A stretch of DNA of 64,000 nt, from positions 1-64,000 of the forward strand of contig CANMOV010000007.1 of assembly GCA_947499565.1 (NCBI GenBank). The letters run 5' to 3'. The translations under genes were made by a program, and so were the position numbers. Position 1 is the first letter of the stretch. Each line of letters opens with the position of its first letter. This document shows, one piece after another, positions 1 to 64,000 of the stretch. The DNA is from an uncultured Croceitalea sp. GTDB taxonomy: Bacteria; Bacteroidota; Bacteroidia; Flavobacteriales; Flavobacteriaceae. Below the pieces are notes generated by a model. It was not told where the DNA came from, ran no database searches, and saw only the letters and a program-made list of their open reading frames with translations.

Positions 1-1003
1 GAATTTAAGACTACAGAATAGTTTTCTTGTGGTTCAATGATTCCATCGTTAAGGATGTTTACTACGATTTGCTGTACCTCCCCGTCATTACCAGTGAAAG
101 AGATTGTTCCGTTGGTTATTGGTGTAAAGTCAGTAGCTGTAGCTGAACCAAAAGCTGTAGAGAAGTCTACATCGAATCCAGCAGCAAAGTCACCTGTAAG
201 TGTTACATCAAAAGTAGCGGTAACGCCAGCTCCTTCTGTAACGATAACATCTGTTTGTACGATAGATAATCCTTCTGACCCATTGCTATCATCATCGTTG
301 ATGATACCGTTAGCAGTACTATCATTGATAGGTACTAAAGGATTTGTAGTTGAATTTAAGACTACAGAATAGTTTTCTTGTGGTTCAATGATTCCATCGT
401 TAAGGATGTTTACTACGATTTGCTGTACCTCCCCATCATTACCAGTGAAAGAGATTGTTCCGTTGGTTATTGGTGTAAAGTCAGTAGCTGTAGCTGAACC
501 AAAAGCTGTAGAGAAGTCTACATCGAATCCAGCAGCAAAGTCACCTGTAAGTGTTACATCAAAAGTAGCGGTAACGCCAGCTCCTTCTGTAACGATAACA
601 TCTGTTTGTACGATAGATAGTCCTTCTGACCCATTGCTATCATCATCGTTGATGATACCGTTAGCGGTACTATCATTGATAGGTACTAAAGGATTTGTAG
701 TTGAATTTAAGACTACAGAATAGTTTTCTTGTGGTTCAATGATTCCATCGTTAAGGATGTTTACTACGATTTGCTGTACTTCTCCATCATTACCAGTGAA
801 AGAGATTGTTCCGTTGGTTATTGGTGTAAAGTCAGTAGCTGTAGCTGAACCAAAAGCTGTAGAGAAGTCTACATCGAATCCAGCAGCAAAGTCACCTGTA
901 AGTGTTACATCAAAAGTAGCGGTAACGCCAGCTCCTTCTGTAACGATAACATCTGTTTGTACGATAGATAATCCTTCTGACCCATTGCTATCATCATCAT
1001 TGA
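1..1003 (-). repeat. Tandem 351-bp repeats inside the Calx-beta gene
   Basis: Positions 1-351, 352-702 and 703 to about 1003 are successive copies of one 351-base (117-codon) unit. Copies 1 and 2 differ at only three positions that I can count by eye (84/435, 269/620, 315/666). Copy 3 adds a few changes near 780-783 and diverges after about 1003. The unit length is a multiple of three, so copy number can change without breaking the frame. The array continues beyond the window. Confidence 0.95.
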
Positions 1004-3839
1004 TTGTAAAAGTTCTATTCGGAGATAGAATGCCAATTGTTGGGTCACTAATATTATCTAAGACTTGGACTATTGTTTCACTAGGTTCTATAAGACTATC
1101 TTCAATCACAGTTAATGGAACAGAAAGAATAGTGCCTGCAGAAGATCCTGCTTGAAATGTCAACGTTGTATTTATGTTTGCAGCATAATCAGAACCAACC
1201 GTTGCAGTTGCTCCTAATGGTACATTTTCGTTACCAAAAGTTTCAAAATCTACAGTAAATGAATGTTCCACATCATTATTCAACTCAACTTCTAGATTGT
1301 AGATTAAATCATTTTCAAAAACAACCACAAATTTTGTAAAGATACTGGCTGAATCATCATCATTGATTGTACCAGTGGCAGTTGGGTCATTAATAGTAAT
1401 TAAACTAGTAGAAAGGTTCGAAAGATTTAAATTAAAAGACTGTGTAAGTTCGTGTACATTATCATCTGTAATAGGTACAACTATATCATAAAATTCATTA
1501 TCATTTCCATTAAAGGTTAACGTGCCAGAAACAGAAGAATAATCCCCTGGTTGTGCAGCAGAGTCATCAGCAGTGTTATAATCTAAAGTAAAACCTTCGG
1601 ATACATTACCAGTAAGTCTTACGGTAAAAGTAGCCGTACCAGCATCTTCATTTACAACTACATTTGTATTGTCAAAAGAAATACCTGTACCAGGAACGGC
1701 ATCATTGTCTTGAATAGTTATTTCTCCTGGATTATTAGAAAATACAATATTTGGAGCTTGTCCATTTGTTATGGAAGGTGCAACTCCTGTATAAGAAGAA
1801 ATAACATTGAAAATTTCTGAAGGCTCAATTACATTATCATCTATAATTGGAATTGAAATTGTTTCTATTTCTGTATTATTACCGTTAAAAGTAATATTAC
1901 CGGTAGTTTCTGTGTAATCCCCAGGTTCAAGGGCAGTATTGTCATCCGTTCTGTAAGAAATATTAAAAGCATCTTGTACATCTCCATTTAGTACGAATTG
2001 GTAAGAAGTTGTTCCTACATTTTCATTTACCGTTTTATCTTCTAAAGTTATGGTTGCTGTATCATTATCATGAATACGAACCATACCACCTGGTCCTGCA
2101 AGACCAATTAGATTAAATGAAACGTTAGAAAGTCTTTGTATTACTTGTTCTGAAGCCTCTACAATATTATCATCAAGAATGGTAAGTGGTATAAAAAACT
2201 CAGTGCCTGCTGGAGAATTAGCTGGGAAAGAAACTGTTGCAGTGGTGGTATTATAATCTGAACCATCTGTTGCAGGGAACGAAATACCAGAACTATTTAC
2301 AGTTAAGTCCACTGTAAATGCTTGTTCTACACCCACCCTACCTGAAGACGGAGTAAGGAAAACACGTAGTTGTATAATCCCTGCATCTTCATCAACATCA
2401 TAGTTACTAGTGGAGACTGTAGCCTCATCTGTATCCAAAATTGTACCTAAACCAGTTCCATCAATGATAGTAACTGTATTTGAAGCATCAGTAATTATGG
2501 CATTAAAAGTTTGTGTTTCTTCTAACCAATCATCATCAATCGCTGCAACATCAAATGTTACTGATGAAGCATTGGCAGGCAAGGTAACTGTTGCTGGACC
2601 TGAATAATCAGCATTTGTAGTACTATTGTTGGTATAACTAATGTCAAAAACAATAGGCTCACTACTTGGGTCGTTAATTGATATTGTGTAAGTTAAATTG
2701 TCTCCTTCATTTGCAGATGCATCATTAATACTAACCCCAGATTTAACGTTTAAAGAAACTACTGAAGTATCACAAACACTTTGGTTTGGCGCAGGTAAAC
2801 AAACCTGTACTTCAAAAACATCGGTCCCGGTAAAACCTGGATTTGGAGTATATGTGAACGTACCATCAGTATTTACTACTACAGTACCATTTAAAGGCTG
2901 TGCATTGGCAAAATATGTATATGATGATCCACTTGGTACATTATCGTTTGCACCAACATCCCCATTAAATACTTCTTCAAATTCAGGGTCAAAATAGTCA
3001 TCTTGCGCATATGTTTGCATTAAAAAGAACTTACCATCTCCATTATCACTGGATGCGGCATAATATTTTATAGATGTTATTGTAGAGCCTATAGGGGCTA
3101 AGTCAGAAAGTTTATAAAGTGCTATCCCTATTATTTGATTGTTCTCATTATTTCTACCACTACTCCAATAGTCGGAATTTGGTAGAGGCTCTTCTTGTGG
3201 CTTTACACCAGTTAAATTACCTTGATTTCGAACAAAAGTTCTCCCAAGTAGTTGCTCCGCACCGCCACCTACTGGAGTTCCCATTACTTCAATATAGATA
3301 CAGTTATTTCCACCACGCTCTGTAACTGCCAATATCCCTTCAGGATTTGATGGGATACCAGGATTGTAGCTTATCGTTTGTATTTGAGTAGTTGTTGAGA
3401 TAGCTGTGTAATTTTCACAAAAATTATCACCGTTGCTATTAGATTCAAAGTAGTGGTTTAGGTTAATAGACTGATAGGCGTCTAATGCTAAGTCATCCCA
3501 ATTGGCAAGACTACTTGAGTTAGCAATCTGAAATCCATTTTGTAAAATATGATTTCCGTTATGACCACCCAATCCTAGCCTAGTAAGTTCATAATTTGAT
3601 GGTACAACAAATGTGTTATAGGAAGCACCACCTATTTCTATGGATTCTAAAGTTGCTGGGTCACTTAAATTAGTCTGTGTATCTGCCCAATTAAAGGTAA
3701 CTCCAGTTCTAACAGAATTTGCTTGTGCAGCTAACTTAAAGTTAGATAGAAAGACTAAAGCGATAAAAAGTAGTGTTGCTTTAGCGAAAAAACTGCCACG
3801 TTGTTTTGTTGTGGTCATAGGTTTAAGTTTAAAATTCAT
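1..3839 (-). CDS. Giant Calx-beta repeat surface protein, 5' part (3' end outside window)
   Basis: The frame is open without a stop from the ATG at 3839 to the window edge (about 1279 codons), so the protein is partial. The N-terminus has a signal peptide (hydrophobic stretch about residues 20-38, ending LAAQA). An N-terminal region of unknown type follows (to about 285), then a bacterial Ig/cadherin-like domain (about 285-360, with DGTFTYTPNPGFTGTD). Next come at least eight Calx-beta-like units starting near residues 365, 473, 593, 716, 828, 956, 1073 and 1190, each with a VNEDAG-like opening and an INDDD-like end. The last units visible are nearly identical. Calx-beta repeats bind calcium and are common in secreted adhesins, so an exported adhesive role is inferred. 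A second in-frame ATG (3818) is an alternative start. No C-terminal sorting signal can be seen here. Confidence 0.85.
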   Translation of the reverse strand, partial: MNFKLKPMTTTKQRGSFFAKATLLFIALVFLSNFKLAAQANSVRTGVTFNWADTQTNLSDPATLESIEIGGASYNTFVVPSNYELTRLGLGGHNGNHILQNGFQIANSSSLANWDDLALDAYQSINLNHYFESNSNGDNFCENYTAISTTTQIQTISYNPGIPSNPEGILAVTERGGNNCIYIEVMGTPVGGGAEQLLGRTFVRNQGNLTGVKPQEEPLPNSDYWSSGRNNENNQIIGIALYKLSDLAPIGSTITSIKYYAASSDNGDGKFFLMQTYAQDDYFDPEFEEVFNGDVGANDNVPSGSSYTYFANAQPLNGTVVVNTDGTFTYTPNPGFTGTDVFEVQVCLPAPNQSVCDTSVVSLNVKSGVSINDASANEGDNLTYTISINDPSSEPIVFDISYTNNSTTNADYSGPATVTLPANASSVTFDVAAIDDDWLEETQTFNAIITDASNTVTIIDGTGLGTILDTDEATVSTSNYDVDEDAGIIQLRVFLTPSSGRVGVEQAFTVDLTVNSSGISFPATDGSDYNTTTATVSFPANSPAGTEFFIPLTILDDNIVEASEQVIQRLSNVSFNLIGLAGPGGMVRIHDNDTATITLEDKTVNENVGTTSYQFVLNGDVQDAFNISYRTDDNTALEPGDYTETTGNITFNGNNTEIETISIPIIDDNVIEPSEIFNVISSYTGVAPSITNGQAPNIVFSNNPGEITIQDNDAVPGTGISFDNTNVVVNEDAGTATFTVRLTGNVSEGFTLDYNTADDSAAQPGDYSSVSGTLTFNGNDNEFYDIVVPITDDNVHELTQSFNLNLSNLSTSLITINDPTATGTINDDDSASIFTKFVVVFENDLIYNLEVELNNDVEHSFTVDFETFGNENVPLGATATVGSDYAANINTTLTFQAGSSAGTILSVPLTVIEDSLIEPSETIVQVLDNISDPTIGILSPNRTFTINDDDSNGSEGLSIVQTDVIVTEGAGVTATFDVTLTGDFAAGFDVDFSTAFGSATATDFTPITNGTISFTGNDGEVQQIVVNILNDGIIEPQENYSVVLNSTTNPLVPINDSTANGIINDDDSNGSEGLSIVQTDVIVTEGAGVTATFDVTLTGDFAAGFDVDFSTAFGSATATDFTPITNGTISFTGNDGEVQQIVVNILNDGIIEPQENYSVVLNSTTNPLVPINDSTANGIINDDDSNGSEGLSIVQTDVIVTEGAGVTATFDVTLTGDFAAGFDVDFSTAFGSATATDFTPITNGTISFTGNDGEVQQIVVNILNDGIIEPQENYSVVLN

Positions 3840-4170
3840 CTTAGAATTCTCAAAGACCTAAACCTTCTTAAATGCCAAATAGCGTCGGAAAGATTAATTA
3901 GAGGTCAAGTTTAAATTCTATTTTTGAATTGATTTGGGTTCAATTACGCGGTAAAAGTAATCCCAAATACGAATCCTAGATAAATTTCACGTTGTTGGTG
4001 GTTAATAAATCGATTAATAACAGTTCGCTAGATGAACGGTGTTATACTATCGATATTGGTAAAATGTTGTAAAACAGAGGTTTTTGTATGTGAATAGGCT
4101 ATGAAATTTTTTATTGTAAGAATTGTACTATGTTATATTTTTACTGCTGTTTTCCCATATTTTTTCTGAG
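3840..4170. other. Intergenic region between divergent adhesin and clpP genes
   Basis: This AT-rich gap holds no convincing ORF. It must contain the adhesin promoter, but I found no good TAnnTTTG match in the right position on the minus strand. The clpP promoter lies just beyond its right end. Confidence 0.5.
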
Positions 4171-4202
4171 TTGAATTTTCATGAAATATTTAGTTAATTT
4201 TG
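4171..4202 (+). promoter_or_regulatory. Promoter for clpP-like gene
   Basis: TTG at 4171-4173 is followed after 21 bases by TAATTTTG at 4195-4202, matching the Bacteroidota sigma-A pattern (TTG near -33, TAnnTTTG near -7). The ATG follows 22 bases later. Confidence 0.6.
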
Positions 4203-4224
4203 TGGTCTATCTTAAAAAGAAAGC

Positions 4225-4773
4225 ATGAGTTCTAAAAAGGGAAAAGTACAAGAAGCGATACAGGAAAAATTACTGGAAGAACGTAAAGTATTTTTATGGG
4301 GAATGGTGGATGATGATTCTGCTAAACATGTTATTGATAGGTTATTATACCTTGATTTACAGAATGATAAAGAAATACAGTTAATAATCAATAGTCCAGG
4401 AGGTTACGTTACTTCTGGTTTTGCAATTTACGATACTATTAAGCAGATAAAAAGCCCTGTTTCTACAGTATGTTCTGGTTTAGCAGCATCTATGGGTTCC
4501 ATTCTATTATCCGTAGGTGAAAAAGGACGTAGATTCATCCAACCGCATGCAAGAGTAATGATTCATCAACCAAGTGGTGGAGCACAAGGACAAGCTTCAA
4601 ATATTGAGATTCAGGCTAAGGAAATTATAAAAACCAAAGAGTTAGGCGCCAAAATTTTAGCTGATAATTGTGGGCAGGACTTTGATAAGGTTATGAAAGA
4701 CTTTGATAGAGATTATTGGATGGGAGCAGAAGAGTCCTTGAAATATGGTATAGTAGATAAAATTTTGAAATAA
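4225..4773 (+). CDS. clpP: ClpP-family serine protease subunit
   Basis: This 182-residue protein belongs to the ClpP family, the self-compartmentalising serine peptidase that degrades proteins delivered by a Clp ATPase in the cytoplasm. The triad is visible: Ser89 in AASMG, His114 in MIHQPSGG and probably Asp163 in FDRDYW. The oligomer motif INSPGG is at 55-60. It is short, with no obvious propeptide. It stands alone: neither clpX nor tig is adjacent, unlike the usual tig-clpP-clpX block, so it may be a second ClpP paralogue. The start is supported by a promoter ending 22 bases upstream, and an intrinsic terminator follows the stop. Confidence 0.9.
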   Translation: MSSKKGKVQEAIQEKLLEERKVFLWGMVDDDSAKHVIDRLLYLDLQNDKEIQLIINSPGGYVTSGFAIYDTIKQIKSPVSTVCSGLAASMGSILLSVGEKGRRFIQPHARVMIHQPSGGAQGQASNIEIQAKEIIKTKELGAKILADNCGQDFDKVMKDFDRDYWMGAEESLKYGIVDKILK

Positions 4774-4796
4774 TCTAAGATTAGTAATTTCAAATT

Positions 4797-4830
4797 AAAA
4801 GTCCTTCATAATTATTATGAAGGACTTTTT
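4797..4830 (+). terminator. Intrinsic terminator after clpP
   Basis: Stem GTCCTTCATAA (4801-4811) pairs with TTATGAAGGAC (4815-4825) around a 3-base loop. It is flanked by A-run and T-run, so it can work for the plus-strand clpP transcript. Confidence 0.85.
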
Positions 4831-4975
4831 ATATATAGGCGCTCTCGCGGAATAGTTTAATAGATATACGAGAATTGTCGTTAATTAGATTTAAACCTGT
4901 CGTTAATAAAAGTTAAAATTCATATAAACGTATAGTAAGACTATCATATTTAGATTTTTTGAATAGTTCCTGAAT

Positions 4976-5010
4976 AAAAAAACCACTCAAAGTTATTGAG
5001 TGGTTTTTTA
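4976..5010 (-). terminator. Intrinsic terminator after the nif3-DUF164 operon
   Basis: Stem CCACTCAA (4983-4990) pairs with TTGAGTGG (4996-5003), with A-run and T-run on the two sides. It lies 22 bases past the stop of the minus-strand DUF164-family gene. Its symmetry could also stop plus-strand read-through. Confidence 0.8.
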
Positions 5011-5031
5011 AAATATGTAAGTAAAATATTT

Positions 5032-5811
5032 TTAAATCTTACTAAAAAGCTTTTGCATTTTTTCTTGCTCTTCATCCGCTAAGGTAGAATCAACTAAAAT
5101 ACGTCCACTGTGTTCATCCGTAATTATTTTTTTACGAGACGCTATTTCAACTTGTACTTGTGGCGGAATGGTAAAAAATGAACCTCCAGATGCTCCACGC
5201 TCAATAGGCACAACAGCTAAACCGTTTTTAACATTGTGACGAATACGTTTGTAAGCTTTTATTAGACGTTCTTCAATTTTATCTTCAAACTCTTCAGATT
5301 TCTTTAAAAGCGCTAATTCTTCTTTCTCAGTTTCCGCAAGAATAGCGTTTAGTTCGCTCTTTTTGTGCTTAAGATGTGCATCTCTTTCACTTAACTTTTC
5401 TTTAGTTTCCGAGATTACTTCTTTTTTCTGTTCAATTTGAACCTTAAATTCTTTGATGTTTTTTTCAGCTAATTGAATCTCCAATTCTTGAAACTCAACT
5501 TCTTTACTAAGCGAATTAAATTCACGACTATTACGTACGTTTTTTTGCTGCTCAGCATATTTTTTAATCAGGACCTTAGATTCTTCAATAAGATTCTTCT
5601 TGGCCGTAATTTCAAAGTTTATTGTTTCAACATCAGTTTTCAACTTATCCATTCTGGTTTTAAGACCAAGAACATCATCTTCTAAATCTTCAACTTCTAA
5701 AGGCAGTTCACCTCTAACACTCTTTATTTCATCAACTCTAGAATCGATTAATTGTAAATCGTACAATGCACGTAATTTATCTTCTACAGTTGTTTCTTTC
5801 TTTTTCGCCAT
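5032..5811 (-). CDS. DUF164-family coiled-coil protein with degenerate zinc ribbon
   Basis: This 259-residue protein has a long charged coiled coil (about 10-190) followed by the small C-terminal domain of the DUF164 family (HP0958/CT398-like). In typical members that domain is a zinc ribbon with two CxxC-type pairs. Here the equivalent positions are Ser208, Ser211, Asp232 and Ser235 (GASGGSFF and TDEHSGRIL), so all four expected ligands are gone while the surrounding fold signature (IPPQ, GRIL) is kept. It lies 3 bases downstream of the Nif3-like gene, a pairing common in Bacteroidota. Its precise function is unknown; scaffold or chaperone-like roles are suggested for relatives. Confidence 0.85.
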   Translation of the reverse strand: MAKKKETTVEDKLRALYDLQLIDSRVDEIKSVRGELPLEVEDLEDDVLGLKTRMDKLKTDVETINFEITAKKNLIEESKVLIKKYAEQQKNVRNSREFNSLSKEVEFQELEIQLAEKNIKEFKVQIEQKKEVISETKEKLSERDAHLKHKKSELNAILAETEKEELALLKKSEEFEDKIEERLIKAYKRIRHNVKNGLAVVPIERGASGGSFFTIPPQVQVEIASRKKIITDEHSGRILVDSTLADEEQEKMQKLFSKI

Positions 5812-5814
5812 ATG

Positions 5815-6909
5815 TTAAAAATACTTAATGGGATTAGTTATACTTTCCGATAAAGTGACCGCAAAATTAGGAATTTTTTTTGTAAGAAAGTCTACCAATA
5901 AATTTTTTGTAAACTGCTCAGTTTCAAAGTGCCCAATATCTGCTATTATAATGCTGTTTTCTGCCTCATAAAATTGGTGATATTTAACATCTGATGTAAT
6001 AAAAATGTCGGCACCAGCGGCTTTTGCCGCCGAAATTGCAAAAGCACCGCTACCACCTAGAACAGCAACTTTTTTTATCTTTTTTCCCAGAAAAGATGAG
6101 TGTCGTATTCCTTTTGCGTTCATTTTATTTTTTATGTGATTGAAAAAAGCTTCTTCATTCATCGCTACTTTTAATTCGCCAATCATCCCCATTCCCATAT
6201 TTTGGTTGCTATTATCCAAGGATACTATTTCATAGGCAACTTCTTCATAGGGGTGGCTTTTAAATAAAGCCGCTAGTATTTTTGATTCGTTTTTGGTTAA
6301 ATAAGTAACATTTAGTTGTATTTCCTCTTCTAGGTGTGTTTCTCCAATTTTACCAACAACAGGGTTAGCCTTTTTATTTGCCCTAAATGTGCCTACTCCT
6401 TCAGTACTAAAACTACAATTGCTATAATTTCCAATAGTGCCACCACCGGCTGTAAAAAGAGCATCTTTTAAGTTTTCTAGACTAGATTTGGGTACGTAGG
6501 TTGTCAATTTTTTTATGGTGGCTTTTTTAGGAATAAGTATTTTAGGATTTTCAATTTCTAGAACATCGCAAATTTTTGAATTTACGCCAAGATTCGTATT
6601 ATCTAGAGCAGTATGCATACTATAGATGGCTATGTTATTGGAAATTGCTTTCATCACCACACGTTCTACATACGTCTTCCCTGTGATTTTTTTTAATCCT
6701 TGGAATATAATTGGATGAAAACTAACAATTAGGTTGCATTTTTTGGTGATTGCTTCATCTAAAACGTTTTCTAGTGTATCTAAAGTAACTATGACACCAG
6801 TTACTTTTTGAGTTGGATTGCCAACTAAAAGACCAACATTATCAAAATCTTCTGCATAATGCAGTGGTGAAAGTTCTTCTAGTACTTGAGCAATATCATT
6901 AACAGTCAT
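5815..6909 (-). CDS. Nif3-like dinuclear metal centre protein
   Basis: This 364-residue protein is of the Nif3/YbgI family (also called GTP cyclohydrolase I type 2 homologue), which forms hexamers with a two-metal site; the physiological reaction is unsettled. Ligand-type motifs are HPIIFQG (His65), MHTALDN (His99, Asp103) and a C-terminal DIGHFETEQ. The length fits the long form with a CutA-like insertion, about residues 130-230. It starts 48 bases from the divergent lpxK and is the first gene of the pair with the DUF164-family gene. Confidence 0.9.
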   Translation of the reverse strand: MTVNDIAQVLEELSPLHYAEDFDNVGLLVGNPTQKVTGVIVTLDTLENVLDEAITKKCNLIVSFHPIIFQGLKKITGKTYVERVVMKAISNNIAIYSMHTALDNTNLGVNSKICDVLEIENPKILIPKKATIKKLTTYVPKSSLENLKDALFTAGGGTIGNYSNCSFSTEGVGTFRANKKANPVVGKIGETHLEEEIQLNVTYLTKNESKILAALFKSHPYEEVAYEIVSLDNSNQNMGMGMIGELKVAMNEEAFFNHIKNKMNAKGIRHSSFLGKKIKKVAVLGGSGAFAISAAKAAGADIFITSDVKYHQFYEAENSIIIADIGHFETEQFTKNLLVDFLTKKIPNFAVTLSESITNPIKYF

Positions 6910-6957
6910 TACAGCTATTTTATGTGGTTAAAGATAAAATATTATAAATTCGCCTAG

Positions 6958-7977
6958 ATGCAGCTTTTACGTAAAATAGCTTTCCCAATATCATTAATCT
7001 ATGCTTTAGTAGTGTATTTGCGCAATATATGCTACGATACAGGCATTTTTAAGTCTACTTCCTTTAAAACGCCGACGGTTTGCGTTGGAAACTTAAGTGT
7101 GGGTGGTACGGGCAAAACACCAATGATAGAATATATTTTACAATTAGTAAAAGATAATTATAAAACAGCTGTTCTAAGTAGGGGATACCGCAGAAAAACC
7201 AAAGGATTTTTATTAGCAAATGAACTTTCTAAAGTTGAGGAATTGGGTGATGAGCCCTATCAAATTTATTCAAAGTTTAAAGAGGTTGCTTTGGCTGTTG
7301 ACGGTAACAGAAGAAATGGAATTAAAAATCTAGAAAATAAAGTAAATCCTGATTTAATCCTATTGGACGATGCATTCCAGCATAGAAAGGTAAAGCCAAG
7401 TCTTTCAATCTTATTAACTACCTATTCAAATTTATATGTTAAGGATTGGTATTTACCTACTGGAGATTTAAGGGATAGTAAAAAAGAGGCCAAAAGAGCA
7501 GCTATTATTGCTGTAACTAAATGTCCCGTTGATATTACTGAAACTCAGAAGCAGAATATAATTCAATCAATAGACCCAATGGAGCATCAAAAAGTGTTGT
7601 TTAGTAAATTAGTTTATAATGATTGTTTGGTTGGATTAGAGGGAGAAATGATGCTGTCGGAATTAAAAGAGAAGCATTTCTCCTTAGTAACAGCAATTGC
7701 CAACCCAAAACCTTTAATCGCTTATTTAGAGTCTAGTGTAAACTCATTTGAGCATTTTGAATACACAGATCATCATTTTTTTAATGAGAACGATATTGCA
7801 AGGTTTTCTAAAAATGAATTTATTGTTACTACTGAAAAAGACTTTACTAAACTTAAGGGTAGGGGATGTAAGAATCTGTTTTACTTAGTAGTAAAGCATG
7901 AATTTTTTGATGATGGGAGAGAAACTATTGCGGAAGCAATCAAAAATAGTATACTTAACTCTCAACCTTTTTCTTGA
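6958..7977 (+). CDS. lpxK: Tetraacyldisaccharide 4'-kinase
   Basis: LpxK phosphorylates the 4' position of the lipid A precursor at the inner membrane. The 339-residue protein has an N-terminal hydrophobic segment (about 8-20), the P-loop-like GNLSVGGTGKTP (44-55) and the family motifs LSRGYRR, DDAFQHR and TTEKDFTKL. The length fits Bacteroidota LpxK. Its 3' end overlaps the convergent histidine kinase gene by 23 bases. Confidence 0.95.
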   Translation: MQLLRKIAFPISLIYALVVYLRNICYDTGIFKSTSFKTPTVCVGNLSVGGTGKTPMIEYILQLVKDNYKTAVLSRGYRRKTKGFLLANELSKVEELGDEPYQIYSKFKEVALAVDGNRRNGIKNLENKVNPDLILLDDAFQHRKVKPSLSILLTTYSNLYVKDWYLPTGDLRDSKKEAKRAAIIAVTKCPVDITETQKQNIIQSIDPMEHQKVLFSKLVYNDCLVGLEGEMMLSELKEKHFSLVTAIANPKPLIAYLESSVNSFEHFEYTDHHFFNENDIARFSKNEFIVTTEKDFTKLKGRGCKNLFYLVVKHEFFDDGRETIAEAIKNSILNSQPFS

Positions 7978-10168
7978 AAATGTTTTCACCAATTTTTTGA
8001 TAAAAAACTTCTGGTTTAAAAGGTTTGGTAACAACATCATTACAACCAGCGGCATAAAAGCTATCAACACTATCATCCATTGAAATTGCGGTTAACGCAA
8101 TAATGGGAATTTCTTTGTTAAACTTCCGGATTTGGATGGTCGCTTCTTCTCCACTAATGCCAGGCATATGAATATCCATTAGAATAGCATCATATCTTTT
8201 GGATTTGGCGGCATCTATTGCCTCATTACCATTATTGGCTATATCACAGGTGATATCCTTTTTATTCAACATCTTTTTGGTAATGACTTGATTGATTTTA
8301 TTATCCTCGACAATTAATATATGCAAGCCTTTAAAATCAAAATCTTCAGGACTTATTTCAAAAGAAATATCGGTAACTACATTATCTTGATAATTTAAGT
8401 CCAAATCAAAATAAAAAGAACTACCAACATCAATCTCACTTTTTAATTGGATTTTACTATTGAATAGACTTAATAAACTTTTTACAATGGTTAAACCAAG
8501 ACCAGTTCCGCCATACTCACGATTGATTTGGACAGAACCTTGCTCAAAACTGTCAAATATATTTCGCTGCTGTTCTTCAGAAATCCCAATTCCCGTATCG
8601 CGAACTTCAAAATATATCTTTACTTGCTCCTCACCTTTATCCTTAAGCTTAGTAACTACATCTACTTGTCCGTCTTCTGTAAATTTAAGTGCATTACCAA
8701 CTAAATTCATTATTATCTGTGAGAGTTTTACAGGATCTCCCATTAAGTGGATTGGGATATCACTATCATAATCTAACACAATCTTTGTATTATTCTCATT
8801 TGCTTTTTGTTGAAGCGAATCAATAACATCAGTTAATACAGTTTTTAACTTGAATTCTACATTTAGAGCTTCAAGTTTATCTGCATCTATTTTGTTTATT
8901 TGAAGAATATCATTGATAAAGTTTAATAAATATTCACCAGAGAATTTAAGTGATTTTAAGTGCTCTTTTTGGTGTTCAGCAGGGTTTTCATCCAACAGTA
9001 AATGTGTGAGTCCTGTAACAGCGTAGAGCGGTGTTCTAAGTTCATGAGTAACCGTGGATAAAAAATTGGTTTTAGCTTTCATTGCGAGTACGGCAGAATC
9101 TCTAGCTGTTTCCAATTCACTATTTTTTGTTTGAAGTAAATCGTTTGTTTTTAGCTTAATCTGATTATTTCTAAATAGAGATACTGCAAGTAGCGATATT
9201 ATTACTAAAAAAGCAGAGGCTAATATTGCAGTGATTTCCGACCTATTTTTAGACTCGCTTAGCGTTTCATTTTCCTCACTTAGACGTTGAATTTCTTCTC
9301 CTTGAAATTTTTTAGTAAGCTTATCTGCAGTTTTGGTTTCAAGTTTATACCTTTCAATGTTAAAAAGTGAATCTTGAATATTTAAAAGATTTTTATTAAA
9401 GTATAACGATTTATCATAAACTTTTAAATCTTCATAAACCTTTGCTAGAAACTGATTAGCTTCTAAGATTTCCTTGAAAAAATTATTCTTTGTAGCAAGT
9501 TCAAGCGCTGCTTCTCCATGTTTAGCGCTTTTTTCAAATTCACCTTGCTTAAATTTTAGCTCTGCTAAGCCAAGGTTGGCTTGCGTAGCTAAATAAACTC
9601 TTTCGTTTACATCAGAGTTTACAAGTAAAGCATTCAATTTTTTTTCTGCATCGTCAAATTTTTCAATATTTAAAAAAATGTTTGCTTCTGCAAGCTCAAT
9701 ATTATTAATTAGGTTTTTATCATTACTCAAAGTCTTTGCTTCTTGAAGCATACTTCTTGCCTGGAAATTCTGTTTCTCGCGGTATAAAATAGTGGCATCT
9801 ATAAATTTTTGCATTGCGTCCCCAAAACGATATTCTGTGCTTTTGAGTATTGCACCGGCCCTATCCCTATAAAATGTGGCGGTATCATGATCGTCTAATT
9901 CTATGTATAATAGTGCAATTTTTTGATAGATTCCCACTAGTGTTTGTGGATTATCATCCTGTTCTGCAAAAATTGTTGCATTATTCAGCACTTCAATAGC
10001 TGAGGAAATTTTGTTTTGATTACGAAGTTCCAGAGCTTGTTTAAAGTAAGTTTCTATGCTATCTTTCTGGAGACCGGTACCCTGCGCTTTTACACCGAGA
10101 AATTGGAATGTAAAAACAAGTGCTATTACCAAATTGGTAAGAATTGTATATGAACCTTTATGCGTCAA
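7955..10168 (-). CDS. Hybrid sensor histidine kinase with TPR sensor and receiver domain
   Basis: This 737-residue protein has a signal peptide (1-29), periplasmic TPR-like helices (about 30-290), a transmembrane segment (about 317-339) and a short coiled coil. HisKA follows, with His near 377 in THELRTP, then HATPase with NLVGNALKF, DTGIGIS and GGTGLGL boxes. A C-terminal receiver has its phospho-acceptor Asp in LMDIHMP (about 663) and Lys in TKPF (about 714). The start is TTG at 10168; in-frame upstream codons give no ATG before a stop, and the next Met lies far inside the protein. The TTG overlaps the gapA stop as TTGA, suggesting translational coupling. The ligand is unknown and no separate DNA-binding partner lies next to it. 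Confidence 0.88.
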   Translation of the reverse strand: MTHKGSYTILTNLVIALVFTFQFLGVKAQGTGLQKDSIETYFKQALELRNQNKISSAIEVLNNATIFAEQDDNPQTLVGIYQKIALLYIELDDHDTATFYRDRAGAILKSTEYRFGDAMQKFIDATILYREKQNFQARSMLQEAKTLSNDKNLINNIELAEANIFLNIEKFDDAEKKLNALLVNSDVNERVYLATQANLGLAELKFKQGEFEKSAKHGEAALELATKNNFFKEILEANQFLAKVYEDLKVYDKSLYFNKNLLNIQDSLFNIERYKLETKTADKLTKKFQGEEIQRLSEENETLSESKNRSEITAILASAFLVIISLLAVSLFRNNQIKLKTNDLLQTKNSELETARDSAVLAMKAKTNFLSTVTHELRTPLYAVTGLTHLLLDENPAEHQKEHLKSLKFSGEYLLNFINDILQINKIDADKLEALNVEFKLKTVLTDVIDSLQQKANENNTKIVLDYDSDIPIHLMGDPVKLSQIIMNLVGNALKFTEDGQVDVVTKLKDKGEEQVKIYFEVRDTGIGISEEQQRNIFDSFEQGSVQINREYGGTGLGLTIVKSLLSLFNSKIQLKSEIDVGSSFYFDLDLNYQDNVVTDISFEISPEDFDFKGLHILIVEDNKINQVITKKMLNKKDITCDIANNGNEAIDAAKSKRYDAILMDIHMPGISGEEATIQIRKFNKEIPIIALTAISMDDSVDSFYAAGCNDVVTKPFKPEVFYQKIGENIFKKKVES

Positions 10169-11175
10169 ACGTAGTTTTTCTTGATAAGTAAATTCATTAA
10201 GTCAATCAATCTAGCACAATAACCAGTTTCGTTATCATACCAACCAATTATTTTTACCATTTTTCCAATAACCGAAGTCATCTGAGAATCAAACGTACAA
10301 GAATAATAACTATTGTTTATATCTATAGAAACTATAGGGTCTTTCGTATAAAAAAGTACGTTTTTTAAGTCTTTTTCTGAACGACTCTTAAAAGTACTGT
10401 TTATTTCAGCAATTGATGTTTCTTTTTTAACATTAAAAGTAATGTCTGTAAGTGAGCCATTGGGTACGGGAACACGAATGCCACAGCCACCAATTACATT
10501 GCCCAAATCTGGAAAAATTTTAGTCAATGCTTTAGCTGCGCCAGTGGTAGTAGGAATAATTGATTGTGATGCTGCTCTTGCTCTTCTTAGGTCCCTATGC
10601 GACTTGTCATGCAAACTTTGGTCAGAAGTGTAGGAATGCACAGTAGTAATATACGCTTGCTCTATACCACATAGCTCTTTTATGACCTTTATCATGGGAG
10701 CGGCATTATTTGTTGTGCACGAAGCATTCGAAATAATATCGTCTCTAGTACTTAAGATTTCTTCGTTTACCCCCATTACTATCATTTTTATGGAATCTTC
10801 CATTGGAGGTACGGACAAAATCACCTTTTTTGCTCCATTCTTAATATGAAACGCTAATTCATCCTTTGTCTTAAATTTTCCAGAAGCTTCAATTACAATA
10901 TCTACTTGGTGCTCCCTCCAGTTAATTTGTTCCGGGTGTTTATGGTTTAGAACGGGTATTTCTCTATTATTAAAAAGTATATTATTGTCTTCATGGTTGA
11001 TTTCTTGATTAAATTTCCCATGAATACTATCGTATCTTACCAGATGGGCTAATGTTTCAGCATCTGCTAAATCATTGATGACAACTACAGTTAAATTCTC
11101 ATGGTTTGATAAGAGCCTGAATAATGTTCTACCTATTCTGCCAAAACCATTAATACCAATAGTAATTTTTTTCAT
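10165..11175 (-). CDS. gap: Glyceraldehyde-3-phosphate dehydrogenase, type I
   Basis: This NAD(P)-dependent glycolytic enzyme interconverts glyceraldehyde 3-phosphate and 1,3-bisphosphoglycerate. The 336-residue protein has the Rossmann motif GFGRIGR (10-16), the catalytic Cys153 in NASCTTN, and the C-terminal WYDNETGYCARLIDL. It carries SVPPMED where most family members have SAPAK-like sequence, so it may be a divergent second Gap. It lies 54 bases after lipA and overlaps the kinase start by 4 bases, so lipA-gap-kinase is a likely operon. Confidence 0.92.
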   Translation of the reverse strand: MKKITIGINGFGRIGRTLFRLLSNHENLTVVVINDLADAETLAHLVRYDSIHGKFNQEINHEDNNILFNNREIPVLNHKHPEQINWREHQVDIVIEASGKFKTKDELAFHIKNGAKKVILSVPPMEDSIKMIVMGVNEEILSTRDDIISNASCTTNNAAPMIKVIKELCGIEQAYITTVHSYTSDQSLHDKSHRDLRRARAASQSIIPTTTGAAKALTKIFPDLGNVIGGCGIRVPVPNGSLTDITFNVKKETSIAEINSTFKSRSEKDLKNVLFYTKDPIVSIDINNSYYSCTFDSQMTSVIGKMVKIIGWYDNETGYCARLIDLMNLLIKKNYV

Positions 11176-11229
11176 TTAATACTATGTTAGTGAGAATATG
11201 TAGTTGAAGTTGAGTTTATAAGGGATTAG

Positions 11230-12105
11230 CTAGTGAATGTGCTTATGAGCTTTATATGATGAGCGCACCAAAGCGCCACTCTCCACATGCCTAAAGCCCA
11301 TTTCTAGCCCAATATCTTCATACTTTTTGAACTGTTCTGGTAAAATAAATTGTTTTACTGGTAAGTGCTTTTTAGAAGGCTGTAGGTATTGTCCAATAGT
11401 AACCACATCTACATCTACGCTCCTTAAATCTTTCATTGTTTGGATGACTTCTTCTTCTAATTCACCCAAACCCAGCATAATACCAGATTTTGTGCGGTTT
11501 GCGCCATTTTTCTTTAAGTAATTAAGAACTTCTAGGCTTCTTTCATATTTAGCCTGAATGCGAACTTCTCTGGTTAAACGTTTTACTGTTTCCATATTAT
11601 GAGAAATAACTTCTGGAGCAACTTTTAAAATCCGGTCTAAATGATTATCGATACCTTGAAAATCAGGAATTAAAGTTTCTAAAGTCGTTTCAGGATTCAT
11701 TCTTCGAATGGCTTTTACCGTTTCAGCCCAAATAATAGAACCCATATCCTTTAGGTCATCACGGTCTACTGAAGTAACTACTGCATGTTTAATACCCATT
11801 ATTTTAATGGAACGAGCCACTTTCTCAGGCTCTGCCCAATCTACACTTTCTGGTCTTCCAGTTTTAACCCCGCAAAACCCACATGAACGTGTACATACAT
11901 TACCTAAAATCATAAAAGTTGCTGTTCCTTCTCCCCAACATTCACCCATGTTTGGACAACTTCCAGAAGTGCAGATAGTGTGTAAATCGTACTTTTCTAC
12001 CAATCCACGGAGTTGCGTGTATTTTTTACCAGTTGGTAATTTTACCCTTAACCATTTGGGCTTACCTTTTGGTGGTTTAACATGTTCGGCTGCTTCAACG
12101 CTCAT
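11230..12105 (-). CDS. lipA: Lipoyl synthase
   Basis: LipA is a radical SAM enzyme that inserts two sulphurs into octanoyl groups on lipoyl domains. The two iron-sulphur motifs are present: auxiliary-cluster Cys45, Cys50 and Cys56, and radical SAM Cys71, Cys75 and Cys78 (CTRSCGFC). I start at the ATG at 12105 (291 residues). A longer frame begins at a TTG at 12144, but its extra 13 residues run across a TAnnTTTG promoter element and match no LipA N-terminus. It is the first gene of a likely lipA-gap-kinase operon. Confidence 0.95.
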
Positions 12106-12122
12106 AACAGTATTCTTTAGTG

Positions 12123-12130
12123 CAAATATA
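12123..12130 (-). promoter_or_regulatory. -7 element of lipA promoter
   Basis: TATATTTG on the minus strand matches TAnnTTTG and ends 17 bases before the lipA ATG. No TTG is found at the usual -33 distance, so this rests on the -7 element alone. Confidence 0.5.
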
Positions 12131-12160
12131 CAAATTGGGGTCAACTAATTTTTATGGAAG

Positions 12161-12724
12161 CTACTTGCCTTTTATGATTTCTGCTAGCAGTTTCTTGGCT
12201 CTAAGAAGTTTAACTTTTACATTGTTTACAGGCTCATTTAATTCTTTTGCAATAGCTGCATAAGTCAGTTCATTAAAGTAGCGAAGATTAATAACTTCCT
12301 GATAATGTGGCTTTAATTTTTTAATATCGGAGAGCAATGTAGCAAGATTCTGTTCAGTAATTAATTGATCTTCAACTGTAGGAGATTCATCTAAAACCTT
12401 TTTTACTGCATCCGCCGAACTATTTCCCAATTCATCTAGAACATTGCGCTTGCGTTTACGTATAAGATCAATATGAATGTTTTTAGAAATAGCGATTAAC
12501 CATGTTTTAAATTCATATGAATCATCATAGGTTTTTATCTTATCAAATGCCTTGGAAAAAGTTTGGATGGTAATATCTTCGGCATCATTCTCGTTTTTCG
12601 TACGGTCTAATTGAAAATGATATACATAATTCCAGAAAGTATCTAATAATGAACTAAAAGCAATTTGATTTCCTGCTTTTGCATTATTAATTTTTTCTTT
12701 TAAAGCTGCGTCTGTTTTATTCAA
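12161..12724 (-). CDS. Sigma-70 family (ECF-type) RNA polymerase sigma factor
   Basis: This 187-residue protein has region 2 (about 25-90, with AEDITIQTFSKAFDKI and TWLIAISKN) and region 4 (about 125-180, HYQEVINLRYFNELTYAAIAKEL), the two-domain layout of ECF sigma factors. It has no Met codon anywhere inside. I use the TTG at 12724 as the start, because in-frame codons upstream run into a stop without ATG or GTG. The TTG sits in a sequence resembling a -7 element (CATATTTG), so the exact start is uncertain. No anti-sigma gene is adjacent; a small Cys-rich protein gene lies upstream. Confidence 0.85.
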   Translation of the reverse strand: MNKTDAALKEKINNAKAGNQIAFSSLLDTFWNYVYHFQLDRTKNENDAEDITIQTFSKAFDKIKTYDDSYEFKTWLIAISKNIHIDLIRKRKRNVLDELGNSSADAVKKVLDESPTVEDQLITEQNLATLLSDIKKLKPHYQEVINLRYFNELTYAAIAKELNEPVNNVKVKLLRAKKLLAEIIKGK

Positions 12725-12762
12725 ATATGTGTTTATGAGTTAACCGAAAAGGGTTAATGTAA

Positions 12763-12963
12763 TTAGGCAACTGCATCTTTCTTGCAATCTTGCTCATCTG
12801 GTAACTTACCACAAAAGCCGCAAGCTTCGCCATCTTTATTCAAAAAAGGGTTTTGACTGGCGCAAGTACCAGCAAATTTACCATCTTTTTTGGACCAAAT
12901 TTTTATTGCAATTCCTGCAAAGGCAAGACCAAGAAGACCAATAGTAAGTAGAATCAATTTCAT
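12763..12963 (-). CDS. Small membrane-anchored Cys-rich protein
   Basis: This 66-residue protein has one N-terminal hydrophobic segment (about 3-22) and a short soluble tail with four Cys (CAS, ACGFCG, QDC). The spacing suggests metal binding or disulphides. I do not recognise a named family; similar short membrane or secreted proteins occur in flavobacteria. It starts at an ATG, and a TATTTTTG element (12979-12986, minus) lies 15 bases upstream. It is upstream of and co-directional with the lone sigma factor gene, 38 bases away. Confidence 0.7.
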   Translation of the reverse strand: MKLILLTIGLLGLAFAGIAIKIWSKKDGKFAGTCASQNPFLNKDGEACGFCGKLPDEQDCKKDAVA

Positions 12964-13035
12964 GTGTCAAATTTTATACAAAAATACAAAATAAGACCTG
13001 AAAATTTATTTAAGTAGCGCCTCTTTAAGGCAAGT

Positions 13036-13794
13036 TTAGTACTTAATGTTAGCTACTATATTTTGTACCGTAGGAGTTTCATTACCTCCTTGAGGCTCAA
13101 TAGTAATATAACCAACAGCGTTATCAGCGTAAGGCAATGCAAGTAGTTTTTCCTTATCATCAAATTGTTTAATGATTCCTAGGTTAACCATCTCTCCATT
13201 TACCTCTGCCCACATTTGGAAACACTTATCCTCCGGAAGTTGAGGAAGACTGCTTACATTTATATAAGAAAGCTTTTTAACTGGATTTATATAAGCAACA
13301 GCTTTTAATTCTTCAGCTTTTTTGTTTCCATTAACGGCATACCTTTTCGTATTTGGATTATTGAGTACGATGTACTGATTTCTAATATCTTCAAGCTGAA
13401 TTTTCATATCGTTCTCAAGGCTTTTAATTTTATTAGTAACCATTGAGTTTTCTTCTTGCAAGCTCTGATTTTGATTGTAAAAGAAATAACTAGCCCCAGC
13501 AAAAATCAGAGCAGCAATACTGGCTGCAACTGCAAACCTGTAAAATTTACTTCTATTCCGTTTTTCCTGCCTTATTCTGAATAAAATCTGTTCTTTAAGC
13601 CCCTCTGGTGTTTTAAGAGCATGCATTTTAGCAAAAGTTTCTAAATTTTCTTGAAGCTCATTGTAAGCTTCTCTTACCTCTGGATACATGGCAATATAAC
13701 GTTCTACACGAAGAGATTCTTCTGTAGAGGTCGACCCTAAAAGATATTTTTCTAATAGGTCTGTATCTAAAAATATTTTAATTTTTTCTTTCAT
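13036..13794 (-). CDS. Anti-sigma factor, RskA-like
   Basis: This 252-residue protein has a cytoplasmic N-terminal anti-sigma domain (about 1-85, LEKYLLGSTSTEESLRVERY), one transmembrane segment (about 87-107), a short coiled coil, and a C-terminal anti-sigma-K-type domain (CFQMWAEVNGEMVNLGII). It is expected to hold the partner sigma factor at the inner membrane. Its ATG overlaps the sigma stop as TAATG, typical of a coupled sigma/anti-sigma pair. Confidence 0.9.
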   Translation of the reverse strand: MKEKIKIFLDTDLLEKYLLGSTSTEESLRVERYIAMYPEVREAYNELQENLETFAKMHALKTPEGLKEQILFRIRQEKRNRSKFYRFAVAASIAALIFAGASYFFYNQNQSLQEENSMVTNKIKSLENDMKIQLEDIRNQYIVLNNPNTKRYAVNGNKKAEELKAVAYINPVKKLSYINVSSLPQLPEDKCFQMWAEVNGEMVNLGIIKQFDDKEKLLALPYADNAVGYITIEPQGGNETPTVQNIVANIKY

Positions 13795-14357
13795 TATAAA
13801 ACACTTAAAACTATTGCCAGCACCATTGAAGTGCCATATATTTTGCGTAATTCACGTAGTCCAATTTTTAATCGAGACTTTATTGTACCCAACGGAATAT
13901 CTAATTCATCACTAGCTTCTTGTTGGGTCATTCCTTCAAAAAATAGTGCTTCAAGAACAATTTTATACTTAGGTTCGATTTTGTCAAGATTCTCTTTAAC
14001 ATCCATCAACTCTGGCACAATTCCCTTTACACCTAAATTATATACGTCTGAAACATCAATTTGGATTTCTTTGTCAGATTTCGTGTTTATACTTCTTAAT
14101 TTATCTATAGCTGTATTTCTGGTAATACGGAATAACCAGGTAAACAATTTTGCTTTAGTTACATCGTAGGAGTCAGATTTCTTCCAGATTTTTATAAAAC
14201 TCTCTTGTAATACATCTTGTGCTAAATCTTCATCTTTTACAACCTTATACGCTACACCATATAAAGTGTCACCATAATTATCATAGAGCAATGAGATTGC
14301 TTTTTCATCACGGTCTTGTAGTAGTTCTACAATATGTTTTTCAAGTAGTGTACTCAT
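13794..14357 (-). CDS. ECF sigma factor, partner of the RskA-like anti-sigma
   Basis: This 187-residue sigma-70 family protein has region 2 (LYDNYGDTLYGVAYKVVKDEDLAQDVLQ, then FTWLFRITRN) and region 4 (ALFFEGMTQQEASDELDIPLGTIKSRL), as in SigK-like ECF factors. It ends with a hydrophobic tail. It overlaps the anti-sigma start by one base. I found no clear TAnnTTTG promoter in the 195 bases upstream, which would fit self-regulation through its own promoter type, but this is inference. Confidence 0.92.
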   Translation of the reverse strand: MSTLLEKHIVELLQDRDEKAISLLYDNYGDTLYGVAYKVVKDEDLAQDVLQESFIKIWKKSDSYDVTKAKLFTWLFRITRNTAIDKLRSINTKSDKEIQIDVSDVYNLGVKGIVPELMDVKENLDKIEPKYKIVLEALFFEGMTQQEASDELDIPLGTIKSRLKIGLRELRKIYGTSMVLAIVLSVL

Positions 14358-14520
14358 TTATAGGGCATTGGCAAAAAAAGCTTTTTCTAAAAATCCAAAA
14401 AAAGTTTATTGCCGTATATATATAAACGCTAAAGTAAGAAATTGATTATTACATAGCGGTGCAAGTTTTAAAAAGACACTAGTTTAAACGTATATAAATT
14501 TTTGGTTAGTTTGGTTTGGT

Positions 14521-14554
14521 ATAACCCTCGTTTTTCTCTAAGAAATCGGGGGTT
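14521..14554 (-). terminator. Hairpin overlapping the murB stop codon
   Basis: ATAACCCTCG (14521-14530) pairs with CGGGGGTTAT (14546-14555) with one wobble, and the inner bases can extend the stem. It reaches into the murB TAA (14553-14555). There is no T-run on the minus-strand side, so it may protect the mRNA end or terminate weakly. Confidence 0.45.
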
Positions 14555-15569
14555 ATTTTATGATATTAACTTCTGGAACAATACTAATTTTAAATTTATC
14601 CAAAACTGCTTTTTTGATGGTAAAAGCTAGGTCCAAAATTTCTTCTCCTGTGGCATTGCCATAATTTACTAGAACCAATGCTTGCTTGGGGTGTACTCCT
14701 GCATCACCGAAACGTTTGCCTTTATAGCCACACTGTTCAATAAGCCAACCAGCTGGTATTTTAAATTTTTTATCACCCATTTCATAATAGGGGGCATCTG
14801 GATTTTTCTTTTGAAATGCTTCAAAAATCTTTTTTGAAACCACTGGATTTTTAAAAAAACTACCGCTATTGCCTATTTCAGCTGGATCTGGTAATTTGTT
14901 TTTTCGGATGGCAATCACAGCATTGGATACATCTTTTATAGTAGGATGAATAATATTGTTCTGTTCTAATTCTTCTTCTATAGCTCCGTAAAACGTATTT
15001 AGCGTATGACCGTTTTTTGTCAATTTTAATTTGACAGACGTAATTATGTATTCGCCTTTGGCATCATTTTTAAATATGGAATCTCTATAACCAAACTTGC
15101 AATCTTCTTTGGTGAATTCATGAAGTTCTTGGGTCTTTATATGCATTGCTTGGCAACTTACAAACACGTCTTTTAACTCAACTCCATATGCGCCAATATT
15201 CTGGATAGGAGCAGTACCTGTATTACCGGGAATTAAAGAAAGATTTTCGATTCCGCCGTAGCCCAGTTCTAATGACCAAAGCACCAATTCATGCCAGTTT
15301 TCACCAGCCATAACTTTTATTACGACCGTTTCATCATCATCTTCAAATACTGAAATGCCTTTTAGGTTAATATGCAGTACTAAAGCATCTATATCTTTGG
15401 TTAAAAGCATATTACTACCACCACTAATAATAAATTTTTCTGGATAGGCAGACAATTGTAACGCTTTTTGCAACTGCAATAAACTATTTATCTCTAGAAA
15501 GAATTTAGCTATAGCTCCAATACCAAAGGTATTGTAGTTTTTTAGTGAAATGTTTTCCTGAATATTCAC
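14553..15569 (-). CDS. murB: UDP-N-acetylenolpyruvoylglucosamine reductase
   Basis: MurB reduces UDP-GlcNAc-enolpyruvate to UDP-MurNAc with NADPH and FAD in cytoplasmic peptidoglycan precursor synthesis. The 338-residue protein shows FAD-binding GGSNMLL, the IPGNTGTAPIQNIGAYGVEL core, the NSGSFFKNP motif with the likely catalytic Ser, and the C-terminal PEVNII. The start is GTG at 15569, overlapping the aminotransferase TGA as GTGA. A hairpin covers the stop codon. Confidence 0.95.
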   Translation of the reverse strand: MNIQENISLKNYNTFGIGAIAKFFLEINSLLQLQKALQLSAYPEKFIISGGSNMLLTKDIDALVLHINLKGISVFEDDDETVVIKVMAGENWHELVLWSLELGYGGIENLSLIPGNTGTAPIQNIGAYGVELKDVFVSCQAMHIKTQELHEFTKEDCKFGYRDSIFKNDAKGEYIITSVKLKLTKNGHTLNTFYGAIEEELEQNNIIHPTIKDVSNAVIAIRKNKLPDPAEIGNSGSFFKNPVVSKKIFEAFQKKNPDAPYYEMGDKKFKIPAGWLIEQCGYKGKRFGDAGVHPKQALVLVNYGNATGEEILDLAFTIKKAVLDKFKISIVPEVNIIK

Positions 15570-16759
15570 GAATTGTGATATTGTTTTAATCCTTCAGAAA
15601 GAATTTGTACTGCTTTCCTTAAAAGTTCTTTTTCTAATACATATGCAATTCGAATCTGGTTAGTTCCCAGACCAGATGAAGCATAAAAGCCAGCTGCTGG
15701 CGCTACCATCACTGTTTCTCCGTTAATATTAAATTTCTCCAATAGCCATTGCGCAAAATTATCAGAATCTTTAACTGGTAATTCTACAACACAGTAAAAT
15801 GCACCGTTTGGCCGAGCAACTTTAACACCTTCAATTTTTTCTAATTCGGAAATTAATAAATCTCTTCTAGATACATATTCTTCTATAACATCATCAAAAT
15901 AACTTTGTGGTGTATCCAAAGCCGCTTCACTTGCTATTTGTGCTAAGGTAGGTGGTGATAACCTTGCTTGTGCAAACTTTAGTGCTGTTTGTATGACTTC
16001 CTTATTTTTTGAGACTAAACAACCGATACGAGCACCACACATGCTATAACGTTTTGAAACTGAGTCAATAACTATGGCGTAATCCTCAAGTCCTGATACG
16101 CTTAATAACGAATGATGCTTTTTCCCATCATACGTAAACTCTCGATAAACTTCATCTGCAATTAGAAAAAGATTATGTTTTTTGACCAATTTGGCAAGTT
16201 GTTCAATTTCGTCTTTATTATATAAATAACCTGTTGGATTTCCTGGGTTACATATGAGAACTGCTTTTGTTTTTGGAGAGATTAGTTCTTCAAACTTGGA
16301 AATTGGTGGAAGTGCAAAATTTTCTTCCAATTTGGAGATAATAGGAACAACATTAACCCCATTTGCAGTCGCAAACCCATTGTAATTTGCATAAAAAGGT
16401 TCTGGGATAATTACTTCATCTCCTTCATCCAAAATACTGCCCATAGCAAATGAAAGTGCCTCAGAACCTCCTGTGGTTACAATAATTTCTTCAGCGTTTA
16501 CTTTAATTCCATGTTTAGAATAGTACTTAGCAATCTTACTGCGGTATTCTTCAGAACCCTCGGTTCTGCTGTAGGCTAAAACTTCAATTTCACTGTTTTT
16601 TACTGCATCTAAAGCTATTTTAGGTGTTTTAATATCTGGTTGCCCTATATTCAGATGGATAACTTCAACACCTTGTTTTTTAGCAGCTTCTGCAAATGGA
16701 ACTAACTTTCTAATAGGAGAGGAGGGCATTTTACTTCCCTTCAATGAAATTTTTGGCAT
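15566..16759 (-). CDS. Class I/II pyridoxal-phosphate aminotransferase
   Basis: This 397-residue fold-type I aminotransferase is of the aspartate aminotransferase superfamily. It has CNPGNPTG, ADEVYREF, the PLP lysine in SVSKRYSMCGARIG and the C-terminal Arg in NQIRIAY. Its amino-acid substrate cannot be assigned from sequence. I start at the ATG at 16759; a longer frame from TTG at 16780 adds seven residues without support. It overlaps murB by 4 bases and is likely cotranscribed with it. Confidence 0.9.
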   Translation of the reverse strand: MPKISLKGSKMPSSPIRKLVPFAEAAKKQGVEVIHLNIGQPDIKTPKIALDAVKNSEIEVLAYSRTEGSEEYRSKIAKYYSKHGIKVNAEEIIVTTGGSEALSFAMGSILDEGDEVIIPEPFYANYNGFATANGVNVVPIISKLEENFALPPISKFEELISPKTKAVLICNPGNPTGYLYNKDEIEQLAKLVKKHNLFLIADEVYREFTYDGKKHHSLLSVSGLEDYAIVIDSVSKRYSMCGARIGCLVSKNKEVIQTALKFAQARLSPPTLAQIASEAALDTPQSYFDDVIEEYVSRRDLLISELEKIEGVKVARPNGAFYCVVELPVKDSDNFAQWLLEKFNINGETVMVAPAAGFYASSGLGTNQIRIAYVLEKELLRKAVQILSEGLKQYHNS

Positions 16760-16915
16760 TTCGAGCTTAATTTTCAACAAAAATCGCTAAACCTCTTTAA
16801 CAAAACAATTTAACATGAGTTTTATTTCTATCTATCGTAAATGTTAAATTAAAGTATGTAAAGCCATTTATTCGTTATCTTTAAAGTAGTCAATCAATTA
16901 AATATTAGCTATTTA

Positions 16916-18259
16916 ATGCTAAGAATAGTCTACATAATATGTTTTTTTCTTTGTTTTGGAGGTGTTAGTAATGCACAAAAGTTCCAAATTCCACCTGGTA
17001 AAAAATTTGAAAAAATAAATTTTGAATTAGTGAACAATCTAATGATTGTTCCCGTGGAGGTAAATGGTTCCAAGCTTTCGTTTATACTAGACTCTGGAGT
17101 AGGTAGTCCAATATTATTTAATCTCTCTAATCAGGATTCTATTCAAATTAACAATGTTTCTAAAATAACGTTGCGAGGTTTAGGGGAAGGTGAACCTATG
17201 GAAGCGTTAAAATCAAGGAATAACATTTTTAAGTTAGGAAAGGCTACTAATTTTAACCAATCCCTATTTGTTGTATTGGATAAGGATTTAAACTTTTCTA
17301 CTTCTTTAGGTATTCCTGTCCATGGTATTATAGGTTATGATGTATTTGATAGTTTTATTGTTGATGTTAATTATACAAGCGGCTACATAAAATTATATAA
17401 TAAGAATACTTACAGTAAAAAGAAACTAGCTAAGCATCAAGAATTACCTTTAGCTGTATATAATAAAAAAGCTTTTTTAACGGGCGCTATACTTTTAGAA
17501 GACAATTCGGATATTCCGGTAAAATTGCTCGTAGATACAGGAAGTAGCGACGCTTTATGGCTATTTCATGACCCAGAAAAGGGGGTTGAAATTCCAGATA
17601 AAAACTATGATGACTTTTTAGGAAAAGGACTAAGCGGTAATATTTTTGGAAAACGTACCAAGTTAAAAGGTGTTAGGATAGGAGATTTTCTATTGAATGA
17701 TGCAAAAGCGGCTTTTCCTTTTAGAGAATCTTTTAGCGCAATTAAAAATTTAGGCAATAGAAACGGTAGTTTAGGAGGAGAGGTGCTAAAGCGTTTTAAT
17801 ATGGTATTTGATTACGATAATAAACGAATATACCTTAAGAAGAACAGCAATTTCAATAAGCCTTTCCAATACAATATGGCAGGTATAGACTTGCAACATA
17901 ATGGAGTTCGTTATATTTCGGAACGAATAACAAATTCTAGGGGACTTGTACAACAGGATAAGGATAGTTTTGGCAATGTGCAGATACTCCTTGGTAACCA
18001 AACAAGATTGAGTCTTGTGCCAGAAATAGTGGTTTCTGGTATACGAGCTGGCAGCCCAGCGGAAGAAGCTGGCCTTAAAGAAGGGGATATTATTTTAGCT
18101 GTTAATGGTAAAAGAGTACATCAGTACAAATTACAGGAAATCCTTTCCATGATTAATCATAAAGAAGGAAAGAAAGTTAAGTTGTTAATTGAACGTTATA
18201 ACAAGGATTTACTCTTTTCTTTTGTAGTTAAGGATATCTTTAAATCACAAAAGCCCTGA
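16916..18259 (+). CDS. Secreted aspartyl protease family protein with PDZ domain
   Basis: This 447-residue protein has a signal peptide (1-20, ending SNA), then two retropepsin-like lobes with FILDSG (Asp59) and LLVDTGSS (Asp near 205), and a C-terminal PDZ domain (about 375-430, AGSPAEEAGLKEGDIILAVNG). The first lobe has DSG in place of DTG, a tolerated variant. It is likely a periplasmic or outer-membrane-associated protease or peptide-binding protein; the substrate is unknown. It stands alone and shares a terminator with the convergent DUF1573 gene. Confidence 0.88.
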   Translation: MLRIVYIICFFLCFGGVSNAQKFQIPPGKKFEKINFELVNNLMIVPVEVNGSKLSFILDSGVGSPILFNLSNQDSIQINNVSKITLRGLGEGEPMEALKSRNNIFKLGKATNFNQSLFVVLDKDLNFSTSLGIPVHGIIGYDVFDSFIVDVNYTSGYIKLYNKNTYSKKKLAKHQELPLAVYNKKAFLTGAILLEDNSDIPVKLLVDTGSSDALWLFHDPEKGVEIPDKNYDDFLGKGLSGNIFGKRTKLKGVRIGDFLLNDAKAAFPFRESFSAIKNLGNRNGSLGGEVLKRFNMVFDYDNKRIYLKKNSNFNKPFQYNMAGIDLQHNGVRYISERITNSRGLVQQDKDSFGNVQILLGNQTRLSLVPEIVVSGIRAGSPAEEAGLKEGDIILAVNGKRVHQYKLQEILSMINHKEGKKVKLLIERYNKDLLFSFVVKDIFKSQKP

Positions 18260-18290
18260 CAAATGTCAAGGCTTTTATAATTTTTTTCTA
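18249..18290. terminator. Shared bidirectional terminator
   Basis: AAAAGCC plus CTGAC (18249-18260) pairs with GTCAA plus GGCTTTT (18265-18276) with one internal mismatch, followed by a T-rich run. It sits between convergent genes that end at 18259 and 18298. Confidence 0.8.
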
Positions 18291-18297
18291 CTAAATT

Positions 18298-18684
18298 TTA
18301 TTTAGCTCCTTCTACTAATTCACCTTTAATTTTAATCACCTTAGTAGGAGTGTCAGCGTTTGAAGTTACTGTAATTGCTTTTCTAAAAGGACCTACAGGT
18401 CTTTTAGTGTCATATTTAACCTCAATCTTTCCGGTTGCACCAGGTGCAATAGGAGCTTCAGGCTTTTTAGGGATGGTACATCCACAGCTTGATTTTACAT
18501 TACTAATTACTAAAGGCGCATCGCCAGTATTTGTAAATTCAAAAGTTCTTACACCATCTCCGCCTCGCTGTACTTTGCCATAATCAATGGTTTCAGCTTT
18601 AAACTCAATTTTAGCGATCTTGTCCTGTGCTTTTACGCTTAAGGCCATAAGACCTACAAATAATAAAAGTACTGCTTTTTTCAT
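18298..18684 (-). CDS. DUF1573 domain secreted protein
   Basis: This 128-residue protein has a signal peptide (about 1-19) and one DUF1573 Ig-like domain, with KVQRGGDGVRTFEFTNTGDAPLVI, SSCGCTIP and IKGEL. Such proteins are abundant exported proteins in Bacteroidota, without a proven function. The longer frame starting at 18738 begins at a TTG that is the -33 element of the promoter, so I start at ATG 18684. Confidence 0.88.
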   Translation of the reverse strand: MKKAVLLLFVGLMALSVKAQDKIAKIEFKAETIDYGKVQRGGDGVRTFEFTNTGDAPLVISNVKSSCGCTIPKKPEAPIAPGATGKIEVKYDTKRPVGPFRKAITVTSNADTPTKVIKIKGELVEGAK

Positions 18685-18708
18685 CTTTTTAGTTTTTTTG
18701 AGGAACTT

Positions 18709-18738
18709 CAAATTTAGGAGAATTAAACCTACATCCAA
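18709..18738 (-). promoter_or_regulatory. Promoter for DUF1573 gene
   Basis: TTG (18738-18736), a 19-base spacer and TAAATTTG (18716-18709) match the full Bacteroidota consensus. The ATG lies 24 bases downstream. Confidence 0.75.
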
Positions 18739-18745
18739 AATTCTT

Positions 18746-18774
18746 TTGTCATCTAATAACGTTACTTACTTTTG
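18746..18774 (+). promoter_or_regulatory. Promoter for valS
   Basis: TTG (18746-18748), an 18-base spacer and TACTTTTG (18767-18774) match the consensus. The leader to the valS ATG is about 100 bases, and the upstream TTG lies only 7 bases from the TTG of the divergent DUF1573 promoter. Confidence 0.65.
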
Positions 18775-18883
18775 TTTCGTATTTCTAGAATTGGCATTTA
18801 GTCGAATAGCATTAAAATTTAACATAGCTTTTCTTGTTAAAATTCCAATTCAAACTTGATAAGACAAAAACTGTACCGAAAAT

Positions 18884-21514
18884 ATGGAGATTCCATCTAA
18901 ATACGATTCTAAAAGAGTAGAAAGTCACTGGTATAATTACTGGATGAAACATGACTTTTTTAGCTCAAAACCTGATGATAGAGAGCCTTATACCATTGTA
19001 ATACCCCCACCAAATGTGACAGGTGTATTACATATGGGGCATATGCTTAATAATACTATTCAGGATGTTTTAATCAGAAAAGCACGTCTAGAAGGTAAAA
19101 ATGCATGTTGGGTACCCGGTATGGACCACGCTTCTATTGCTACTGAGGCGAAAGTGGTGGCTAAATTAAAAGATAATGGCATTGCTAAAGCAGATTTAAC
19201 CAGGGAGGAGTTTCTAAAGCATGCTTGGGATTGGACAGATGAATATGGAGGTGTAATCCTAGAGCAATTAAAAAAGCTAGGGTGTTCCTGTGATTGGAGC
19301 CGCACAAAGTTTACCATGGATGACGATATGTCAGCATCTGTACTAAAAGTCTTCATCGATTTATATAATAAAGGTCTGGTATACAGGGGTTTTAGAATGG
19401 TGAATTGGGACCCAGAAGCTAAAACCACACTTTCTGATGAAGAGGTAAATTACGAAGAACGCCAAGGACTGTTATATTATTTATCCTATGAAATAGAAGG
19501 CTCTGATGAAAAAGTAACTATTGCCACCACACGTCCCGAAACTATTTTAGGTGATACAGCTATTTGTATTAATCCAAATGATGAAAGATATAGCCATTTG
19601 CGAGGTAAAAAGGCTATTGTACCAATATCCAATAGAGTAATCCCCATTATTGAAGATGAGTATGTAGATATTGAGTTCGGTACAGGATGTTTAAAAGTGA
19701 CCCCTGCTCATGATGAGAATGATAAAAACCTTGGAGAAAAGCACGGTTTAGAGGTAATCGATATTTTTAATGCAGACGCCAGTTTAAATTCTTTTGGATT
19801 GCATTATGAGGGTAAAGACCGTTTTGTAGTGCGCAAGGAGATTGCAAAAGAGCTAGAGGAGAAGGGATTTTTAGTTAAAACTGAACAGCATATTAATAAA
19901 GTGGGTACGTCCGAACGTACAAAAGCGGTAATAGAACCTCGTCTATCTGACCAATGGTTTTTAAAAATGGAAGACTTAGCCAAACCAGCTATAGATGCAG
20001 TTTTAAAGAATGGTGAGGTAAAACTATTTCCTAAAAAGTTTGAAAATACATATCGCCACTGGATGGAGAATATTCGTGATTGGAATATTTCGCGTCAATT
20101 ATGGTGGGGACAACAAATTCCTGCATACTACTACGGAGATGGCAAGGAAGACTTTGTCGTTGCTGAAACCATGGAAAAAGCCTTAGAGATAGCAAAAGAA
20201 CGTACCAACAACGAACAATTAACAATCAAAAACTTAGTACAGGATGCAGATGTACTGGATACTTGGTTTTCCTCCTGGTTATGGCCAATAAGCGTTTTTG
20301 GAGGAATTTTAGAACCCGATAATGAAGAGGTTAACTATTACTACCCTACAAATGATTTAGTTACAGGACCAGATATTTTGTTTTTCTGGGTTGCACGTAT
20401 GATTGTAGCTGGTTATGAATTTCGTGATGAGAGACCTTATGAGAATGTTTACTTAACGGGATTGGTAAGGGATAAACAGCGCCGTAAGATGTCCAAACAA
20501 CTAGGGAATTCCCCTGATGCTTTAAAATTAATTGAAGAATATGGTGCTGATGGCGTTCGAGTTGGACTACTTTTAAGTTCAGCTGCAGGTAATGATCTAA
20601 TGTTTGATGAGGCTTTATGCCAACAAGGAAAGAATTTTGCTAATAAAATCTGGAATGCCTTTAGATTGGTAAAGGGTTGGGAAGTAGCCGATATAGAACA
20701 GCCAGAAGCTGCTAAGATTGGAATTGAATGGTATACTGCTAAGTTTAACCAGACCTTGACAGAAATTGAAGACCATTATAGTAAATACAGAATTTCTGAT
20801 GCTTTAATGGCTATGTATAAGTTAATTTGGGATGATTTTTGTTCTTGGTTGTTAGAAATAGTAAAACCTGCCTATCAACAACCAATAGACAAGAAGACTT
20901 TAGCGGAAGTTATTCATCTGTTTGAAGAAAACTTAAGAATATTACACCCATTTATGCCATTTTTAAGTGAAGAGGTTTGGCAACATATGACTAAACGTAC
21001 TCCCGAAGAAGCTTTATGTATTGCTAACTGGCCAAAAGGGGCTGATTTTGATGATAAGTTGATTTCAGAATTTGATTTTGCAGCTGAGGTAATTTCGGGT
21101 GTTCGTAATATTAGAAAAGAGAAGAATATTCCAAATAAAGATACTTTGGAGTTGAAGGAATTGAATGCTGGGGCAGTTTCATCGCAAATGAATCCTGTTA
21201 TTATCAAATTGAGCAATCTTTCTACAATTGCAACGGTAACCGAGACTGTAGATGGAGCATTAAGTTTCCGCGTTAAGAGCAATGAGTATTTTATTCCTAT
21301 AAGTGGAGCAATAGATGTAGAAGTTGAAATAGCAAAGCTAGAAGAAGAACTAAAGTATACAAAAGGCTTTTTACAGTCTGTTCAAAAGAAATTAGCTAAC
21401 GAACGCTTTGTAAATAACGCACCTGCGCAAGTAGTAGAGATAGAACGTAAAAAAGTCTCAGATGCAGAAGCTAAGATTGAAACCTTGGAAAAGAGTTTGG
21501 CTAGTCTGTCTTAA
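18884..21514 (+). CDS. valS: Valyl-tRNA synthetase
   Basis: This class I aminoacyl-tRNA synthetase charges tRNA-Val. The 876-residue protein has the HIGH-type motif HMGH (50-53, after PPPNVTGVL), the editing-domain motif [23 protein letters not shown] (about 534) as the KMSKS equivalent, and the C-terminal coiled-coil arm (about 810-870) typical of ValRS. It is complete, and a small membrane protein gene follows 14 bases later. Confidence 0.97.
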
Positions 21515-21528
21515 ATAAACACTTTATT

Positions 21529-21840
21529 ATGCCTGAAGAACTTAAAAACAAGTTGAAGAATTTCAATAATTTTTCTTGGGCAATTCTTGTATTTGGTGTT
21601 TTATCATTTACAGCTGGACTATACCAACTTTTTTTTACACAAATCCAATTTGGGACTAATCTAAGGTATTTGCAACCAGATGTAGTTGGTCCAGTTAAGT
21701 TAATTTTAGGTTTCCTTTGTATAATAGCCACTTTATTTAGGTTTCGAAATAGAAAAAAATGGGTTAAAGATTTAATTGAGCAGGAAAAAGAAGATAGAAG
21801 ATGGCAAAGACGTTATTGGCAATCAAAAAAGAAAAACTAA
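21529..21840 (+). CDS. Small two-TM hypothetical protein
   Basis: This 103-residue protein has two hydrophobic segments (about 17-38 and 55-70) and a strongly basic, tryptophan-rich tail (about 75-103), consistent with a small inner-membrane protein with a cytoplasmic C-terminus. I do not recognise a family. It follows valS by 14 bases, so it is probably cotranscribed. Its stop overlaps that of the convergent transporter gene by 4 bases. Confidence 0.65.
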   Translation: MPEELKNKLKNFNNFSWAILVFGVLSFTAGLYQLFFTQIQFGTNLRYLQPDVVGPVKLILGFLCIIATLFRFRNRKKWVKDLIEQEKEDRRWQRRYWQSKKKN

Positions 21841-22667
21841 TTCTTTTTCACCAAAGTATTCGCCACTAATCCTCCAATAATTAATAAGAGGCCAAGAAAA
21901 CTCCAAAAGGTATAATTGTCATCAAACCAAAAGACACCAATAGCTATGGTAAAGATGACTTCCGTGTATTTTATAGGTGCAACTACATTTGTTGGCGCTG
22001 CTTGGAATGCTTTTGTCATATATACCTGTCCAAAATATCCAAAAACGCCTAAACTACCCAATAAAACCCAATCCCAACCTTGAGGTTGAATCCAATTAAA
22101 AATACATATAAGACCTCCTATTACAGTAGCATAAAACATAAAGTAATTCACCACTACTACTGGATGGTCACCTTTGCCAATCTTTCGTATTAAAATATAA
22201 ACTAGGCCCGTAAAAAGCGAAGCGGTAATTACTAATGCCATACCGGTATTGCTCACATTACCATCAAAGCCTTTTAGAATAATAACACCAGCAAAAGCCA
22301 TTAAGAAAAATAGAAACTGAATGGGTTTTAGTTTTTCTTTTAATAAAAAAACAGCGAAGATTGCGGCAAAAATTGGAGCAATATAGCGCAATGAAACTGC
22401 GGTTCCTATGGGTAGATGTTTAAAAGAAAGAAAAAACAGACTCATAGAAATAAGTCCGGCTATAGCTCTTAAAGACAGTAACTTTCTTTGGTTTCCTAAA
22501 ATTGGAATTTTATGATGTATAAGATATGTTGTTGCAAAAACAAAGGAGGTAATAGACCTAAAAAACACCAACTGGAATCCGGGAATATGGTCCAGATATT
22601 TTATAAAAGCATTCATTAGCGAAAATGATGCTGTACTTAATAGCATATAAAAAAGTGCTTTTTTCAC
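21837..22667 (-). CDS. DMT superfamily (EamA) transporter
   Basis: This protein of about 276 residues has ten predicted transmembrane segments in two EamA-like halves, as in DMT metabolite exporters (for example RhaT/YdcZ relatives). The substrate cannot be assigned. The start is uncertain: a GTG at 22685 overlaps a TAnnTTTG element (22685-22692), a GTG at 22667 gives a full first helix, and an ATG at 22646 would trim it. I prefer 22667. Confidence 0.8.
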   Translation of the reverse strand: MKKALFYMLLSTASFSLMNAFIKYLDHIPGFQLVFFRSITSFVFATTYLIHHKIPILGNQRKLLSLRAIAGLISMSLFFLSFKHLPIGTAVSLRYIAPIFAAIFAVFLLKEKLKPIQFLFFLMAFAGVIILKGFDGNVSNTGMALVITASLFTGLVYILIRKIGKGDHPVVVVNYFMFYATVIGGLICIFNWIQPQGWDWVLLGSLGVFGYFGQVYMTKAFQAAPTNVVAPIKYTEVIFTIAIGVFWFDDNYTFWSFLGLLLIIGGLVANTLVKKN

Positions 22668-22684
22668 AGGAATAAATAAGGGCA

Positions 22685-22692
22685 CAAAGCTA
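22685..22692 (-). promoter_or_regulatory. -7 element before the DMT transporter gene
   Basis: TAGCTTTG on the minus strand matches TAnnTTTG. I see no TTG at -33. It argues against the upstream GTG start at 22685. Confidence 0.4.
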
Positions 22693-22771
22693 AACTATTG
22701 AGCAGGAATTCTCATTTTCTCTTGCGTATATATAACAAAAGAGTTTTCTTTGTTTAAAATCATTCTAAATA

Positions 22772-23287
22772 ATGTCAAGACAGCGAGAAGCATCCAATAA
22801 AATGAGAATCTACCACCGTTACTTAGGCTTCTTTTTAGCTGGAATAATGGGAGTTTACGCAATAAGCGGTATTATTTTAATTTTTAGAAATACAGATTTT
22901 CTAAAAGTTGAAACTACCAATGAAAAGCAAGTTGCAGTAAACTTAAATGCAGAAGAATTAGGCAAAGAAATAAGAATTAAGCGTTTAGCTTTTACTGCAT
23001 TGGAAGGTGATTTAGCAATTTTTAAGGAAGGCTCTTATAATAGGAAAAGTGGAGAAGTAACCTATATAACAAAGAAGCTTCCGTTGGTACTCGATAAAAT
23101 GACGCATATGCATAAGGCCACGTCTAAAGATCCTTTGTTTTTCCTTAATATATTCTTTGGTGTCGCACTATTATTTTTTGTTATTTCTGCATTTTGGATG
23201 TTCTTACCTGGGAGCACTATATTTAAGAAAGGTCTTTATTTTGCAGCTGGGGGAATTGTTTTAACCCTTATTATGCTCCTAGTGTAA
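22772..23287 (+). CDS. PepSY-like transmembrane protein
   Basis: This 171-residue protein starts with a cytoplasmic stretch and a transmembrane helix (about 14-37, YLGFFLAGIMGVYAISGI) resembling PepSY-associated TM proteins. A roughly 80-residue extracytoplasmic region follows, and two further helices at about 118-142 and 150-171. Relatives are often linked to iron or redox functions, but no such link is visible here. It is separated by 50 bases from the downstream metallo-hydrolase. Confidence 0.7.
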   Translation: MSRQREASNKMRIYHRYLGFFLAGIMGVYAISGIILIFRNTDFLKVETTNEKQVAVNLNAEELGKEIRIKRLAFTALEGDLAIFKEGSYNRKSGEVTYITKKLPLVLDKMTHMHKATSKDPLFFLNIFFGVALLFFVISAFWMFLPGSTIFKKGLYFAAGGIVLTLIMLLV

Positions 23288-23337
23288 GGTTTTAACAAAA
23301 TATGTAACTTACCAGAGTAGAACCTTTAAACTTAAAG

Positions 23338-24222
23338 ATGAAAAAAGTTACCCTAATAGTATCCATATTAGTTTGTATTATTTCCTACGGACAAAGAGAT
23401 TGGAGCAGTGTAAATATTACTTCAGAAAAATTATCAGAGAATATTTATGTTTTGTTTGGTTCGGGTGGTAATATTGGTTTAGCAATTGGCGAAGACAACG
23501 CTTATTTAATAGATGACCAGTTTAGCCCTTTGTCTGATAAAATACTAGCACATGTTAAGACTATTACAGATAAGCCAGTAAAATGGGTTTTAAACACGCA
23601 TTGGCATGGGGACCACACGGGGGGGAATGAAAACATGGCTAACCAAGGAGCAATAATAGTTGCTCATGAAAACGTTAGAAAAAGAATGTCCACTAAGCAA
23701 GATAGAGGTGGAGGTCGTGTTGCTGAACCTTCTCCTGATTCAGCACTTCCAATAATTACATTTAATGATAAGATGACTCTTTACTTGGGGAACGGGAATA
23801 GTATGCATGCCATGCATGTAAATGATGCACATACAGACGGAGACTCCTATTATTACTTTCCAGAAGATAATGTGTTGCACATGGGGGACAACTTTTTTGT
23901 TGGCCGTTATCCTTACATAGATTTAAATTCTGGAGGAGACATCGATGGTTTAGTGAGTAATGTGACCATGGTATTAGGTATAATAGATGATGAAACTAAA
24001 ATTATTCCGGGTCACGGTAAAGTTGCTGCCAAAAGTGACTTACTAAGTTATAAAGAGGTGATTTCTGAGTTGCGAGAACGCGTAGTAACAGCAAGAGCAG
24101 CTGGCAACTCCTTGGAACAAACACAAAAATTAGGATTGTCCAAAGAATGGGACGAAACCCATGGACAAGGATTTATTAATGCTGAACGTATTATAGAGTT
24201 TATTTACAAATCTGCAGATTAG
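23338..24222 (+). CDS. Secreted metallo-beta-lactamase fold hydrolase
   Basis: This 294-residue protein has a signal peptide (1-18) and the MBL metal motif HWHGDH (His88, His90, Asp92, His93), followed by further ligand-type motifs HTDGDS, GDNFF and PGHGKV. This is the SoxH/quinoprotein-relay-like branch of MBL hydrolases; the substrate is not predictable and beta-lactam resistance should not be inferred. It precedes the GH109 gene by 46 bases on the same strand. Confidence 0.85.
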   Translation: MKKVTLIVSILVCIISYGQRDWSSVNITSEKLSENIYVLFGSGGNIGLAIGEDNAYLIDDQFSPLSDKILAHVKTITDKPVKWVLNTHWHGDHTGGNENMANQGAIIVAHENVRKRMSTKQDRGGGRVAEPSPDSALPIITFNDKMTLYLGNGNSMHAMHVNDAHTDGDSYYYFPEDNVLHMGDNFFVGRYPYIDLNSGGDIDGLVSNVTMVLGIIDDETKIIPGHGKVAAKSDLLSYKEVISELRERVVTARAAGNSLEQTQKLGLSKEWDETHGQGFINAERIIEFIYKSAD

Positions 24223-24268
24223 GTTTCAATTTTATTACCTTGTTTTCTGAACAAAATGATTTGTAAAG

Positions 24269-25657
24269 ATGAAAAATTTAGATAGGCGCCATTTCTTAAA
24301 GAAAACTTCACTTTCTGCCGCTGCCTTAGCTGTATTACCTAATTATCTTTCTGCACAATCCGAACGTCCTTTAAATGCTGTTTATATGGGGGATTATGCA
24401 GCACCAAAGCTGGAAACGGTAAGAGCTGCGTTTATAGGGGTTGGAGCTCGTGGAGGAGACCATTTAAAGTTTTTTGCGGCTTTACCAAACACAGAAGTAG
24501 TTGCCATTTGCGATGTTTACCAAGACTTAGTAAAAGAAAAGATTGGCAGGGTCCGGGAAGTTACGGATGAAAGTAGGCACCAAAAAATAGCGGAATATTC
24601 TGGTGATGAAAATCAATGGAAAGTAATGTTGGAAGCAGTAAAGCCAGATGTGGTTTTTATTGCTACCAACTGGCAGAATCATGCGCCTATGGCTATCGAA
24701 GCGATGAATAAAGGAGCACATGCTTTTGTAGAAGTTCCTATAGCGGTAACTATCCAAGAAATGTGGGATATCGTTGATACTTCGGAACGTACCCACAAGC
24801 ATTGCATGATGCTAGAGAATGTAAACTATAGTAGAGATGAGCTTATGTTTCTTAACATGTGCAGAAAGGGTGCTATTGGAGAGGTAATGCATGGTGAAGC
24901 AGCATATATTCACGAGTTAAGATGGCAAATGAATGAGGTTGACCGCGGAACTGGTTCCTGGCGAACACATCATTATTCAAAAAGAAATGGAAACTTATAT
25001 CCAACCCATGGTTTAGGTCCAGTGGCACAATATATGAATTTAGGTAGGGGAGAGGATACATTTAAAAGCTTGGTTTCTTTCTCAACTCCTGCTAGAGGAA
25101 GACAACAGTATGCCAAAAATAACTACCCAGAAAATCACAAGTGGAATCAACTAGAATTTAAAGGGGGAGATTTAAATACATCAATAGTTAAAACTAAAAT
25201 GGGTAAAACCATTATGGTGCAATGGGATGAAACTAGCCCAAGACCTTATTCTAGGTTAAACTTAATCCAAGGAACTAAAGGGACTTTAGCAGGTTTCCCT
25301 ACTAGAGTTGCTCTAGAGGGCGGTGTTGAAGGTGTAACAAAAGACCATCACTCATGGGTTCAGGGAGAGCAATTAGAAGTACTTTATGAAAAATATGACC
25401 ATCCACTGTATAAAAGACTTAATCAGGCTGCTAAAGGTAGCGGTCATGGAGGAATGGATGGAATTATGGTATATCGTATTGTAGAATGCCTACAAAAAGG
25501 TCTACCATTAGATCAAAATGTTTATGAAGGTTGTTTTTGGAGTGCGGTTGCACCATTAAGTGAACGTTCTGTAGCCAGTGATGGGTCTCCCCAACCGTTT
25601 CCGGATTTTACAAGGGAGAATTGGAAAGACACAAAACCACTTGCGATTATAAATTAA
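24269..25657 (+). CDS. GH109-family Gfo/Idh/MocA glycosidase
   Basis: This 462-residue protein carries a twin-arginine-like signal (Arg6-Arg7 in DRRHFLKKT, then a hydrophobic stretch to about 30). An NAD-binding fold begins at FIGVGARGGDH (about 55). Motifs such as VEVPIAVT, NGNLYPTHGLGPVAQYMN and SGHGGMDGIM match my memory of GH109 alpha-N-acetylgalactosaminidases, which use tightly bound NAD in a redox-type glycoside cleavage. Family members also vary in specificity, so GalNAc release is probable rather than certain. The Tat signal suggests export folded with NAD bound. The kinase gene follows after 8 bases. Confidence 0.88.
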   Translation: MKNLDRRHFLKKTSLSAAALAVLPNYLSAQSERPLNAVYMGDYAAPKLETVRAAFIGVGARGGDHLKFFAALPNTEVVAICDVYQDLVKEKIGRVREVTDESRHQKIAEYSGDENQWKVMLEAVKPDVVFIATNWQNHAPMAIEAMNKGAHAFVEVPIAVTIQEMWDIVDTSERTHKHCMMLENVNYSRDELMFLNMCRKGAIGEVMHGEAAYIHELRWQMNEVDRGTGSWRTHHYSKRNGNLYPTHGLGPVAQYMNLGRGEDTFKSLVSFSTPARGRQQYAKNNYPENHKWNQLEFKGGDLNTSIVKTKMGKTIMVQWDETSPRPYSRLNLIQGTKGTLAGFPTRVALEGGVEGVTKDHHSWVQGEQLEVLYEKYDHPLYKRLNQAAKGSGHGGMDGIMVYRIVECLQKGLPLDQNVYEGCFWSAVAPLSERSVASDGSPQPFPDFTRENWKDTKPLAIIN

Positions 25658-25665
25658 AAATTTCA

Positions 25666-26715
25666 ATGGTTAATATAAAAGTCCCTGCTAGGATTTGTTT
25701 TTATGGAGACCATCAAGATTATTTGGGTCTGCCTGTAATTGCTGGTACTATCAATAGATTTATAGAATTGCGAGCAGTAAAAAATTCTACTAACAGTTTT
25801 GTAATTAAACTTCTTGATTTAGATAAAAAAATTTCAATTTTAGTGGATGACGCTTTGGACGATATAAAAGACGGGGATTATTTTCGTTCTTGTATGGCAG
25901 TTCTTAAGGAAAATGGTTTCGTATTTGACCAGGGATATAATATAGAAATATCTGGGAACATTCCAGTAAATGCCGGTTTATCAAGTTCCTCAGCTTTAGT
26001 AGTTTGTTGGCTTCGTTTTTTGATTGCCATTCAAGAAAAATCAATTTCAGTAAGTGATGAAGAAATTGGCCAATTGGCCTATAAGGCCGAAACGGTTTAT
26101 TTTAAACAACCCGGTGGTATAATGGACCAGTATACAATTGCGCAAGGAGGAATGTTGTTTATTGATACAGAAACAGGAGAAAGTAGTGTCTTACATACGT
26201 ATATAGGAACATTAGTTATTGCAGAATCTGGTATTGCCAAACAAACCTTAGAAGTGCTGCAAAATGCTAGGGTTTATGCCCAGAATGCTATTGCTTCGGT
26301 ACAAAAGAGTATTCCTGATTTTAAAGTAACAGATGCTACCATAGCTGATTATGAAAAGTATAAAGTATTAGTTCCGGATGAATTTCAAAATCATTGGTAT
26401 GCAACGATTCATAACTATGTTATTACTAGAAAAGCACAACAGGAACTTCAAAAATCAAAACCAGACACAACTGTTTTGGGAAATTTGATGAACCAACATC
26501 AACAAATCTTGCAGGATCAAATTCAAAATACCCCAATTGAAATGATTAAAATGTTAGAGTCAGCAAAAGAAGCGGGAGCATTAGGTGCTAAAATTATTGG
26601 ATCCGGTGGTGGCGGTTGCATGGTTGCTATTACAGATAATGAAACCAAAAATAAAGTAATTAATGCGTTTTTGGCTTCAAATGCTTTAAATGCCTACGAA
26701 GTCAAATTAGTATAA
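25666..26715 (+). CDS. GHMP family sugar kinase
   Basis: This 349-residue GHMP kinase has the substrate-side PARICFYGDHQDYLG (7-21), the ATP motif PVNAGLSSSSALVV (about 101-114) and the C-terminal GSGGGGCMVAI (about 311-321). It resembles galactokinase- and mevalonate-kinase-like members that make sugar 1-phosphates. I start at ATG 25666; the longer frame from TTG 25621 would overlap the GH109 gene. It is packed between the GH109 and nucleotidyltransferase genes with 8-base gaps, which suggests a sugar-activation step. Confidence 0.85.
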   Translation: MVNIKVPARICFYGDHQDYLGLPVIAGTINRFIELRAVKNSTNSFVIKLLDLDKKISILVDDALDDIKDGDYFRSCMAVLKENGFVFDQGYNIEISGNIPVNAGLSSSSALVVCWLRFLIAIQEKSISVSDEEIGQLAYKAETVYFKQPGGIMDQYTIAQGGMLFIDTETGESSVLHTYIGTLVIAESGIAKQTLEVLQNARVYAQNAIASVQKSIPDFKVTDATIADYEKYKVLVPDEFQNHWYATIHNYVITRKAQQELQKSKPDTTVLGNLMNQHQQILQDQIQNTPIEMIKMLESAKEAGALGAKIIGSGGGGCMVAITDNETKNKVINAFLASNALNAYEVKLV

Positions 26716-26723
26716 CCTATACT

Positions 26724-27566
26724 ATGAAAAATGAAAGTTTAATAATTATGGCAGGAGGCGCTTCGTCTAGGATGAAACGTAGTTTGGCTTCATCTGGTTT
26801 GGATGATGAAACTATAACAATAGCTAAAAATTTACATAAGACACTAATTCCGCTTGGAAAAGCTCAAAAACCATTGTTGTTTTATTTGCTAAAAAATGCT
26901 ATTGATGCGAATGTTAAGGATGTTTATGTAATTACATCGCCCGAGAATAAAGCATTTATAGAATTTGCAGAGGATTTTTTCAAGGATGAGGAACATAGAA
27001 AGATAAAACTGAATTTTGCTATTCAAAATGTGCCTCAAGATAGGGAAAAACCATTAGGCACTGCAGATGCATTGCAACAGTGTATGGACCAATATCCTAA
27101 ATTATTAGAAGAGCGATTCACAGTTTGTAACGGTGATAATCTCTACTCTACCAATGCTCTTAAGGATTTAAAGAAAGAGCGAGTAGCTCCAAATGCTCTT
27201 ATAAGTTATAGTAGTTCTGGCTTAAACTTTTCCGATGAGCGAATATCCAAATTTGCGCTTATGGATATTGATAATAATGGTTTTTTAAAAGGTATTGTTG
27301 AAAAGCCTAAGCCCGAAGAGGTAAATCAGTATAGAGATGATGAAGGAATATTACGTGTTAGTATGAATATTTTTAATTTTTCGGGGAATGTAGTTTACCC
27401 ATATCTTGAAAATTGTATGCTAGACCCAATTCGTAATGAAAAAGAACTACCCCAAGCCGTTAGAAAAATGGTAATCGAAGTTGATAATAGCGTTTTATGT
27501 TACCCAAGATCTGAAGGTATCCCCGATTTGACTGATGCAAATGACCTTAAACGATTTTTAGAGTAG
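26724..27566 (+). CDS. NTP-transferase family sugar nucleotidyltransferase
   Basis: This 280-residue protein opens with the nucleotidyltransferase signature IIMAGGASSRMKRS (7-20), followed by KTLIPLGKAQKP, the metal-site motif CNGDNLYS, and GIVEKPKP, as in GlmU/RfbA-type enzymes that join a sugar 1-phosphate to a nucleotide. The nucleotide and sugar are unknown. Its place directly after a GHMP kinase suggests it uses that kinase's product to form an NDP-sugar. Confidence 0.82.
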   Translation: MKNESLIIMAGGASSRMKRSLASSGLDDETITIAKNLHKTLIPLGKAQKPLLFYLLKNAIDANVKDVYVITSPENKAFIEFAEDFFKDEEHRKIKLNFAIQNVPQDREKPLGTADALQQCMDQYPKLLEERFTVCNGDNLYSTNALKDLKKERVAPNALISYSSSGLNFSDERISKFALMDIDNNGFLKGIVEKPKPEEVNQYRDDEGILRVSMNIFNFSGNVVYPYLENCMLDPIRNEKELPQAVRKMVIEVDNSVLCYPRSEGIPDLTDANDLKRFLE

Positions 27567-27609
27567 TTTTATAAAATTAAAATATAAATCGATTTTCTAT
27601 CTTTAGAGA

Positions 27610-28866
27610 ATGGAGACTTATGCTAATGCACTTCTTTATGCTATCCCTTTCTTTACTGGTTTAGTGCTTGTTGAAGTACTTTATGGTGCTTTTGTGAAGC
27701 AACAAAAGCATAACGTAATGGATACGGTTAGTAGTTTAAGTTCTGGTCTTACCAATATTATCAAGGATTCTTTAGGATTAGTCTTAGTATTAGTTAGCTA
27801 TCCTTTTCTTGTAGAAAACTTGGCGCTTTTTGAAATAAAAATTACTTTGGTAGTATGGTTAATTGCCTTTATTGCAATTGATTTTGCCGGATATTGGAAT
27901 CACCGATTAAGTCATCATATTAATATTTTTTGGAATCAACACGTAATCCATCACAGTAGTGAAGAATTTAATTTGGCATGTGCATTACGCCAATCAATTT
28001 CGAATCTTGTTGGTTATTTCGCCCTTCTTTTGATACCAGCTGCAATATTAGGAGTACCCAATAAGGTTATCGCAATTTTAGCCCCAATACACTTATTTGC
28101 ACAATTTTGGTATCATACCCAGCACATTGGTAAATTGGGATGGTTGGAGTATCTTATAGTTACTCCTTCCCAACATAGAGTACACCATGCCATTAATCCA
28201 GAATATATAGATAAGAATTTAGGGCAAATTTTGAGTATTTGGGATAGAATGTTTGGAACTTTCCAAGAGGAACTTAAAGATGTGCCTCCACAATATGGAG
28301 TTTTAAAACCTGCCGCTACTTGGAATCCTATATTAATAAATTTTCAACATTTTTGGCGATTGACAAAAGATGCTTGGAGAGCAAAAAACTTATGGGATAA
28401 ATTACGGATTTGGTTTATGCCCACTGGTTGGAGACCTATGGACGTAAAAGAAAAATATCCTATTCCAATAATTGATGATGTCTATAATTTTAAGCGGTAC
28501 AAACCTAAAAGTTCAATTAAACTTAAAGCTTATGCCATTTTTCAACTACTAGCAAACACTGCTTTGTTACTCTTTATGCTATATAATTATACTGAAATTG
28601 GTTTTAATGGACTATTGTTTTTTAGTGCCTTTGTTTTTGTAGGAATCTTTGGGTATACAAGTTTAATGGATAGAAAGTTATATGCGGTTTGGATAGAAAC
28701 TATAAGAGGCTTATGTGGCCTTGCAGTAGTATTTTATACAGGAGATTGGTTTGGGTTGAACTCCTTTTTACCTTTTGGTAGCTACTATATTGCAATTTAC
28801 TTTATAGCTAGTATAGCATGTAGTTTTTATTTTACTTTTTCTAAAAAAGAAAAGAGAGACGTTTGA
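27610..28866 (+). CDS. Sterol desaturase / fatty acid hydroxylase superfamily protein
   Basis: This 418-residue integral membrane di-iron oxygenase has histidine boxes NHRLSHH, HVIHHSSE and QHRVHHAIN and several hydrophobic helices at each end. The closest known type is alkylglycerol monooxygenase-like or carotenoid/lipid hydroxylase proteins, so a lipid substrate is likely. The C-terminal 130 residues add four extra helices. It starts at an ATG after a 43-base gap from the nucleotidyltransferase and converges on the ACBP gene. Confidence 0.85.
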   Translation: METYANALLYAIPFFTGLVLVEVLYGAFVKQQKHNVMDTVSSLSSGLTNIIKDSLGLVLVLVSYPFLVENLALFEIKITLVVWLIAFIAIDFAGYWNHRLSHHINIFWNQHVIHHSSEEFNLACALRQSISNLVGYFALLLIPAAILGVPNKVIAILAPIHLFAQFWYHTQHIGKLGWLEYLIVTPSQHRVHHAINPEYIDKNLGQILSIWDRMFGTFQEELKDVPPQYGVLKPAATWNPILINFQHFWRLTKDAWRAKNLWDKLRIWFMPTGWRPMDVKEKYPIPIIDDVYNFKRYKPKSSIKLKAYAIFQLLANTALLLFMLYNYTEIGFNGLLFFSAFVFVGIFGYTSLMDRKLYAVWIETIRGLCGLAVVFYTGDWFGLNSFLPFGSYYIAIYFIASIACSFYFTFSKKEKRDV

Positions 28867-28870
28867 GGTG

Positions 28871-29134
28871 TTAAGCTTTTCGCAATAAGCCATCTACTAA
28901 TGCTATATACTTTTTCATTGCCTCTTTTCGACTAATATTTTTTGCCTGAATAAGTGCATTTGCTTTAAAAGCGTTGATAAGGGGTGTTTTACTGCCTGGG
29001 TTATCAAAATTTTTCTTGGCAATTTTATAGTAGGCATATAATTTGAGAAGCAAATCCGCCGGTATAGGTTCCGAATAGTTATTTACAAATGCAACGGCTT
29101 CCTCAAACTTACTATGTATTTTCTCATTACCCAT
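28871..29134 (-). CDS. Acyl-CoA-binding protein
   Basis: This 87-residue protein is of the ACBP family, which carries long-chain acyl-CoA in the cytoplasm. The core is recognisable: FEEAVAFVNN, LLLKLYAYYKIAKKN and AMKKYIALVDGL. The conserved Trp region of animal ACBPs is replaced by FKANALIQAKN. I start at ATG 29134, overlapping the psd stop by 8 bases; the longer frame (29173) lies inside psd, and ATG 29140 is an alternative. It is the last gene of a six-gene operon with psd and cdsA, fitting a lipid role. Confidence 0.85.
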   Translation of the reverse strand: MGNEKIHSKFEEAVAFVNNYSEPIPADLLLKLYAYYKIAKKNFDNPGSKTPLINAFKANALIQAKNISRKEAMKKYIALVDGLLRKA

Positions 29135-29792
29135 CTTCATTTTTAAGGGTTGCAATACAAGTTTTAGCTCCAACTACTTTTTGATTTAAATCAACCGTAA
29201 TCTTTGCATCTAAAGGGAGAAATAAGTCTACTCTAGACCCAAATTTTATAAACCCAGCGTCTTCACCTTGTGTAACCTGTTCTCCTTCTTCAGCATAATT
29301 TACGATGCGTCTAGCTAAAGCACCAGCAATTTGACGGTACAAAATTTCGCCAAATTTTGGAGTGCGAATAACAACAGTAGTCCGTTCATTTTCAGTACTA
29401 GATTTAGGATGCCAAGCTACTAAATACTTTCCTGGATGGTACTTGGAATAGGTAATTGTTCCACTTGAAGCGTATCTTGTGACATGAACATTTAAAGGCG
29501 ACATAAAAATAGACACTTGCTTCTTTTTTTCTTTAAAATATTCAGTTTCTTCAACCTCCTCAATTACAACAACTTTACCATCAACAGGGGCTAAAATTTC
29601 ATCAAAATCTGGCGTAACTAAACGTTTTGGGTTTCGGAAGAATTGAAGAATTAAAACAAGGATTACCAATGCGGCCAATTGCAGTAAAATTCGCAACCAA
29701 TAAATATCAATAAGGAACTGGGAGGCGATAACAATACCCACGGTGATAAAAAATGTTATAAGGATGATGGTTTGTCCTTCTTTATGAAACAT
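29127..29792 (-). CDS. psd: Phosphatidylserine decarboxylase family protein
   Basis: This enzyme makes phosphatidylethanolamine from phosphatidylserine. The 221-residue protein has two N-terminal transmembrane stretches (about 8-47), the PLNVHVTRYA motif, and near the C-terminus KFGSRVDLFLP, where the Gly-Ser cut yields the pyruvoyl group. This short membrane-anchored form is usual in Bacteroidota. It overlaps cdsA by 11 bases and the ACBP gene by 8 bases. Confidence 0.93.
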   Translation of the reverse strand: MFHKEGQTIILITFFITVGIVIASQFLIDIYWLRILLQLAALVILVLILQFFRNPKRLVTPDFDEILAPVDGKVVVIEEVEETEYFKEKKKQVSIFMSPLNVHVTRYASSGTITYSKYHPGKYLVAWHPKSSTENERTTVVIRTPKFGEILYRQIAGALARRIVNYAEEGEQVTQGEDAGFIKFGSRVDLFLPLDAKITVDLNQKVVGAKTCIATLKNEDG

Positions 29793-30585
29793 AAGAAAAT
29801 AAGTTTAATGTCAAATACGCAAATGGTGCTGCAAAAACTAAACTATCCAATCTATCTAAAATCCCTCCATGACCTGGTAAAATAGCACCACTGTCTTTTA
29901 CTCCGGCCATACGTTTAAATTTAGACTCCAATAAATCCCCTAGACCACCTGCTATAACTATTACTGTTGCTAAAATAAACCATTGATTTAGGCTTAAAGT
30001 GGTTTCATATTTAGATAAAAAGTAAGCGGCTATCAAAGCAAAAATAAGACCACCTAAAGAACCTTCTACAGTTTTTTTAGGAGAAACAGCCGGATATAGT
30101 TTGGTTCTGCCTAAGGTTTTACCTACTAGATATGCAAAAGTATCACTTACCCAGATTAAAATAAAGATACCCATGATTAAAAATTTGGCAAACTGGTCTT
30201 CCTTATATGGAATCATTGTTAAAAAGATACAACCTCCCCCTATATAAAATAAGGCGATAACAAACTTTTGGATGGATGTAAAAGATTTTTCTTTTTTTGA
30301 AAATAAGAAGCTTAATAAGGCTAGATTAATGGTTATCGTAAAAAGCATTAATAATGTTATTAAGGCTTTGTCAGTTACCAAGTAAATGTATGCCCACCAT
30401 AAGGCTAAATATGCAATAAAAATATAATACCCTTTAAGTCGTGTAAGCCTTTTAAATTCATATAAACAGGCCAATCCAAAAACCATAAATAAAAAGTCGA
30501 AGGCATCTGAATTTAAAAAAATTGCTGATAGTAGTAAAATAACGTAGAGAATGCCTGTTAGAGCTCTTCTTAAAATTTCCTTCAT
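29782..30585 (-). CDS. cdsA: Phosphatidate cytidylyltransferase
   Basis: CdsA makes CDP-diacylglycerol, the shared precursor of phospholipids, at the inner membrane. The 267-residue protein has about eight transmembrane helices and the signature SDTFAYLVGKTLGR, SPKKTVEGSLGG, GDLLESKFKRMAGVKDSG and LPGHGGILDRLDSL. It lies 3 bases after the LUD gene and overlaps psd, whose pathway it feeds. Confidence 0.95.
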   Translation of the reverse strand: MKEILRRALTGILYVILLLSAIFLNSDAFDFLFMVFGLACLYEFKRLTRLKGYYIFIAYLALWWAYIYLVTDKALITLLMLFTITINLALLSFLFSKKEKSFTSIQKFVIALFYIGGGCIFLTMIPYKEDQFAKFLIMGIFILIWVSDTFAYLVGKTLGRTKLYPAVSPKKTVEGSLGGLIFALIAAYFLSKYETTLSLNQWFILATVIVIAGGLGDLLESKFKRMAGVKDSGAILPGHGGILDRLDSLVFAAPFAYLTLNLFSYVS

Positions 30586-30588
30586 TTA

Positions 30589-31197
30589 TTAGTAATCTTC
30601 TAAAAGTAAAAGATATACATTTTTTGAGGCACTACCGTAAGAAAGAAAATCATTTTTATTTTCGGCGGTCAATTGAAAGTGTTTTAAAGTAGTAATGTTG
30701 TCGGGAATTTTCTTGGCGTATTTCTTTTTTATAATTTTTAGTGCTTCACTTATGGAGTCTACTAATTGACTTGTAGTAGCAAATACAATGAGGTTAGATG
30801 GGAGTTCGTTTAGTTTTTTCTCCTCTATCTGATTAGAACAAACCAGAATGGAACCATTATGAGCTATTAGATGCTCACAAGTTGTAAAGAACACATCACT
30901 ATCTTTTCTAGTATTGGTGAACAGTATCTTTTCCTTTGAAAAACGGTTCTCTAATCTTTTATCAATACAATAAAAGAATTTGTTTTTCCAATCGTTTTCA
31001 GAAACAATATTGGCCAGTGCACCCTGAATTTCAGAGAAGTTTTCACAATAAATAAACTTACCACCATTCTTTTTAAAATAAATAGTAAACTTTTCGTCTA
31101 CGGGGATTTTAAGGTCAGGCATATGCTCCCCTCTGGTTTCTGTAGTTTCTTTAGAAACCTTTTTTCCTCCTCCAAAAAGTTTGCCAAATACACCCAT
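30589..31197 (-). CDS. LUD domain (LutC-like) protein
   Basis: This 202-residue protein matches the LUD (lactate utilisation, LutB/LutC/YkgG) fold: CEHLIAHNGSILVCSNQ and NLIVFATTSQLVDSI. In lactate operons LutC works with LutA and LutB, but neither is here. It is linked with ftsH and cdsA, as in other flavobacteria, so its role is probably different and unknown. It starts at an ATG 36 bases after ftsH. Confidence 0.75.
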   Translation of the reverse strand: MGVFGKLFGGGKKVSKETTETRGEHMPDLKIPVDEKFTIYFKKNGGKFIYCENFSEIQGALANIVSENDWKNKFFYCIDKRLENRFSKEKILFTNTRKDSDVFFTTCEHLIAHNGSILVCSNQIEEKKLNELPSNLIVFATTSQLVDSISEALKIIKKKYAKKIPDNITTLKHFQLTAENKNDFLSYGSASKNVYLLLLEDY

Positions 31198-31233
31198 TAG
31201 TTTGGTGAGAACAAATTATTCTTTACTATAAGT

Positions 31234-33207
31234 TTACTTACTTTCGTCATCAGTAGCAGCTACTTTAACGTCTTCTGCTACTAAGGCTTCTTTTTCAAAA
31301 GGTCTTTTTCCAAAGATTTTTTCTAAGTCATCCTTAAAAATAACTTCTTTTTCTAAAAGTCTATCAGCAAGTGCTGTTAATTTATCTTTGTTTTTCTTAA
31401 GTAAATCTATAGCTCGTTTATACTGCTCTTCTATAATCTTAGAAATTTCTTCATCGATTTTTTGAGCTGTTTCTTCACTATATGGTTTACTGAATCCATA
31501 CTCATTTTGACCAGAAGAGTCATAATACGTGACATTTCCTAGCTCCTCATTAAGACCATAAATAGTCACCATAGCTCGAGCTTGTTTGGTAACCTTTTCA
31601 AGGTCACTTAAAGCACCTGTAGAAATTTTATTAAATATCACTTTCTCTGCGGCACGACCACCCATTGTAGCACACATTTCGTCTAGCATCTGATCAGGTC
31701 TCACAATTAAACGCTCTTCTGGCAAATACCAAGCTGCGCCCAGTGATTGTCCACGTGGCACTATGGTTACTTTTACTAAAGGAGCTGCATGTTCTAACAT
31801 CCAACTTACCGTTGCATGACCAGCCTCGTGAAAAGCGATTGTTTTTTTCTCTTCTTGAGTGATGATTTTATTTTTCTTTTCAAGTCCGCCGACAATTCTA
31901 TCAACAGCATCTAAAAAGTCTTGTTTGTTTACCGCTTTTTTCTCTTTTCTAGCTGCAATTAATGCAGCCTCGTTGCAAACATTTGCAATGTCGGCACCAG
32001 AGAATCCTGGGGTTTGTTTAGCTAGAAAATCTAAATCTAAAGTTTCTGATGTTTTTATTGGACGTAGATGTACTTCAAAAATCTCTTTTCTTTCCCTAAT
32101 GTCTGGTAAGTCCACATAAATTTGACGGTCAAAACGACCCGCACGCATTAGCGCTTTATCTAAAACATCTGCACGGTTAGTAGCGGCTAAAACAATAACA
32201 TTTGTATTGGTGCCAAAACCATCCATCTCTGTTAGCAACTGATTTAATGTGTTTTCACGTTCATCATTAGAACCGGTGAAGTTGTTTTTACCTCTGGCAC
32301 GTCCTATTGCATCAATTTCATCTATAAAAATGATTGCGGGAGATTTGTCTTTTGCTTGTTTAAATAAATCACGTACTCTAGAAGCGCCTACACCAACAAA
32401 CATTTCAACAAAGTCTGAACCAGATAAAGAGAAAAAAGGAACTTTAGCTTCGCCAGCGACAGCTTTTGCTAAAAGAGTTTTACCAGTTCCCGGAGGGCCT
32501 ACTAAAAGAGCTCCTTTAGGAATCTTACCTCCTAATGAGGTGTATTTATCAGGATTTTTTAGGAACTCCACAATCTCTTGAATTTCTTCTTTTGCCCCCT
32601 CTAATCCTGCAACATCTTTAAAAGAAGTTCTGGTATCTGTTTTTTCATCAAAAAGCTTAGCTTTTGATTTTCCTATATTAAATATTTGTCCACCTGCACC
32701 ACCACCAGCGCCACCAGACATTCTTCTCATTAAATATATCCATATTCCAATAATGAGAATAAAGGGTAATACAAATGATATAACATCACCAAAATAGTTA
32801 TGTTCAGTATCAAACTCAACAATAGTTTCAAGGCTATTCTCGGCTTTAATTTCGTCAATTTCATTCTGAAAAATCTGTAAATCGCCATATTCCAATATGT
32901 ATTGCGGTACAATACCGGTGTAAGGAATTAAAGGCTTTTCATTGACCTTTGTATGAACTTTTTTGTCAAGCGCAGCTTCAGTTAAGAAAACCTTTGCTTG
33001 CCCTAAATTCTTAATAACAATGATTTTTTTAATATCACCGTTTCGCAGATACTCTTGTAATTCAGATGTAGTCGTTTTTTCTGTACTTGAAAAAGCGCTG
33101 CTACCTAAGAATTGAAAACCAATAATAAGTGCTAGTACTATGCCGTAAATCCACCAAGAACTAAAACGAGGTTTTTTCGGGGTATTCGTATTGTTGTCTT
33201 TTGCCAT
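31234..33207 (-). CDS. ftsH: ATP-dependent zinc metalloprotease FtsH
   Basis: FtsH is a membrane-anchored AAA+ protease that degrades damaged membrane and short-lived cytoplasmic proteins. The 657-residue protein has two N-terminal transmembrane helices (about 17-36 and 143-160) around a periplasmic domain, Walker A GPPGTGKT (237-244), Walker [12 protein letters not shown], the pore motif [13 protein letters not shown] and the zinc site HEAGH (about 460). It starts 5 bases downstream of rsfS. Confidence 0.97.
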
Positions 33208-33212
33208 TTTTT

Positions 33213-33590
33213 CTATTGATTATAGCTACTCTCTACAAGGGTTACTTTTGCGTCTCCCCAGAGGCCTTCAATGTCGTAGAAGTCCCTAATTTGTTTTTGA
33301 AATACATGTACTACTACATTAACGTAATCCATTAAAACCCATTCAGCATTTTCTGAACCTTCAACATGCCATGGTTTGTCTTTAATTGCTTTGCTTACAG
33401 TCTTTTGTATTGAGGATACGATTGCGTTTACGTGTGTATTAGATGTACCGTTACAGATAATAAAGTAGTCGCAAACAGTATTTTCTATTTCCCTTAAATC
33501 AAGTAGGTTTATATCAACCCCTTTAACTTCTTCTATACCATGTAATATTAAGGATATTAGTTCATCTGCGCTAGCTTTGTTTTTCTGCAT
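33213..33590 (-). CDS. rsfS: Ribosomal silencing factor
   Basis: RsfS (Iojap family, DUF143) binds L14 and prevents subunit joining under starvation. The 125-residue protein has DYFIICNGTSNTHVNAI, KPWHVEGSENAEWVLMDY and VVHVFQKQIRDFYDIEGLW, typical of the family. It is the first gene of the rsfS-ftsH-LUD-cdsA-psd-ACBP operon. Confidence 0.95.
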   Translation of the reverse strand: MQKNKASADELISLILHGIEEVKGVDINLLDLREIENTVCDYFIICNGTSNTHVNAIVSSIQKTVSKAIKDKPWHVEGSENAEWVLMDYVNVVVHVFQKQIRDFYDIEGLWGDAKVTLVESSYNQ

Positions 33591-33610
33591 TCAATAATTT
33601 TAGGTTTCTA

Positions 33611-33618
33611 CAAAGTTA
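33611..33618 (-). promoter_or_regulatory. -7 element of rsfS operon promoter
   Basis: TAACTTTG on the minus strand matches TAnnTTTG and lies 20 bases before the rsfS ATG. No TTG is seen at -33. Confidence 0.5.
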
Positions 33619-33685
33619 TTGTTTTTTTGTTTTGTCGCACTGCGATTTTAACATTACATTCAACATTAAGTTTTCATGTGTTACT

Positions 33686-34405
33686 ATGTCAATAATCAAA
33701 CTTAATGCCACGGACTCTACTAATGCCTATTTAAAAGAATTAGCGCTATCACAGCCACTTGAAGATTTTACGATTGTATCTACTGAATTACAGCTTAGAG
33801 GTAGGGGCCAAATGGGTTCGGATTGGATTTCTGAAAAGGGTAAAAACTTAACGATCAGTGTTTTAAAAAACCTTGAACAATTTCCAGCTAGAAATCAGTT
33901 TGACCTAAACTGTGTTGTGTCCTTAGCTATATATAGTGTTTTAACCGAATTGTCAGTGCCAAATTTAAGTGTAAAATGGCCTAACGACATTCTGTCAGGA
34001 AACCAGAAAATATGTGGAATTTTAATTGAAAACATTTTAAAAGGGAAATTTATTCAAATGGCTATTCTAGGAATAGGCCTTAATGTAAATCAAATGGATT
34101 TTAGTGACATAGAAAGAGCAAGCTCATTAAAACTGATATTAGGTTCAGATTTAAACTTGGATGAACTTATAGAGGAAATCTTAACTAAACTGAAATTATA
34201 TTTTAAGACCCCTCAAAAAGATTTAAGAGCAGAATACGAAAAAGTGCTTTTTAGAAAAGATAAACCATCTACCTTTGAGAACCCAACAAACGAAAAATTC
34301 TTAGGCCTTATTAGAGGTGTAAATGAAGCTGGTAAGCTAGTTGTTGAATTGGAAGATTCTGTTATAAAGAAGTTTGACCTAAAAGAAGTGAAACTACTTT
34401 ATTAA
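33686..34405 (+). CDS. birA: Biotin--acetyl-CoA-carboxylase ligase
   Basis: This biotin protein ligase activates biotin with ATP and attaches it to the acetyl-CoA carboxylase carrier domain. The 239-residue protein has QLRGRGQMGSDW (36-47, biotinyl-AMP loop), KWPNDIL (about 98-104) and ICGILIE, plus a small C-terminal domain. It lacks the N-terminal helix-turn-helix of E. coli BirA, so it is a ligase without DNA-binding. I start at ATG 33686 rather than the upstream start at 33632, whose extra 18 residues match nothing in the family. Confidence 0.92.
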   Translation: MSIIKLNATDSTNAYLKELALSQPLEDFTIVSTELQLRGRGQMGSDWISEKGKNLTISVLKNLEQFPARNQFDLNCVVSLAIYSVLTELSVPNLSVKWPNDILSGNQKICGILIENILKGKFIQMAILGIGLNVNQMDFSDIERASSLKLILGSDLNLDELIEEILTKLKLYFKTPQKDLRAEYEKVLFRKDKPSTFENPTNEKFLGLIRGVNEAGKLVVELEDSVIKKFDLKEVKLLY

Positions 34406-34798
34406 CTAAATCTTATCCATATTAGTAGACAAAGTCTCCATGAATTTTGTAATCGGGCTTTTTATCATCATCGCCATCATGGCATTAAATTCACCCTCAA
34501 AACTCAAGCCAACTTCACTTTCGTTTTCTGCTAAAGATTTTATGTCTGCAGTAAGTGTAAATGGTAATTTATCACTAGCAGCACCCAGAATAACTTTTTC
34601 ATTTGGATGTTGCTCTTTTAATCTTAATACTATTTCTGGCATACCGCTTAATGCAAAGCGAAAAGTATTTTCATCTAAAACTTCAAACTTGTCAATATTT
34701 TCAGGCATTAAAGTCTCAAAGTTTTTAATATCTACTAAAAAATTAAATACTTCTTTATCAGTTTTTTGAACGATTTTTTTATTTGCTTCTATATGCAT
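34406..34798 (-). CDS. SRPBCC family protein
   Basis: This 130-residue protein fits the START/SRPBCC helix-grip fold: DIKNFETLMPENIDKFEVL near the start and a C-terminal amphipathic helix rich in Met (about 105-128). Such proteins bind hydrophobic ligands; the ligand is not known. It ends directly against birA (convergent, no gap) and lies 4 bases after pyrE on the same strand, so it is probably cotranscribed with pyrE. Confidence 0.75.
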   Translation of the reverse strand: MHIEANKKIVQKTDKEVFNFLVDIKNFETLMPENIDKFEVLDENTFRFALSGMPEIVLRLKEQHPNEKVILGAASDKLPFTLTADIKSLAENESEVGLSFEGEFNAMMAMMIKSPITKFMETLSTNMDKI

Positions 34799-34802
34799 TG
34801 GG

Positions 34803-35444
34803 TCATGGTTTCCATTGCGCAGGATTCGTTTTCCATTGCAATAAGGTTTGTGAATTTTCTTCTTTTATATAATCTGTTTCTGATGCTAATTGAATTAAAT
34901 GCTCGTAATCACTTAAGGTGTTAAGAGCAACATTTTCTTTTTTAAAGTTTTCTGTAGCTATATCAAAACCATAAGTAAAAATGGCAACCATGCCTTTTAC
35001 ATTAGCTCCTGCATCTTTAAGAGCTCTTACAGCATTTAAGCTACTTTTGCCAGTACTTATTAAATCCTCTATAACAACAACATTTTGTCCAGATTCTAAG
35101 TGACCTTCTACTTGGTTTTGTCTACCATGAGATTTAGCTTCTGGTCTAATATAGATAAAAGGGAGTCCAAGTGCTTCCGCAACCAAGATACCAATACCAA
35201 TGGCGCCTGTTGCCACTCCAGCGATTACATCAGGTTTGCCATAAAGCGTTTCAACTTGTTTCGCCATTTCTTCACGAACAAAGTTTCTAATTTGTGGATA
35301 GGAGAGTATTATTCTATTATCGCAATAGATAGGAGATTGCCATCCAGAAGCCCATGTAAAAGGATTTTCTGGTTTCAACTTTATTGCATTAATTTGCAGT
35401 AATAACTCAGCCGTTTTCTTAGCGCTGTTCTTGTCTAAAATCAT
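34803..35444 (-). CDS. pyrE: Orotate phosphoribosyltransferase
   Basis: PyrE joins orotate and PRPP to form OMP in pyrimidine synthesis. The 213-residue protein has NPFTWASGWQSPIYCDNR, GVATGAIGIG and the PRPP motif VVVIEDLISTGKSS. I start at ATG 35444, where the family normally begins. A longer frame (35549) would put 35 unrelated residues ahead and run through the Nudix gene on the other strand. A TACATTTG element ends 5 bases before the ATG, implying a leaderless or very short 5' end. Confidence 0.95.
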   Translation of the reverse strand: MILDKNSAKKTAELLLQINAIKLKPENPFTWASGWQSPIYCDNRIILSYPQIRNFVREEMAKQVETLYGKPDVIAGVATGAIGIGILVAEALGLPFIYIRPEAKSHGRQNQVEGHLESGQNVVVIEDLISTGKSSLNAVRALKDAGANVKGMVAIFTYGFDIATENFKKENVALNTLSDYEHLIQLASETDYIKEENSQTLLQWKTNPAQWKP

Positions 35445-35448
35445 TGCG

Positions 35449-35456
35449 CAAATGTA
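35449..35456 (-). promoter_or_regulatory. -7 element of pyrE promoter
   Basis: TACATTTG on the minus strand matches TAnnTTTG, ending 5 bases before the pyrE ATG. It contains the ATG of the divergent Nudix gene on the other strand. No TTG is at -33. Confidence 0.45.
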
Positions 35457-36051
35457 TAAAGTTTTTGTTAATGAATCTCCACTCATTTTAACAAATAAAA
35501 GACCAGAGAATTCTACAGGAAATGTCTTCTTAATGGAAGATGACGACATTACCTACGCTATTACTGCTTTATCTAAAAAACTTTTGGATAGTGCATATAT
35601 CTATGACCCTACAGAAGATATTTTAGAAAAGTTTAGCATGAAAATTCCAATTGTTGTTGCTGCTGGTGGAATGGTAAGAAATGAAAAAGGAAAAGTGCTT
35701 TTTATTTATAGAAATGATAAGTGGGATTTACCTAAAGGAAAACTAGATAAAGGTGAATCTATTGAAAAAGCTGCGATACGAGAAGTAGAAGAGGAAACGG
35801 GAGTAAAGAACTTAACTATAAAAAACTATCTAAAAACTACCTATCACATTTTTAAAAGGAATGGTGAATTCCGACTTAAAAAAGTGGTTTGGTTCGATAT
35901 GATTACATCTTACAAAGGGAAATTGTCTCCTCAGCAAAATGAAGGAATTACAAAAGTGAAATGGAAAGGTTCTAAAAAGATAGAAAAAGCCCTTAAAAAT
36001 TCCTACTTGAATATTAAGTTACTTTTTAAAGACGACGAATTAATCCAGTGA
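35452..36051 (+). CDS. Nudix hydrolase
   Basis: This 199-residue protein has a Nudix domain (about 70-190) with the box GKLDKGESIEKAAIREVEEE followed by TGV, matching GX5EX7REUXEEXGU. It hydrolyses nucleoside-diphosphate-linked compounds; the substrate is unknown. The N-terminal 65 residues form an extra domain seen in flavobacterial homologues. I start at ATG 35452; the TTG at 35431 would overlap pyrE. It lies 7 bases from the divergent pyrE start, and its 3' end overlaps the M14 peptidase gene by 12 bases. Confidence 0.87.
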   Translation: MYKVFVNESPLILTNKRPENSTGNVFLMEDDDITYAITALSKKLLDSAYIYDPTEDILEKFSMKIPIVVAAGGMVRNEKGKVLFIYRNDKWDLPKGKLDKGESIEKAAIREVEEETGVKNLTIKNYLKTTYHIFKRNGEFRLKKVVWFDMITSYKGKLSPQQNEGITKVKWKGSKKIEKALKNSYLNIKLLFKDDELIQ

Positions 36052-37815
36052 TAGTACTTTTTCTGATTTACTCCCCTTTATGATACGATAGATAGGGTAT
36101 TGCATGTGGGAATCTTCATAATATTTAGATTGTTTAAATACCCAATCTAATTGCGCGTACCAATTTTGAGCAAATTGCTCATCCGTTTCTTTTTTAGAAA
36201 GAAAGGAGTTTCGTAATTCCTCATTATTTTGGAGTAATCTTAATGCTTCATCTTCAAAGGCATAAGGAGAAAAACCTTCTTTTTGTTGTAACACGGTATC
36301 AAAGAAATTCCAATTAAAAAACGAGTCGGGAGCTTGCGGTTCCAAAGTTTCAAGAAGATAACGTATGCCATATTGGTTAGTAGGTACTACCAAATCACCT
36401 TTTAAAAAATTAATTTCTTTTTTAGAACTAAACACTTTTGTATTGTAATGTAAATAATGTCCTTCGTATGCACTTTTTCGGGTTTCATACTTTTGAATTC
36501 TATAACTTTCTACTGTAAGGGAAGTATCTTTTTCAAGTTCAAAAAACTCAATTTCGTTAATTGATAATCTATCTACTATAGCACTCCATCCTTTCTTAAA
36601 AATATAGGCTGCAGGAATTTCAATGGTATCTGTAGGAGTAAAATAATTTTGATATCTTACTTCTTTAGTGAAAGGAATGTTTCTATTGTATTTGAGTCTA
36701 GGTAAACCTGTTACTTCACTCATCAAAGTATCTGCTTGAAATCCTTTAAAATTTAATGTGCTAGCTCTAGTTGTGTCTACTTTCCAATTAAGGTGATAAT
36801 TTCTTGCACCCGCAATTTTTTCTACTTGTTTTGCTCTAAGCTTTTTTATTGTTTGTTTTTGTTCACTAGCAATGGAAATTACTTGTTCCATTAATTTATA
36901 AGTTCCTTCTACCCTTCTATTATAAGGCTTTAGCATGTGTGTTTCTACCATTAATCCTAAAGTATTCCATAAGGTGGTATAACCGGTAGAATATCTAGGA
37001 GAATCTAAAAATTGAGAAAAGCCAGTTTCTGGGGGTCTGTTAAAAACGTTTACATAAGGTGTAATGTCCCAGCCTTTTTTTTCTAAGCCCTTTTCTAGTT
37101 TTGGCCGAAAGCTCTTATTTAAATAATTTCCTAATTCACCTCCAAGTTTATTATGTTGTGTAAAGAGATGCGTAAGTGTATATTGATAATCCGCTCCATT
37201 GCTTACATGATTATCAATAAAAATATCTGGTTTTATAAGATGAAAGATTTGAGCAAATGATTTCGCATTTTTAGTATCTGCTTTAATAAAATCTCTATTC
37301 AAATCATAGTTTTGAGCATTTCCTCTAAACCCATATGAAATAGGTCCATTTTGATTAGCTCGCGTAGAAGAGTTTCGATTTAAAGAACCACCAACGTTAT
37401 AAATAGGAATTGTTGCTATTACTACATCTTTTGGGTTTTCTATAGTCCTATCAGCTAAATCACGAAACAAAAGCATTGTAGCATCTATGCCATCGCTTTC
37501 GCCTGGGTGAATTCCATTATTAATAAGAACTAGAATTTTATCTTCTCTGATTCTTTCGAAATTAAAATTACCATCAAGGTTAAATGTAACAATGTGTAGT
37601 GGATATCCACTATCTGTTTCCCCAATGGATTGTATATTAATCTCTGGGTACTCTTTTGCTAAATTGCGATAGAATGTTATTGTTTCTAGATAAGTAGCGG
37701 TCTCTTTGCCTTCTGATTTTTCAAAAATGGTGATGAAAGAGGCTTTTTTTTCTTCTACTGTTTTTTCACAGGAAAAGAGGATAAAAAGTAATACGAGAAA
37801 AAAGATTTTTTTCAT
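36040..37815 (-). CDS. M14-family zinc carboxypeptidase lipoprotein
   Basis: This 591-residue protein has a lipoprotein signal (lipobox LFSC, Cys16) and an M14 peptidase domain: HPGESDG (zinc ligands His103 and Glu106), the third ligand in DNHVSNGAD (about 203), and a long C-terminal region of unknown function (about 380-591). It is likely a periplasmic or outer-membrane peptidase for nutrition or cell-envelope peptides. Confidence 0.87.
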   Translation of the reverse strand: MKKIFFLVLLFILFSCEKTVEEKKASFITIFEKSEGKETATYLETITFYRNLAKEYPEINIQSIGETDSGYPLHIVTFNLDGNFNFERIREDKILVLINNGIHPGESDGIDATMLLFRDLADRTIENPKDVVIATIPIYNVGGSLNRNSSTRANQNGPISYGFRGNAQNYDLNRDFIKADTKNAKSFAQIFHLIKPDIFIDNHVSNGADYQYTLTHLFTQHNKLGGELGNYLNKSFRPKLEKGLEKKGWDITPYVNVFNRPPETGFSQFLDSPRYSTGYTTLWNTLGLMVETHMLKPYNRRVEGTYKLMEQVISIASEQKQTIKKLRAKQVEKIAGARNYHLNWKVDTTRASTLNFKGFQADTLMSEVTGLPRLKYNRNIPFTKEVRYQNYFTPTDTIEIPAAYIFKKGWSAIVDRLSINEIEFFELEKDTSLTVESYRIQKYETRKSAYEGHYLHYNTKVFSSKKEINFLKGDLVVPTNQYGIRYLLETLEPQAPDSFFNWNFFDTVLQQKEGFSPYAFEDEALRLLQNNEELRNSFLSKKETDEQFAQNWYAQLDWVFKQSKYYEDSHMQYPIYRIIKGSKSEKVLSLD

Positions 37816-37873
37816 GACCGCTTTTAATTTGAATAATTGAAAAATTCAAATCAAAAATAAGTAAAACAAATTT

Positions 37874-38287
37874 TTAAGAGGCCATATTCAGTTTTTGTAA
37901 ATCCTTTATATCTATCTTATAAATTGGTTTATTAATATAATCAATATAGTGATGAGTCTGATCTCTATAAAATAACCATTGCTCCTGATCATATGGATCA
38001 ATGGAAGATGTAATAATATTAATCAAAATTCTATTTTCAATCCTTAATTTAATAAATTCTCTTAAAAACCCCCAACCGTCTAAAATAGGCATATTAATGT
38101 CTAAAAAGATAACTTCTGGCAAAGGCAATCCTCGTTCCAGCTTGTTTTTGATATTATCTATTGCTAGTTGTCCATTTTTAAAATCAAAGACATTACTATT
38201 CTTAGTTATTTTAGAAAGCATTTTTCTCATTCCAAATAAAGTAATAGAATCATCATCAACAACATAAATGTTTTTAATATCTCTCAT
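37874..38287 (-). CDS. Response regulator, receiver domain only
   Basis: This 137-residue single-domain receiver has acidic VVDDDS near the start, the phospho-acceptor in IFLDINMPILDGWGF (Asp about 63), and Lys in DYINKPIYKID. It has no output domain, so it works through protein contact, as in phosphorelay or CheY-like regulators. I start at the ATG at 38287, the second codon of the frame that opens with TTG at 38290. It overlaps the upstream kinase gene by 14 bases, so the two are almost certainly partners. Confidence 0.88.
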   Translation of the reverse strand: MRDIKNIYVVDDDSITLFGMRKMLSKITKNSNVFDFKNGQLAIDNIKNKLERGLPLPEVIFLDINMPILDGWGFLREFIKLRIENRILINIITSSIDPYDQEQWLFYRDQTHHYIDYINKPIYKIDIKDLQKLNMAS

Positions 38288-40142
38288 CAAAATAAATTTT
38301 AAAGATTGTTCCTTTATTTAATTGGCTGCAGGCAATAATAGTGCCGCCCATAGCTTCAATTTGGCTTTTGGTAATATATAATCCTATGCCTCTTGCATCT
38401 TCGTTATTATGAAAAGTTTTATACATGCCAAAGAGTTGATCTCCATATTTACGTAAATTAATTCCAAGGCCATTGTCTTCTACACTAAATGCAATTTTAC
38501 CTTGCTCTTTTTTTGCTCTAACCACTATTTTTGGATTTCTATTTGGATGTCTGTATTTAACTGCATTCGTAAGCAAATTCAATATTATATTTTCATAATA
38601 TGAGGGTATTCCTTGCAGATTTAGATTTTCTGGAATTTTGTTTAAAAACGCTACTTTATTCTCTTTAAAGAGCTCAAATAAATTCTCATTAGCATTTACA
38701 AAAAATTGTTTGAGATTTATATTTTCTCTGGTAACATTAGTGTTAGAGTTAATTTTAACTACCTCATTTAAATTATCTAGAGTGTTTAATAAATTAGATG
38801 AAGATTTTGATAGCATGTTTACTATTCTTTTTTTCTCTTCTTCATTACGTTCATTTTTTAGGAAACCAAGAAGCATGGAAAAGTTAGCAGAATGCGATCT
38901 TAGGTTATGGGAAACAATGTGCGCAAAGTTTACGAGTTTCTTGTTTTGTATGGAGGTAACATCAATTAAATGCCTTAACTCTTTTTCCTTGTTTTTTAAA
39001 GCTGAAATATCCATGCTAATTCCTAATAAAGCATAGGTTTCCTGTTGTTCGTTTTTTAAAGGGATTTTTGAAACTAATAAAGGGGTTTTTGTCCCGTCTT
39101 TTTTCTGAATAAACTCCTCCTTAGCTATTACAGGTGTTTTATTCTTAAATATTTTTAAATCCTGATTACGTAACATCTGAGCAGTTTTCTTGTCATAAAG
39201 ATCAAAGTTATTTTTCCCAAGAAGTTCTTTCCGGTTTTTTACACCAAGAAATTCACACTCAGATTTATTTACTAGAATTTTTCTCGATTCTAAATCTTTT
39301 ATGTAAACGTTTAAGGGAAGATAGTCTATTAGCGTATGCAATAACTTTTGACTCTCCTTAGCTTTGAGTTCTAAGTTTATTTGCTCACTTATATCCTGAA
39401 AAGTTCCAAGTAGTTTTATAATCTTTCCGTCCCTAAAAAGGGTTTTTCCAGTTGAAAGTACCCAGCGCTCATCACCTTTCTGTGTAATAATTTTTAATCG
39501 CTCTTGAAATTCATCGCCGCTTTGTATTGCGTTATGAATTAACATTGAAATTTTGTTTCTACTATGTCCCTGTTTATAAAACTCTATGGCGGTATCTAAG
39601 TTTGGTTTATACATTTCGGAAACGCCATGTATTAATTTTGTTTTCTTACACCAAAAAAGTTCTCCGCTTTCCAAATTGTACTCCCAAGTACCTATTTTGG
39701 AAAATTCCGATTCTGTCTCTAGTAAGGACTGTAATTTTTTTATTTGATTTTCTTTTTTAACATTTTCACAGATTGGATGTGCAGTAATAATTGCCCCGGA
39801 AACCATAGTATTAGTTTCATGGTATGGTTTAAAAACCCAATTAATATGTTTCACCGTATAGGTATCACTTACTTTACATTGATATGCTAGTTCTTTGTTT
39901 TCCTTTAGGCATTTTACTAGTAAATCGTACCATTCATAATTATTTTCTTTAAAAAAATCAATTGATTGTTTATCATGTAAAGAAGCATCGACAAAAGAAA
40001 ATAAAGTATCCCAACCCTGTGAAGTGCATGTGAAATTGAATTTATCATCAATTACCGCAGTAGCATTAGGTAGCTGTTTAACAAAACTTTGGTAAGTATT
40101 TGTCTTTGGAATAGCCGTATTTTGGACAGGAATATTAATAAT
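38274..40142 (-). CDS. PAS-domain sensor histidine kinase with apparent ATT start
   Basis: This cytoplasmic kinase has three PAS-like regions (about 20-105, 125-235 and 260-365), HisKA-type HIVSHNLRSH (His near 410) and HATPase NLLTNAVKYRHPN (about 524) with GIGLYITKSQ. The first GTG (39854) would remove 96 codons that plainly encode a PAS domain (QLPNATAVIDDKFNFTCTS, then GWDTLF). That open frame runs to a stop at 40143-40145. The only in-frame candidate initiators there are ATT codons at 40142, 40139 and 40133. No ATG exists on the minus strand between there and 40264. I use 40142 as the outer limit; the true start could be the next ATT or an artefact of a frameshift. It lacks transmembrane helices. 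Confidence 0.65.
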   Translation of the reverse strand: MINIPVQNTAIPKTNTYQSFVKQLPNATAVIDDKFNFTCTSQGWDTLFSFVDASLHDKQSIDFFKENNYEWYDLLVKCLKENKELAYQCKVSDTYTVKHINWVFKPYHETNTMVSGAIITAHPICENVKKENQIKKLQSLLETESEFSKIGTWEYNLESGELFWCKKTKLIHGVSEMYKPNLDTAIEFYKQGHSRNKISMLIHNAIQSGDEFQERLKIITQKGDERWVLSTGKTLFRDGKIIKLLGTFQDISEQINLELKAKESQKLLHTLIDYLPLNVYIKDLESRKILVNKSECEFLGVKNRKELLGKNNFDLYDKKTAQMLRNQDLKIFKNKTPVIAKEEFIQKKDGTKTPLLVSKIPLKNEQQETYALLGISMDISALKNKEKELRHLIDVTSIQNKKLVNFAHIVSHNLRSHSANFSMLLGFLKNERNEEEKKRIVNMLSKSSSNLLNTLDNLNEVVKINSNTNVTRENINLKQFFVNANENLFELFKENKVAFLNKIPENLNLQGIPSYYENIILNLLTNAVKYRHPNRNPKIVVRAKKEQGKIAFSVEDNGLGINLRKYGDQLFGMYKTFHNNEDARGIGLYITKSQIEAMGGTIIACSQLNKGTIFKIYFDERY

Positions 40143-40264
40143 TTATAAGTATTTTCTTACTAAACTAGTAGTATTAGTAGCTAAAAAATAGATAATGTTG
40201 TGAACTACACCTATTATGTGGTATATGTAAGAAAAAACTTAATAAATAAATACAGTATGCTTGA

Positions 40265-40723
40265 CTAAGGCTTAAAAACTACTGTTTCTGGCACAAGTAC
40301 GGAATAATCACCTCCATTTCTTATAACATCTCGGACAATGGAAGAACTAATGTATGATTTTCCAGATGAGGTCAGTAAAAAGACTGTTTCTATTTCTGAA
40401 AGATGCCTATTGGTGTGAGCAATTGCTTTTTCAAACTCAAAATCACCTGGATTTCTTAGTCCTCTTAAAATAAAATTTGCTTTAATTTCTTTACAAAAAT
40501 CAATAGTTAACCCTTTATAGGTGACTACTTTTATCTTAGGTTCGTCTTTAAATGCTTCTTGGATAAACCTTTTGCGTTCTTCTAAAGAGAACATGTATTT
40601 TTTATCGGCATTAATTCCAATTGCAATATAAAGTTCATCAAATAAGGTAATGCCTCTTTTGATAATATCTGAATGCCCAAGTGTAAGTGGATCAAAAGAA
40701 CCAGGAAATATTGCTCGCCTCAT
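40265..40723 (-). CDS. coaD: Phosphopantetheine adenylyltransferase
   Basis: CoaD transfers AMP from ATP to 4'-phosphopantetheine in coenzyme A synthesis. The 152-residue protein has GSFDPLTLGHSDII (8-21, the HIGH-like motif), RGLRNPGDFEFE and the C-terminal ISSSIVRDVIRNGGD. It follows ddl by 22 bases, so the two are a likely operon. Confidence 0.96.
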   Translation of the reverse strand: MRRAIFPGSFDPLTLGHSDIIKRGITLFDELYIAIGINADKKYMFSLEERKRFIQEAFKDEPKIKVVTYKGLTIDFCKEIKANFILRGLRNPGDFEFEKAIAHTNRHLSEIETVFLLTSSGKSYISSSIVRDVIRNGGDYSVLVPETVVFKP

Positions 40724-40745
40724 TTATGAAAATGTTTGTTTAAAG

Positions 40746-41729
40746 TTACGTATTATTCTTAAGGGCTTCCTCAATTGCATTTTCGAAAAGCTGAGGCAAA
40801 GAAATACCAAAAATTTGAGCCTGTTGAGGTAAAATACTTTCCTCTGTAAGACCTGGTGTTGTATTCACTTCTAGTAAATAGGGCTCATCTCCTTTAAAAA
40901 TAAACTCACTTCTAGTAAAGCCCTTTAACTTTAGAATGCTATAAATATTATGGGCTATTTTACTGATTTGGTTTTGTTTTTCTATTGTTATTCTTGCTGG
41001 AGTAATTTCTTGCGACTTTCCTTCATACTTAGCTTCATAGTCGAAAAAGTCATTTTCAGTAACTATTTCTGTAATTGGCAATACAGTAATTTCTCCTTTA
41101 TAGGTAATTACGCCAACGGAAACTTCTGTGCCATCTAAAAATGATTCAATAATAATTTCATCATCTTCTTTAAAAGCTTTTGCTATAGCACTTTCCAATT
41201 CTTTTTCTTCATATACTTTGGATATGCCAAAACTGCTTCCTGCTCTATTTGCTTTTACAAAACAGGGTAAGCCCACTTTTTCTACGATTGCTAAACAATC
41301 TATAGTATCTCCCAGATTTAGGAAATACGAGGTAGCAGATTTAATACCATAAGGCTTTAGGGTACTTAATAAATCTCTCTTATTAAAGGTAAGTGCAGCT
41401 TGGTAGGAATCGCACGATGTATGGGGAATATCCAGAAGTTCAAAATAGGATTGTAAAATACCATCTTCTCCTGGTGTACCATGAATGGCATTAAAAACAA
41501 CATCAAATTTAATTTTCTCATCATTTATCACAATGCTAAAATCATTCTTATTAATGTGATGCTCTATTTTCTTTTCATCTAAATAGTACCATGCATCTTT
41601 GTTAATGTGAATTCGATATGGATTATATTTTTCTGCATCTAAATGCTTATAAACTACCCCTGCACTTTTTATAGAGATGTCATGCTCACTAGAGAATCCT
41701 CCCATTATAATAGCTACATTTTTTTTCAT
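40746..41729 (-). CDS. ddl: D-alanine--D-alanine ligase
   Basis: Ddl makes the D-Ala-D-Ala dipeptide of peptidoglycan precursors. This 327-residue ATP-grasp enzyme has GGFSSEHDISIKSA (11-24), GTPGEDGILQSYFE, VKANRAGSSFGISKV and the metal-binding EVNTTPGLTEESILP. Divergent PASTA and rluD genes follow on the other strand, an arrangement common in Bacteroidota. Confidence 0.96.
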   Translation of the reverse strand: MKKNVAIIMGGFSSEHDISIKSAGVVYKHLDAEKYNPYRIHINKDAWYYLDEKKIEHHINKNDFSIVINDEKIKFDVVFNAIHGTPGEDGILQSYFELLDIPHTSCDSYQAALTFNKRDLLSTLKPYGIKSATSYFLNLGDTIDCLAIVEKVGLPCFVKANRAGSSFGISKVYEEKELESAIAKAFKEDDEIIIESFLDGTEVSVGVITYKGEITVLPITEIVTENDFFDYEAKYEGKSQEITPARITIEKQNQISKIAHNIYSILKLKGFTRSEFIFKGDEPYLLEVNTTPGLTEESILPQQAQIFGISLPQLFENAIEEALKNNT

Positions 41730-41854
41730 CCAAGTGCTTTATATTTCTTTTTAGTTAACCATTAATCGTAATCACAACTAACCAATTTTTCTTATATATC
41801 TTATAGGTACTTAAATAACCTAGGTCCAAAGTAAAGAAAAAAGGGCTGTTTTTC

Positions 41855-41862
41855 TATATTTG
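41855..41862 (+). promoter_or_regulatory. -7 element before the PASTA gene
   Basis: TATATTTG matches TAnnTTTG and ends 18 bases before the ATG at 41881. No TTG is found at -33. Confidence 0.5.
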
Positions 41863-41880
41863 TTCGGTTAACAGTTTTTC

Positions 41881-42468
41881 ATGAAACATTTTTTTCAATT
41901 TTTAAAGAGTAAAACCTTTTTAATACAGCTAGGTCTTGCAATTCTTGCCATTGTTTTATTAGTCTTTTTTACCTTACAATGGCTAAAGAGTGAAACCAAT
42001 CACGGAGAATTTGTAGAAGTTCCAGATTTTTCAAAAATGTCTGTTCAAGAAATGCGAAAAGCAGCCGAAGATGTTGGACTTCGCTATGAAGTTCTAGATT
42101 CCACCAATTATAATCCAGAATTCCCTAGGTTTTCTATTTTAGAACAAAACCCAGTTGCTGGGAGCAAAGTAAAAGATAATAGAAAAATATATTTTACGGT
42201 TAATCCTTCCGGATATAAAAAAGTGACTGTGCCTAATATTATACAAGTAACTAAAAGAAATGCCACTTCGCGTTTACGAGCTGTTGGCTTGGAGGTGCAA
42301 CGGGTAACTTATGTGGACGAATTGGGAAAGGATATGGTTTATAATATGAAATTTAAAGGCAAGTATATAAAGCCAGGTGATAAACTTCCTAAAACCTCTA
42401 AAGTGGAATTAATCTGCGGAAATGGTAAAATAACTTCGCAGGCACGCATTCAGGCAGATTCGCAATAA
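41881..42468 (+). CDS. Membrane-anchored PASTA domain protein
   Basis: This 195-residue protein has one transmembrane helix (about 13-34) and two extracytoplasmic PASTA-type repeats (about 45-110 and 112-182; motifs PVAGSKVK and IKPGDKLPKTSKVELICG). PASTA domains bind muropeptides or beta-lactams in kinases and PBPs; no catalytic domain is attached here. Its place beside ddl suggests a cell-wall role. rluD follows after a single base. Confidence 0.85.
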   Translation: MKHFFQFLKSKTFLIQLGLAILAIVLLVFFTLQWLKSETNHGEFVEVPDFSKMSVQEMRKAAEDVGLRYEVLDSTNYNPEFPRFSILEQNPVAGSKVKDNRKIYFTVNPSGYKKVTVPNIIQVTKRNATSRLRAVGLEVQRVTYVDELGKDMVYNMKFKGKYIKPGDKLPKTSKVELICGNGKITSQARIQADSQ

Positions 42469-42469
42469 G

Positions 42470-43495
42470 ATGGGAGCTAATCAAAATTTAGAAGAACCCC
42501 AAGAAGAACTTTACGAGCATCATAGATTTAAAGCTACTAAAGGACAAGAGCCACTTCGAGTAGATAAATTTTTAATGAATTTTATCGAAAATGCTACTCG
42601 AAATAAGATTCAGAAAGCCGCAAAGGATGGTAACATTTGGGTGAATAATGCCGTTGTAAAACAGAATTATAAAGTAAAAGCTGGGGATGAGGTTAGAGTT
42701 TTGTTTGAACACCCTCCATATGAGTTTCTACTAACGCCGGAAAACATTCCATTAGATATCGTTTATGAAGATGAAGTGCTTTTAGTAGTAAATAAACCTG
42801 CAGGTATGGTGGTACACCCTGGTCATGGCAATTATTCTGGCACTTTAATTAATGCATTGGTCTATCATATCGAAAACCTGCCAAATAATAGTTCTGAAAG
42901 ACCTGGTTTAGTGCATAGAATAGATAAAGATACCTCTGGATTGTTGGTTGTAGCCAAGACAGAAGTTGCAATGACATATTTATCCAAACAGTTTTTTGAG
43001 AAGACGAGTGAGCGAGAATACATTGCATTAGTTTGGGGTAATGTTGAAGATGATGAAGGCACTATAGAAGGCAATTTAGCACGTAACCCTAAAAATAGAC
43101 TGCAAATGACTGTCTTTCCTGAAGGGGATGAAGGTAAAGAAGCAGTAACCCATTATAAGGTTATAGAACGTTTAGGTTATGTTACTCTGGTCTCCTGTAA
43201 GTTAGAAACAGGGAGAACACACCAAATAAGAGTCCATATGAAATATATTGGACATACTTTATTTAATGATGAGCGCTACGGAGGTGATAAAATATTAAAG
43301 GGAACAACCTTCACCAAGTATAAGCAGTTTGTAGAAAATGCTTTTAAAATTTTACCAAGGCAAGCATTACATGCTAAAACATTAGGTTTTAAACATCCCG
43401 TTACTGGCAAAATGATGCAATTTAGTTCTGACCTTCCTGAAGATATGATCAATTGTATTGAAAAGTGGCGTAATTATGCCCAGCATTCTAATTAG
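42470..43495 (+). CDS. rluD: RluD-family 23S rRNA pseudouridine synthase
   Basis: This enzyme converts uridines of 23S rRNA helix 69 to pseudouridine. The 341-residue protein has an N-terminal S4 RNA-binding domain (about 27-85, RVDKFLMNFIENATRNKIQ), the catalytic motif HRIDKDTSGLLV (Asp in RIDKDT), and the C-terminal TGRTHQIRVHMKYIGH. Specificity for the rluD sites is inferred from family and gene neighbourhood. Confidence 0.93.
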   Translation: MGANQNLEEPQEELYEHHRFKATKGQEPLRVDKFLMNFIENATRNKIQKAAKDGNIWVNNAVVKQNYKVKAGDEVRVLFEHPPYEFLLTPENIPLDIVYEDEVLLVVNKPAGMVVHPGHGNYSGTLINALVYHIENLPNNSSERPGLVHRIDKDTSGLLVVAKTEVAMTYLSKQFFEKTSEREYIALVWGNVEDDEGTIEGNLARNPKNRLQMTVFPEGDEGKEAVTHYKVIERLGYVTLVSCKLETGRTHQIRVHMKYIGHTLFNDERYGGDKILKGTTFTKYKQFVENAFKILPRQALHAKTLGFKHPVTGKMMQFSSDLPEDMINCIEKWRNYAQHSN

Positions 43496-43540
43496 TATAA
43501 ATTCTTTCAATTCTTAAATCAATAAGTCCTTTTGTTAGCT

Positions 43541-43557
43541 ATTCTTTATTAAAGAAT
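43541..43557. promoter_or_regulatory. Perfect palindrome upstream of yaaA, possible operator
   Basis: ATTCTTTA-T-TAAAGAAT is a perfect inverted repeat with 8-base arms and one spacer base, sitting 8 bases upstream of the yaaA -7 element and covering the -33 region. It could be a repressor or activator site. No regulator is assigned. Confidence 0.4.
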
Positions 43558-43564
43558 TTGGTTT

Positions 43565-43572
43565 TACTTTTG
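43565..43572 (+). promoter_or_regulatory. -7 element of yaaA promoter
   Basis: TACTTTTG matches TAnnTTTG and ends 16 bases before the ATG. The -33 position holds the palindrome above instead of TTG. Confidence 0.5.
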
Positions 43573-43588
43573 ATAAAAATGCTATTTT

Positions 43589-44350
43589 ATGAAAATTGTT
43601 ATTTCTCCAGCCAAGTCACTTGACTTTGAAACTAAATTACCTACAGATAAATATAGTACACCTCAGTTTATAGAACAATCTGTAAAATTGAATAAGGTTT
43701 TGGCAAAGAAGAAACCAAAAGCACTCTCTCAATTAATGTCTATTTCGGATAGTTTAGCACAATTGAACTGGGAGCGTAACCAGCAATTTTCTTCTCCTTT
43801 TAATCCAGATAACGCTAGGCCGGCCGTTTTTGCTTTTAATGGGGATGTTTACCAGGGTTTAGATGCGTATACTATTCCAGAAGAGAAACTAGATATACTG
43901 CAAGATACTTTAAGGATTCTATCTGGACTTTACGGAATTTTAAAACCATTAGATTTAATGCAACCTTACCGATTGGAGATGGGTACAAAACTAAAAGTAG
44001 GACGTAAGAAGAACTTATATGAATTTTGGAAAGAAGGACTAGCCAAACATATAAATTCAGAATTGGCTGACGATGAACTTTTTGTAAACCTAGCCAGCAA
44101 CGAATATTTTGGAGCTATTGATGAAAAGAAGCTTAAGACCCCTGTAATTACGCCAGTTTTTAAGGATTGGAAGAATGATAAATTAAAGGTGATTAGCTTT
44201 TTTGCCAAAAAGGCTAGAGGCTCTATGGTACGCTATATTCTTGATACAGATGCTCAAACTTTAGAAGATATTAAATCTTTTAATTATGATGACTATGAGT
44301 TTAGTAAAGCCCACACATTAAAAGAGAACCAACCGGTTTTTATTAGATAG
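43589..44350 (+). CDS. yaaA: Peroxide stress protein YaaA
   Basis: YaaA (DUF328/UPF0246) limits free iron and DNA damage during peroxide stress. The 253-residue protein has the family N-terminus [51 protein letters not shown] and [15 protein letters not shown]. It is a single gene with its own promoter. Confidence 0.95.
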
Positions 44351-44395
44351 AATAAATTCTTTTTCTAAACGTTCTTTAAATAAAGAGCAATTAGT

Positions 44396-44761
44396 ATGAA
44401 AAAGATTCTTCTTTCAATTGGATTAACAGTTTTAATAGTATTTGCATGCGCAGATAGAGATGATGAGTTACTGGGAGCGAATATTAGAATAAATAACAAG
44501 AGCAGCATAAATTTTAATACTGTTCAAGTAAGGGTAGATACTTTACTTTTTGAGAATATCCCAAGTGATGGCTTTTCCAATTATTTAGCTTTTGAAACTG
44601 CATTTGCGGCAGATACACTAACAATACAAACAGATTCCACAGAATACAGATTTATACCCGCGGATAGCATTATTGGAGATCCATTGCCAATTGGACTTTA
44701 CACCTATGAATTAAGCTTTGACGAAGAAGGTGAGATTCTCTTTAATTTTAGAGTTGACTAG
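44396..44761 (+). CDS. Small lipoprotein of unknown function
   Basis: This 121-residue protein has a lipoprotein signal with Cys18 in VFACA. The mature part is acidic and beta-rich (RVDTLLFENI, TYELSFDEEGEILFNFRVD), like many flavobacterial surface lipoproteins. I do not recognise a family. It starts 45 bases after yaaA and ends 123 bases before the next gene. Confidence 0.7.
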   Translation: MKKILLSIGLTVLIVFACADRDDELLGANIRINNKSSINFNTVQVRVDTLLFENIPSDGFSNYLAFETAFAADTLTIQTDSTEYRFIPADSIIGDPLPIGLYTYELSFDEEGEILFNFRVD

Positions 44762-44791
44762 CGGTTTAGTTTTAATGGCTCTTATTTCTAT

Positions 44792-44799
44792 TATATTTG
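44792..44799 (+). promoter_or_regulatory. -7 element before the TPR protein gene
   Basis: TATATTTG matches TAnnTTTG, with an 85-base leader before the ATG at 44885. No TTG is found at -33. Confidence 0.4.
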
Positions 44800-44884
44800 T
44801 GTTTATAGTAAAATAGCATTAAAAAAGCTCTTATGCGAGTTGTTTTTATAAACCAATTAGCGACTATTGTCTTACTTTTAGAGC

Positions 44885-45610
44885 ATGTATTATTACCTCA
44901 TAATTGTCCTTCAGGGGTTTTGTGTTTACCACTGCTACTCACATAAAAATAGCTACTATTGGATTTTTGCAATTATTTTTCTTCCAGTTATAGGGTCATT
45001 ATTATATCTATTTATGAATGTAATTCAAAAAAGAGATATAGAAAAGGCTCAAGAATCCATTGTTACTGCAATAAACCCTTCAAAAAGGATTAAGGATTTA
45101 GAAAAGCGACTAAAATTTTCCGAAACTTTTGAAAACAAAGTTGCACTTGCAGATGCCTATTTGGATGAAAAAATGTTCAATGAAGCAATTGAACATTATC
45201 AAGGATCATTAAAAGATGTTTTTAAGAATGATTTTTATGTACTTACAAAGCTTCAAGAGGCTTATTATTATACATCTAAATTTAAAGCTTCAATTGCCAC
45301 GGCAGAACGAATAATAGACAATCCAAGTTTTAAAAAATCTAGGTCGTCCTTTTTATACGGAATGGCATTGGAAAAAAATGGCGATTTAAAGAAAGCTGAA
45401 GTTTTTCTAAGAAATTTTGATGCTCCTTACAATTACTTTATGGAAAGATTAGAGCTTGCTCGTTTTTTAGTTAGAATTTATAAAATTGAAGATGGAAAGG
45501 GTGTCTATCAGGAAATGGTTAATGAATCTGAAAATATGTCCAAACAAAACTTAAGGAACAATAGGCACTTGATTAAAAAAGCTAAAGAAGAACTAAACCA
45601 ATTGAGTTAA
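44885..45610 (+). CDS. Membrane-anchored TPR protein with PLDc_N-like start
   Basis: This 241-residue protein starts with two short hydrophobic helices (about 2-17 and 24-43, WIFAIIFLPVIGSLLYLFM), resembling a PLDc_N-type membrane anchor. A cytoplasmic region of TPR-like helix pairs follows (about 75-215, ALADAYLDEKMFNEAIEHY). No catalytic domain is seen; protein-protein contact is likely. Its TAA overlaps the next ATG as TAATG, so it is coupled to the UDG-like gene. Confidence 0.75.
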   Translation: MYYYLIIVLQGFCVYHCYSHKNSYYWIFAIIFLPVIGSLLYLFMNVIQKRDIEKAQESIVTAINPSKRIKDLEKRLKFSETFENKVALADAYLDEKMFNEAIEHYQGSLKDVFKNDFYVLTKLQEAYYYTSKFKASIATAERIIDNPSFKKSRSSFLYGMALEKNGDLKKAEVFLRNFDAPYNYFMERLELARFLVRIYKIEDGKGVYQEMVNESENMSKQNLRNNRHLIKKAKEELNQLS

Positions 45611-46275
45611 TGTTTCAGCATAAACATCCTTACCCTCCTTTTCTTTTTCCTGGAGTTAAAAAATTAATTGTTGGAACGCTTCCACCTCCAAGATTTACTA
45701 CTAGGGAATTTAAAGAAAGAGATGTCGATTTTTGTTATGGAAGTCGCGATGGACAACTATGGCCTATTTTAAATAAAATTTTCGCACTTAACTTAACTTT
45801 TGAAACTACAAAAGAAGCTGCTGACGAGAGAAAACAATTTCTCAAGGAAAAAAAAATTGGAATCTGTGATATTGTTGATAGTGCCGAACGAGAAAAAATT
45901 GATGCTTCGGATTTAGGAATGCAAAATGCGAAGCTGAGGGATATTCTAGGTTACTTAGAAAAATATGAATCTGTAGATACGCTTTTGTTTACTGGTGGAA
46001 ATAGTAAGAACGGTCCAGAATACTTTTTTAGAAAGCTATTGAAAAGGGATGCTATTAAATATGATGTGGTTTCTGATAATGTTCCAAGAATTCATCAATT
46101 TACGCATCCTAGAACAAAAAAACTTATTAAAACAGTTTCGCTAACTGCACCTTCTGGAGCTGCTAACAGAGCAGTAGGTAGTCTTCAATTATACAAAGAC
46201 TTAAAAGATCAGAACCCCAAGTTCAATACTTTTGATTTTAGAGTACTACAATACAAAGAACACTTTCTACGATAA
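45610..46275 (+). CDS. Uracil-DNA glycosylase superfamily protein
   Basis: This 221-residue protein resembles the UDG fold: VGTLPPPRF (motif 1 region), CYGSRDGQLWPIL, LLFTGGNSKNG and the C-terminal TAPSGAANRAVGS, where canonical enzymes have HPS-type motifs. It could be a mismatch-specific or divergent glycosylase; catalytic residues are not certain. It is translationally coupled to the TPR protein gene. Confidence 0.65.
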   Translation: MFQHKHPYPPFLFPGVKKLIVGTLPPPRFTTREFKERDVDFCYGSRDGQLWPILNKIFALNLTFETTKEAADERKQFLKEKKIGICDIVDSAEREKIDASDLGMQNAKLRDILGYLEKYESVDTLLFTGGNSKNGPEYFFRKLLKRDAIKYDVVSDNVPRIHQFTHPRTKKLIKTVSLTAPSGAANRAVGSLQLYKDLKDQNPKFNTFDFRVLQYKEHFLR

Positions 46276-46398
46276 CGGTTTCGTTTGTTAGAAATTAGCT
46301 TTTCACAGTGCCAATGTGTGATTTGGCTATAATTTAATGATGAATTTTAGCATTTATAACGATATTTGATATCACCCATTAACGAAAATAATAGGCAG

Positions 46399-48954
46399 AT
46401 GAGTCAAATGCAGCAGGCAAAAAGATTAGAAGAATTTAAAAAATCTGTTACTAATAAATTTAATATTTATAACAGTCTTTTTTTAAGCTTACCTTACCGT
46501 AATATAGAAAATGTGGGAATGCTTATTCCCCTGTTATTTGAACATTGTGAAAAAGGATTAAAAAATGGGGAGAAACCGCAGGAAATTTTAGAAACATTCT
46601 TTACAAATTTTGCTGGGATTAAGGATGAAAAGGACAGATTAGATTTCATGTTTCGTATCATTCAGTATGTGGAAAGGCAAGTGGTTTTATATGATAGTGT
46701 AGAAGATTCTGCTTTTCCTAAACTCCAAGAATATACAAGTTCACTTTCTATAAAAGATTATTTTGAATTAGTAAATCGCAGCAAAAATTGGGATAAGATA
46801 TCTAAAAAACTATCAACTTTTAGTGCCAGAATAGTATTAACGGCACACCCAACGCAATTTTATACTCCTTCGGTTTTAGATATTATTGCTGAGTTACGCT
46901 CGCTAATAGATAGTGACCAAATAAATGATATTGATGTTACGCTACAACAATTAGGATTAACTTCCTTAGTTAATGCAAAAAAGCCAACACCTTTAGATGA
47001 GGCAAAAAACATTATCTATATTCTTAGAAATACGTATTATGATGCTATTGGAGAGTTGTTCCAGTATGTAAAGAGTAATATTAGAAATGAAGGTTTTGAT
47101 AATTATGATATCATGAAGTTGGGCTTTTGGCCAGGAGGTGATCGTGATGGGAATCCATTTGTAACCGCTTCTATAACGAAACAGGTGTCTGATGAGTTGC
47201 GTGTTACTTTAATGAAGTGTTACTACAATGAACTTAAAACGCTTCGCAAAAAACTGACATTTAAAGGGCTGCAAGATGAGTTAAATCTGCTTAGTGATAA
47301 GCTGTATAAATCTATGTTTGATGTTAACATTGTACTTACTTATGAAGAAATTGTTAACTCTTTGCTTAAAATTAGAGAAAACCTAGATTTAAATTATCAT
47401 GGACTGTATTTAGATAAGTTAGACGAACTGATTGATAAAGTGCATATTTTCAAAACTCATTTTGCAACATTAGATATTCGACAGGACCATAGTAAGCATT
47501 ATGTGGTAGTAGAATCCATTTTAAAAAAACAGGGTGTTATTAAAGAAACCTTAAATGAGCTTAAAGATAAAGAGTTGACAAAATTACTCTTGAAAGAAGA
47601 TTTTAAATTAAAGCCAGGTGATTTTGATGAGGATATCGTAAAAGATACAATTACTAACATTCAACAACTAAAAGCTATTCAAGAGAGAAATGGAGAAGAA
47701 GGCTGTAACCGCTATATCATAAGTAATTCTGAAGATATTTTTGCCGTCCTTTTTGTTTTTGGCTTATTCCGTTGGTGTGGATGGTTAGAAAAAGACATCA
47801 CTTTTGACATTATTCCGCTTTTTGAAACTATGAAGGGTATGGAGGCTTCTGAAGAAGTTATGCAAACTCTGTTTGATATTCCTAGCTATAGAAAGCATTT
47901 GGAACGACGCAAAGATGCACATACAGTTATGTTAGGCTTTTCGGATGGGACTAAAGATGGGGGGTATCTAAAAGCAAACTGGTCCATATTAAAGACAAAG
48001 GAAACCATAAGTAGGGTTTGTAAAAAGAATGGTATAAAAGTTATGTTTTTTGATGGTAGGGGAGGCCCACCGGCAAGAGGCGGAGGTAAAACGCACCGTT
48101 TTTACGCTGCGCAGACTAAAGATGTTGCAAATCATGAAATACAATTGACCATACAAGGCCAAACGATTACAAGTACTTATGGCACAAAAGAGCAGTTTAT
48201 GCACAATTCTGAACAGTTGTTAACTGCTGGTTTGAGCAATAATCTTTTTGGAAAAGAGCATACGATTTCTGCTACTCAACGTAAGTTAATAGAAGAGCTA
48301 TCTGAATTAAGTTTCGCAAAATATGATGCTTTAAAACAGCATGATAAATTCATCCCGTACTTGGAGCATCGAAGTACGCTAAAATATTATTCCAATGCGA
48401 ATATTGGAAGCCGCCCGGGTAAAAGAGGGAATAAAAAGCAATTGACACTTTCTGACCTTAGAGCAATTTCGTTCGTGGGTTCTTGGAGCCAGTTAAAACA
48501 AAATGTTCCTGGTTATTTTGGCTTAGGCTCGGCCATAAAAGAATTTGCAGATCAAGGAAGATTAAAAGAAGTGAAAAAGTTGTATAAGGAAGTGCCATTT
48601 TTTAGAGCCTTAATGTCTAATAGTATGATGTCTTTGGCTAAAACCAATTTTAATTTAACTAGTTATTTAAAAGAGGATGCCGAATTTGGGGCGTTTTGGA
48701 ATATACTGCATGAAGAATGTCAGCTTTCTGAAAAAATGTTGCTCCAAATTTCTGAGCAGAAAATCTTAATGGAAAACGAAGCAGTTTCCCGCGAATCTGT
48801 GAAAATTAGGGAAAAGATTGTTTTGCCCTTACTAGTAATACAGCAAAACGCATTGTTTCATATAACCCAAAACTCCAAGTTTAAGGAACTTTACGAAAAG
48901 ATTGTGACACGATCCCTTTATGGCAATATTAATGCAAGTCGGAATTCTGCTTAA
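46399..48954 (+). CDS. ppc: Phosphoenolpyruvate carboxylase
   Basis: Ppc carboxylates PEP to oxaloacetate to refill the TCA cycle. The 851-residue protein has the catalytic His in VLTAHPTQF (about 149), GFWPGGDRDGNPF (about 243), MLGFSDGTKDGG (about 511) and FFDGRGGPPARGGG (about 550). I start at ATG 46399; the longer frame opens at a TTG (46366) in a sequence resembling a -7 element (GATATTTG). It converges on the M20 peptidase gene with a 5-base gap. Confidence 0.95.
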   Translation: MSQMQQAKRLEEFKKSVTNKFNIYNSLFLSLPYRNIENVGMLIPLLFEHCEKGLKNGEKPQEILETFFTNFAGIKDEKDRLDFMFRIIQYVERQVVLYDSVEDSAFPKLQEYTSSLSIKDYFELVNRSKNWDKISKKLSTFSARIVLTAHPTQFYTPSVLDIIAELRSLIDSDQINDIDVTLQQLGLTSLVNAKKPTPLDEAKNIIYILRNTYYDAIGELFQYVKSNIRNEGFDNYDIMKLGFWPGGDRDGNPFVTASITKQVSDELRVTLMKCYYNELKTLRKKLTFKGLQDELNLLSDKLYKSMFDVNIVLTYEEIVNSLLKIRENLDLNYHGLYLDKLDELIDKVHIFKTHFATLDIRQDHSKHYVVVESILKKQGVIKETLNELKDKELTKLLLKEDFKLKPGDFDEDIVKDTITNIQQLKAIQERNGEEGCNRYIISNSEDIFAVLFVFGLFRWCGWLEKDITFDIIPLFETMKGMEASEEVMQTLFDIPSYRKHLERRKDAHTVMLGFSDGTKDGGYLKANWSILKTKETISRVCKKNGIKVMFFDGRGGPPARGGGKTHRFYAAQTKDVANHEIQLTIQGQTITSTYGTKEQFMHNSEQLLTAGLSNNLFGKEHTISATQRKLIEELSELSFAKYDALKQHDKFIPYLEHRSTLKYYSNANIGSRPGKRGNKKQLTLSDLRAISFVGSWSQLKQNVPGYFGLGSAIKEFADQGRLKEVKKLYKEVPFFRALMSNSMMSLAKTNFNLTSYLKEDAEFGAFWNILHEECQLSEKMLLQISEQKILMENEAVSRESVKIREKIVLPLLVIQQNALFHITQNSKFKELYEKIVTRSLYGNINASRNSA

Positions 48955-48959
48955 TATTT

Positions 48960-50456
48960 TTATTTAATCGAATTACTTAGCATGCCATAAAACGCTTTAA
49001 TTCCATAAGCCAACTGTCCAATTTTGATGTTTTCGTTAGGGCTATGTTGGTTGTTATCTGGGTTAACCATAGGTATAATAAATGCGGGAATCTTTAATTC
49101 ATTAATAAATGGAGCTATTGGTACTGTGCCTCCCATAATGCGTATTTCTACTATTTCCTCATTAAAAGTATTTTGTAAGGTGTTTACCAAAAATTGTCCA
49201 TAACTATTATTAAAATCTGTTCTAAATGCATCAGTTACGGACCCTTCTAAAACGGTTACTATTTTATTATGAGATAAACGTTCCTGTTTGGTTGGAACAT
49301 GGTCTAAAACATGGTATCCCTGCTTTTGAATATGGGTTTTAACTAGTTTTTTTAAGCGATTCCCATCGGATTCTGGTACTAGGCGTAAATCCAATTCTGC
49401 CGTTGCCGTTGCAGGGACAATGGTACGAGCTTTTTTACCAACCCAACCCGAGCCTAATCCACGAATATTTAGACTTGGATATTGCAAAGCCTCTTGATAA
49501 AATTTACCTACTTTCTCAGCAGTATTAAATTGCAATTTTTCGGCTATTGCTTCATTGCTGTCGGGAACGCTCTTTAACACTTTCTGTTCTGCTTCACCCA
49601 AGGTTATACCGTCATAATAACCTGGAGTGGTTACTCGACCGTCAGTATCTTTCATTGTGGCTAATAGCTGTGCTAGTTGAAAACCGGGATTTGGAGCATA
49701 ATTACCATAATGACCACTATGCTGAGGTTTCACTGGTCCGTAAGTTGTTAAAGAAAGTGTGGTAATTCCTCTACATCCATAAACCACGGTTGGTTTTCCC
49801 GATGTATGTACTGGACCATCAGCTATTACTAAAAAGTCGGCCTCTAATAATTCGCGATATTTTTTTACTGCAGCAGGCAAAGGTTTACTACTTTTTTCTT
49901 CTTCACCATCTAGAATCACCTTAACATTAAACGGAAGTTTTTTACCTTCTTTTTTTAGTAAATCAATAGCATTTAAAAGCATGACAATAGGACCTTTATC
50001 ATCTGAAGTTGAGCGTCCAAACAACCGCCAATTATAATCAATAGTTTCATCTAATTCTGTAAACGGAATTGTTTTTAAACCATCTGGACTAGGTTTCTTT
50101 AGAACCACCTTATAAGGACTTTCCTGATTCCATTTACTTGGGTCCACTGATTGCCCATCAAAATGCATATAAATCAACATAGTTGGCTTATCCTCTTCCA
50201 TCGGCAATGCAGCAAAAAACAAAGGGAGGTTTTCGGTCTCTAGCTCCATGGTATTAAAACCTCTAGTGTTAAACTTTTTCTTTAACCAGAAGATATTATC
50301 ATCAATGGCATCTGCATTTAAAGCATCATTTGGGATGGCAACAAAATCACGTAGCTCTGAAATCGCATTAGCCACTTTGGATTTTATTTCAGTTGAGTCT
50401 TGAGTATAAACTAAAGAGGTAAAAATAAGTGCAAGTAAAAAAAATCCTTTTTTCAT
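48960..50456 (-). CDS. Secreted M20-family dipeptidase/peptidase
   Basis: This 498-residue protein has a signal peptide (1-18) and an M20 peptidase fold: YMHFDGQSVDPSKW (zinc ligand and catalytic Asp), GRSTSDDKGPIVMLLNA, VILDGEEEKSSK and a late GGTVPIAPFINEL. The export signal suggests scavenging of peptides, perhaps including aromatic dipeptides. It starts only 27 bases after trpA on the same strand with no terminator visible between, so it may be the tail of the trp operon. Confidence 0.87.
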   Translation of the reverse strand: MKKGFFLLALIFTSLVYTQDSTEIKSKVANAISELRDFVAIPNDALNADAIDDNIFWLKKKFNTRGFNTMELETENLPLFFAALPMEEDKPTMLIYMHFDGQSVDPSKWNQESPYKVVLKKPSPDGLKTIPFTELDETIDYNWRLFGRSTSDDKGPIVMLLNAIDLLKKEGKKLPFNVKVILDGEEEKSSKPLPAAVKKYRELLEADFLVIADGPVHTSGKPTVVYGCRGITTLSLTTYGPVKPQHSGHYGNYAPNPGFQLAQLLATMKDTDGRVTTPGYYDGITLGEAEQKVLKSVPDSNEAIAEKLQFNTAEKVGKFYQEALQYPSLNIRGLGSGWVGKKARTIVPATATAELDLRLVPESDGNRLKKLVKTHIQKQGYHVLDHVPTKQERLSHNKIVTVLEGSVTDAFRTDFNNSYGQFLVNTLQNTFNEEIVEIRIMGGTVPIAPFINELKIPAFIIPMVNPDNNQHSPNENIKIGQLAYGIKAFYGMLSNSIK

Positions 50457-50483
50457 AATATTTTAGGTGTATTTGACATGAAA

Positions 50484-51248
50484 TTAGCGAATTCCAGCGA
50501 TAAAAGTACTTATGTTCTGAACTCCATTATTTGTCAAATGTTTTATAAAAGCAGAACCAATAATAGCACCCTTTGCATTTTTAGTTGCTGCTTTAAAAGT
50601 ATCTGAATCTTTTATACCAAAACCAACAATCTGTGGATTCTTCAAATTCATTTTTGTAATACGGCTAAAATATTCAGTTTGTTTGCTTCCAAAACCAGAT
50701 TTGGAACCTGTAACGCTTGCAGAACTTACCATATAAATAAAGCCGTCAGAGGCTTCATCAATTTGATGAATGCGTTCATCCCTAGTTTGTGGTGTAATTA
50801 AGAATATATTTAGCAGATTATATTTTTTAAAAATCATCTCATAATCCGACTTATAAACATCTAAGGGCAAATCTGGCATGATTAGACCATCAATCCCAAT
50901 CTCATAACATTTTTTGCAAAATGCCTCTACACCATATTGAAGCATAGGGTTAAAATACCCCATAACGATTAATGGAATAGAAACTGATTTCCGAATATCC
51001 TTTAATTGTTCAAAAAGTTTTTCAGTGGTCATTCCGTTTTTCAATGCAGCGGTAGAACTGCCTTGTATGGTTGGCCCATCGGCTAATGGATCGCTAAAGG
51101 GTAAGCCGATTTCAATCATATCGACCCCATTTTTTTCTAAATCTCGAATAATTTCAACGGTATCATTTAAAGCTGGATAACCTGCTGTGAAATATATGGA
51201 GAGGAGTTTTTTGTCCTCTTGGAGTTTCTCAATAATTCTATTACGCAT
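50484..51248 (-). CDS. trpA: Tryptophan synthase alpha chain
   Basis: TrpA releases indole from indole-3-glycerol phosphate and passes it to TrpB. The 254-residue protein has catalytic Glu46 in MIEIGLPFSDP and Asp57 in LADGPTIQ, and the later motif MVSSASVTGSKSG. It overlaps trpB by one base, as is common for this complex. Confidence 0.97.
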   Translation of the reverse strand: MRNRIIEKLQEDKKLLSIYFTAGYPALNDTVEIIRDLEKNGVDMIEIGLPFSDPLADGPTIQGSSTAALKNGMTTEKLFEQLKDIRKSVSIPLIVMGYFNPMLQYGVEAFCKKCYEIGIDGLIMPDLPLDVYKSDYEMIFKKYNLLNIFLITPQTRDERIHQIDEASDGFIYMVSSASVTGSKSGFGSKQTEYFSRITKMNLKNPQIVGFGIKDSDTFKAATKNAKGAIIGSAFIKHLTNNGVQNISTFIAGIR

Positions 51249-52432
51249 TACGCTAACTTAAAGTAATCTATATATGTGTTTAAATCTTTATCGCCTCGGC
51301 CAGATAGGCTTATAACCACGATATCATCTGGTTTAAATTTTCTATGCTCAAAGATTGCGAATGCATGCCCTGTCTCAATTGCAGGAATAATGCCTTCTAA
51401 TTGTGAAAGTTCTAGTCCAGCAGTCATTGCTTCATCATCCGTTGCGGAGTAAAACTCGGCTCTTCCAGATTTGTGTAAGTGAGAATGCATTGGACCAACA
51501 CCAGGATAGTCCAATCCCGCAGAGATGGAATAAGGTTCTGTTATTTGTCCATCAGTAGTTTGCATAAGCATGGTTTTACAACCGTGTATAATACCTATTT
51601 TCCCTAAAGCCGAAGTAGCTGCACTTTCCCCAGTTTCTATTCCTTTTCCTGCTGCTTCAACTGCAATGATACCCACATCTGGCTCATCTAAAAAATGATA
51701 ATAGGTGCCTGCAGCATTACTACCTCCACCGATGCAGGCAACTACATAATCTGGATTTTCTCGACCTTCCTTTTCTTTTAGTTGCCATTTTATTTCTTCT
51801 GAAATTACAGATTGAAAACGGGTAACCATATCAGGGTATGGGTGAGGTCCAATAGCTGAACCAATAATATAATGGGTATCCACAGGATTATTAATCCAAT
51901 CACGAATAGCCTCATTAGTAGCATCTTTTAGGGTTCTACTTCCGGATAAAGCCGGCCTAACCTCCGCTCCTAACATTTTCATGCGAGCAACATTTGGCGC
52001 CTGTCTTGCAATATCTATTTCGCCCATATAAACAATGCATTCCATACCCATTAATGCACATACAGTTGCAGTTGCAACGCCATGTTGACCAGCTCCAGTT
52101 TCTGCTATGATACGGGTTTTTCCTAATTTTTTGGCCATTAAAATTTGACCAATGGTATTGTTTACCTTATGCGCGCCGGTATGGTTTAAATCTTCTCGTT
52201 TTAGATAAATTTTGGTATTGTGTTTTTCCGAAAGACGTTTTGCAAAATATAGGGGAGAAGGCCTACCTACATAATCTTTTAGTAATTGGTGGAATTCTTT
52301 TTGGAAAGATTCCTCATACATAATGTCCAAATACTTTTGGCGTAGTTCTTCCACATTTGGATATAACATTTCTGGAATAAATGCCCCCCCAAACTCTCCA
52401 TAATATCCTTTTTTGTCGGCGTGATAACTCAT
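51248..52432 (-). CDS. trpB: Tryptophan synthase beta chain
   Basis: TrpB condenses indole and serine to tryptophan using PLP. The 394-residue protein has the PLP lysine Lys89 in [45 protein letters not shown] for phosphate binding, and LSGRGDKDL. It is the major TrpB1 type. It overlaps trpF by 4 bases. Confidence 0.97.
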
Positions 52433-53112
52433 TCGATGTTAGTTAGTGATTTTTTAAATTCTTTTAATTTTTCAATATCCTTCAAGCCTGGCGCTAATTC
52501 GAACTTACTATTTACATCTATAGCGTGGCAATATTGTGATTCGGGTCTTTTTGTAAATTCTTTTAATGTTGCTATCTCATCTAAACCGATTCCTCCACTT
52601 AAAAAATAGGGTTTGGTGGAGGGGTAGTTTTTTAAAACGGACCAATTAAAAGTATAGCCATTACCTCCAGGTAATTTTCCCTTTGTGTCAAACAAATAGA
52701 AATCGCAAACATCCTCAAATTGCATTAATTGCTTAAAATCGAAGTTGTCTTTAATTGAAAAAACCTTAATGATTTTAAGATGAGGAACTTGTTTTTTTAG
52801 TTCATCACAAAAGGCAGGGTTTTCATTTCCATGTAATTGAGCATAAAGTAGTTTAAACTGCTTTACTAAATGCTTGATTTCCTGTATTGATGCATCAACA
52901 AAAACGCCAATCTTTTTAATACTATGGGGTACTGATGGCATATCACCTTTAAAATAGCGCTTAGAGGGTTCCCAAAAAATAAAGCCTAAATAATCTGGTT
53001 TTAGCGCTGCAACTTGAGATGTGTTGTTATTCATACCACAGACTTTCAACTTTAAAGAATCCTTTTCTTTAGTTGCCAGATTTTTGTCGTTATTGGTATA
53101 ATAATAATCCAT
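52429..53112 (-). CDS. trpF: Phosphoribosylanthranilate isomerase
   Basis: TrpF isomerises PRA to CdRP by an Amadori rearrangement. The 227-residue protein has the catalytic Cys in LKVCGM (about 25), [16 protein letters not shown], and [16 protein letters not shown] with the catalytic Asp. It carries about 20 extra N-terminal residues before the domain. It is part of the trp operon between trpC and trpB. Confidence 0.95.
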
Positions 53113-53195
53113 CTTTTATAGTATATCCTTTATGTCAGGTCGAGTGTTTTGAAACTTGTTTTAAAATGTATCGAGACTTACTTCTTCTCGATATG

Positions 53196-53981
53196 CTATT
53201 TTTTTAATTTATTAATAAATTCTGCTGCACTTTTACCGGGATTGTCGGTTTTCATAAAATTCTCACCAATTAGAAAACCTTGGTATCCAAATTGTTTTAA
53301 ATCTTGAATTGCCTCAATAGTGCTAATTCCACTTTCTGATACTTTCACAAAGTCATCAGAGATAAGGTTCGATAGTTTTTTGCTTGTCTCTAGACTTACT
53401 TTAAAGGTTTTTAAATTTCGATTGTTGACTCCAACCATATCCAAACTAGGCATAATGGATTTTTGCAACTCCTCCTCATTATGCACTTCTAATAACACTT
53501 CTAATCCAATACTTTTTGCAAGCTCAGATAGTGTTTTTATTTCTGTTCTTGTCAATACTGCGGCAATCAATAGAATTACATCTGCACCATGCGCTTTTGC
53601 TTCTAAAATTTGATATTCGCTAATTATAAATTCTTTTCTAAGTATAGGCATGGTAACAGAAGTTCTCGCTAAGAGTAAATCTTCCAAAGAACCTCCAAAA
53701 TATTTGATATCTGTTAAAACACTCATACCAGAAACACCTCCATTCTCATAGCCAATAGCTACTTGACCAACATTGGTATTCTGGTTTATAGTGCCTTTAG
53801 AAGGAGAGCGTCTTTTATGTTCTGCAATAATTCCAGTATTACTTTTTTGTAATGCACTTGTCAATGATTTTCCTTTGCGACCAAAAAGAACGGATTGTTC
53901 CAATTGAGAATTGGGAATTAGTGATTTTTTTAAATCGACTTCCTTTCTTTTGTCAGCTACTATTTTATCTAGTATGTTCAT
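53196..53981 (-). CDS. trpC: Indole-3-glycerol-phosphate synthase
   Basis: TrpC closes the indole ring, making indole-3-glycerol phosphate. The 261-residue protein has IIAEHKRRSPSKG (catalytic Lys and Glu), VLTDIKYFGGS, ILRKEFIISEYQI, GVNNRNLKTFKVS and VSESGIS. It is unfused to TrpF. Gaps of 83 and 86 bases separate it from trpF and trpD. Confidence 0.96.
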   Translation of the reverse strand: MNILDKIVADKRKEVDLKKSLIPNSQLEQSVLFGRKGKSLTSALQKSNTGIIAEHKRRSPSKGTINQNTNVGQVAIGYENGGVSGMSVLTDIKYFGGSLEDLLLARTSVTMPILRKEFIISEYQILEAKAHGADVILLIAAVLTRTEIKTLSELAKSIGLEVLLEVHNEEELQKSIMPSLDMVGVNNRNLKTFKVSLETSKKLSNLISDDFVKVSESGISTIEAIQDLKQFGYQGFLIGENFMKTDNPGKSAAEFINKLKK

Positions 53982-54067
53982 GTTCTATTCTTTGTCATTT
54001 TGGCCTAAGCTAAGCGATTGAAAAATCTTAATTTTCTTAAGAGTTCTTATATGCGTCCAACATGACA

Positions 54068-55063
54068 TTAGTTTTTACTTAATTCCTGCAATTTCTTTAA
54101 TGCCAACAATCCATTTCCGCTAAGTAATGATTCCTTAGCTTTTTCGAACCCTTCTTTGGGGCTTATTTGTTTTACGGTTGCAATAGCAACTCCAGCATTG
54201 GCACAAACCACATTATTTTGAGCTTCAGTTCCTTTTCCACTTAAAATGTCTGTAAATATTTGTGCTGAATCTGGCACATCATTACCACCAATAATTTCTG
54301 TCGCTTTAACTGTAGTTATTCCAAAATCTGAGGGTTTTATAATACTTTCCGAACCATTAGAAATTGTTTTGGTATCTCCGGTAAGACTAATTTCGTCATA
54401 GCCATCCAAAGCATGTAAAATGGTAAAATTCTTATCTGTATTTTGATATAAATACCCGTACATCCTTGCCAATTCTAAATTAAAAACTCCAACCATTTGA
54501 TTTTTTGGAAATGCAGGGTTAACCATGGGACCTAGCATATTAAAAAAGGTCTTTACAGCCAATTCTCTGCGTATTGGAGCTACATTCTTCATTGCCGGGT
54601 GAAATAATGGTGCATGTAAAACACATATACCTGCCTCATCTATAGACTTTTTTAAGAAGTCAACGTCATTACTAAACTTAATGCCTAAGAACTCCATTAC
54701 ATTACTACTACCACATTTTGAAGAAACACCGTAATTACCATGTTTGGTGACTTTTATACCAGCCCCTGCGGAAACAAAAGAAGATAGTGTAGAAATGTTA
54801 AAAGTGTCTTTACCATCACCACCGGTACCACATAAATCAATGGGGTTGTATTCAGATAAATCAATTGCTAAGCATAATTCTAGAAGTGCATCGCGGAAAC
54901 CTTCTAACTCTTCAATGGTGATGCTACGCATCATATATACCGTTAAAAATGCAGTTATCTGACTTGTGTTATAATCTCCCTTAGCAATATTTACCAAAAT
55001 TTGCTTGGCATAATCTTTTTCAAGGATTTCGTGATTAATAAGTCTATTTAGTGTCTCTTTCAT
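54068..55063 (-). CDS. trpD: Anthranilate phosphoribosyltransferase
   Basis: TrpD transfers phosphoribose from PRPP to anthranilate. The 331-residue protein has the PRPP loop CGTGGDGKDTFN (78-89), KHGNYGVSSKCGSSNVMEFLG and LGPMVNPAFPKNQMVGVF. I start at ATG 55063, which overlaps the trpG TGA as ATGA; the longer frame starts at a TTG (55075) inside trpG. Confidence 0.96.
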   Translation of the reverse strand: MKETLNRLINHEILEKDYAKQILVNIAKGDYNTSQITAFLTVYMMRSITIEELEGFRDALLELCLAIDLSEYNPIDLCGTGGDGKDTFNISTLSSFVSAGAGIKVTKHGNYGVSSKCGSSNVMEFLGIKFSNDVDFLKKSIDEAGICVLHAPLFHPAMKNVAPIRRELAVKTFFNMLGPMVNPAFPKNQMVGVFNLELARMYGYLYQNTDKNFTILHALDGYDEISLTGDTKTISNGSESIIKPSDFGITTVKATEIIGGNDVPDSAQIFTDILSGKGTEAQNNVVCANAGVAIATVKQISPKEGFEKAKESLLSGNGLLALKKLQELSKN

Positions 55064-55626
55064 TTTTGTAACCAATTTTTCAATATTTGTTTCCCTTGCG
55101 GTGTTAAAACCGACTCTGGATGAAACTGTACTGCTCTAATATCAAATTCTTTATGTCTTAAAGACATTACTTGTCCATTTTCATCAAAAGAAGTAGCTTC
55201 TAAACTATTCGGTAGGTTTGAATTTACCACCCAGGAATGATAACGACCGACTTCGATTTGGTTTGGTAGACCATTAAAAATATAATCGTCTTTTGTAATT
55301 TTTATTGTCGTAGCAACACCGTGATATACTTTGTCTAGATTTAGTAAACTACCTCCAAAAACTTCTCCGATAGCTTGTTGCCCAAGGCATACACCAAGTA
55401 TTCTTTTTTTACCTGCATAAGTGCCTATTATTTCTTTTAAAAGCCCAGCTTCATCTGGAATGCCTGGACCAGGAGAAAGCACAATTTCTTGGAAATCATC
55501 CACTTCTTCTATTGTTAATTGGTCATTACGTTTTACAATTACCTTGCAATCCAAATCTTCTAGATAGTGCACCAAATTATAGGTGAAACTATCGTAATTA
55601 TCTATCATTAATATCTTTCTTTCCAT
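55060..55626 (-). CDS. trpG: Anthranilate synthase glutamine amidotransferase subunit
   Basis: TrpG supplies ammonia from glutamine to TrpE. This 188-residue class I amidotransferase has LSPGPGIPDEAG, the nucleophile Cys80 in GVCLGQQAIG and the catalytic His in VQFHPESVLTP. It may also serve folate (PabA) synthesis, as in many bacteria, but this is not shown here. It directly follows the trpE stop. Confidence 0.96.
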   Translation of the reverse strand: MERKILMIDNYDSFTYNLVHYLEDLDCKVIVKRNDQLTIEEVDDFQEIVLSPGPGIPDEAGLLKEIIGTYAGKKRILGVCLGQQAIGEVFGGSLLNLDKVYHGVATTIKITKDDYIFNGLPNQIEVGRYHSWVVNSNLPNSLEATSFDENGQVMSLRHKEFDIRAVQFHPESVLTPQGKQILKNWLQK

Positions 55627-57024
55627 CTAGATAGTTTCAGCAATTTCTAGTGCTTTGTTCAAAGCGCCAAGTTTATTATAGGTTTCCTGTAATTCATCTT
55701 CAGCATTTGAAGCCGCCACTAATCCTGCACCAGCTTGAAAATGAAGTTCATGGTTTTTGCTAAGGAATGTTCTAATCATAATGGCATGGTTAAAGTTTCC
55801 ATTAAAATCCATAAAACCAATTGCTCCACCATAATAACCTCTACTGGTTTTTTCATACTTTTCTATAAGCTGCATGGCCATATGTTTGGGAGCGCCGCTT
55901 AAGGTGCCCGCGGGAAATGTATCTGCTACAATTTTTAGTGTAGAAATATCTGACTTTTTCATCCCGGTAACTTTAGAAACTAAATGAATTACATGCGAAA
56001 AATACTGTACCTCACGATAGGTTTCTACATTCACAAGATTCCCATTTCTACTTAGGTCGTTTCGAGCTAAGTCCACTAACATTACATGTTCACTATTTTC
56101 TTTATCGTCCTGAGCTAATTGCTTTGCGAGTTCTGCATCCTTTTCATCATTGCCAGTACGTTTGTATGTTCCTGCAATAGGGTGAATTTCTGCTTTCCCA
56201 TCTTTTACAATCAATTGTGCTTCTGGAGAGCTACCAAAAATTTTGAAATCTCCATAGTCAAAAAAGAAAAGATATGGTGAGGGGTTTATAGAGCGTAATG
56301 CACGATACACGTTAAACTCATCACCTTTAAATCCTTGCGAAAACCTGCGAGACAGTACCAATTGAAAAACATCTCCACGTTGACAATGCTTTTTAGCTAA
56401 TGCTACATGATTTTTGAAAGCTTCATCTTCTAAATTAGTTTTTACTTCCCCGTCTTTAGAAAAATTATAGGAGGCAAAACTTCTTACTTTAAGTACTTGC
56501 TCTAACTGCGGAATATTGTTTTCAGTTTCAAAACAATGCGCAAAAAGATAGGCTTCGTTTTTAAAGTGATTAATTGCTATGATGTTTTGATAAACGGCAT
56601 AATAGATATCAGGAATTGCAACTGAATTATTTTTTTTTGAAATTTCAACATCCTCAAAATAGCGAACAGCATCATAGGCCATAAAGCCGAAAAGACCGTT
56701 TGTTATAAATTTAAAATTTTGATTGTCTACTTCAAATTTCTTGCTAAATGCGTCGATTTCTTGAGTAACTTCAATAGAATCAGTAATTCTAATCTCTTCC
56801 TTTAAACTATCCGGAAATTCTTTTACAATAACTTCATTTTCAACTTTAATAGAAGCTATAGGGTTGCAACAGATGTAAGAAAAGCTATTGTCATTGGCAT
56901 GATAATCACTACTCTCCAAAAGAATACTATTAGGGAATTTGTCCCTAATTTTTAAATAAACACTAACAGGGGTAATCGTATCCGCAAGTATTTTTTTATG
57001 ATATGTTTTTAGTTTGTAAGACAT
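55627..57024 (-). CDS. trpE: Anthranilate synthase component I
   Basis: TrpE makes anthranilate from chorismate with ammonia from TrpG. The 465-residue protein has the Trp feedback motif LLESS (35-39), so it is probably inhibited by tryptophan. It has catalytic-domain motifs such as RRFSQGF, AGTYKRTG, LVDLARNDLSR, FPAGTLSGAPKHMAM and GAIGFMD. I start at ATG 57024 rather than the GTG at 57036, because the family starts near MSYKLKTYHK. A leader peptide and terminator lie just upstream and should control it. Confidence 0.96.
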   Translation of the reverse strand: MSYKLKTYHKKILADTITPVSVYLKIRDKFPNSILLESSDYHANDNSFSYICCNPIASIKVENEVIVKEFPDSLKEEIRITDSIEVTQEIDAFSKKFEVDNQNFKFITNGLFGFMAYDAVRYFEDVEISKKNNSVAIPDIYYAVYQNIIAINHFKNEAYLFAHCFETENNIPQLEQVLKVRSFASYNFSKDGEVKTNLEDEAFKNHVALAKKHCQRGDVFQLVLSRRFSQGFKGDEFNVYRALRSINPSPYLFFFDYGDFKIFGSSPEAQLIVKDGKAEIHPIAGTYKRTGNDEKDAELAKQLAQDDKENSEHVMLVDLARNDLSRNGNLVNVETYREVQYFSHVIHLVSKVTGMKKSDISTLKIVADTFPAGTLSGAPKHMAMQLIEKYEKTSRGYYGGAIGFMDFNGNFNHAIMIRTFLSKNHELHFQAGAGLVAASNAEDELQETYNKLGALNKALEIAETI

Positions 57025-57045
57025 AATTAGTAACACTATAAATTG

Positions 57046-57075
57046 AAAAAGGCTTGTCGTGATGACAAGCCTTTA
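57046..57075 (-). terminator. Attenuator terminator of trp operon
   Basis: On the minus strand GGCTTGTC-like arms pair exactly (57071-57064 with 57058-57051), flanked by AAA on one side and five T on the other, about 22 bases before the trpE ATG. A strong intrinsic terminator in the leader of a biosynthetic operon is the mark of attenuation. Confidence 0.85.
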
Positions 57076-57098
57076 TATATTATTCAATAGGGACTAGT

Positions 57099-57152
57099 TC
57101 ACGAATGTTGTCGTAAATTATTCCACCACCAAGTTTTGTTTATTATTTTCAT
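57099..57152 (-). CDS. trpL: trp leader peptide
   Basis: The 17-codon frame encodes MKIINKTWWWNNLRQHS and ends in TGA. It has three successive UGG Trp codons at residues 8-10. Its ATG lies 5 bases after a consensus -7 element, so the mRNA is almost leaderless. An intrinsic terminator starts about 24 bases after the stop. The bases ACGACAA just after the Trp codons repeat the 3' arm of the terminator, so they could compete for its 5' arm when the ribosome stalls at UGG. This matches the logic of E. coli trp attenuation, though the pairing is only five strong base pairs and needs testing. Confidence 0.9.
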   Translation of the reverse strand: MKIINKTWWWNNLRQHS

Positions 57153-57157
57153 TGGTT

Positions 57158-57187
57158 CAAATATAGAGAATGCATTTTAACTATCAA
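57158..57187 (-). promoter_or_regulatory. Promoter of the trp operon
   Basis: TTG (57187-57185), a 19-base spacer and TATATTTG (57165-57158) match the Bacteroidota consensus exactly, giving a start near 57150-57153, at the leader peptide ATG. Confidence 0.85.
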
Positions 57188-57202
57188 ACAAAGATGTGTT
57201 AT

Positions 57203-57237
57203 AAAAAAACATCCTACCGTAAAAGCAGGATGTTTTC
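57203..57237 (-). terminator. Terminator after the yceI gene
   Basis: AACATCCT (57209-57216) pairs with AGGATGTT (57227-57234) with a T-rich run on the minus strand. It follows the yceI stop by about 24 bases and separates that operon from the trp promoter. Confidence 0.85.
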
Positions 57238-57260
57238 ATTTCCTTTTTCAAATAGCTTGG

Positions 57261-57833
57261 TTAAAATTCTAAATCCACAACCAAATCAAATTCATCATAG
57301 ATTAGCTTATCTTTTGCTGTTCCAATGATTCCTGAGCCATACTCAACCTTGTAATTTGTTCTATCCACCTTTAATGTAGCTGTTGCTTTACTGCCATAAA
57401 CAGAAACGTCAAAAGTCACTGGTTTAGTAATACCCTTAATAGTCAAGTCTCCAGTTACTTTATAAGAATTTTTTCCAGAGGCGGTAACTTCTGTAAAAAC
57501 TAATGCAGAAGTTGGGTTAGAGGCTGTCGCAAAGAAATCGTCTGAGTTTAAATGACCGTCTAATTTTCCTTTATATTCCCCTTCTAAATCGGTTGTATTT
57601 ATAGTTGTCATATCAACTACAAATTCACCTCCAGTTAATTTATCTCCATCAAATTCTAATGCGCCAGATTTAAGGGCAATGGTACCTGTATGAGAACCAG
57701 TTACTTTGTATGCTTTCCAAGTTACGGTACTAGCATCTGTTTTTACTTCTTTTTTCTCGCCATCAATTGGGTCCGCAGATACTGTTGCACCAATTACTAA
57801 GGCTAGGGCTAAACTTAAAATGTTCTTTTTCAT
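57261..57833 (-). CDS. YceI-family periplasmic protein
   Basis: This 190-residue protein has a signal peptide (1-20) and a YceI/lipocalin-like beta barrel that binds polyisoprenoid or other hydrophobic molecules in homologues: VTWKAYKVTGSHTGTIALK, GEFVVDMTTI and VTGDLTIKGITKPVTF. The ligand is not known. It is the last gene of the marR-nitroreductase-yceI operon. Confidence 0.9.
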   Translation of the reverse strand: MKKNILSLALALVIGATVSADPIDGEKKEVKTDASTVTWKAYKVTGSHTGTIALKSGALEFDGDKLTGGEFVVDMTTINTTDLEGEYKGKLDGHLNSDDFFATASNPTSALVFTEVTASGKNSYKVTGDLTIKGITKPVTFDVSVYGSKATATLKVDRTNYKVEYGSGIIGTAKDKLIYDEFDLVVDLEF

Positions 57834-57872
57834 GATTTTTAAATTAATTTTTGTTGAAATTTATTTTAGGGT

Positions 57873-58520
57873 TTATATATATGTAAAAAAATCTTCCTTT
57901 GATTTACGAACTTTTGCATAATGTTGAGTCTCGTCTTCTTCAGATCTATACCCTATAGGTAGTACAACGGCAGCAGACAATCCTTTTTCCCTAAGCCCAA
58001 GGATTTCATCATACTTTTCTGCGTCAAAACCTTCCATAGGACAAGTATCTATTTTTAATTCAGCTGCAGCTTGCATTAAGTTACCAAGGGCAATATAGGC
58101 TTGTTTTGAAGTCCAAATTGCTTTATGCTCTGCTGGTAAGTCTATCAATTTTGATTTCATAAAATCACCATACTGTTGTAATCCATCCAATGGGATGTTT
58201 CGAGTTTCGGCTACATTTGAAATATAATCGTCAACTAATTCGGAACCAAAATCAATTTGATTAGCCAAAACAATCAAATGAGATGCATCGGTTATTTGAG
58301 ATTGCCCCCATGACACTGGTTTTAGGTTTTCTCTTATTTCTTTATTGGATATCACCAAAACCTTATAGGGTTGAAGACCGTATGAAGATGCACTCAATCG
58401 TACCGATTCCATTAATAACTTAAAGTCTTCTTCAGATACCTTTTTGGTGCTATCAAATTTTTTAGTTGCGTATCGCCAAGTTCTGTTTTGTAATATACTT
58501 TTTTCTAGGATGCTGTTCAT
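57873..58520 (-). CDS. NAD(P)H-dependent nitroreductase
   Basis: This 215-residue flavoprotein of the nitroreductase family (NfsB-like) has RTWRYATKKFDSTKKVSEEDF near the start, SSYGLQPYKV (FMN site), GNLMQAAAELKIDTCPMEGF and LPIGYRSEED at the end. It reduces quinones or nitroaromatics with NAD(P)H. It starts one base after the marR stop, so the regulator probably controls it. Confidence 0.92.
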   Translation of the reverse strand: MNSILEKSILQNRTWRYATKKFDSTKKVSEEDFKLLMESVRLSASSYGLQPYKVLVISNKEIRENLKPVSWGQSQITDASHLIVLANQIDFGSELVDDYISNVAETRNIPLDGLQQYGDFMKSKLIDLPAEHKAIWTSKQAYIALGNLMQAAAELKIDTCPMEGFDAEKYDEILGLREKGLSAAVVLPIGYRSEEDETQHYAKVRKSKEDFFTYI

Positions 58521-58521
58521 T

Positions 58522-58968
58522 TTAAAATTTATCTAATAAATTATTTAATTCTTCTAAATCTTGATGTGAGAACCCTGCTAAAACCTCCACTTCGGCCAAT
58601 TCTACAGCCTTATCCATTTCTAGCAATGATTCTTCTCCATTTGCAGTAATACAAATTTCTATTTTACGCCTGTTAGTTGGGCAAATTTTTCTGTCCACAA
58701 AACCTTTGAGCAAAAGTTTGTCTACCAGCCTAGTAGTGTTACTCATTTTAGTAACCATACGTTCATTTAAAGTAGACAAGTTAGCTGGAGAACCATTTTG
58801 TCCTCTTAAAATCCGTAATACATTAAACTGCTGCAACGAAACATCAAAAGGTTTTAATGCATTTGTCATTGCTTCATTAAGCCTAGAATTAACTAGTGAT
58901 AAATGAATTATCGTTCTAGTTTCAATAGACATTTCCTTATTTGTCTTTATAATTTCTTCTACATTCAT
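58522..58968 (-). CDS. MarR family transcriptional regulator
   Basis: This 148-residue protein has a winged helix (about 35-110): LQQFNVLRILRGQ, STLNERMVTKMSNTTRLVDKLL as recognition helix region, and RRKIEICITANGEES as wing. MarR proteins release DNA on binding small phenolic or oxidant ligands. I start at ATG 58968, since the longer frame (59031) crosses the promoter. A palindrome in the promoter is a plausible self-regulatory operator. Confidence 0.9.
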   Translation of the reverse strand: MNVEEIIKTNKEMSIETRTIIHLSLVNSRLNEAMTNALKPFDVSLQQFNVLRILRGQNGSPANLSTLNERMVTKMSNTTRLVDKLLLKGFVDRKICPTNRRKIEICITANGEESLLEMDKAVELAEVEVLAGFSHQDLEELNNLLDKF

Positions 58969-58981
58969 GTTATTACAACAA

Positions 58982-58993
58982 TTGTATATACAA
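58982..58993. promoter_or_regulatory. Palindromic operator candidate in the marR promoter
   Basis: TTGTATATACAA is a perfect 12-base palindrome that overlaps the end of the -7 element and the likely transcription start, 13 bases before the marR ATG. Its position would block polymerase, as expected for a MarR autorepressor site. Confidence 0.5.
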
Positions 58994-59022
58994 ATATAAT
59001 TACATTTTGAAGAATACTCCAA
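58991..59022 (-). promoter_or_regulatory. Promoter of marR-nitroreductase-yceI operon
   Basis: TTG (59022-59020), a 21-base spacer and TATATTTG (58998-58991) fit the consensus, with a short leader to the ATG at 58968. Confidence 0.65.
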
Positions 59023-59102
59023 ACTTCGCAAAGCTAATTTTATGTTAAACGTTTAAGTGAAGGTCTCCCGAATGGTTAATTTTAAAATATAAATTTCATT
59101 TA

Positions 59103-59639
59103 ATGAAGCAGTTAACATTATTCTTTGTGTTACCTATTTTTTTGACGCAAAGTTGCAAGTTTGAAGAGAAAAAGACAGTTGTTCAAGAAGAATCTAAACA
59201 AACCGAGGAATCTAATATTGATTTTCCTATTTATGATTTTGATGGTTTGGAGCCATTTTTGAATAAAGAAGATGATAAAACCTATATCGTAAATTTTTGG
59301 GCCACTTGGTGTAAACCTTGTATTGAAGAACTTCCTGATTTTGAAAGGACTTTTGCAGAACAAAAGGATAATAATGTTGAAATGCTTTTAGTGAGTTTAG
59401 ATATGCCATCCATGTGGGAGAAAAGATTAGTTCCTTTTGTAAAAGAAAAGGGGTTAAAAGGGGAGGTAGTTATTTTGGATGATCCAAAGATGAATGAATG
59501 GATACCAAAGATAGCTGCAAACTGGGAAGGTGGAATCCCAGCTACCATAATATATAATAAAGATAAGCGGACCTTTTATCCTCATGGTTTTACTTATGAG
59601 GAATTGAATACTGAACTAGATAAATTTTTAAGTGAATAG
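59103..59639 (+). CDS. TlpA-like thioredoxin lipoprotein
   Basis: This 178-residue protein has a lipoprotein signal (Cys18 in LTQSC) and a thioredoxin fold with the active site WCKPC (about 69-73) inside VNFWATWCKPC. It is a periplasmic thiol-disulphide reductase of TlpA/ResA type. The redoxin gene follows after 2 bases, so the two are a likely operon. Confidence 0.9.
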   Translation: MKQLTLFFVLPIFLTQSCKFEEKKTVVQEESKQTEESNIDFPIYDFDGLEPFLNKEDDKTYIVNFWATWCKPCIEELPDFERTFAEQKDNNVEMLLVSLDMPSMWEKRLVPFVKEKGLKGEVVILDDPKMNEWIPKIAANWEGGIPATIIYNKDKRTFYPHGFTYEELNTELDKFLSE

Positions 59640-59641
59640 AA

Positions 59642-60256
59642 ATGAAAACATTTAAGACAATAGGATTACTTGCTTTAGTTGTTATTATAATGTCATTCGT
59701 TAAGAATGATAAACTTGCATCAGGTTATGATATTGGGGATTTAGCTACTGATTTCTCATTGAAAAATGTAGATGGCGAAATGGTCTCTCTTTCGAACTAC
59801 GCTGATTCAAAGGGCTTTTTAGTAATTTTTACCTGTAATACTTGCCCTTATGCGGTTGCTTATGAGGATAGAATACTAGCATTGGATAAAAAGTATAAGG
59901 AAAAAGGAGTTCCTGTGATTGCTATTAATCCAAACAATCCTGCGGTAAAACCTGGCGATAGTTTTGATAAAATGAAGATTAGGGCAAAAGAAAAAGGATT
60001 TACTTTTCCATACGTATTAGACGAAGGTCAAAAAATTTACCCTCAGTATGGTGCCAGTAAAACACCACACGTTTACCTTTTAGAAAAAACTCAAAAGGGT
60101 AATGTGGTAAAATACATTGGAGCAATTGATGATAACTACCAAGATGCACGTAAAGTTGAAGATAAATATGTAGAGAATGCTGTTGATGCAATGTTGGCTG
60201 GCAAGAAAATTGAGGTAACAAAAACGTGGGCGATAGGATGCTCTATAAAAGTATAA
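59642..60256 (+). CDS. Redoxin-like thioredoxin-fold protein
   Basis: This 204-residue protein has a signal peptide-like start (about 1-18) and a redoxin domain in which TCNTCPYA replaces the usual active site, giving CxxC. KVPVIAINPNNP-like and GASKTPHVYLLE motifs are present. It is related to AhpC/TSA and ResA-type proteins; the electron partner is probably the adjacent TlpA-like protein. A terminator follows the gene. Confidence 0.85.
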   Translation: MKTFKTIGLLALVVIIMSFVKNDKLASGYDIGDLATDFSLKNVDGEMVSLSNYADSKGFLVIFTCNTCPYAVAYEDRILALDKKYKEKGVPVIAINPNNPAVKPGDSFDKMKIRAKEKGFTFPYVLDEGQKIYPQYGASKTPHVYLLEKTQKGNVVKYIGAIDDNYQDARKVEDKYVENAVDAMLAGKKIEVTKTWAIGCSIKV

Positions 60257-60276
60257 TAAGAAAAATAATTAGTTTT

Positions 60277-60310
60277 AAGTCCGGAGTTATGCTTCGGACT
60301 TTTATTTTTG
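60277..60310 (+). terminator. Terminator after the redoxin gene
   Basis: AGTCCGGAG (60278-60286) pairs with CTTCGGACT (60292-60300) with one wobble, then a T-run. The T-run also contains the promoter element of the next gene. Confidence 0.8.
60303..60310 (+). promoter_or_regulatory. -7 element of rhodanese gene
   Basis: TATTTTTG matches TAnnTTTG inside the T-run of the preceding terminator, 23 bases before the ATG. No TTG at -33, where the hairpin lies. Confidence 0.4.
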
Positions 60311-60333
60311 CAAAACTTAATTTAATTGAAAAA

Positions 60334-60642
60334 ATGGATTTAACACAAGAAGAGTGGGCAGAACAACTTAAGAATGATGAAAATGCTTTTTTGTTGGATG
60401 TTCGCACACCTGAAGAAGTTGAAGAAGGTTATATACCTAATTCTACTAATATCGATATTTATCTTGGACAGGAATTTTTAGATGAAGTAGAAAAGCTGGA
60501 TAAAGACAAAAACTTCTATGTGTATTGTCGTTCTGGGAACAGAAGTGGGCAAGCTTGTGCAATACTAAAAAGCGTAGGAATTGATAATGCCTACAATTTA
60601 GAAGGTGGTTTTATGAACTGGGAGGGCGAAGTTGCCGAGTAA
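60334..60642 (+). CDS. Rhodanese-like sulfurtransferase
   Basis: This 102-residue single-domain rhodanese has the active-site Cys in VYCRSGNRSGQA (CRSGNR loop), LLDVRTPEEVEEGYI and the C-terminal NLEGGFMNWEGEV. It moves sulfane sulphur; the acceptor is unknown. I start at ATG 60334; the longer frame (60226) crosses a terminator and overlaps the redoxin gene. Confidence 0.9.
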   Translation: MDLTQEEWAEQLKNDENAFLLDVRTPEEVEEGYIPNSTNIDIYLGQEFLDEVEKLDKDKNFYVYCRSGNRSGQACAILKSVGIDNAYNLEGGFMNWEGEVAE

Positions 60643-60662
60643 AACTTATTTACCTTTAAGGA

Positions 60663-61946
60663 ATGCGTGAAGATTTGCTCCATTTTATATGGAAGACCAA
60701 TAAACTACATTCCCAACAACTAGCAACCACCAAAAAAGAACAACTTGTAATTCGTAACACTGGACAATACAATCTAAATTCTGGTCCAGATTTCTTTAAT
60801 AGCAAGATTGAGATTGCTAATCAGTTATGGGCCGGTAATGTTGAAATACATTTAAAATCTTCGGATTGGTATGCTCATGGTCACGAAACTGATGATAATT
60901 ACGACAATGTAATTCTCCATGTGGTTTGGGAAGATGATATTGCTGTTTTTAGAAAAGATAAAACGGAAATACCTACCCTCGAGCTAAAAGATATAGTTCC
61001 AGAAAAACTTCTATTAGGTTATAAAAAACTGCTCCAAAACTCAAAGAAAAAATTCATTAACTGTGAACATGATTTAGAAACAATTGATGGTTTTTTAATA
61101 GACAATTGGTTGGAACGACTATATATAGAGCGTTTAGAGGAAAAATCAAGACTGATTTTTGAGTTGCTTAACACTTCCAATAATGATTGGGAAAAGCTGC
61201 TCTTTTCAATGTTACTTAAGAATTTTGGTTCAAAAGTTAATGGCAAAGCATTTTTGAGTCTTTCAGAATCCATAGATTTTTCAATTGTAAGAAAACTTCA
61301 AAATAATTATGTCTCCTTAGAGAGTGTGCTTTTTGGTATGTCTGGTTTATTGGAAAAAGAAGAATGCTATGATGTGTATCACAAGCAACTTAAAAAAGAA
61401 TATGCTTTTCAAAAAACTAAGTTTAAATTAAACGATTTAGGAGTAGAGAGGCCAGATTTTTTTGGATTACGCCCAAATAATTTTCCAACTATAAGGCTTT
61501 CACAGTTTGCAGTCTTATATGCTAAAAACAAGAATTTATTTGGCAAGTTAATAGCATATTCGGAAGCTAAAGATTATTATGATTTATTTGATATAACAGC
61601 AGGCGACTATTGGAAAAACCACTTTACGTTTGGCAAAGAATCAAAGTCATCCAGTAAAAGGCTAACAAAGAATACTATAGATTTGATTCTTATAAATACC
61701 ATTGTTCCTCTAAAGTTCTCATATGCTAAAAGTCTGGGTAAAGATATAAGCGGAGATTTAATAAGCTTGATGAGGAATTTAGGTGCTGAAAAAAATAGTA
61801 TTATAAAGGGGTTTGATGAAATTGGAAGGAAAACCAAAAGTGCTTTTTCAAGTCAGGCAAAATTGCAACTTTATAACAACTATTGTAGCACAAACCAGTG
61901 CCTCAAATGTGCGGTGGGAAGTTTTCTTTTAAGGGGAAATCACTAA
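60663..61946 (+). CDS. DUF2851 family protein
   Basis: This 427-residue protein of the Bacteroidota family DUF2851 has the N-terminus MREDLLHFIWKTNKL, SGPDFFNSKI, GNVEIHLKSSDWYAHGH and VILHVVWE. It shows no transmembrane helix and no recognised catalytic motif. The C-terminus has CSTNQCLKCAVG, a small Cys cluster that could bind metal. The function is unknown. The PspC gene begins just after its stop. Confidence 0.85.
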   Translation: MREDLLHFIWKTNKLHSQQLATTKKEQLVIRNTGQYNLNSGPDFFNSKIEIANQLWAGNVEIHLKSSDWYAHGHETDDNYDNVILHVVWEDDIAVFRKDKTEIPTLELKDIVPEKLLLGYKKLLQNSKKKFINCEHDLETIDGFLIDNWLERLYIERLEEKSRLIFELLNTSNNDWEKLLFSMLLKNFGSKVNGKAFLSLSESIDFSIVRKLQNNYVSLESVLFGMSGLLEKEECYDVYHKQLKKEYAFQKTKFKLNDLGVERPDFFGLRPNNFPTIRLSQFAVLYAKNKNLFGKLIAYSEAKDYYDLFDITAGDYWKNHFTFGKESKSSSKRLTKNTIDLILINTIVPLKFSYAKSLGKDISGDLISLMRNLGAEKNSIIKGFDEIGRKTKSAFSSQAKLQLYNNYCSTNQCLKCAVGSFLLRGNH

Positions 61947-61951
61947 ATTTG

Positions 61952-62182
61952 ATGATGCGTTGGATTTATGATTTACTCTACTATTTTCAGAAAAGAGGGT
62001 TTGAAGTTTGCCGTCGTATAGCCGAACGATGGGGTATAAGAGCAAGAGTAGTGCGTACTACCTTTATATATTTAACCTTTGCGACCTTAGGTTTTGGCTT
62101 CGCGCTATATCTTTTTATAGCTTTTTGGTTAAAAATAAAAGATTTGGTCTACACCAAACGCACTTCAGTTTTTGACTTATAA
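61952..62182 (+). CDS. PspC domain protein
   Basis: This 76-residue protein has a PspC domain: an N-terminal amphipathic part (FQKRGFEVCRRIAERWGIRARVVR) and one transmembrane helix (about 41-65). PspC proteins respond to membrane stress; no pspA is nearby. I start at ATG 61952 (the next ATG at 61955 is also possible); the longer frame from 61898 overlaps DUF2851. It is 2 bases from the K+ channel gene and probably cotranscribed. Confidence 0.85.
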   Translation: MMRWIYDLLYYFQKRGFEVCRRIAERWGIRARVVRTTFIYLTFATLGFGFALYLFIAFWLKIKDLVYTKRTSVFDL

Positions 62183-62184
62183 GC

Positions 62185-63192
62185 ATGATTAAACTTTTTA
62201 AATCACGGATAGCTTGGGCATTAATTTTAATGACCTCAATACTATTTTTAGGTGTTTTTGGATACCATTACTTTTATGGCTTTACTTGGGTTAATGCCTT
62301 CTATATGACAGTAATTACTGTTACTACAGTTGGTTTTTCAGAAGTAAGACCTTTAGATGCCGATGCTAAAATTTTTACTGTATTTTTAATCGTATCGAGC
62401 GTTTTTATTTTTGGTTTCGCTATTTCGGTGATAACAGAATATATTTTAAGTAGAAACTCATTACAACTTTTAAAGAAAAAGCGTGTGAAAAATAAAATAA
62501 ACCGTCTATCCAATCATGTTATTGTTTGTGGTTATGGGCGAAATGGTAGACAGGCTGCAGAAAAGCTTAGAGCTTACAATAAGCCTTTTGTAATTATAGA
62601 AAAGGATAAAGGAATTATAGAAGCAAATGAAGATGAAGTGCTTTTTGTAGAAGGTGATGTTAATGAAGATGAGGTTTTATTAGAAGCAGGGATTGATAGG
62701 GCACAGTTTTTAGTTACAGCATTACCTGATGATGCGATAAATCTTTTTGTTGTTCTTTCTGCACGTCAAATGAATGAAGATTTATTTATAATAAGCAGGG
62801 CTTCTCAAGTTACTTCAATCAAAAAACTAGAATTTGCAGGTGCTAACAAAGTCATTATGCCAGATAAAATTGGCGGAGACCATATGGCGTCTTTGGTTGT
62901 AATGCCAGATTTAATAACCTTTATGGATAAACTCTCGATAGAAGGGGAACACACTACAAACCTAGAAGAAGTTGAAATTGAGGATTTTCAGGATCAATTG
63001 GATTGTAAATCCATAAAAGATTTGGACTTAAGGCGAAAAACTGGATGTACGATAATCGGATATATCACTCCTGATGGGCGCTACATAATTAATCCCGAGG
63101 CTGATTTGGAGCTCGAACCTAAAGGCAAAGTAATTGTTCTAGGCAGACCGGAACAAATAAACAACCTCAATCAAATGTTCCGATTGGGATAG
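62185..63192 (+). CDS. Potassium channel with TrkA-N (RCK) domain
   Basis: This 335-residue protein has two transmembrane helices (about 9-30 and 63-88) around a pore loop whose filter reads TVGFSEV (48-54) instead of the canonical TVGYGD. A cytoplasmic RCK Rossmann domain (VIVCGYGRNGRQAA at about 111-124, then GDVNEDEVLLEAG) and a TrkA-C domain follow. It resembles Kch/MthK-type channels gated by ligands. The altered filter may change K+ selectivity. Confidence 0.9.
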   Translation: MIKLFKSRIAWALILMTSILFLGVFGYHYFYGFTWVNAFYMTVITVTTVGFSEVRPLDADAKIFTVFLIVSSVFIFGFAISVITEYILSRNSLQLLKKKRVKNKINRLSNHVIVCGYGRNGRQAAEKLRAYNKPFVIIEKDKGIIEANEDEVLFVEGDVNEDEVLLEAGIDRAQFLVTALPDDAINLFVVLSARQMNEDLFIISRASQVTSIKKLEFAGANKVIMPDKIGGDHMASLVVMPDLITFMDKLSIEGEHTTNLEEVEIEDFQDQLDCKSIKDLDLRRKTGCTIIGYITPDGRYIINPEADLELEPKGKVIVLGRPEQINNLNQMFRLG

Positions 63193-63212
63193 TTTAACAA
63201 CAGTTAAATTTG
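63184..63212 (+). promoter_or_regulatory. Promoter for the alanine/cation symporter gene
   Basis: TTG (63184-63186), an 18-base spacer and TAAATTTG (63205-63212) fit the consensus. It overlaps the 3' end of the channel gene, with a leader of about 60 bases. Confidence 0.55.
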
Positions 63213-63278
63213 ATTCCATTGATTTTTTTTAGGATATTGTCGCCTTTACATCAAATTAACATAACCAAAATATAAATT

Positions 63279-64000
63279 ATGAAGTATAGACTTCTTTCTA
63301 TTATTTTATTATTTACACCGTTATTTACAATTGCACAAGAAGCCGCTGAAAAAGGTCTTGATGAAAAAGTAAATGATGCTTTTATGCCTTTTGCTTCCTG
63401 GTGGGAAGGATTTGTTTTAACAACAATTCCTGTAGGGGAATATAATATTCCAATAGTTCTTATTTTACTTGTTATAGGAGCCACTTTTTTTACAATTTAT
63501 TTTAAGTTCCCTAACATTTTAAAATTTCCTTTGGCTATTAATGTTGTTAGAGGAAAATATGATGATGTTGAAGGTAGTACTGGACATGGAGTCGAGAAAG
63601 CAGAGGTTAACATAGTTGATGGAGATTTACCTGATACCATAAAAGATGAAAGTGAAGAAGGAGAGGTTAGTCATTTCCAAGCTTTAGCAACAGCTGTATC
63701 TGGTACTGTTGGTTTGGGTAATATTGCTGGGGTAGCAGTAGCTATTGCAATTGGTGGACCTGGAGCAACTTTTTGGATGATTGTTTGTGGTCTTATTGGG
63801 ATGTCAACAAAGTTTGTTGAATGTACTCTTGGAGTAAAGTATAGGGACGTTGGAGAAGACGGTACTGTTTATGGTGGTCCAATGTATTATTTATCTAGAG
63901 GGCTAAAAGCTAAAGGACTTGCTGGTCTTGGCAAAGTTTTAGGTATAATTTTTGCCATTTTATGTGTTGGAGCTTCTTTTGGAGGAGGTAATGCTTTTCA
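63279..64000 (+). CDS. Alanine/sodium:cation symporter (AGCS), 5' part
   Basis: The frame is open from ATG 63279 to the window edge (240 codons). The protein has a signal-like N-terminus (about 1-19), then the first transmembrane helices and AGCS motifs: [30 protein letters not shown] and [17 protein letters not shown], then YGGPMYYL. It takes up alanine or glycine with sodium. A roughly 50-residue loop (about 88-138) is unusually acidic. Only the first half is seen. Confidence 0.9.

Follow-up and report, generated by a model that had tools for sequence, protein, structure and literature searches.

The sequence upstream of trpE on the minus strand of the stretch of marine flavobacterial DNA analysed here (64,000 nt, hereafter the window) very probably encodes a ribosome-mediated trp attenuator of the Bacteroid-trp type (RF01692). 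Attenuation of trpE coupled to Trp codons had been proposed in an earlier, sequence-only reading of this DNA, and it is the best model, since a Trp-rich leader and a terminator are conserved in relatives. The conserved competing RNA segment, however, is most likely UCGUGA at the end of the leader ORF, as judged from related leaders, rather than the ACGACAA segment favoured in that reading. The model is built on sequence anatomy, conservation, covariation of the pairing zone and folding energies.

Anatomy of the trp leader and its RNA family

All of the leader features lie on the minus strand. The promoter (57187-57158) is composed of TTG at 57187-57185, a 19-nt spacer and TATATTTG at 57165-57158. 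The leader ORF (57152-57099) starts with the ATG at 57152, reads MKIINKTWWWNNLRQHS over 17 codons and ends with UGA at 57101-57099; three UGG Trp codons occupy 57131-57123. An intrinsic terminator stem-loop, with an 11-bp stem (AAAGGCUUGUC/GACAAGCCUUU) and a 5-nt loop followed by a U run, spans 57074-57048, and the AUG of trpE at 57024 lies 23 nt beyond the terminator region. The promoter, the 17-codon frame with its three Trp codons and the terminator shortly before trpE had all been pointed out from the sequence, and all are present. The locus thus has two hallmarks of attenuation, a short leader ORF with tandem Trp codons and an intrinsic terminator between the leader and the first gene.

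The downstream operon (57024-50484, minus strand) was recognised as trpE-G-D-C-F-B-A from Pfam families and gene order. The families are, in turn, anthranilate synthase I, class-I glutamine amidotransferase, the glycosyl transferase family of TrpD, IGPS, PRAI, a PLP-dependent enzyme (TrpB) and Trp_syntA. Where the Pfam family is a general one, the trp name is our assumption from gene order and established knowledge. One more hairpin, with a run of T, was spotted by eye on the minus strand of the window at 57236-57203, 5′ of the trp promoter and behind the ORF at 57833-57261, which we take to be YceI-like. This hairpin, absent from the terminator scan listing, is probably the terminator of that ORF.

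When the whole window was searched with cmscan against 4227 Rfam families, the single match at a curated cut-off was RF01692 (Bacteroid-trp), at 57172-57064, with 54.4 bits against a cut-off of 49 and over the full model (1-131); weaker Rfam matches in the window all fell below their own cut-offs and were disregarded. The score exceeds the curated gathering cut-off and the site lies upstream of trp genes in Bacteroidota, as expected of a member of the family. The locus fits the entire model, with its promoter-proximal leader, Trp codons, protector helix and GGCUUGUC end. The model, on the other hand, stops at the unpaired 5′ arm of the terminator, and it contains neither the complete terminator nor the UCGUGA antiterminator.

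Bacteroid-trp is listed by Weinberg et al. 2010 (Table 1, PMC2864571), a 2019 paper on Flavobacterium psychrophilum locates a Bacteroid-trp element upstream of the trp operon and draws a parallel with attenuation in E. coli (PMC6414381), and strong clues for leader-peptide attenuation were found in the same species upstream of amino-acid biosynthesis operons (PMC9723704). These sources and RF01692 contradict the earlier impression that the design had not been described in flavobacteria, and the Rfam family together with the published F. psychrophilum work rules out novelty of the element itself. The locus belongs to a catalogued RNA family, and the element is ordinary for flavobacteria. No mention of a UCGUGA antiterminator was found in the literature searched, which was covered mostly at listing level and outside subscription papers and supplements.

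Conservation of the leader in relatives

We compared two main sets of loci. The named set comprises the best 80 of 579 TrpE relatives, the leader playing no part in their selection; the closest among these best 80 are Maribacter and Croceitalea, and TrpE identity is 85-93% for the first ten of them. The family set comprises 110 of the 149 other places from the RF01692 listing (at least 150 including that of the window), namely the 30 best as loci and 80 picked down the list without a formal rule, and it is biased to high-scoring matches of a model that itself contains UGGUGG. A WWW leader was found in 79 of the best 80 of the 579 named relatives, the remaining locus (L115) ending at a contig edge; in 69 of them it lies at most 400 nt from trpE and in ten it lies farther upstream. 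A terminator 3′ of the leader was detected in 69/69 named and 105/110 family loci; the five family loci without one by the rule used are absent from the pairing counts (n=105). The conservation of the UGG run and the terminator, which the sequence-only reading had proposed to check, was thus observed.

In 10 of the 80 named relatives, a similar small ORF lies between the leader terminator and trpE, with the leader and terminator retained upstream of it (L120, L121, L140, L141, L142, L145, L149, L150, L160 and L180). These ten loci are included in the WWW count and lie outside the 69-locus counts. The inserted ORF is a GIY-YIG domain by Pfam in both of the loci scanned, L120 and L149, and it would come under Trp control if co-transcribed. 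Separately, two contigs of one Allomuricauda taeanensis assembly (L126 and L127) each carry a trpE with an identical leader peptide, reflecting either duplication or an assembly artefact.

RF01692 was detected at E <= 0.001 in 208 of 299 same-family genomes, with 184/299 above the cut-off, and in 30 of 296 genomes of a phylum sample; 28 of the 30 belong to the same family, and the other two share its order and its class, respectively. A TrpE match (E <= 1e-60) was obtained in 72 of the 91 RF01692-negative same-family genomes (62/80 and 10/11). Their readable trpE loci carry a Trp-rich leader ORF in 65 of 68 cases, with 2.1 expected from shuffles (37 WWW, 26 WW and 2 WxW), the other 3/68 being without one. 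At class level (L272-L317, 44 readable of 46, nearly all from other families, including the same-family L304 as well as L285 and L307 from one genome), a Trp-rich leader was found in 33/44 readable loci, with 1.8 expected, and none was found in the stretch searched in 11/44. Most of the class-level leaders have WWW or WW, and WRW, WLW or WCW occurs in L276, L280, L285, L294 and L272. L308 (G525, a genome of another family), one of the 11, has an RF01692 match about 1.3 kb upstream of trpE.

Ten whole loci were also scanned with cmscan. RF01692 was matched in two of them (L111 and L120) and fell below the cut-off in the other eight, L149, L197 and the class-level L273, L275, L283, L301, L306 and L312; these six class-level loci have Trp-rich leaders. 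These results suggest that the real family extends beyond what the Rfam model captures. Besides L115, loci L211, L277 and L288 end at a contig edge. Partial TrpE matches of G079, G147, G186 and G232 and the second match of G178 were left out, while G290 contributes two loci. The relatives share ancestry, so the family counts are not independent events and overstate independence.

The promoter is also conserved in position. TAnnTTTG ends 3-9 nt 5′ of the leader ATG in 62 of the 69 named relatives, against 0.84 expected from shuffles, most commonly with a gap of 5 nt (43/69), which is also the gap in the window. In F. psychrophilum, the sigma-A box TAnnTTTG is located at -12 to -5 of the mapped starts, and leaderless mRNAs make up only 5.5% of those with mapped starts (PMC9723704). 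From the 5-nt gap and this box position, we predict a 5′UTR of about 1 nt, with the transcription start at 57153, and hence an almost leaderless trp leader mRNA. The remark in the sequence-only reading that the leader ORF begins almost at the mRNA 5′ end, which it considered unusual, agrees with this start predicted from promoter spacing. Gaps of 16-20 nt occur in 49/110 loci of the family sample, and therefore a near-leaderless start would be typical of only part of the family.

The antiterminator and the proposed switch

The candidate antiterminator (57104-57057, minus strand) pairs UCGUGA (57104-57099) with UCACGA (57062-57057), which consists of the last four bases of the terminator loop and the first two of the 3′ arm; folding predicts that AC and AGUC extend the pairing to GU and GGCU in the 5′ arm of the terminator. 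Hexamer pairing of the UCGUGA:UCACGA type was found in 60/69 named leaders (1.4 expected), 102/105 family leaders (2.9) and 23/31 RF01692-negative leaders (1.6), the last group being restricted to WWW leaders with a terminator. Exact pairing of a hexamer with the loop and 3′ arm was found in just two of the seven class-level WWW leaders, with 0.6 expected. The CGUGA core is present in 194 of 206 leaders, and absent from 12, and in 193 of the 194 it starts 18-21 nt past the last Trp codon. The stop codon lies 6-30 nt past the last Trp codon, before, inside or behind CGUGA. Since the position of CGUGA is nearly constant while the stop codon varies, the RNA segment is kept independently of the end of the reading frame. 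In the window, UCGUGA lies 18 nt past the last Trp codon and includes the stop UGA.

A ribosome covers about 12-13 nt from its A-site. Given this footprint, a ribosome halted on any one of the Trp codons would leave all of the CGUGA positions uncovered ahead of it. In two leaders, CGUGA lies 10 and 12 nt behind the stop codon; the other positions are reachable by a ribosome halted at the stop.

Within the family, the canonical terminator hardly varies, so that covariation was tested mainly outside it. In 31 class-level leaders that have a terminator, the zone 9-36 nt past the last Trp codon formed a duplex with its own terminator top of -13.21 kcal/mol, as compared to -9.23 kcal/mol when the terminators were swapped, and none of 20,000 permutations equalled the native pairing. 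The own terminator was the single best partner in 3/31 and in the top tenth in 15/31. The control zones 0-20 and 25-60, both of which overlap the tested zone, gave p values of 0.22 and 0.57, with the own terminator best in 2/31 and in the top tenth in 6/31 in each case. The results agree in RF01692-negative family members (n=61) and in a set reduced to a single locus for each distinct terminator top (n=71). Examples of the pairing are GAACAGC with GCUGUUC (L306), CGCUGUGA with UCACAGCG (L301) and CGUAAU with AUUACG (L263). The partner varies at class level, from the 5′-arm end and loop (L273, L275 and L283) to the loop and 3′ arm (L301 and L315). Covariation, which the sequence-only reading had put forward as a check, is therefore seen, though with the UCGUGA-type zone and in a sample mostly from other families. 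Conservation, position and covariation together point to a leader segment that would be free during a Trp stall and pair with the terminator region.

The leader RNA as a whole folds to -30.3 kcal/mol, whereas 200 shuffles average -13.97 (sd 2.82); this z of -5.79 indicates structure beyond chance. The minimum-free-energy fold without a ribosome predicts a protector (1:2) hairpin over the Trp codons at 57132-57084 (minus strand), which contains UCGUGA and which the earlier picture of leader folding had omitted. Its stability relative to shuffles has a z of -2.93 in the window, and the mean z is -1.70 for the named leaders (n=65) and -2.27 for the family leaders (n=104), and the consensus helix of RF01692 coincides with the same region. 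Folding thus predicts a protector pairing that would block the antiterminator when no ribosome is stalled, as trp attenuation calls for.

To represent a stalled ribosome, only the RNA downstream of it was folded. With the ribosome on the second or third Trp codon and the transcript 96-100 nt long as measured from the AUG, the pairing UCGUGA-AC-AGUC : GGCU-GU-UCACGA forms, and the mean probability of the outer six pairs (UCGUGA:UCACGA) is 0.80-0.96. With the first Trp codon in the A-site, the probability is 0.92, 0.81 and 0.13 at 96, 98 and 100 nt, and without a ribosome it is 0.23, 0.06 and 0.00 at the same lengths. Once the complete terminator is out, it beats the antiterminator at equilibrium in every state, so that the switch must act kinetically. 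Other attenuators likewise switch kinetically.

An RNAalifold consensus of the CGUGA-to-UCACGA segment recovered just the outer helix, which had been preselected by the cut, and thus provided no evidence; single-sequence folds with shuffled spacers were used in its place. Shuffling the spacer makes the UCGUGA-to-UCACGA segment less stable in 85% of the 47 named leaders, 95% of the 97 family leaders and 94% of the 17 RF01692-negative leaders, while the spacer of the window is hardly more stable than its shuffles (-9.3 versus -9.1). In named (5.49 versus 5.14, n=47) and family leaders (4.96 versus 4.68, n=97), the leader does not clearly pair with more 5′-arm bases than it does with shuffled spacers, and the values are 4.65 versus 4.87 in the 17 RF01692-negative leaders. 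Only the outer helix is therefore well supported. The antiterminator is predicted to cover the 5′ arm of the terminator as well, and the means of blocking the terminator is less certain.

These folding results bear on a scheme in which the leader and terminator are conserved while read-through is set mainly by leader translation, Rho or a protein, without Trp stalling and an antiterminator. A near-leaderless start could be regulated in itself, termination is favoured in all states at equilibrium, and the cover of the 5′ arm is no higher than in shuffles, all of which would suit such a scheme. It is nevertheless improbable, as the relatives examined retain tandem Trp codons in a constant position, and covariation of the pairing with the terminator was seen in the zone where it was expected but in neither control zone.

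Another unlikely candidate is the ACGACAA segment (57114-57108), which was taken in the sequence-only reading as a repeat of the terminator 3′ arm that competes for the 5′ arm. The repeat exists in this genome and includes the start of the 3′ arm, but it also takes in the last two loop bases. As the antiterminator, ACGACAA would pair with UUGUC of the terminator 5′ arm. Counting only Watson-Crick pairs, such pairing occurs in 11/69 named leaders against 4.4 expected, but in 3/105 family leaders against 3.5; when G-U pairs are allowed between a leader pentamer and the 5′-arm end, it is at or below chance, in 16/69 against 16.0 and 7/105 against 22.0, respectively. GACAA itself is rare (7/69 named, 3/105 family and 4/31 RF01692-negative leaders). 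The duplex of ACGACAA with the 5′ arm has an energy of -4.6 kcal/mol, as compared to -7.9 kcal/mol for the UCGUGA pairing, and is thus weaker by 3.3 kcal/mol. Moreover, a ribosome on the third Trp codon would extend into ACGACAA, given the footprint above, and the stalled-state folds select UCGUGA. ACGACAA was therefore rejected as a conserved antiterminator, and we consider it very unlikely to be the switching segment. T-box or TRAP-type tryptophan sensing, both known trp controls in other bacteria, is very unlikely. The Rfam scan of the whole window matched RF01692 alone at a curated cut-off, and a T-box was rejected for lack of a match at that level.

For attenuation through UCGUGA, the preferred reading, we infer the start site, ribosome stalling, co-transcriptional timing, 5′-arm cover and regulatory effect as follows. 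Transcription would begin roughly one nucleotide ahead of the leader AUG. In the absence of a loaded ribosome, the protector hairpin (57132-57084) would form and hide UCGUGA, and the terminator would halt transcription. With ample charged tRNA-Trp, the ribosome would reach the UGA and mask UCGUGA, again allowing the terminator to form. When Trp-tRNA is scarce, the ribosome would stall on UGGUGGUGG, opening the protector hairpin and leaving UCGUGA free to pair with UCACGA as it emerges from RNA polymerase, so that trpE-A would be transcribed. The pairing of AC-AGUC on the terminator 5′ arm would probably assist that of UCGUGA with UCACGA.

Comparison with known attenuators

We lean towards a single homologous design, in which Trp attenuation is widespread upstream of trpE in the class Bacteroidia, well beyond RF01692. 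In this design, the antiterminator strand would keep a near-constant distance past the last Trp codon (18-21 nt in the family and roughly 10-20 nt elsewhere) and coevolve with the terminator, while the stop codon moves freely; the Maribacter-Muricauda leader would lie on an almost leaderless mRNA (predicted 5′UTR of 0-4 nt), tying ribosome loading to promoter geometry. What this analysis adds is the assignment of the antiterminator strand, with its spacing and covariation, a broader range for the design and a near-leaderless start that is predicted and conserved. The analysis corrects the likely switching RNA segment, and it yields a covariation-backed antiterminator and a ribosome-spacing rule that are testable by a few point changes.

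The E. coli trpL attenuator shares with the locus described here its tandem Trp codons and the proposed interplay of a protector, an antiterminator and a terminator. It differs in that here the conserved candidate antiterminator strand includes the stop codon and would pair with the loop of the terminator together with two bases at the start of its 3′ arm, and in that the leader begins close to the predicted 5′ end. Such a nearly leaderless trp leader is unusual, yet has a precedent in trpL of the alphaproteobacterial Sinorhizobium meliloti. The S. meliloti trpL/rnTrpL transcript has the AUG of its short Trp leader ORF at the very 5′ end and forms a leaderless attenuator, whose leader RNA and peptide act also in trans (PMC7298713). 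The likeness lies in the leaderless trp leader, which is predicted here from promoter spacing. The closest counterpart is the F. psychrophilum trp leader, the same element before a flavobacterial trp operon and already likened to E. coli attenuation; the accessible text of the two papers (PMC6414381 and PMC9723704) gives no antiterminator segment, leader peptide sequence or switch test, and it is in the antiterminator segment and leader peptide specified here that the present description differs from it.
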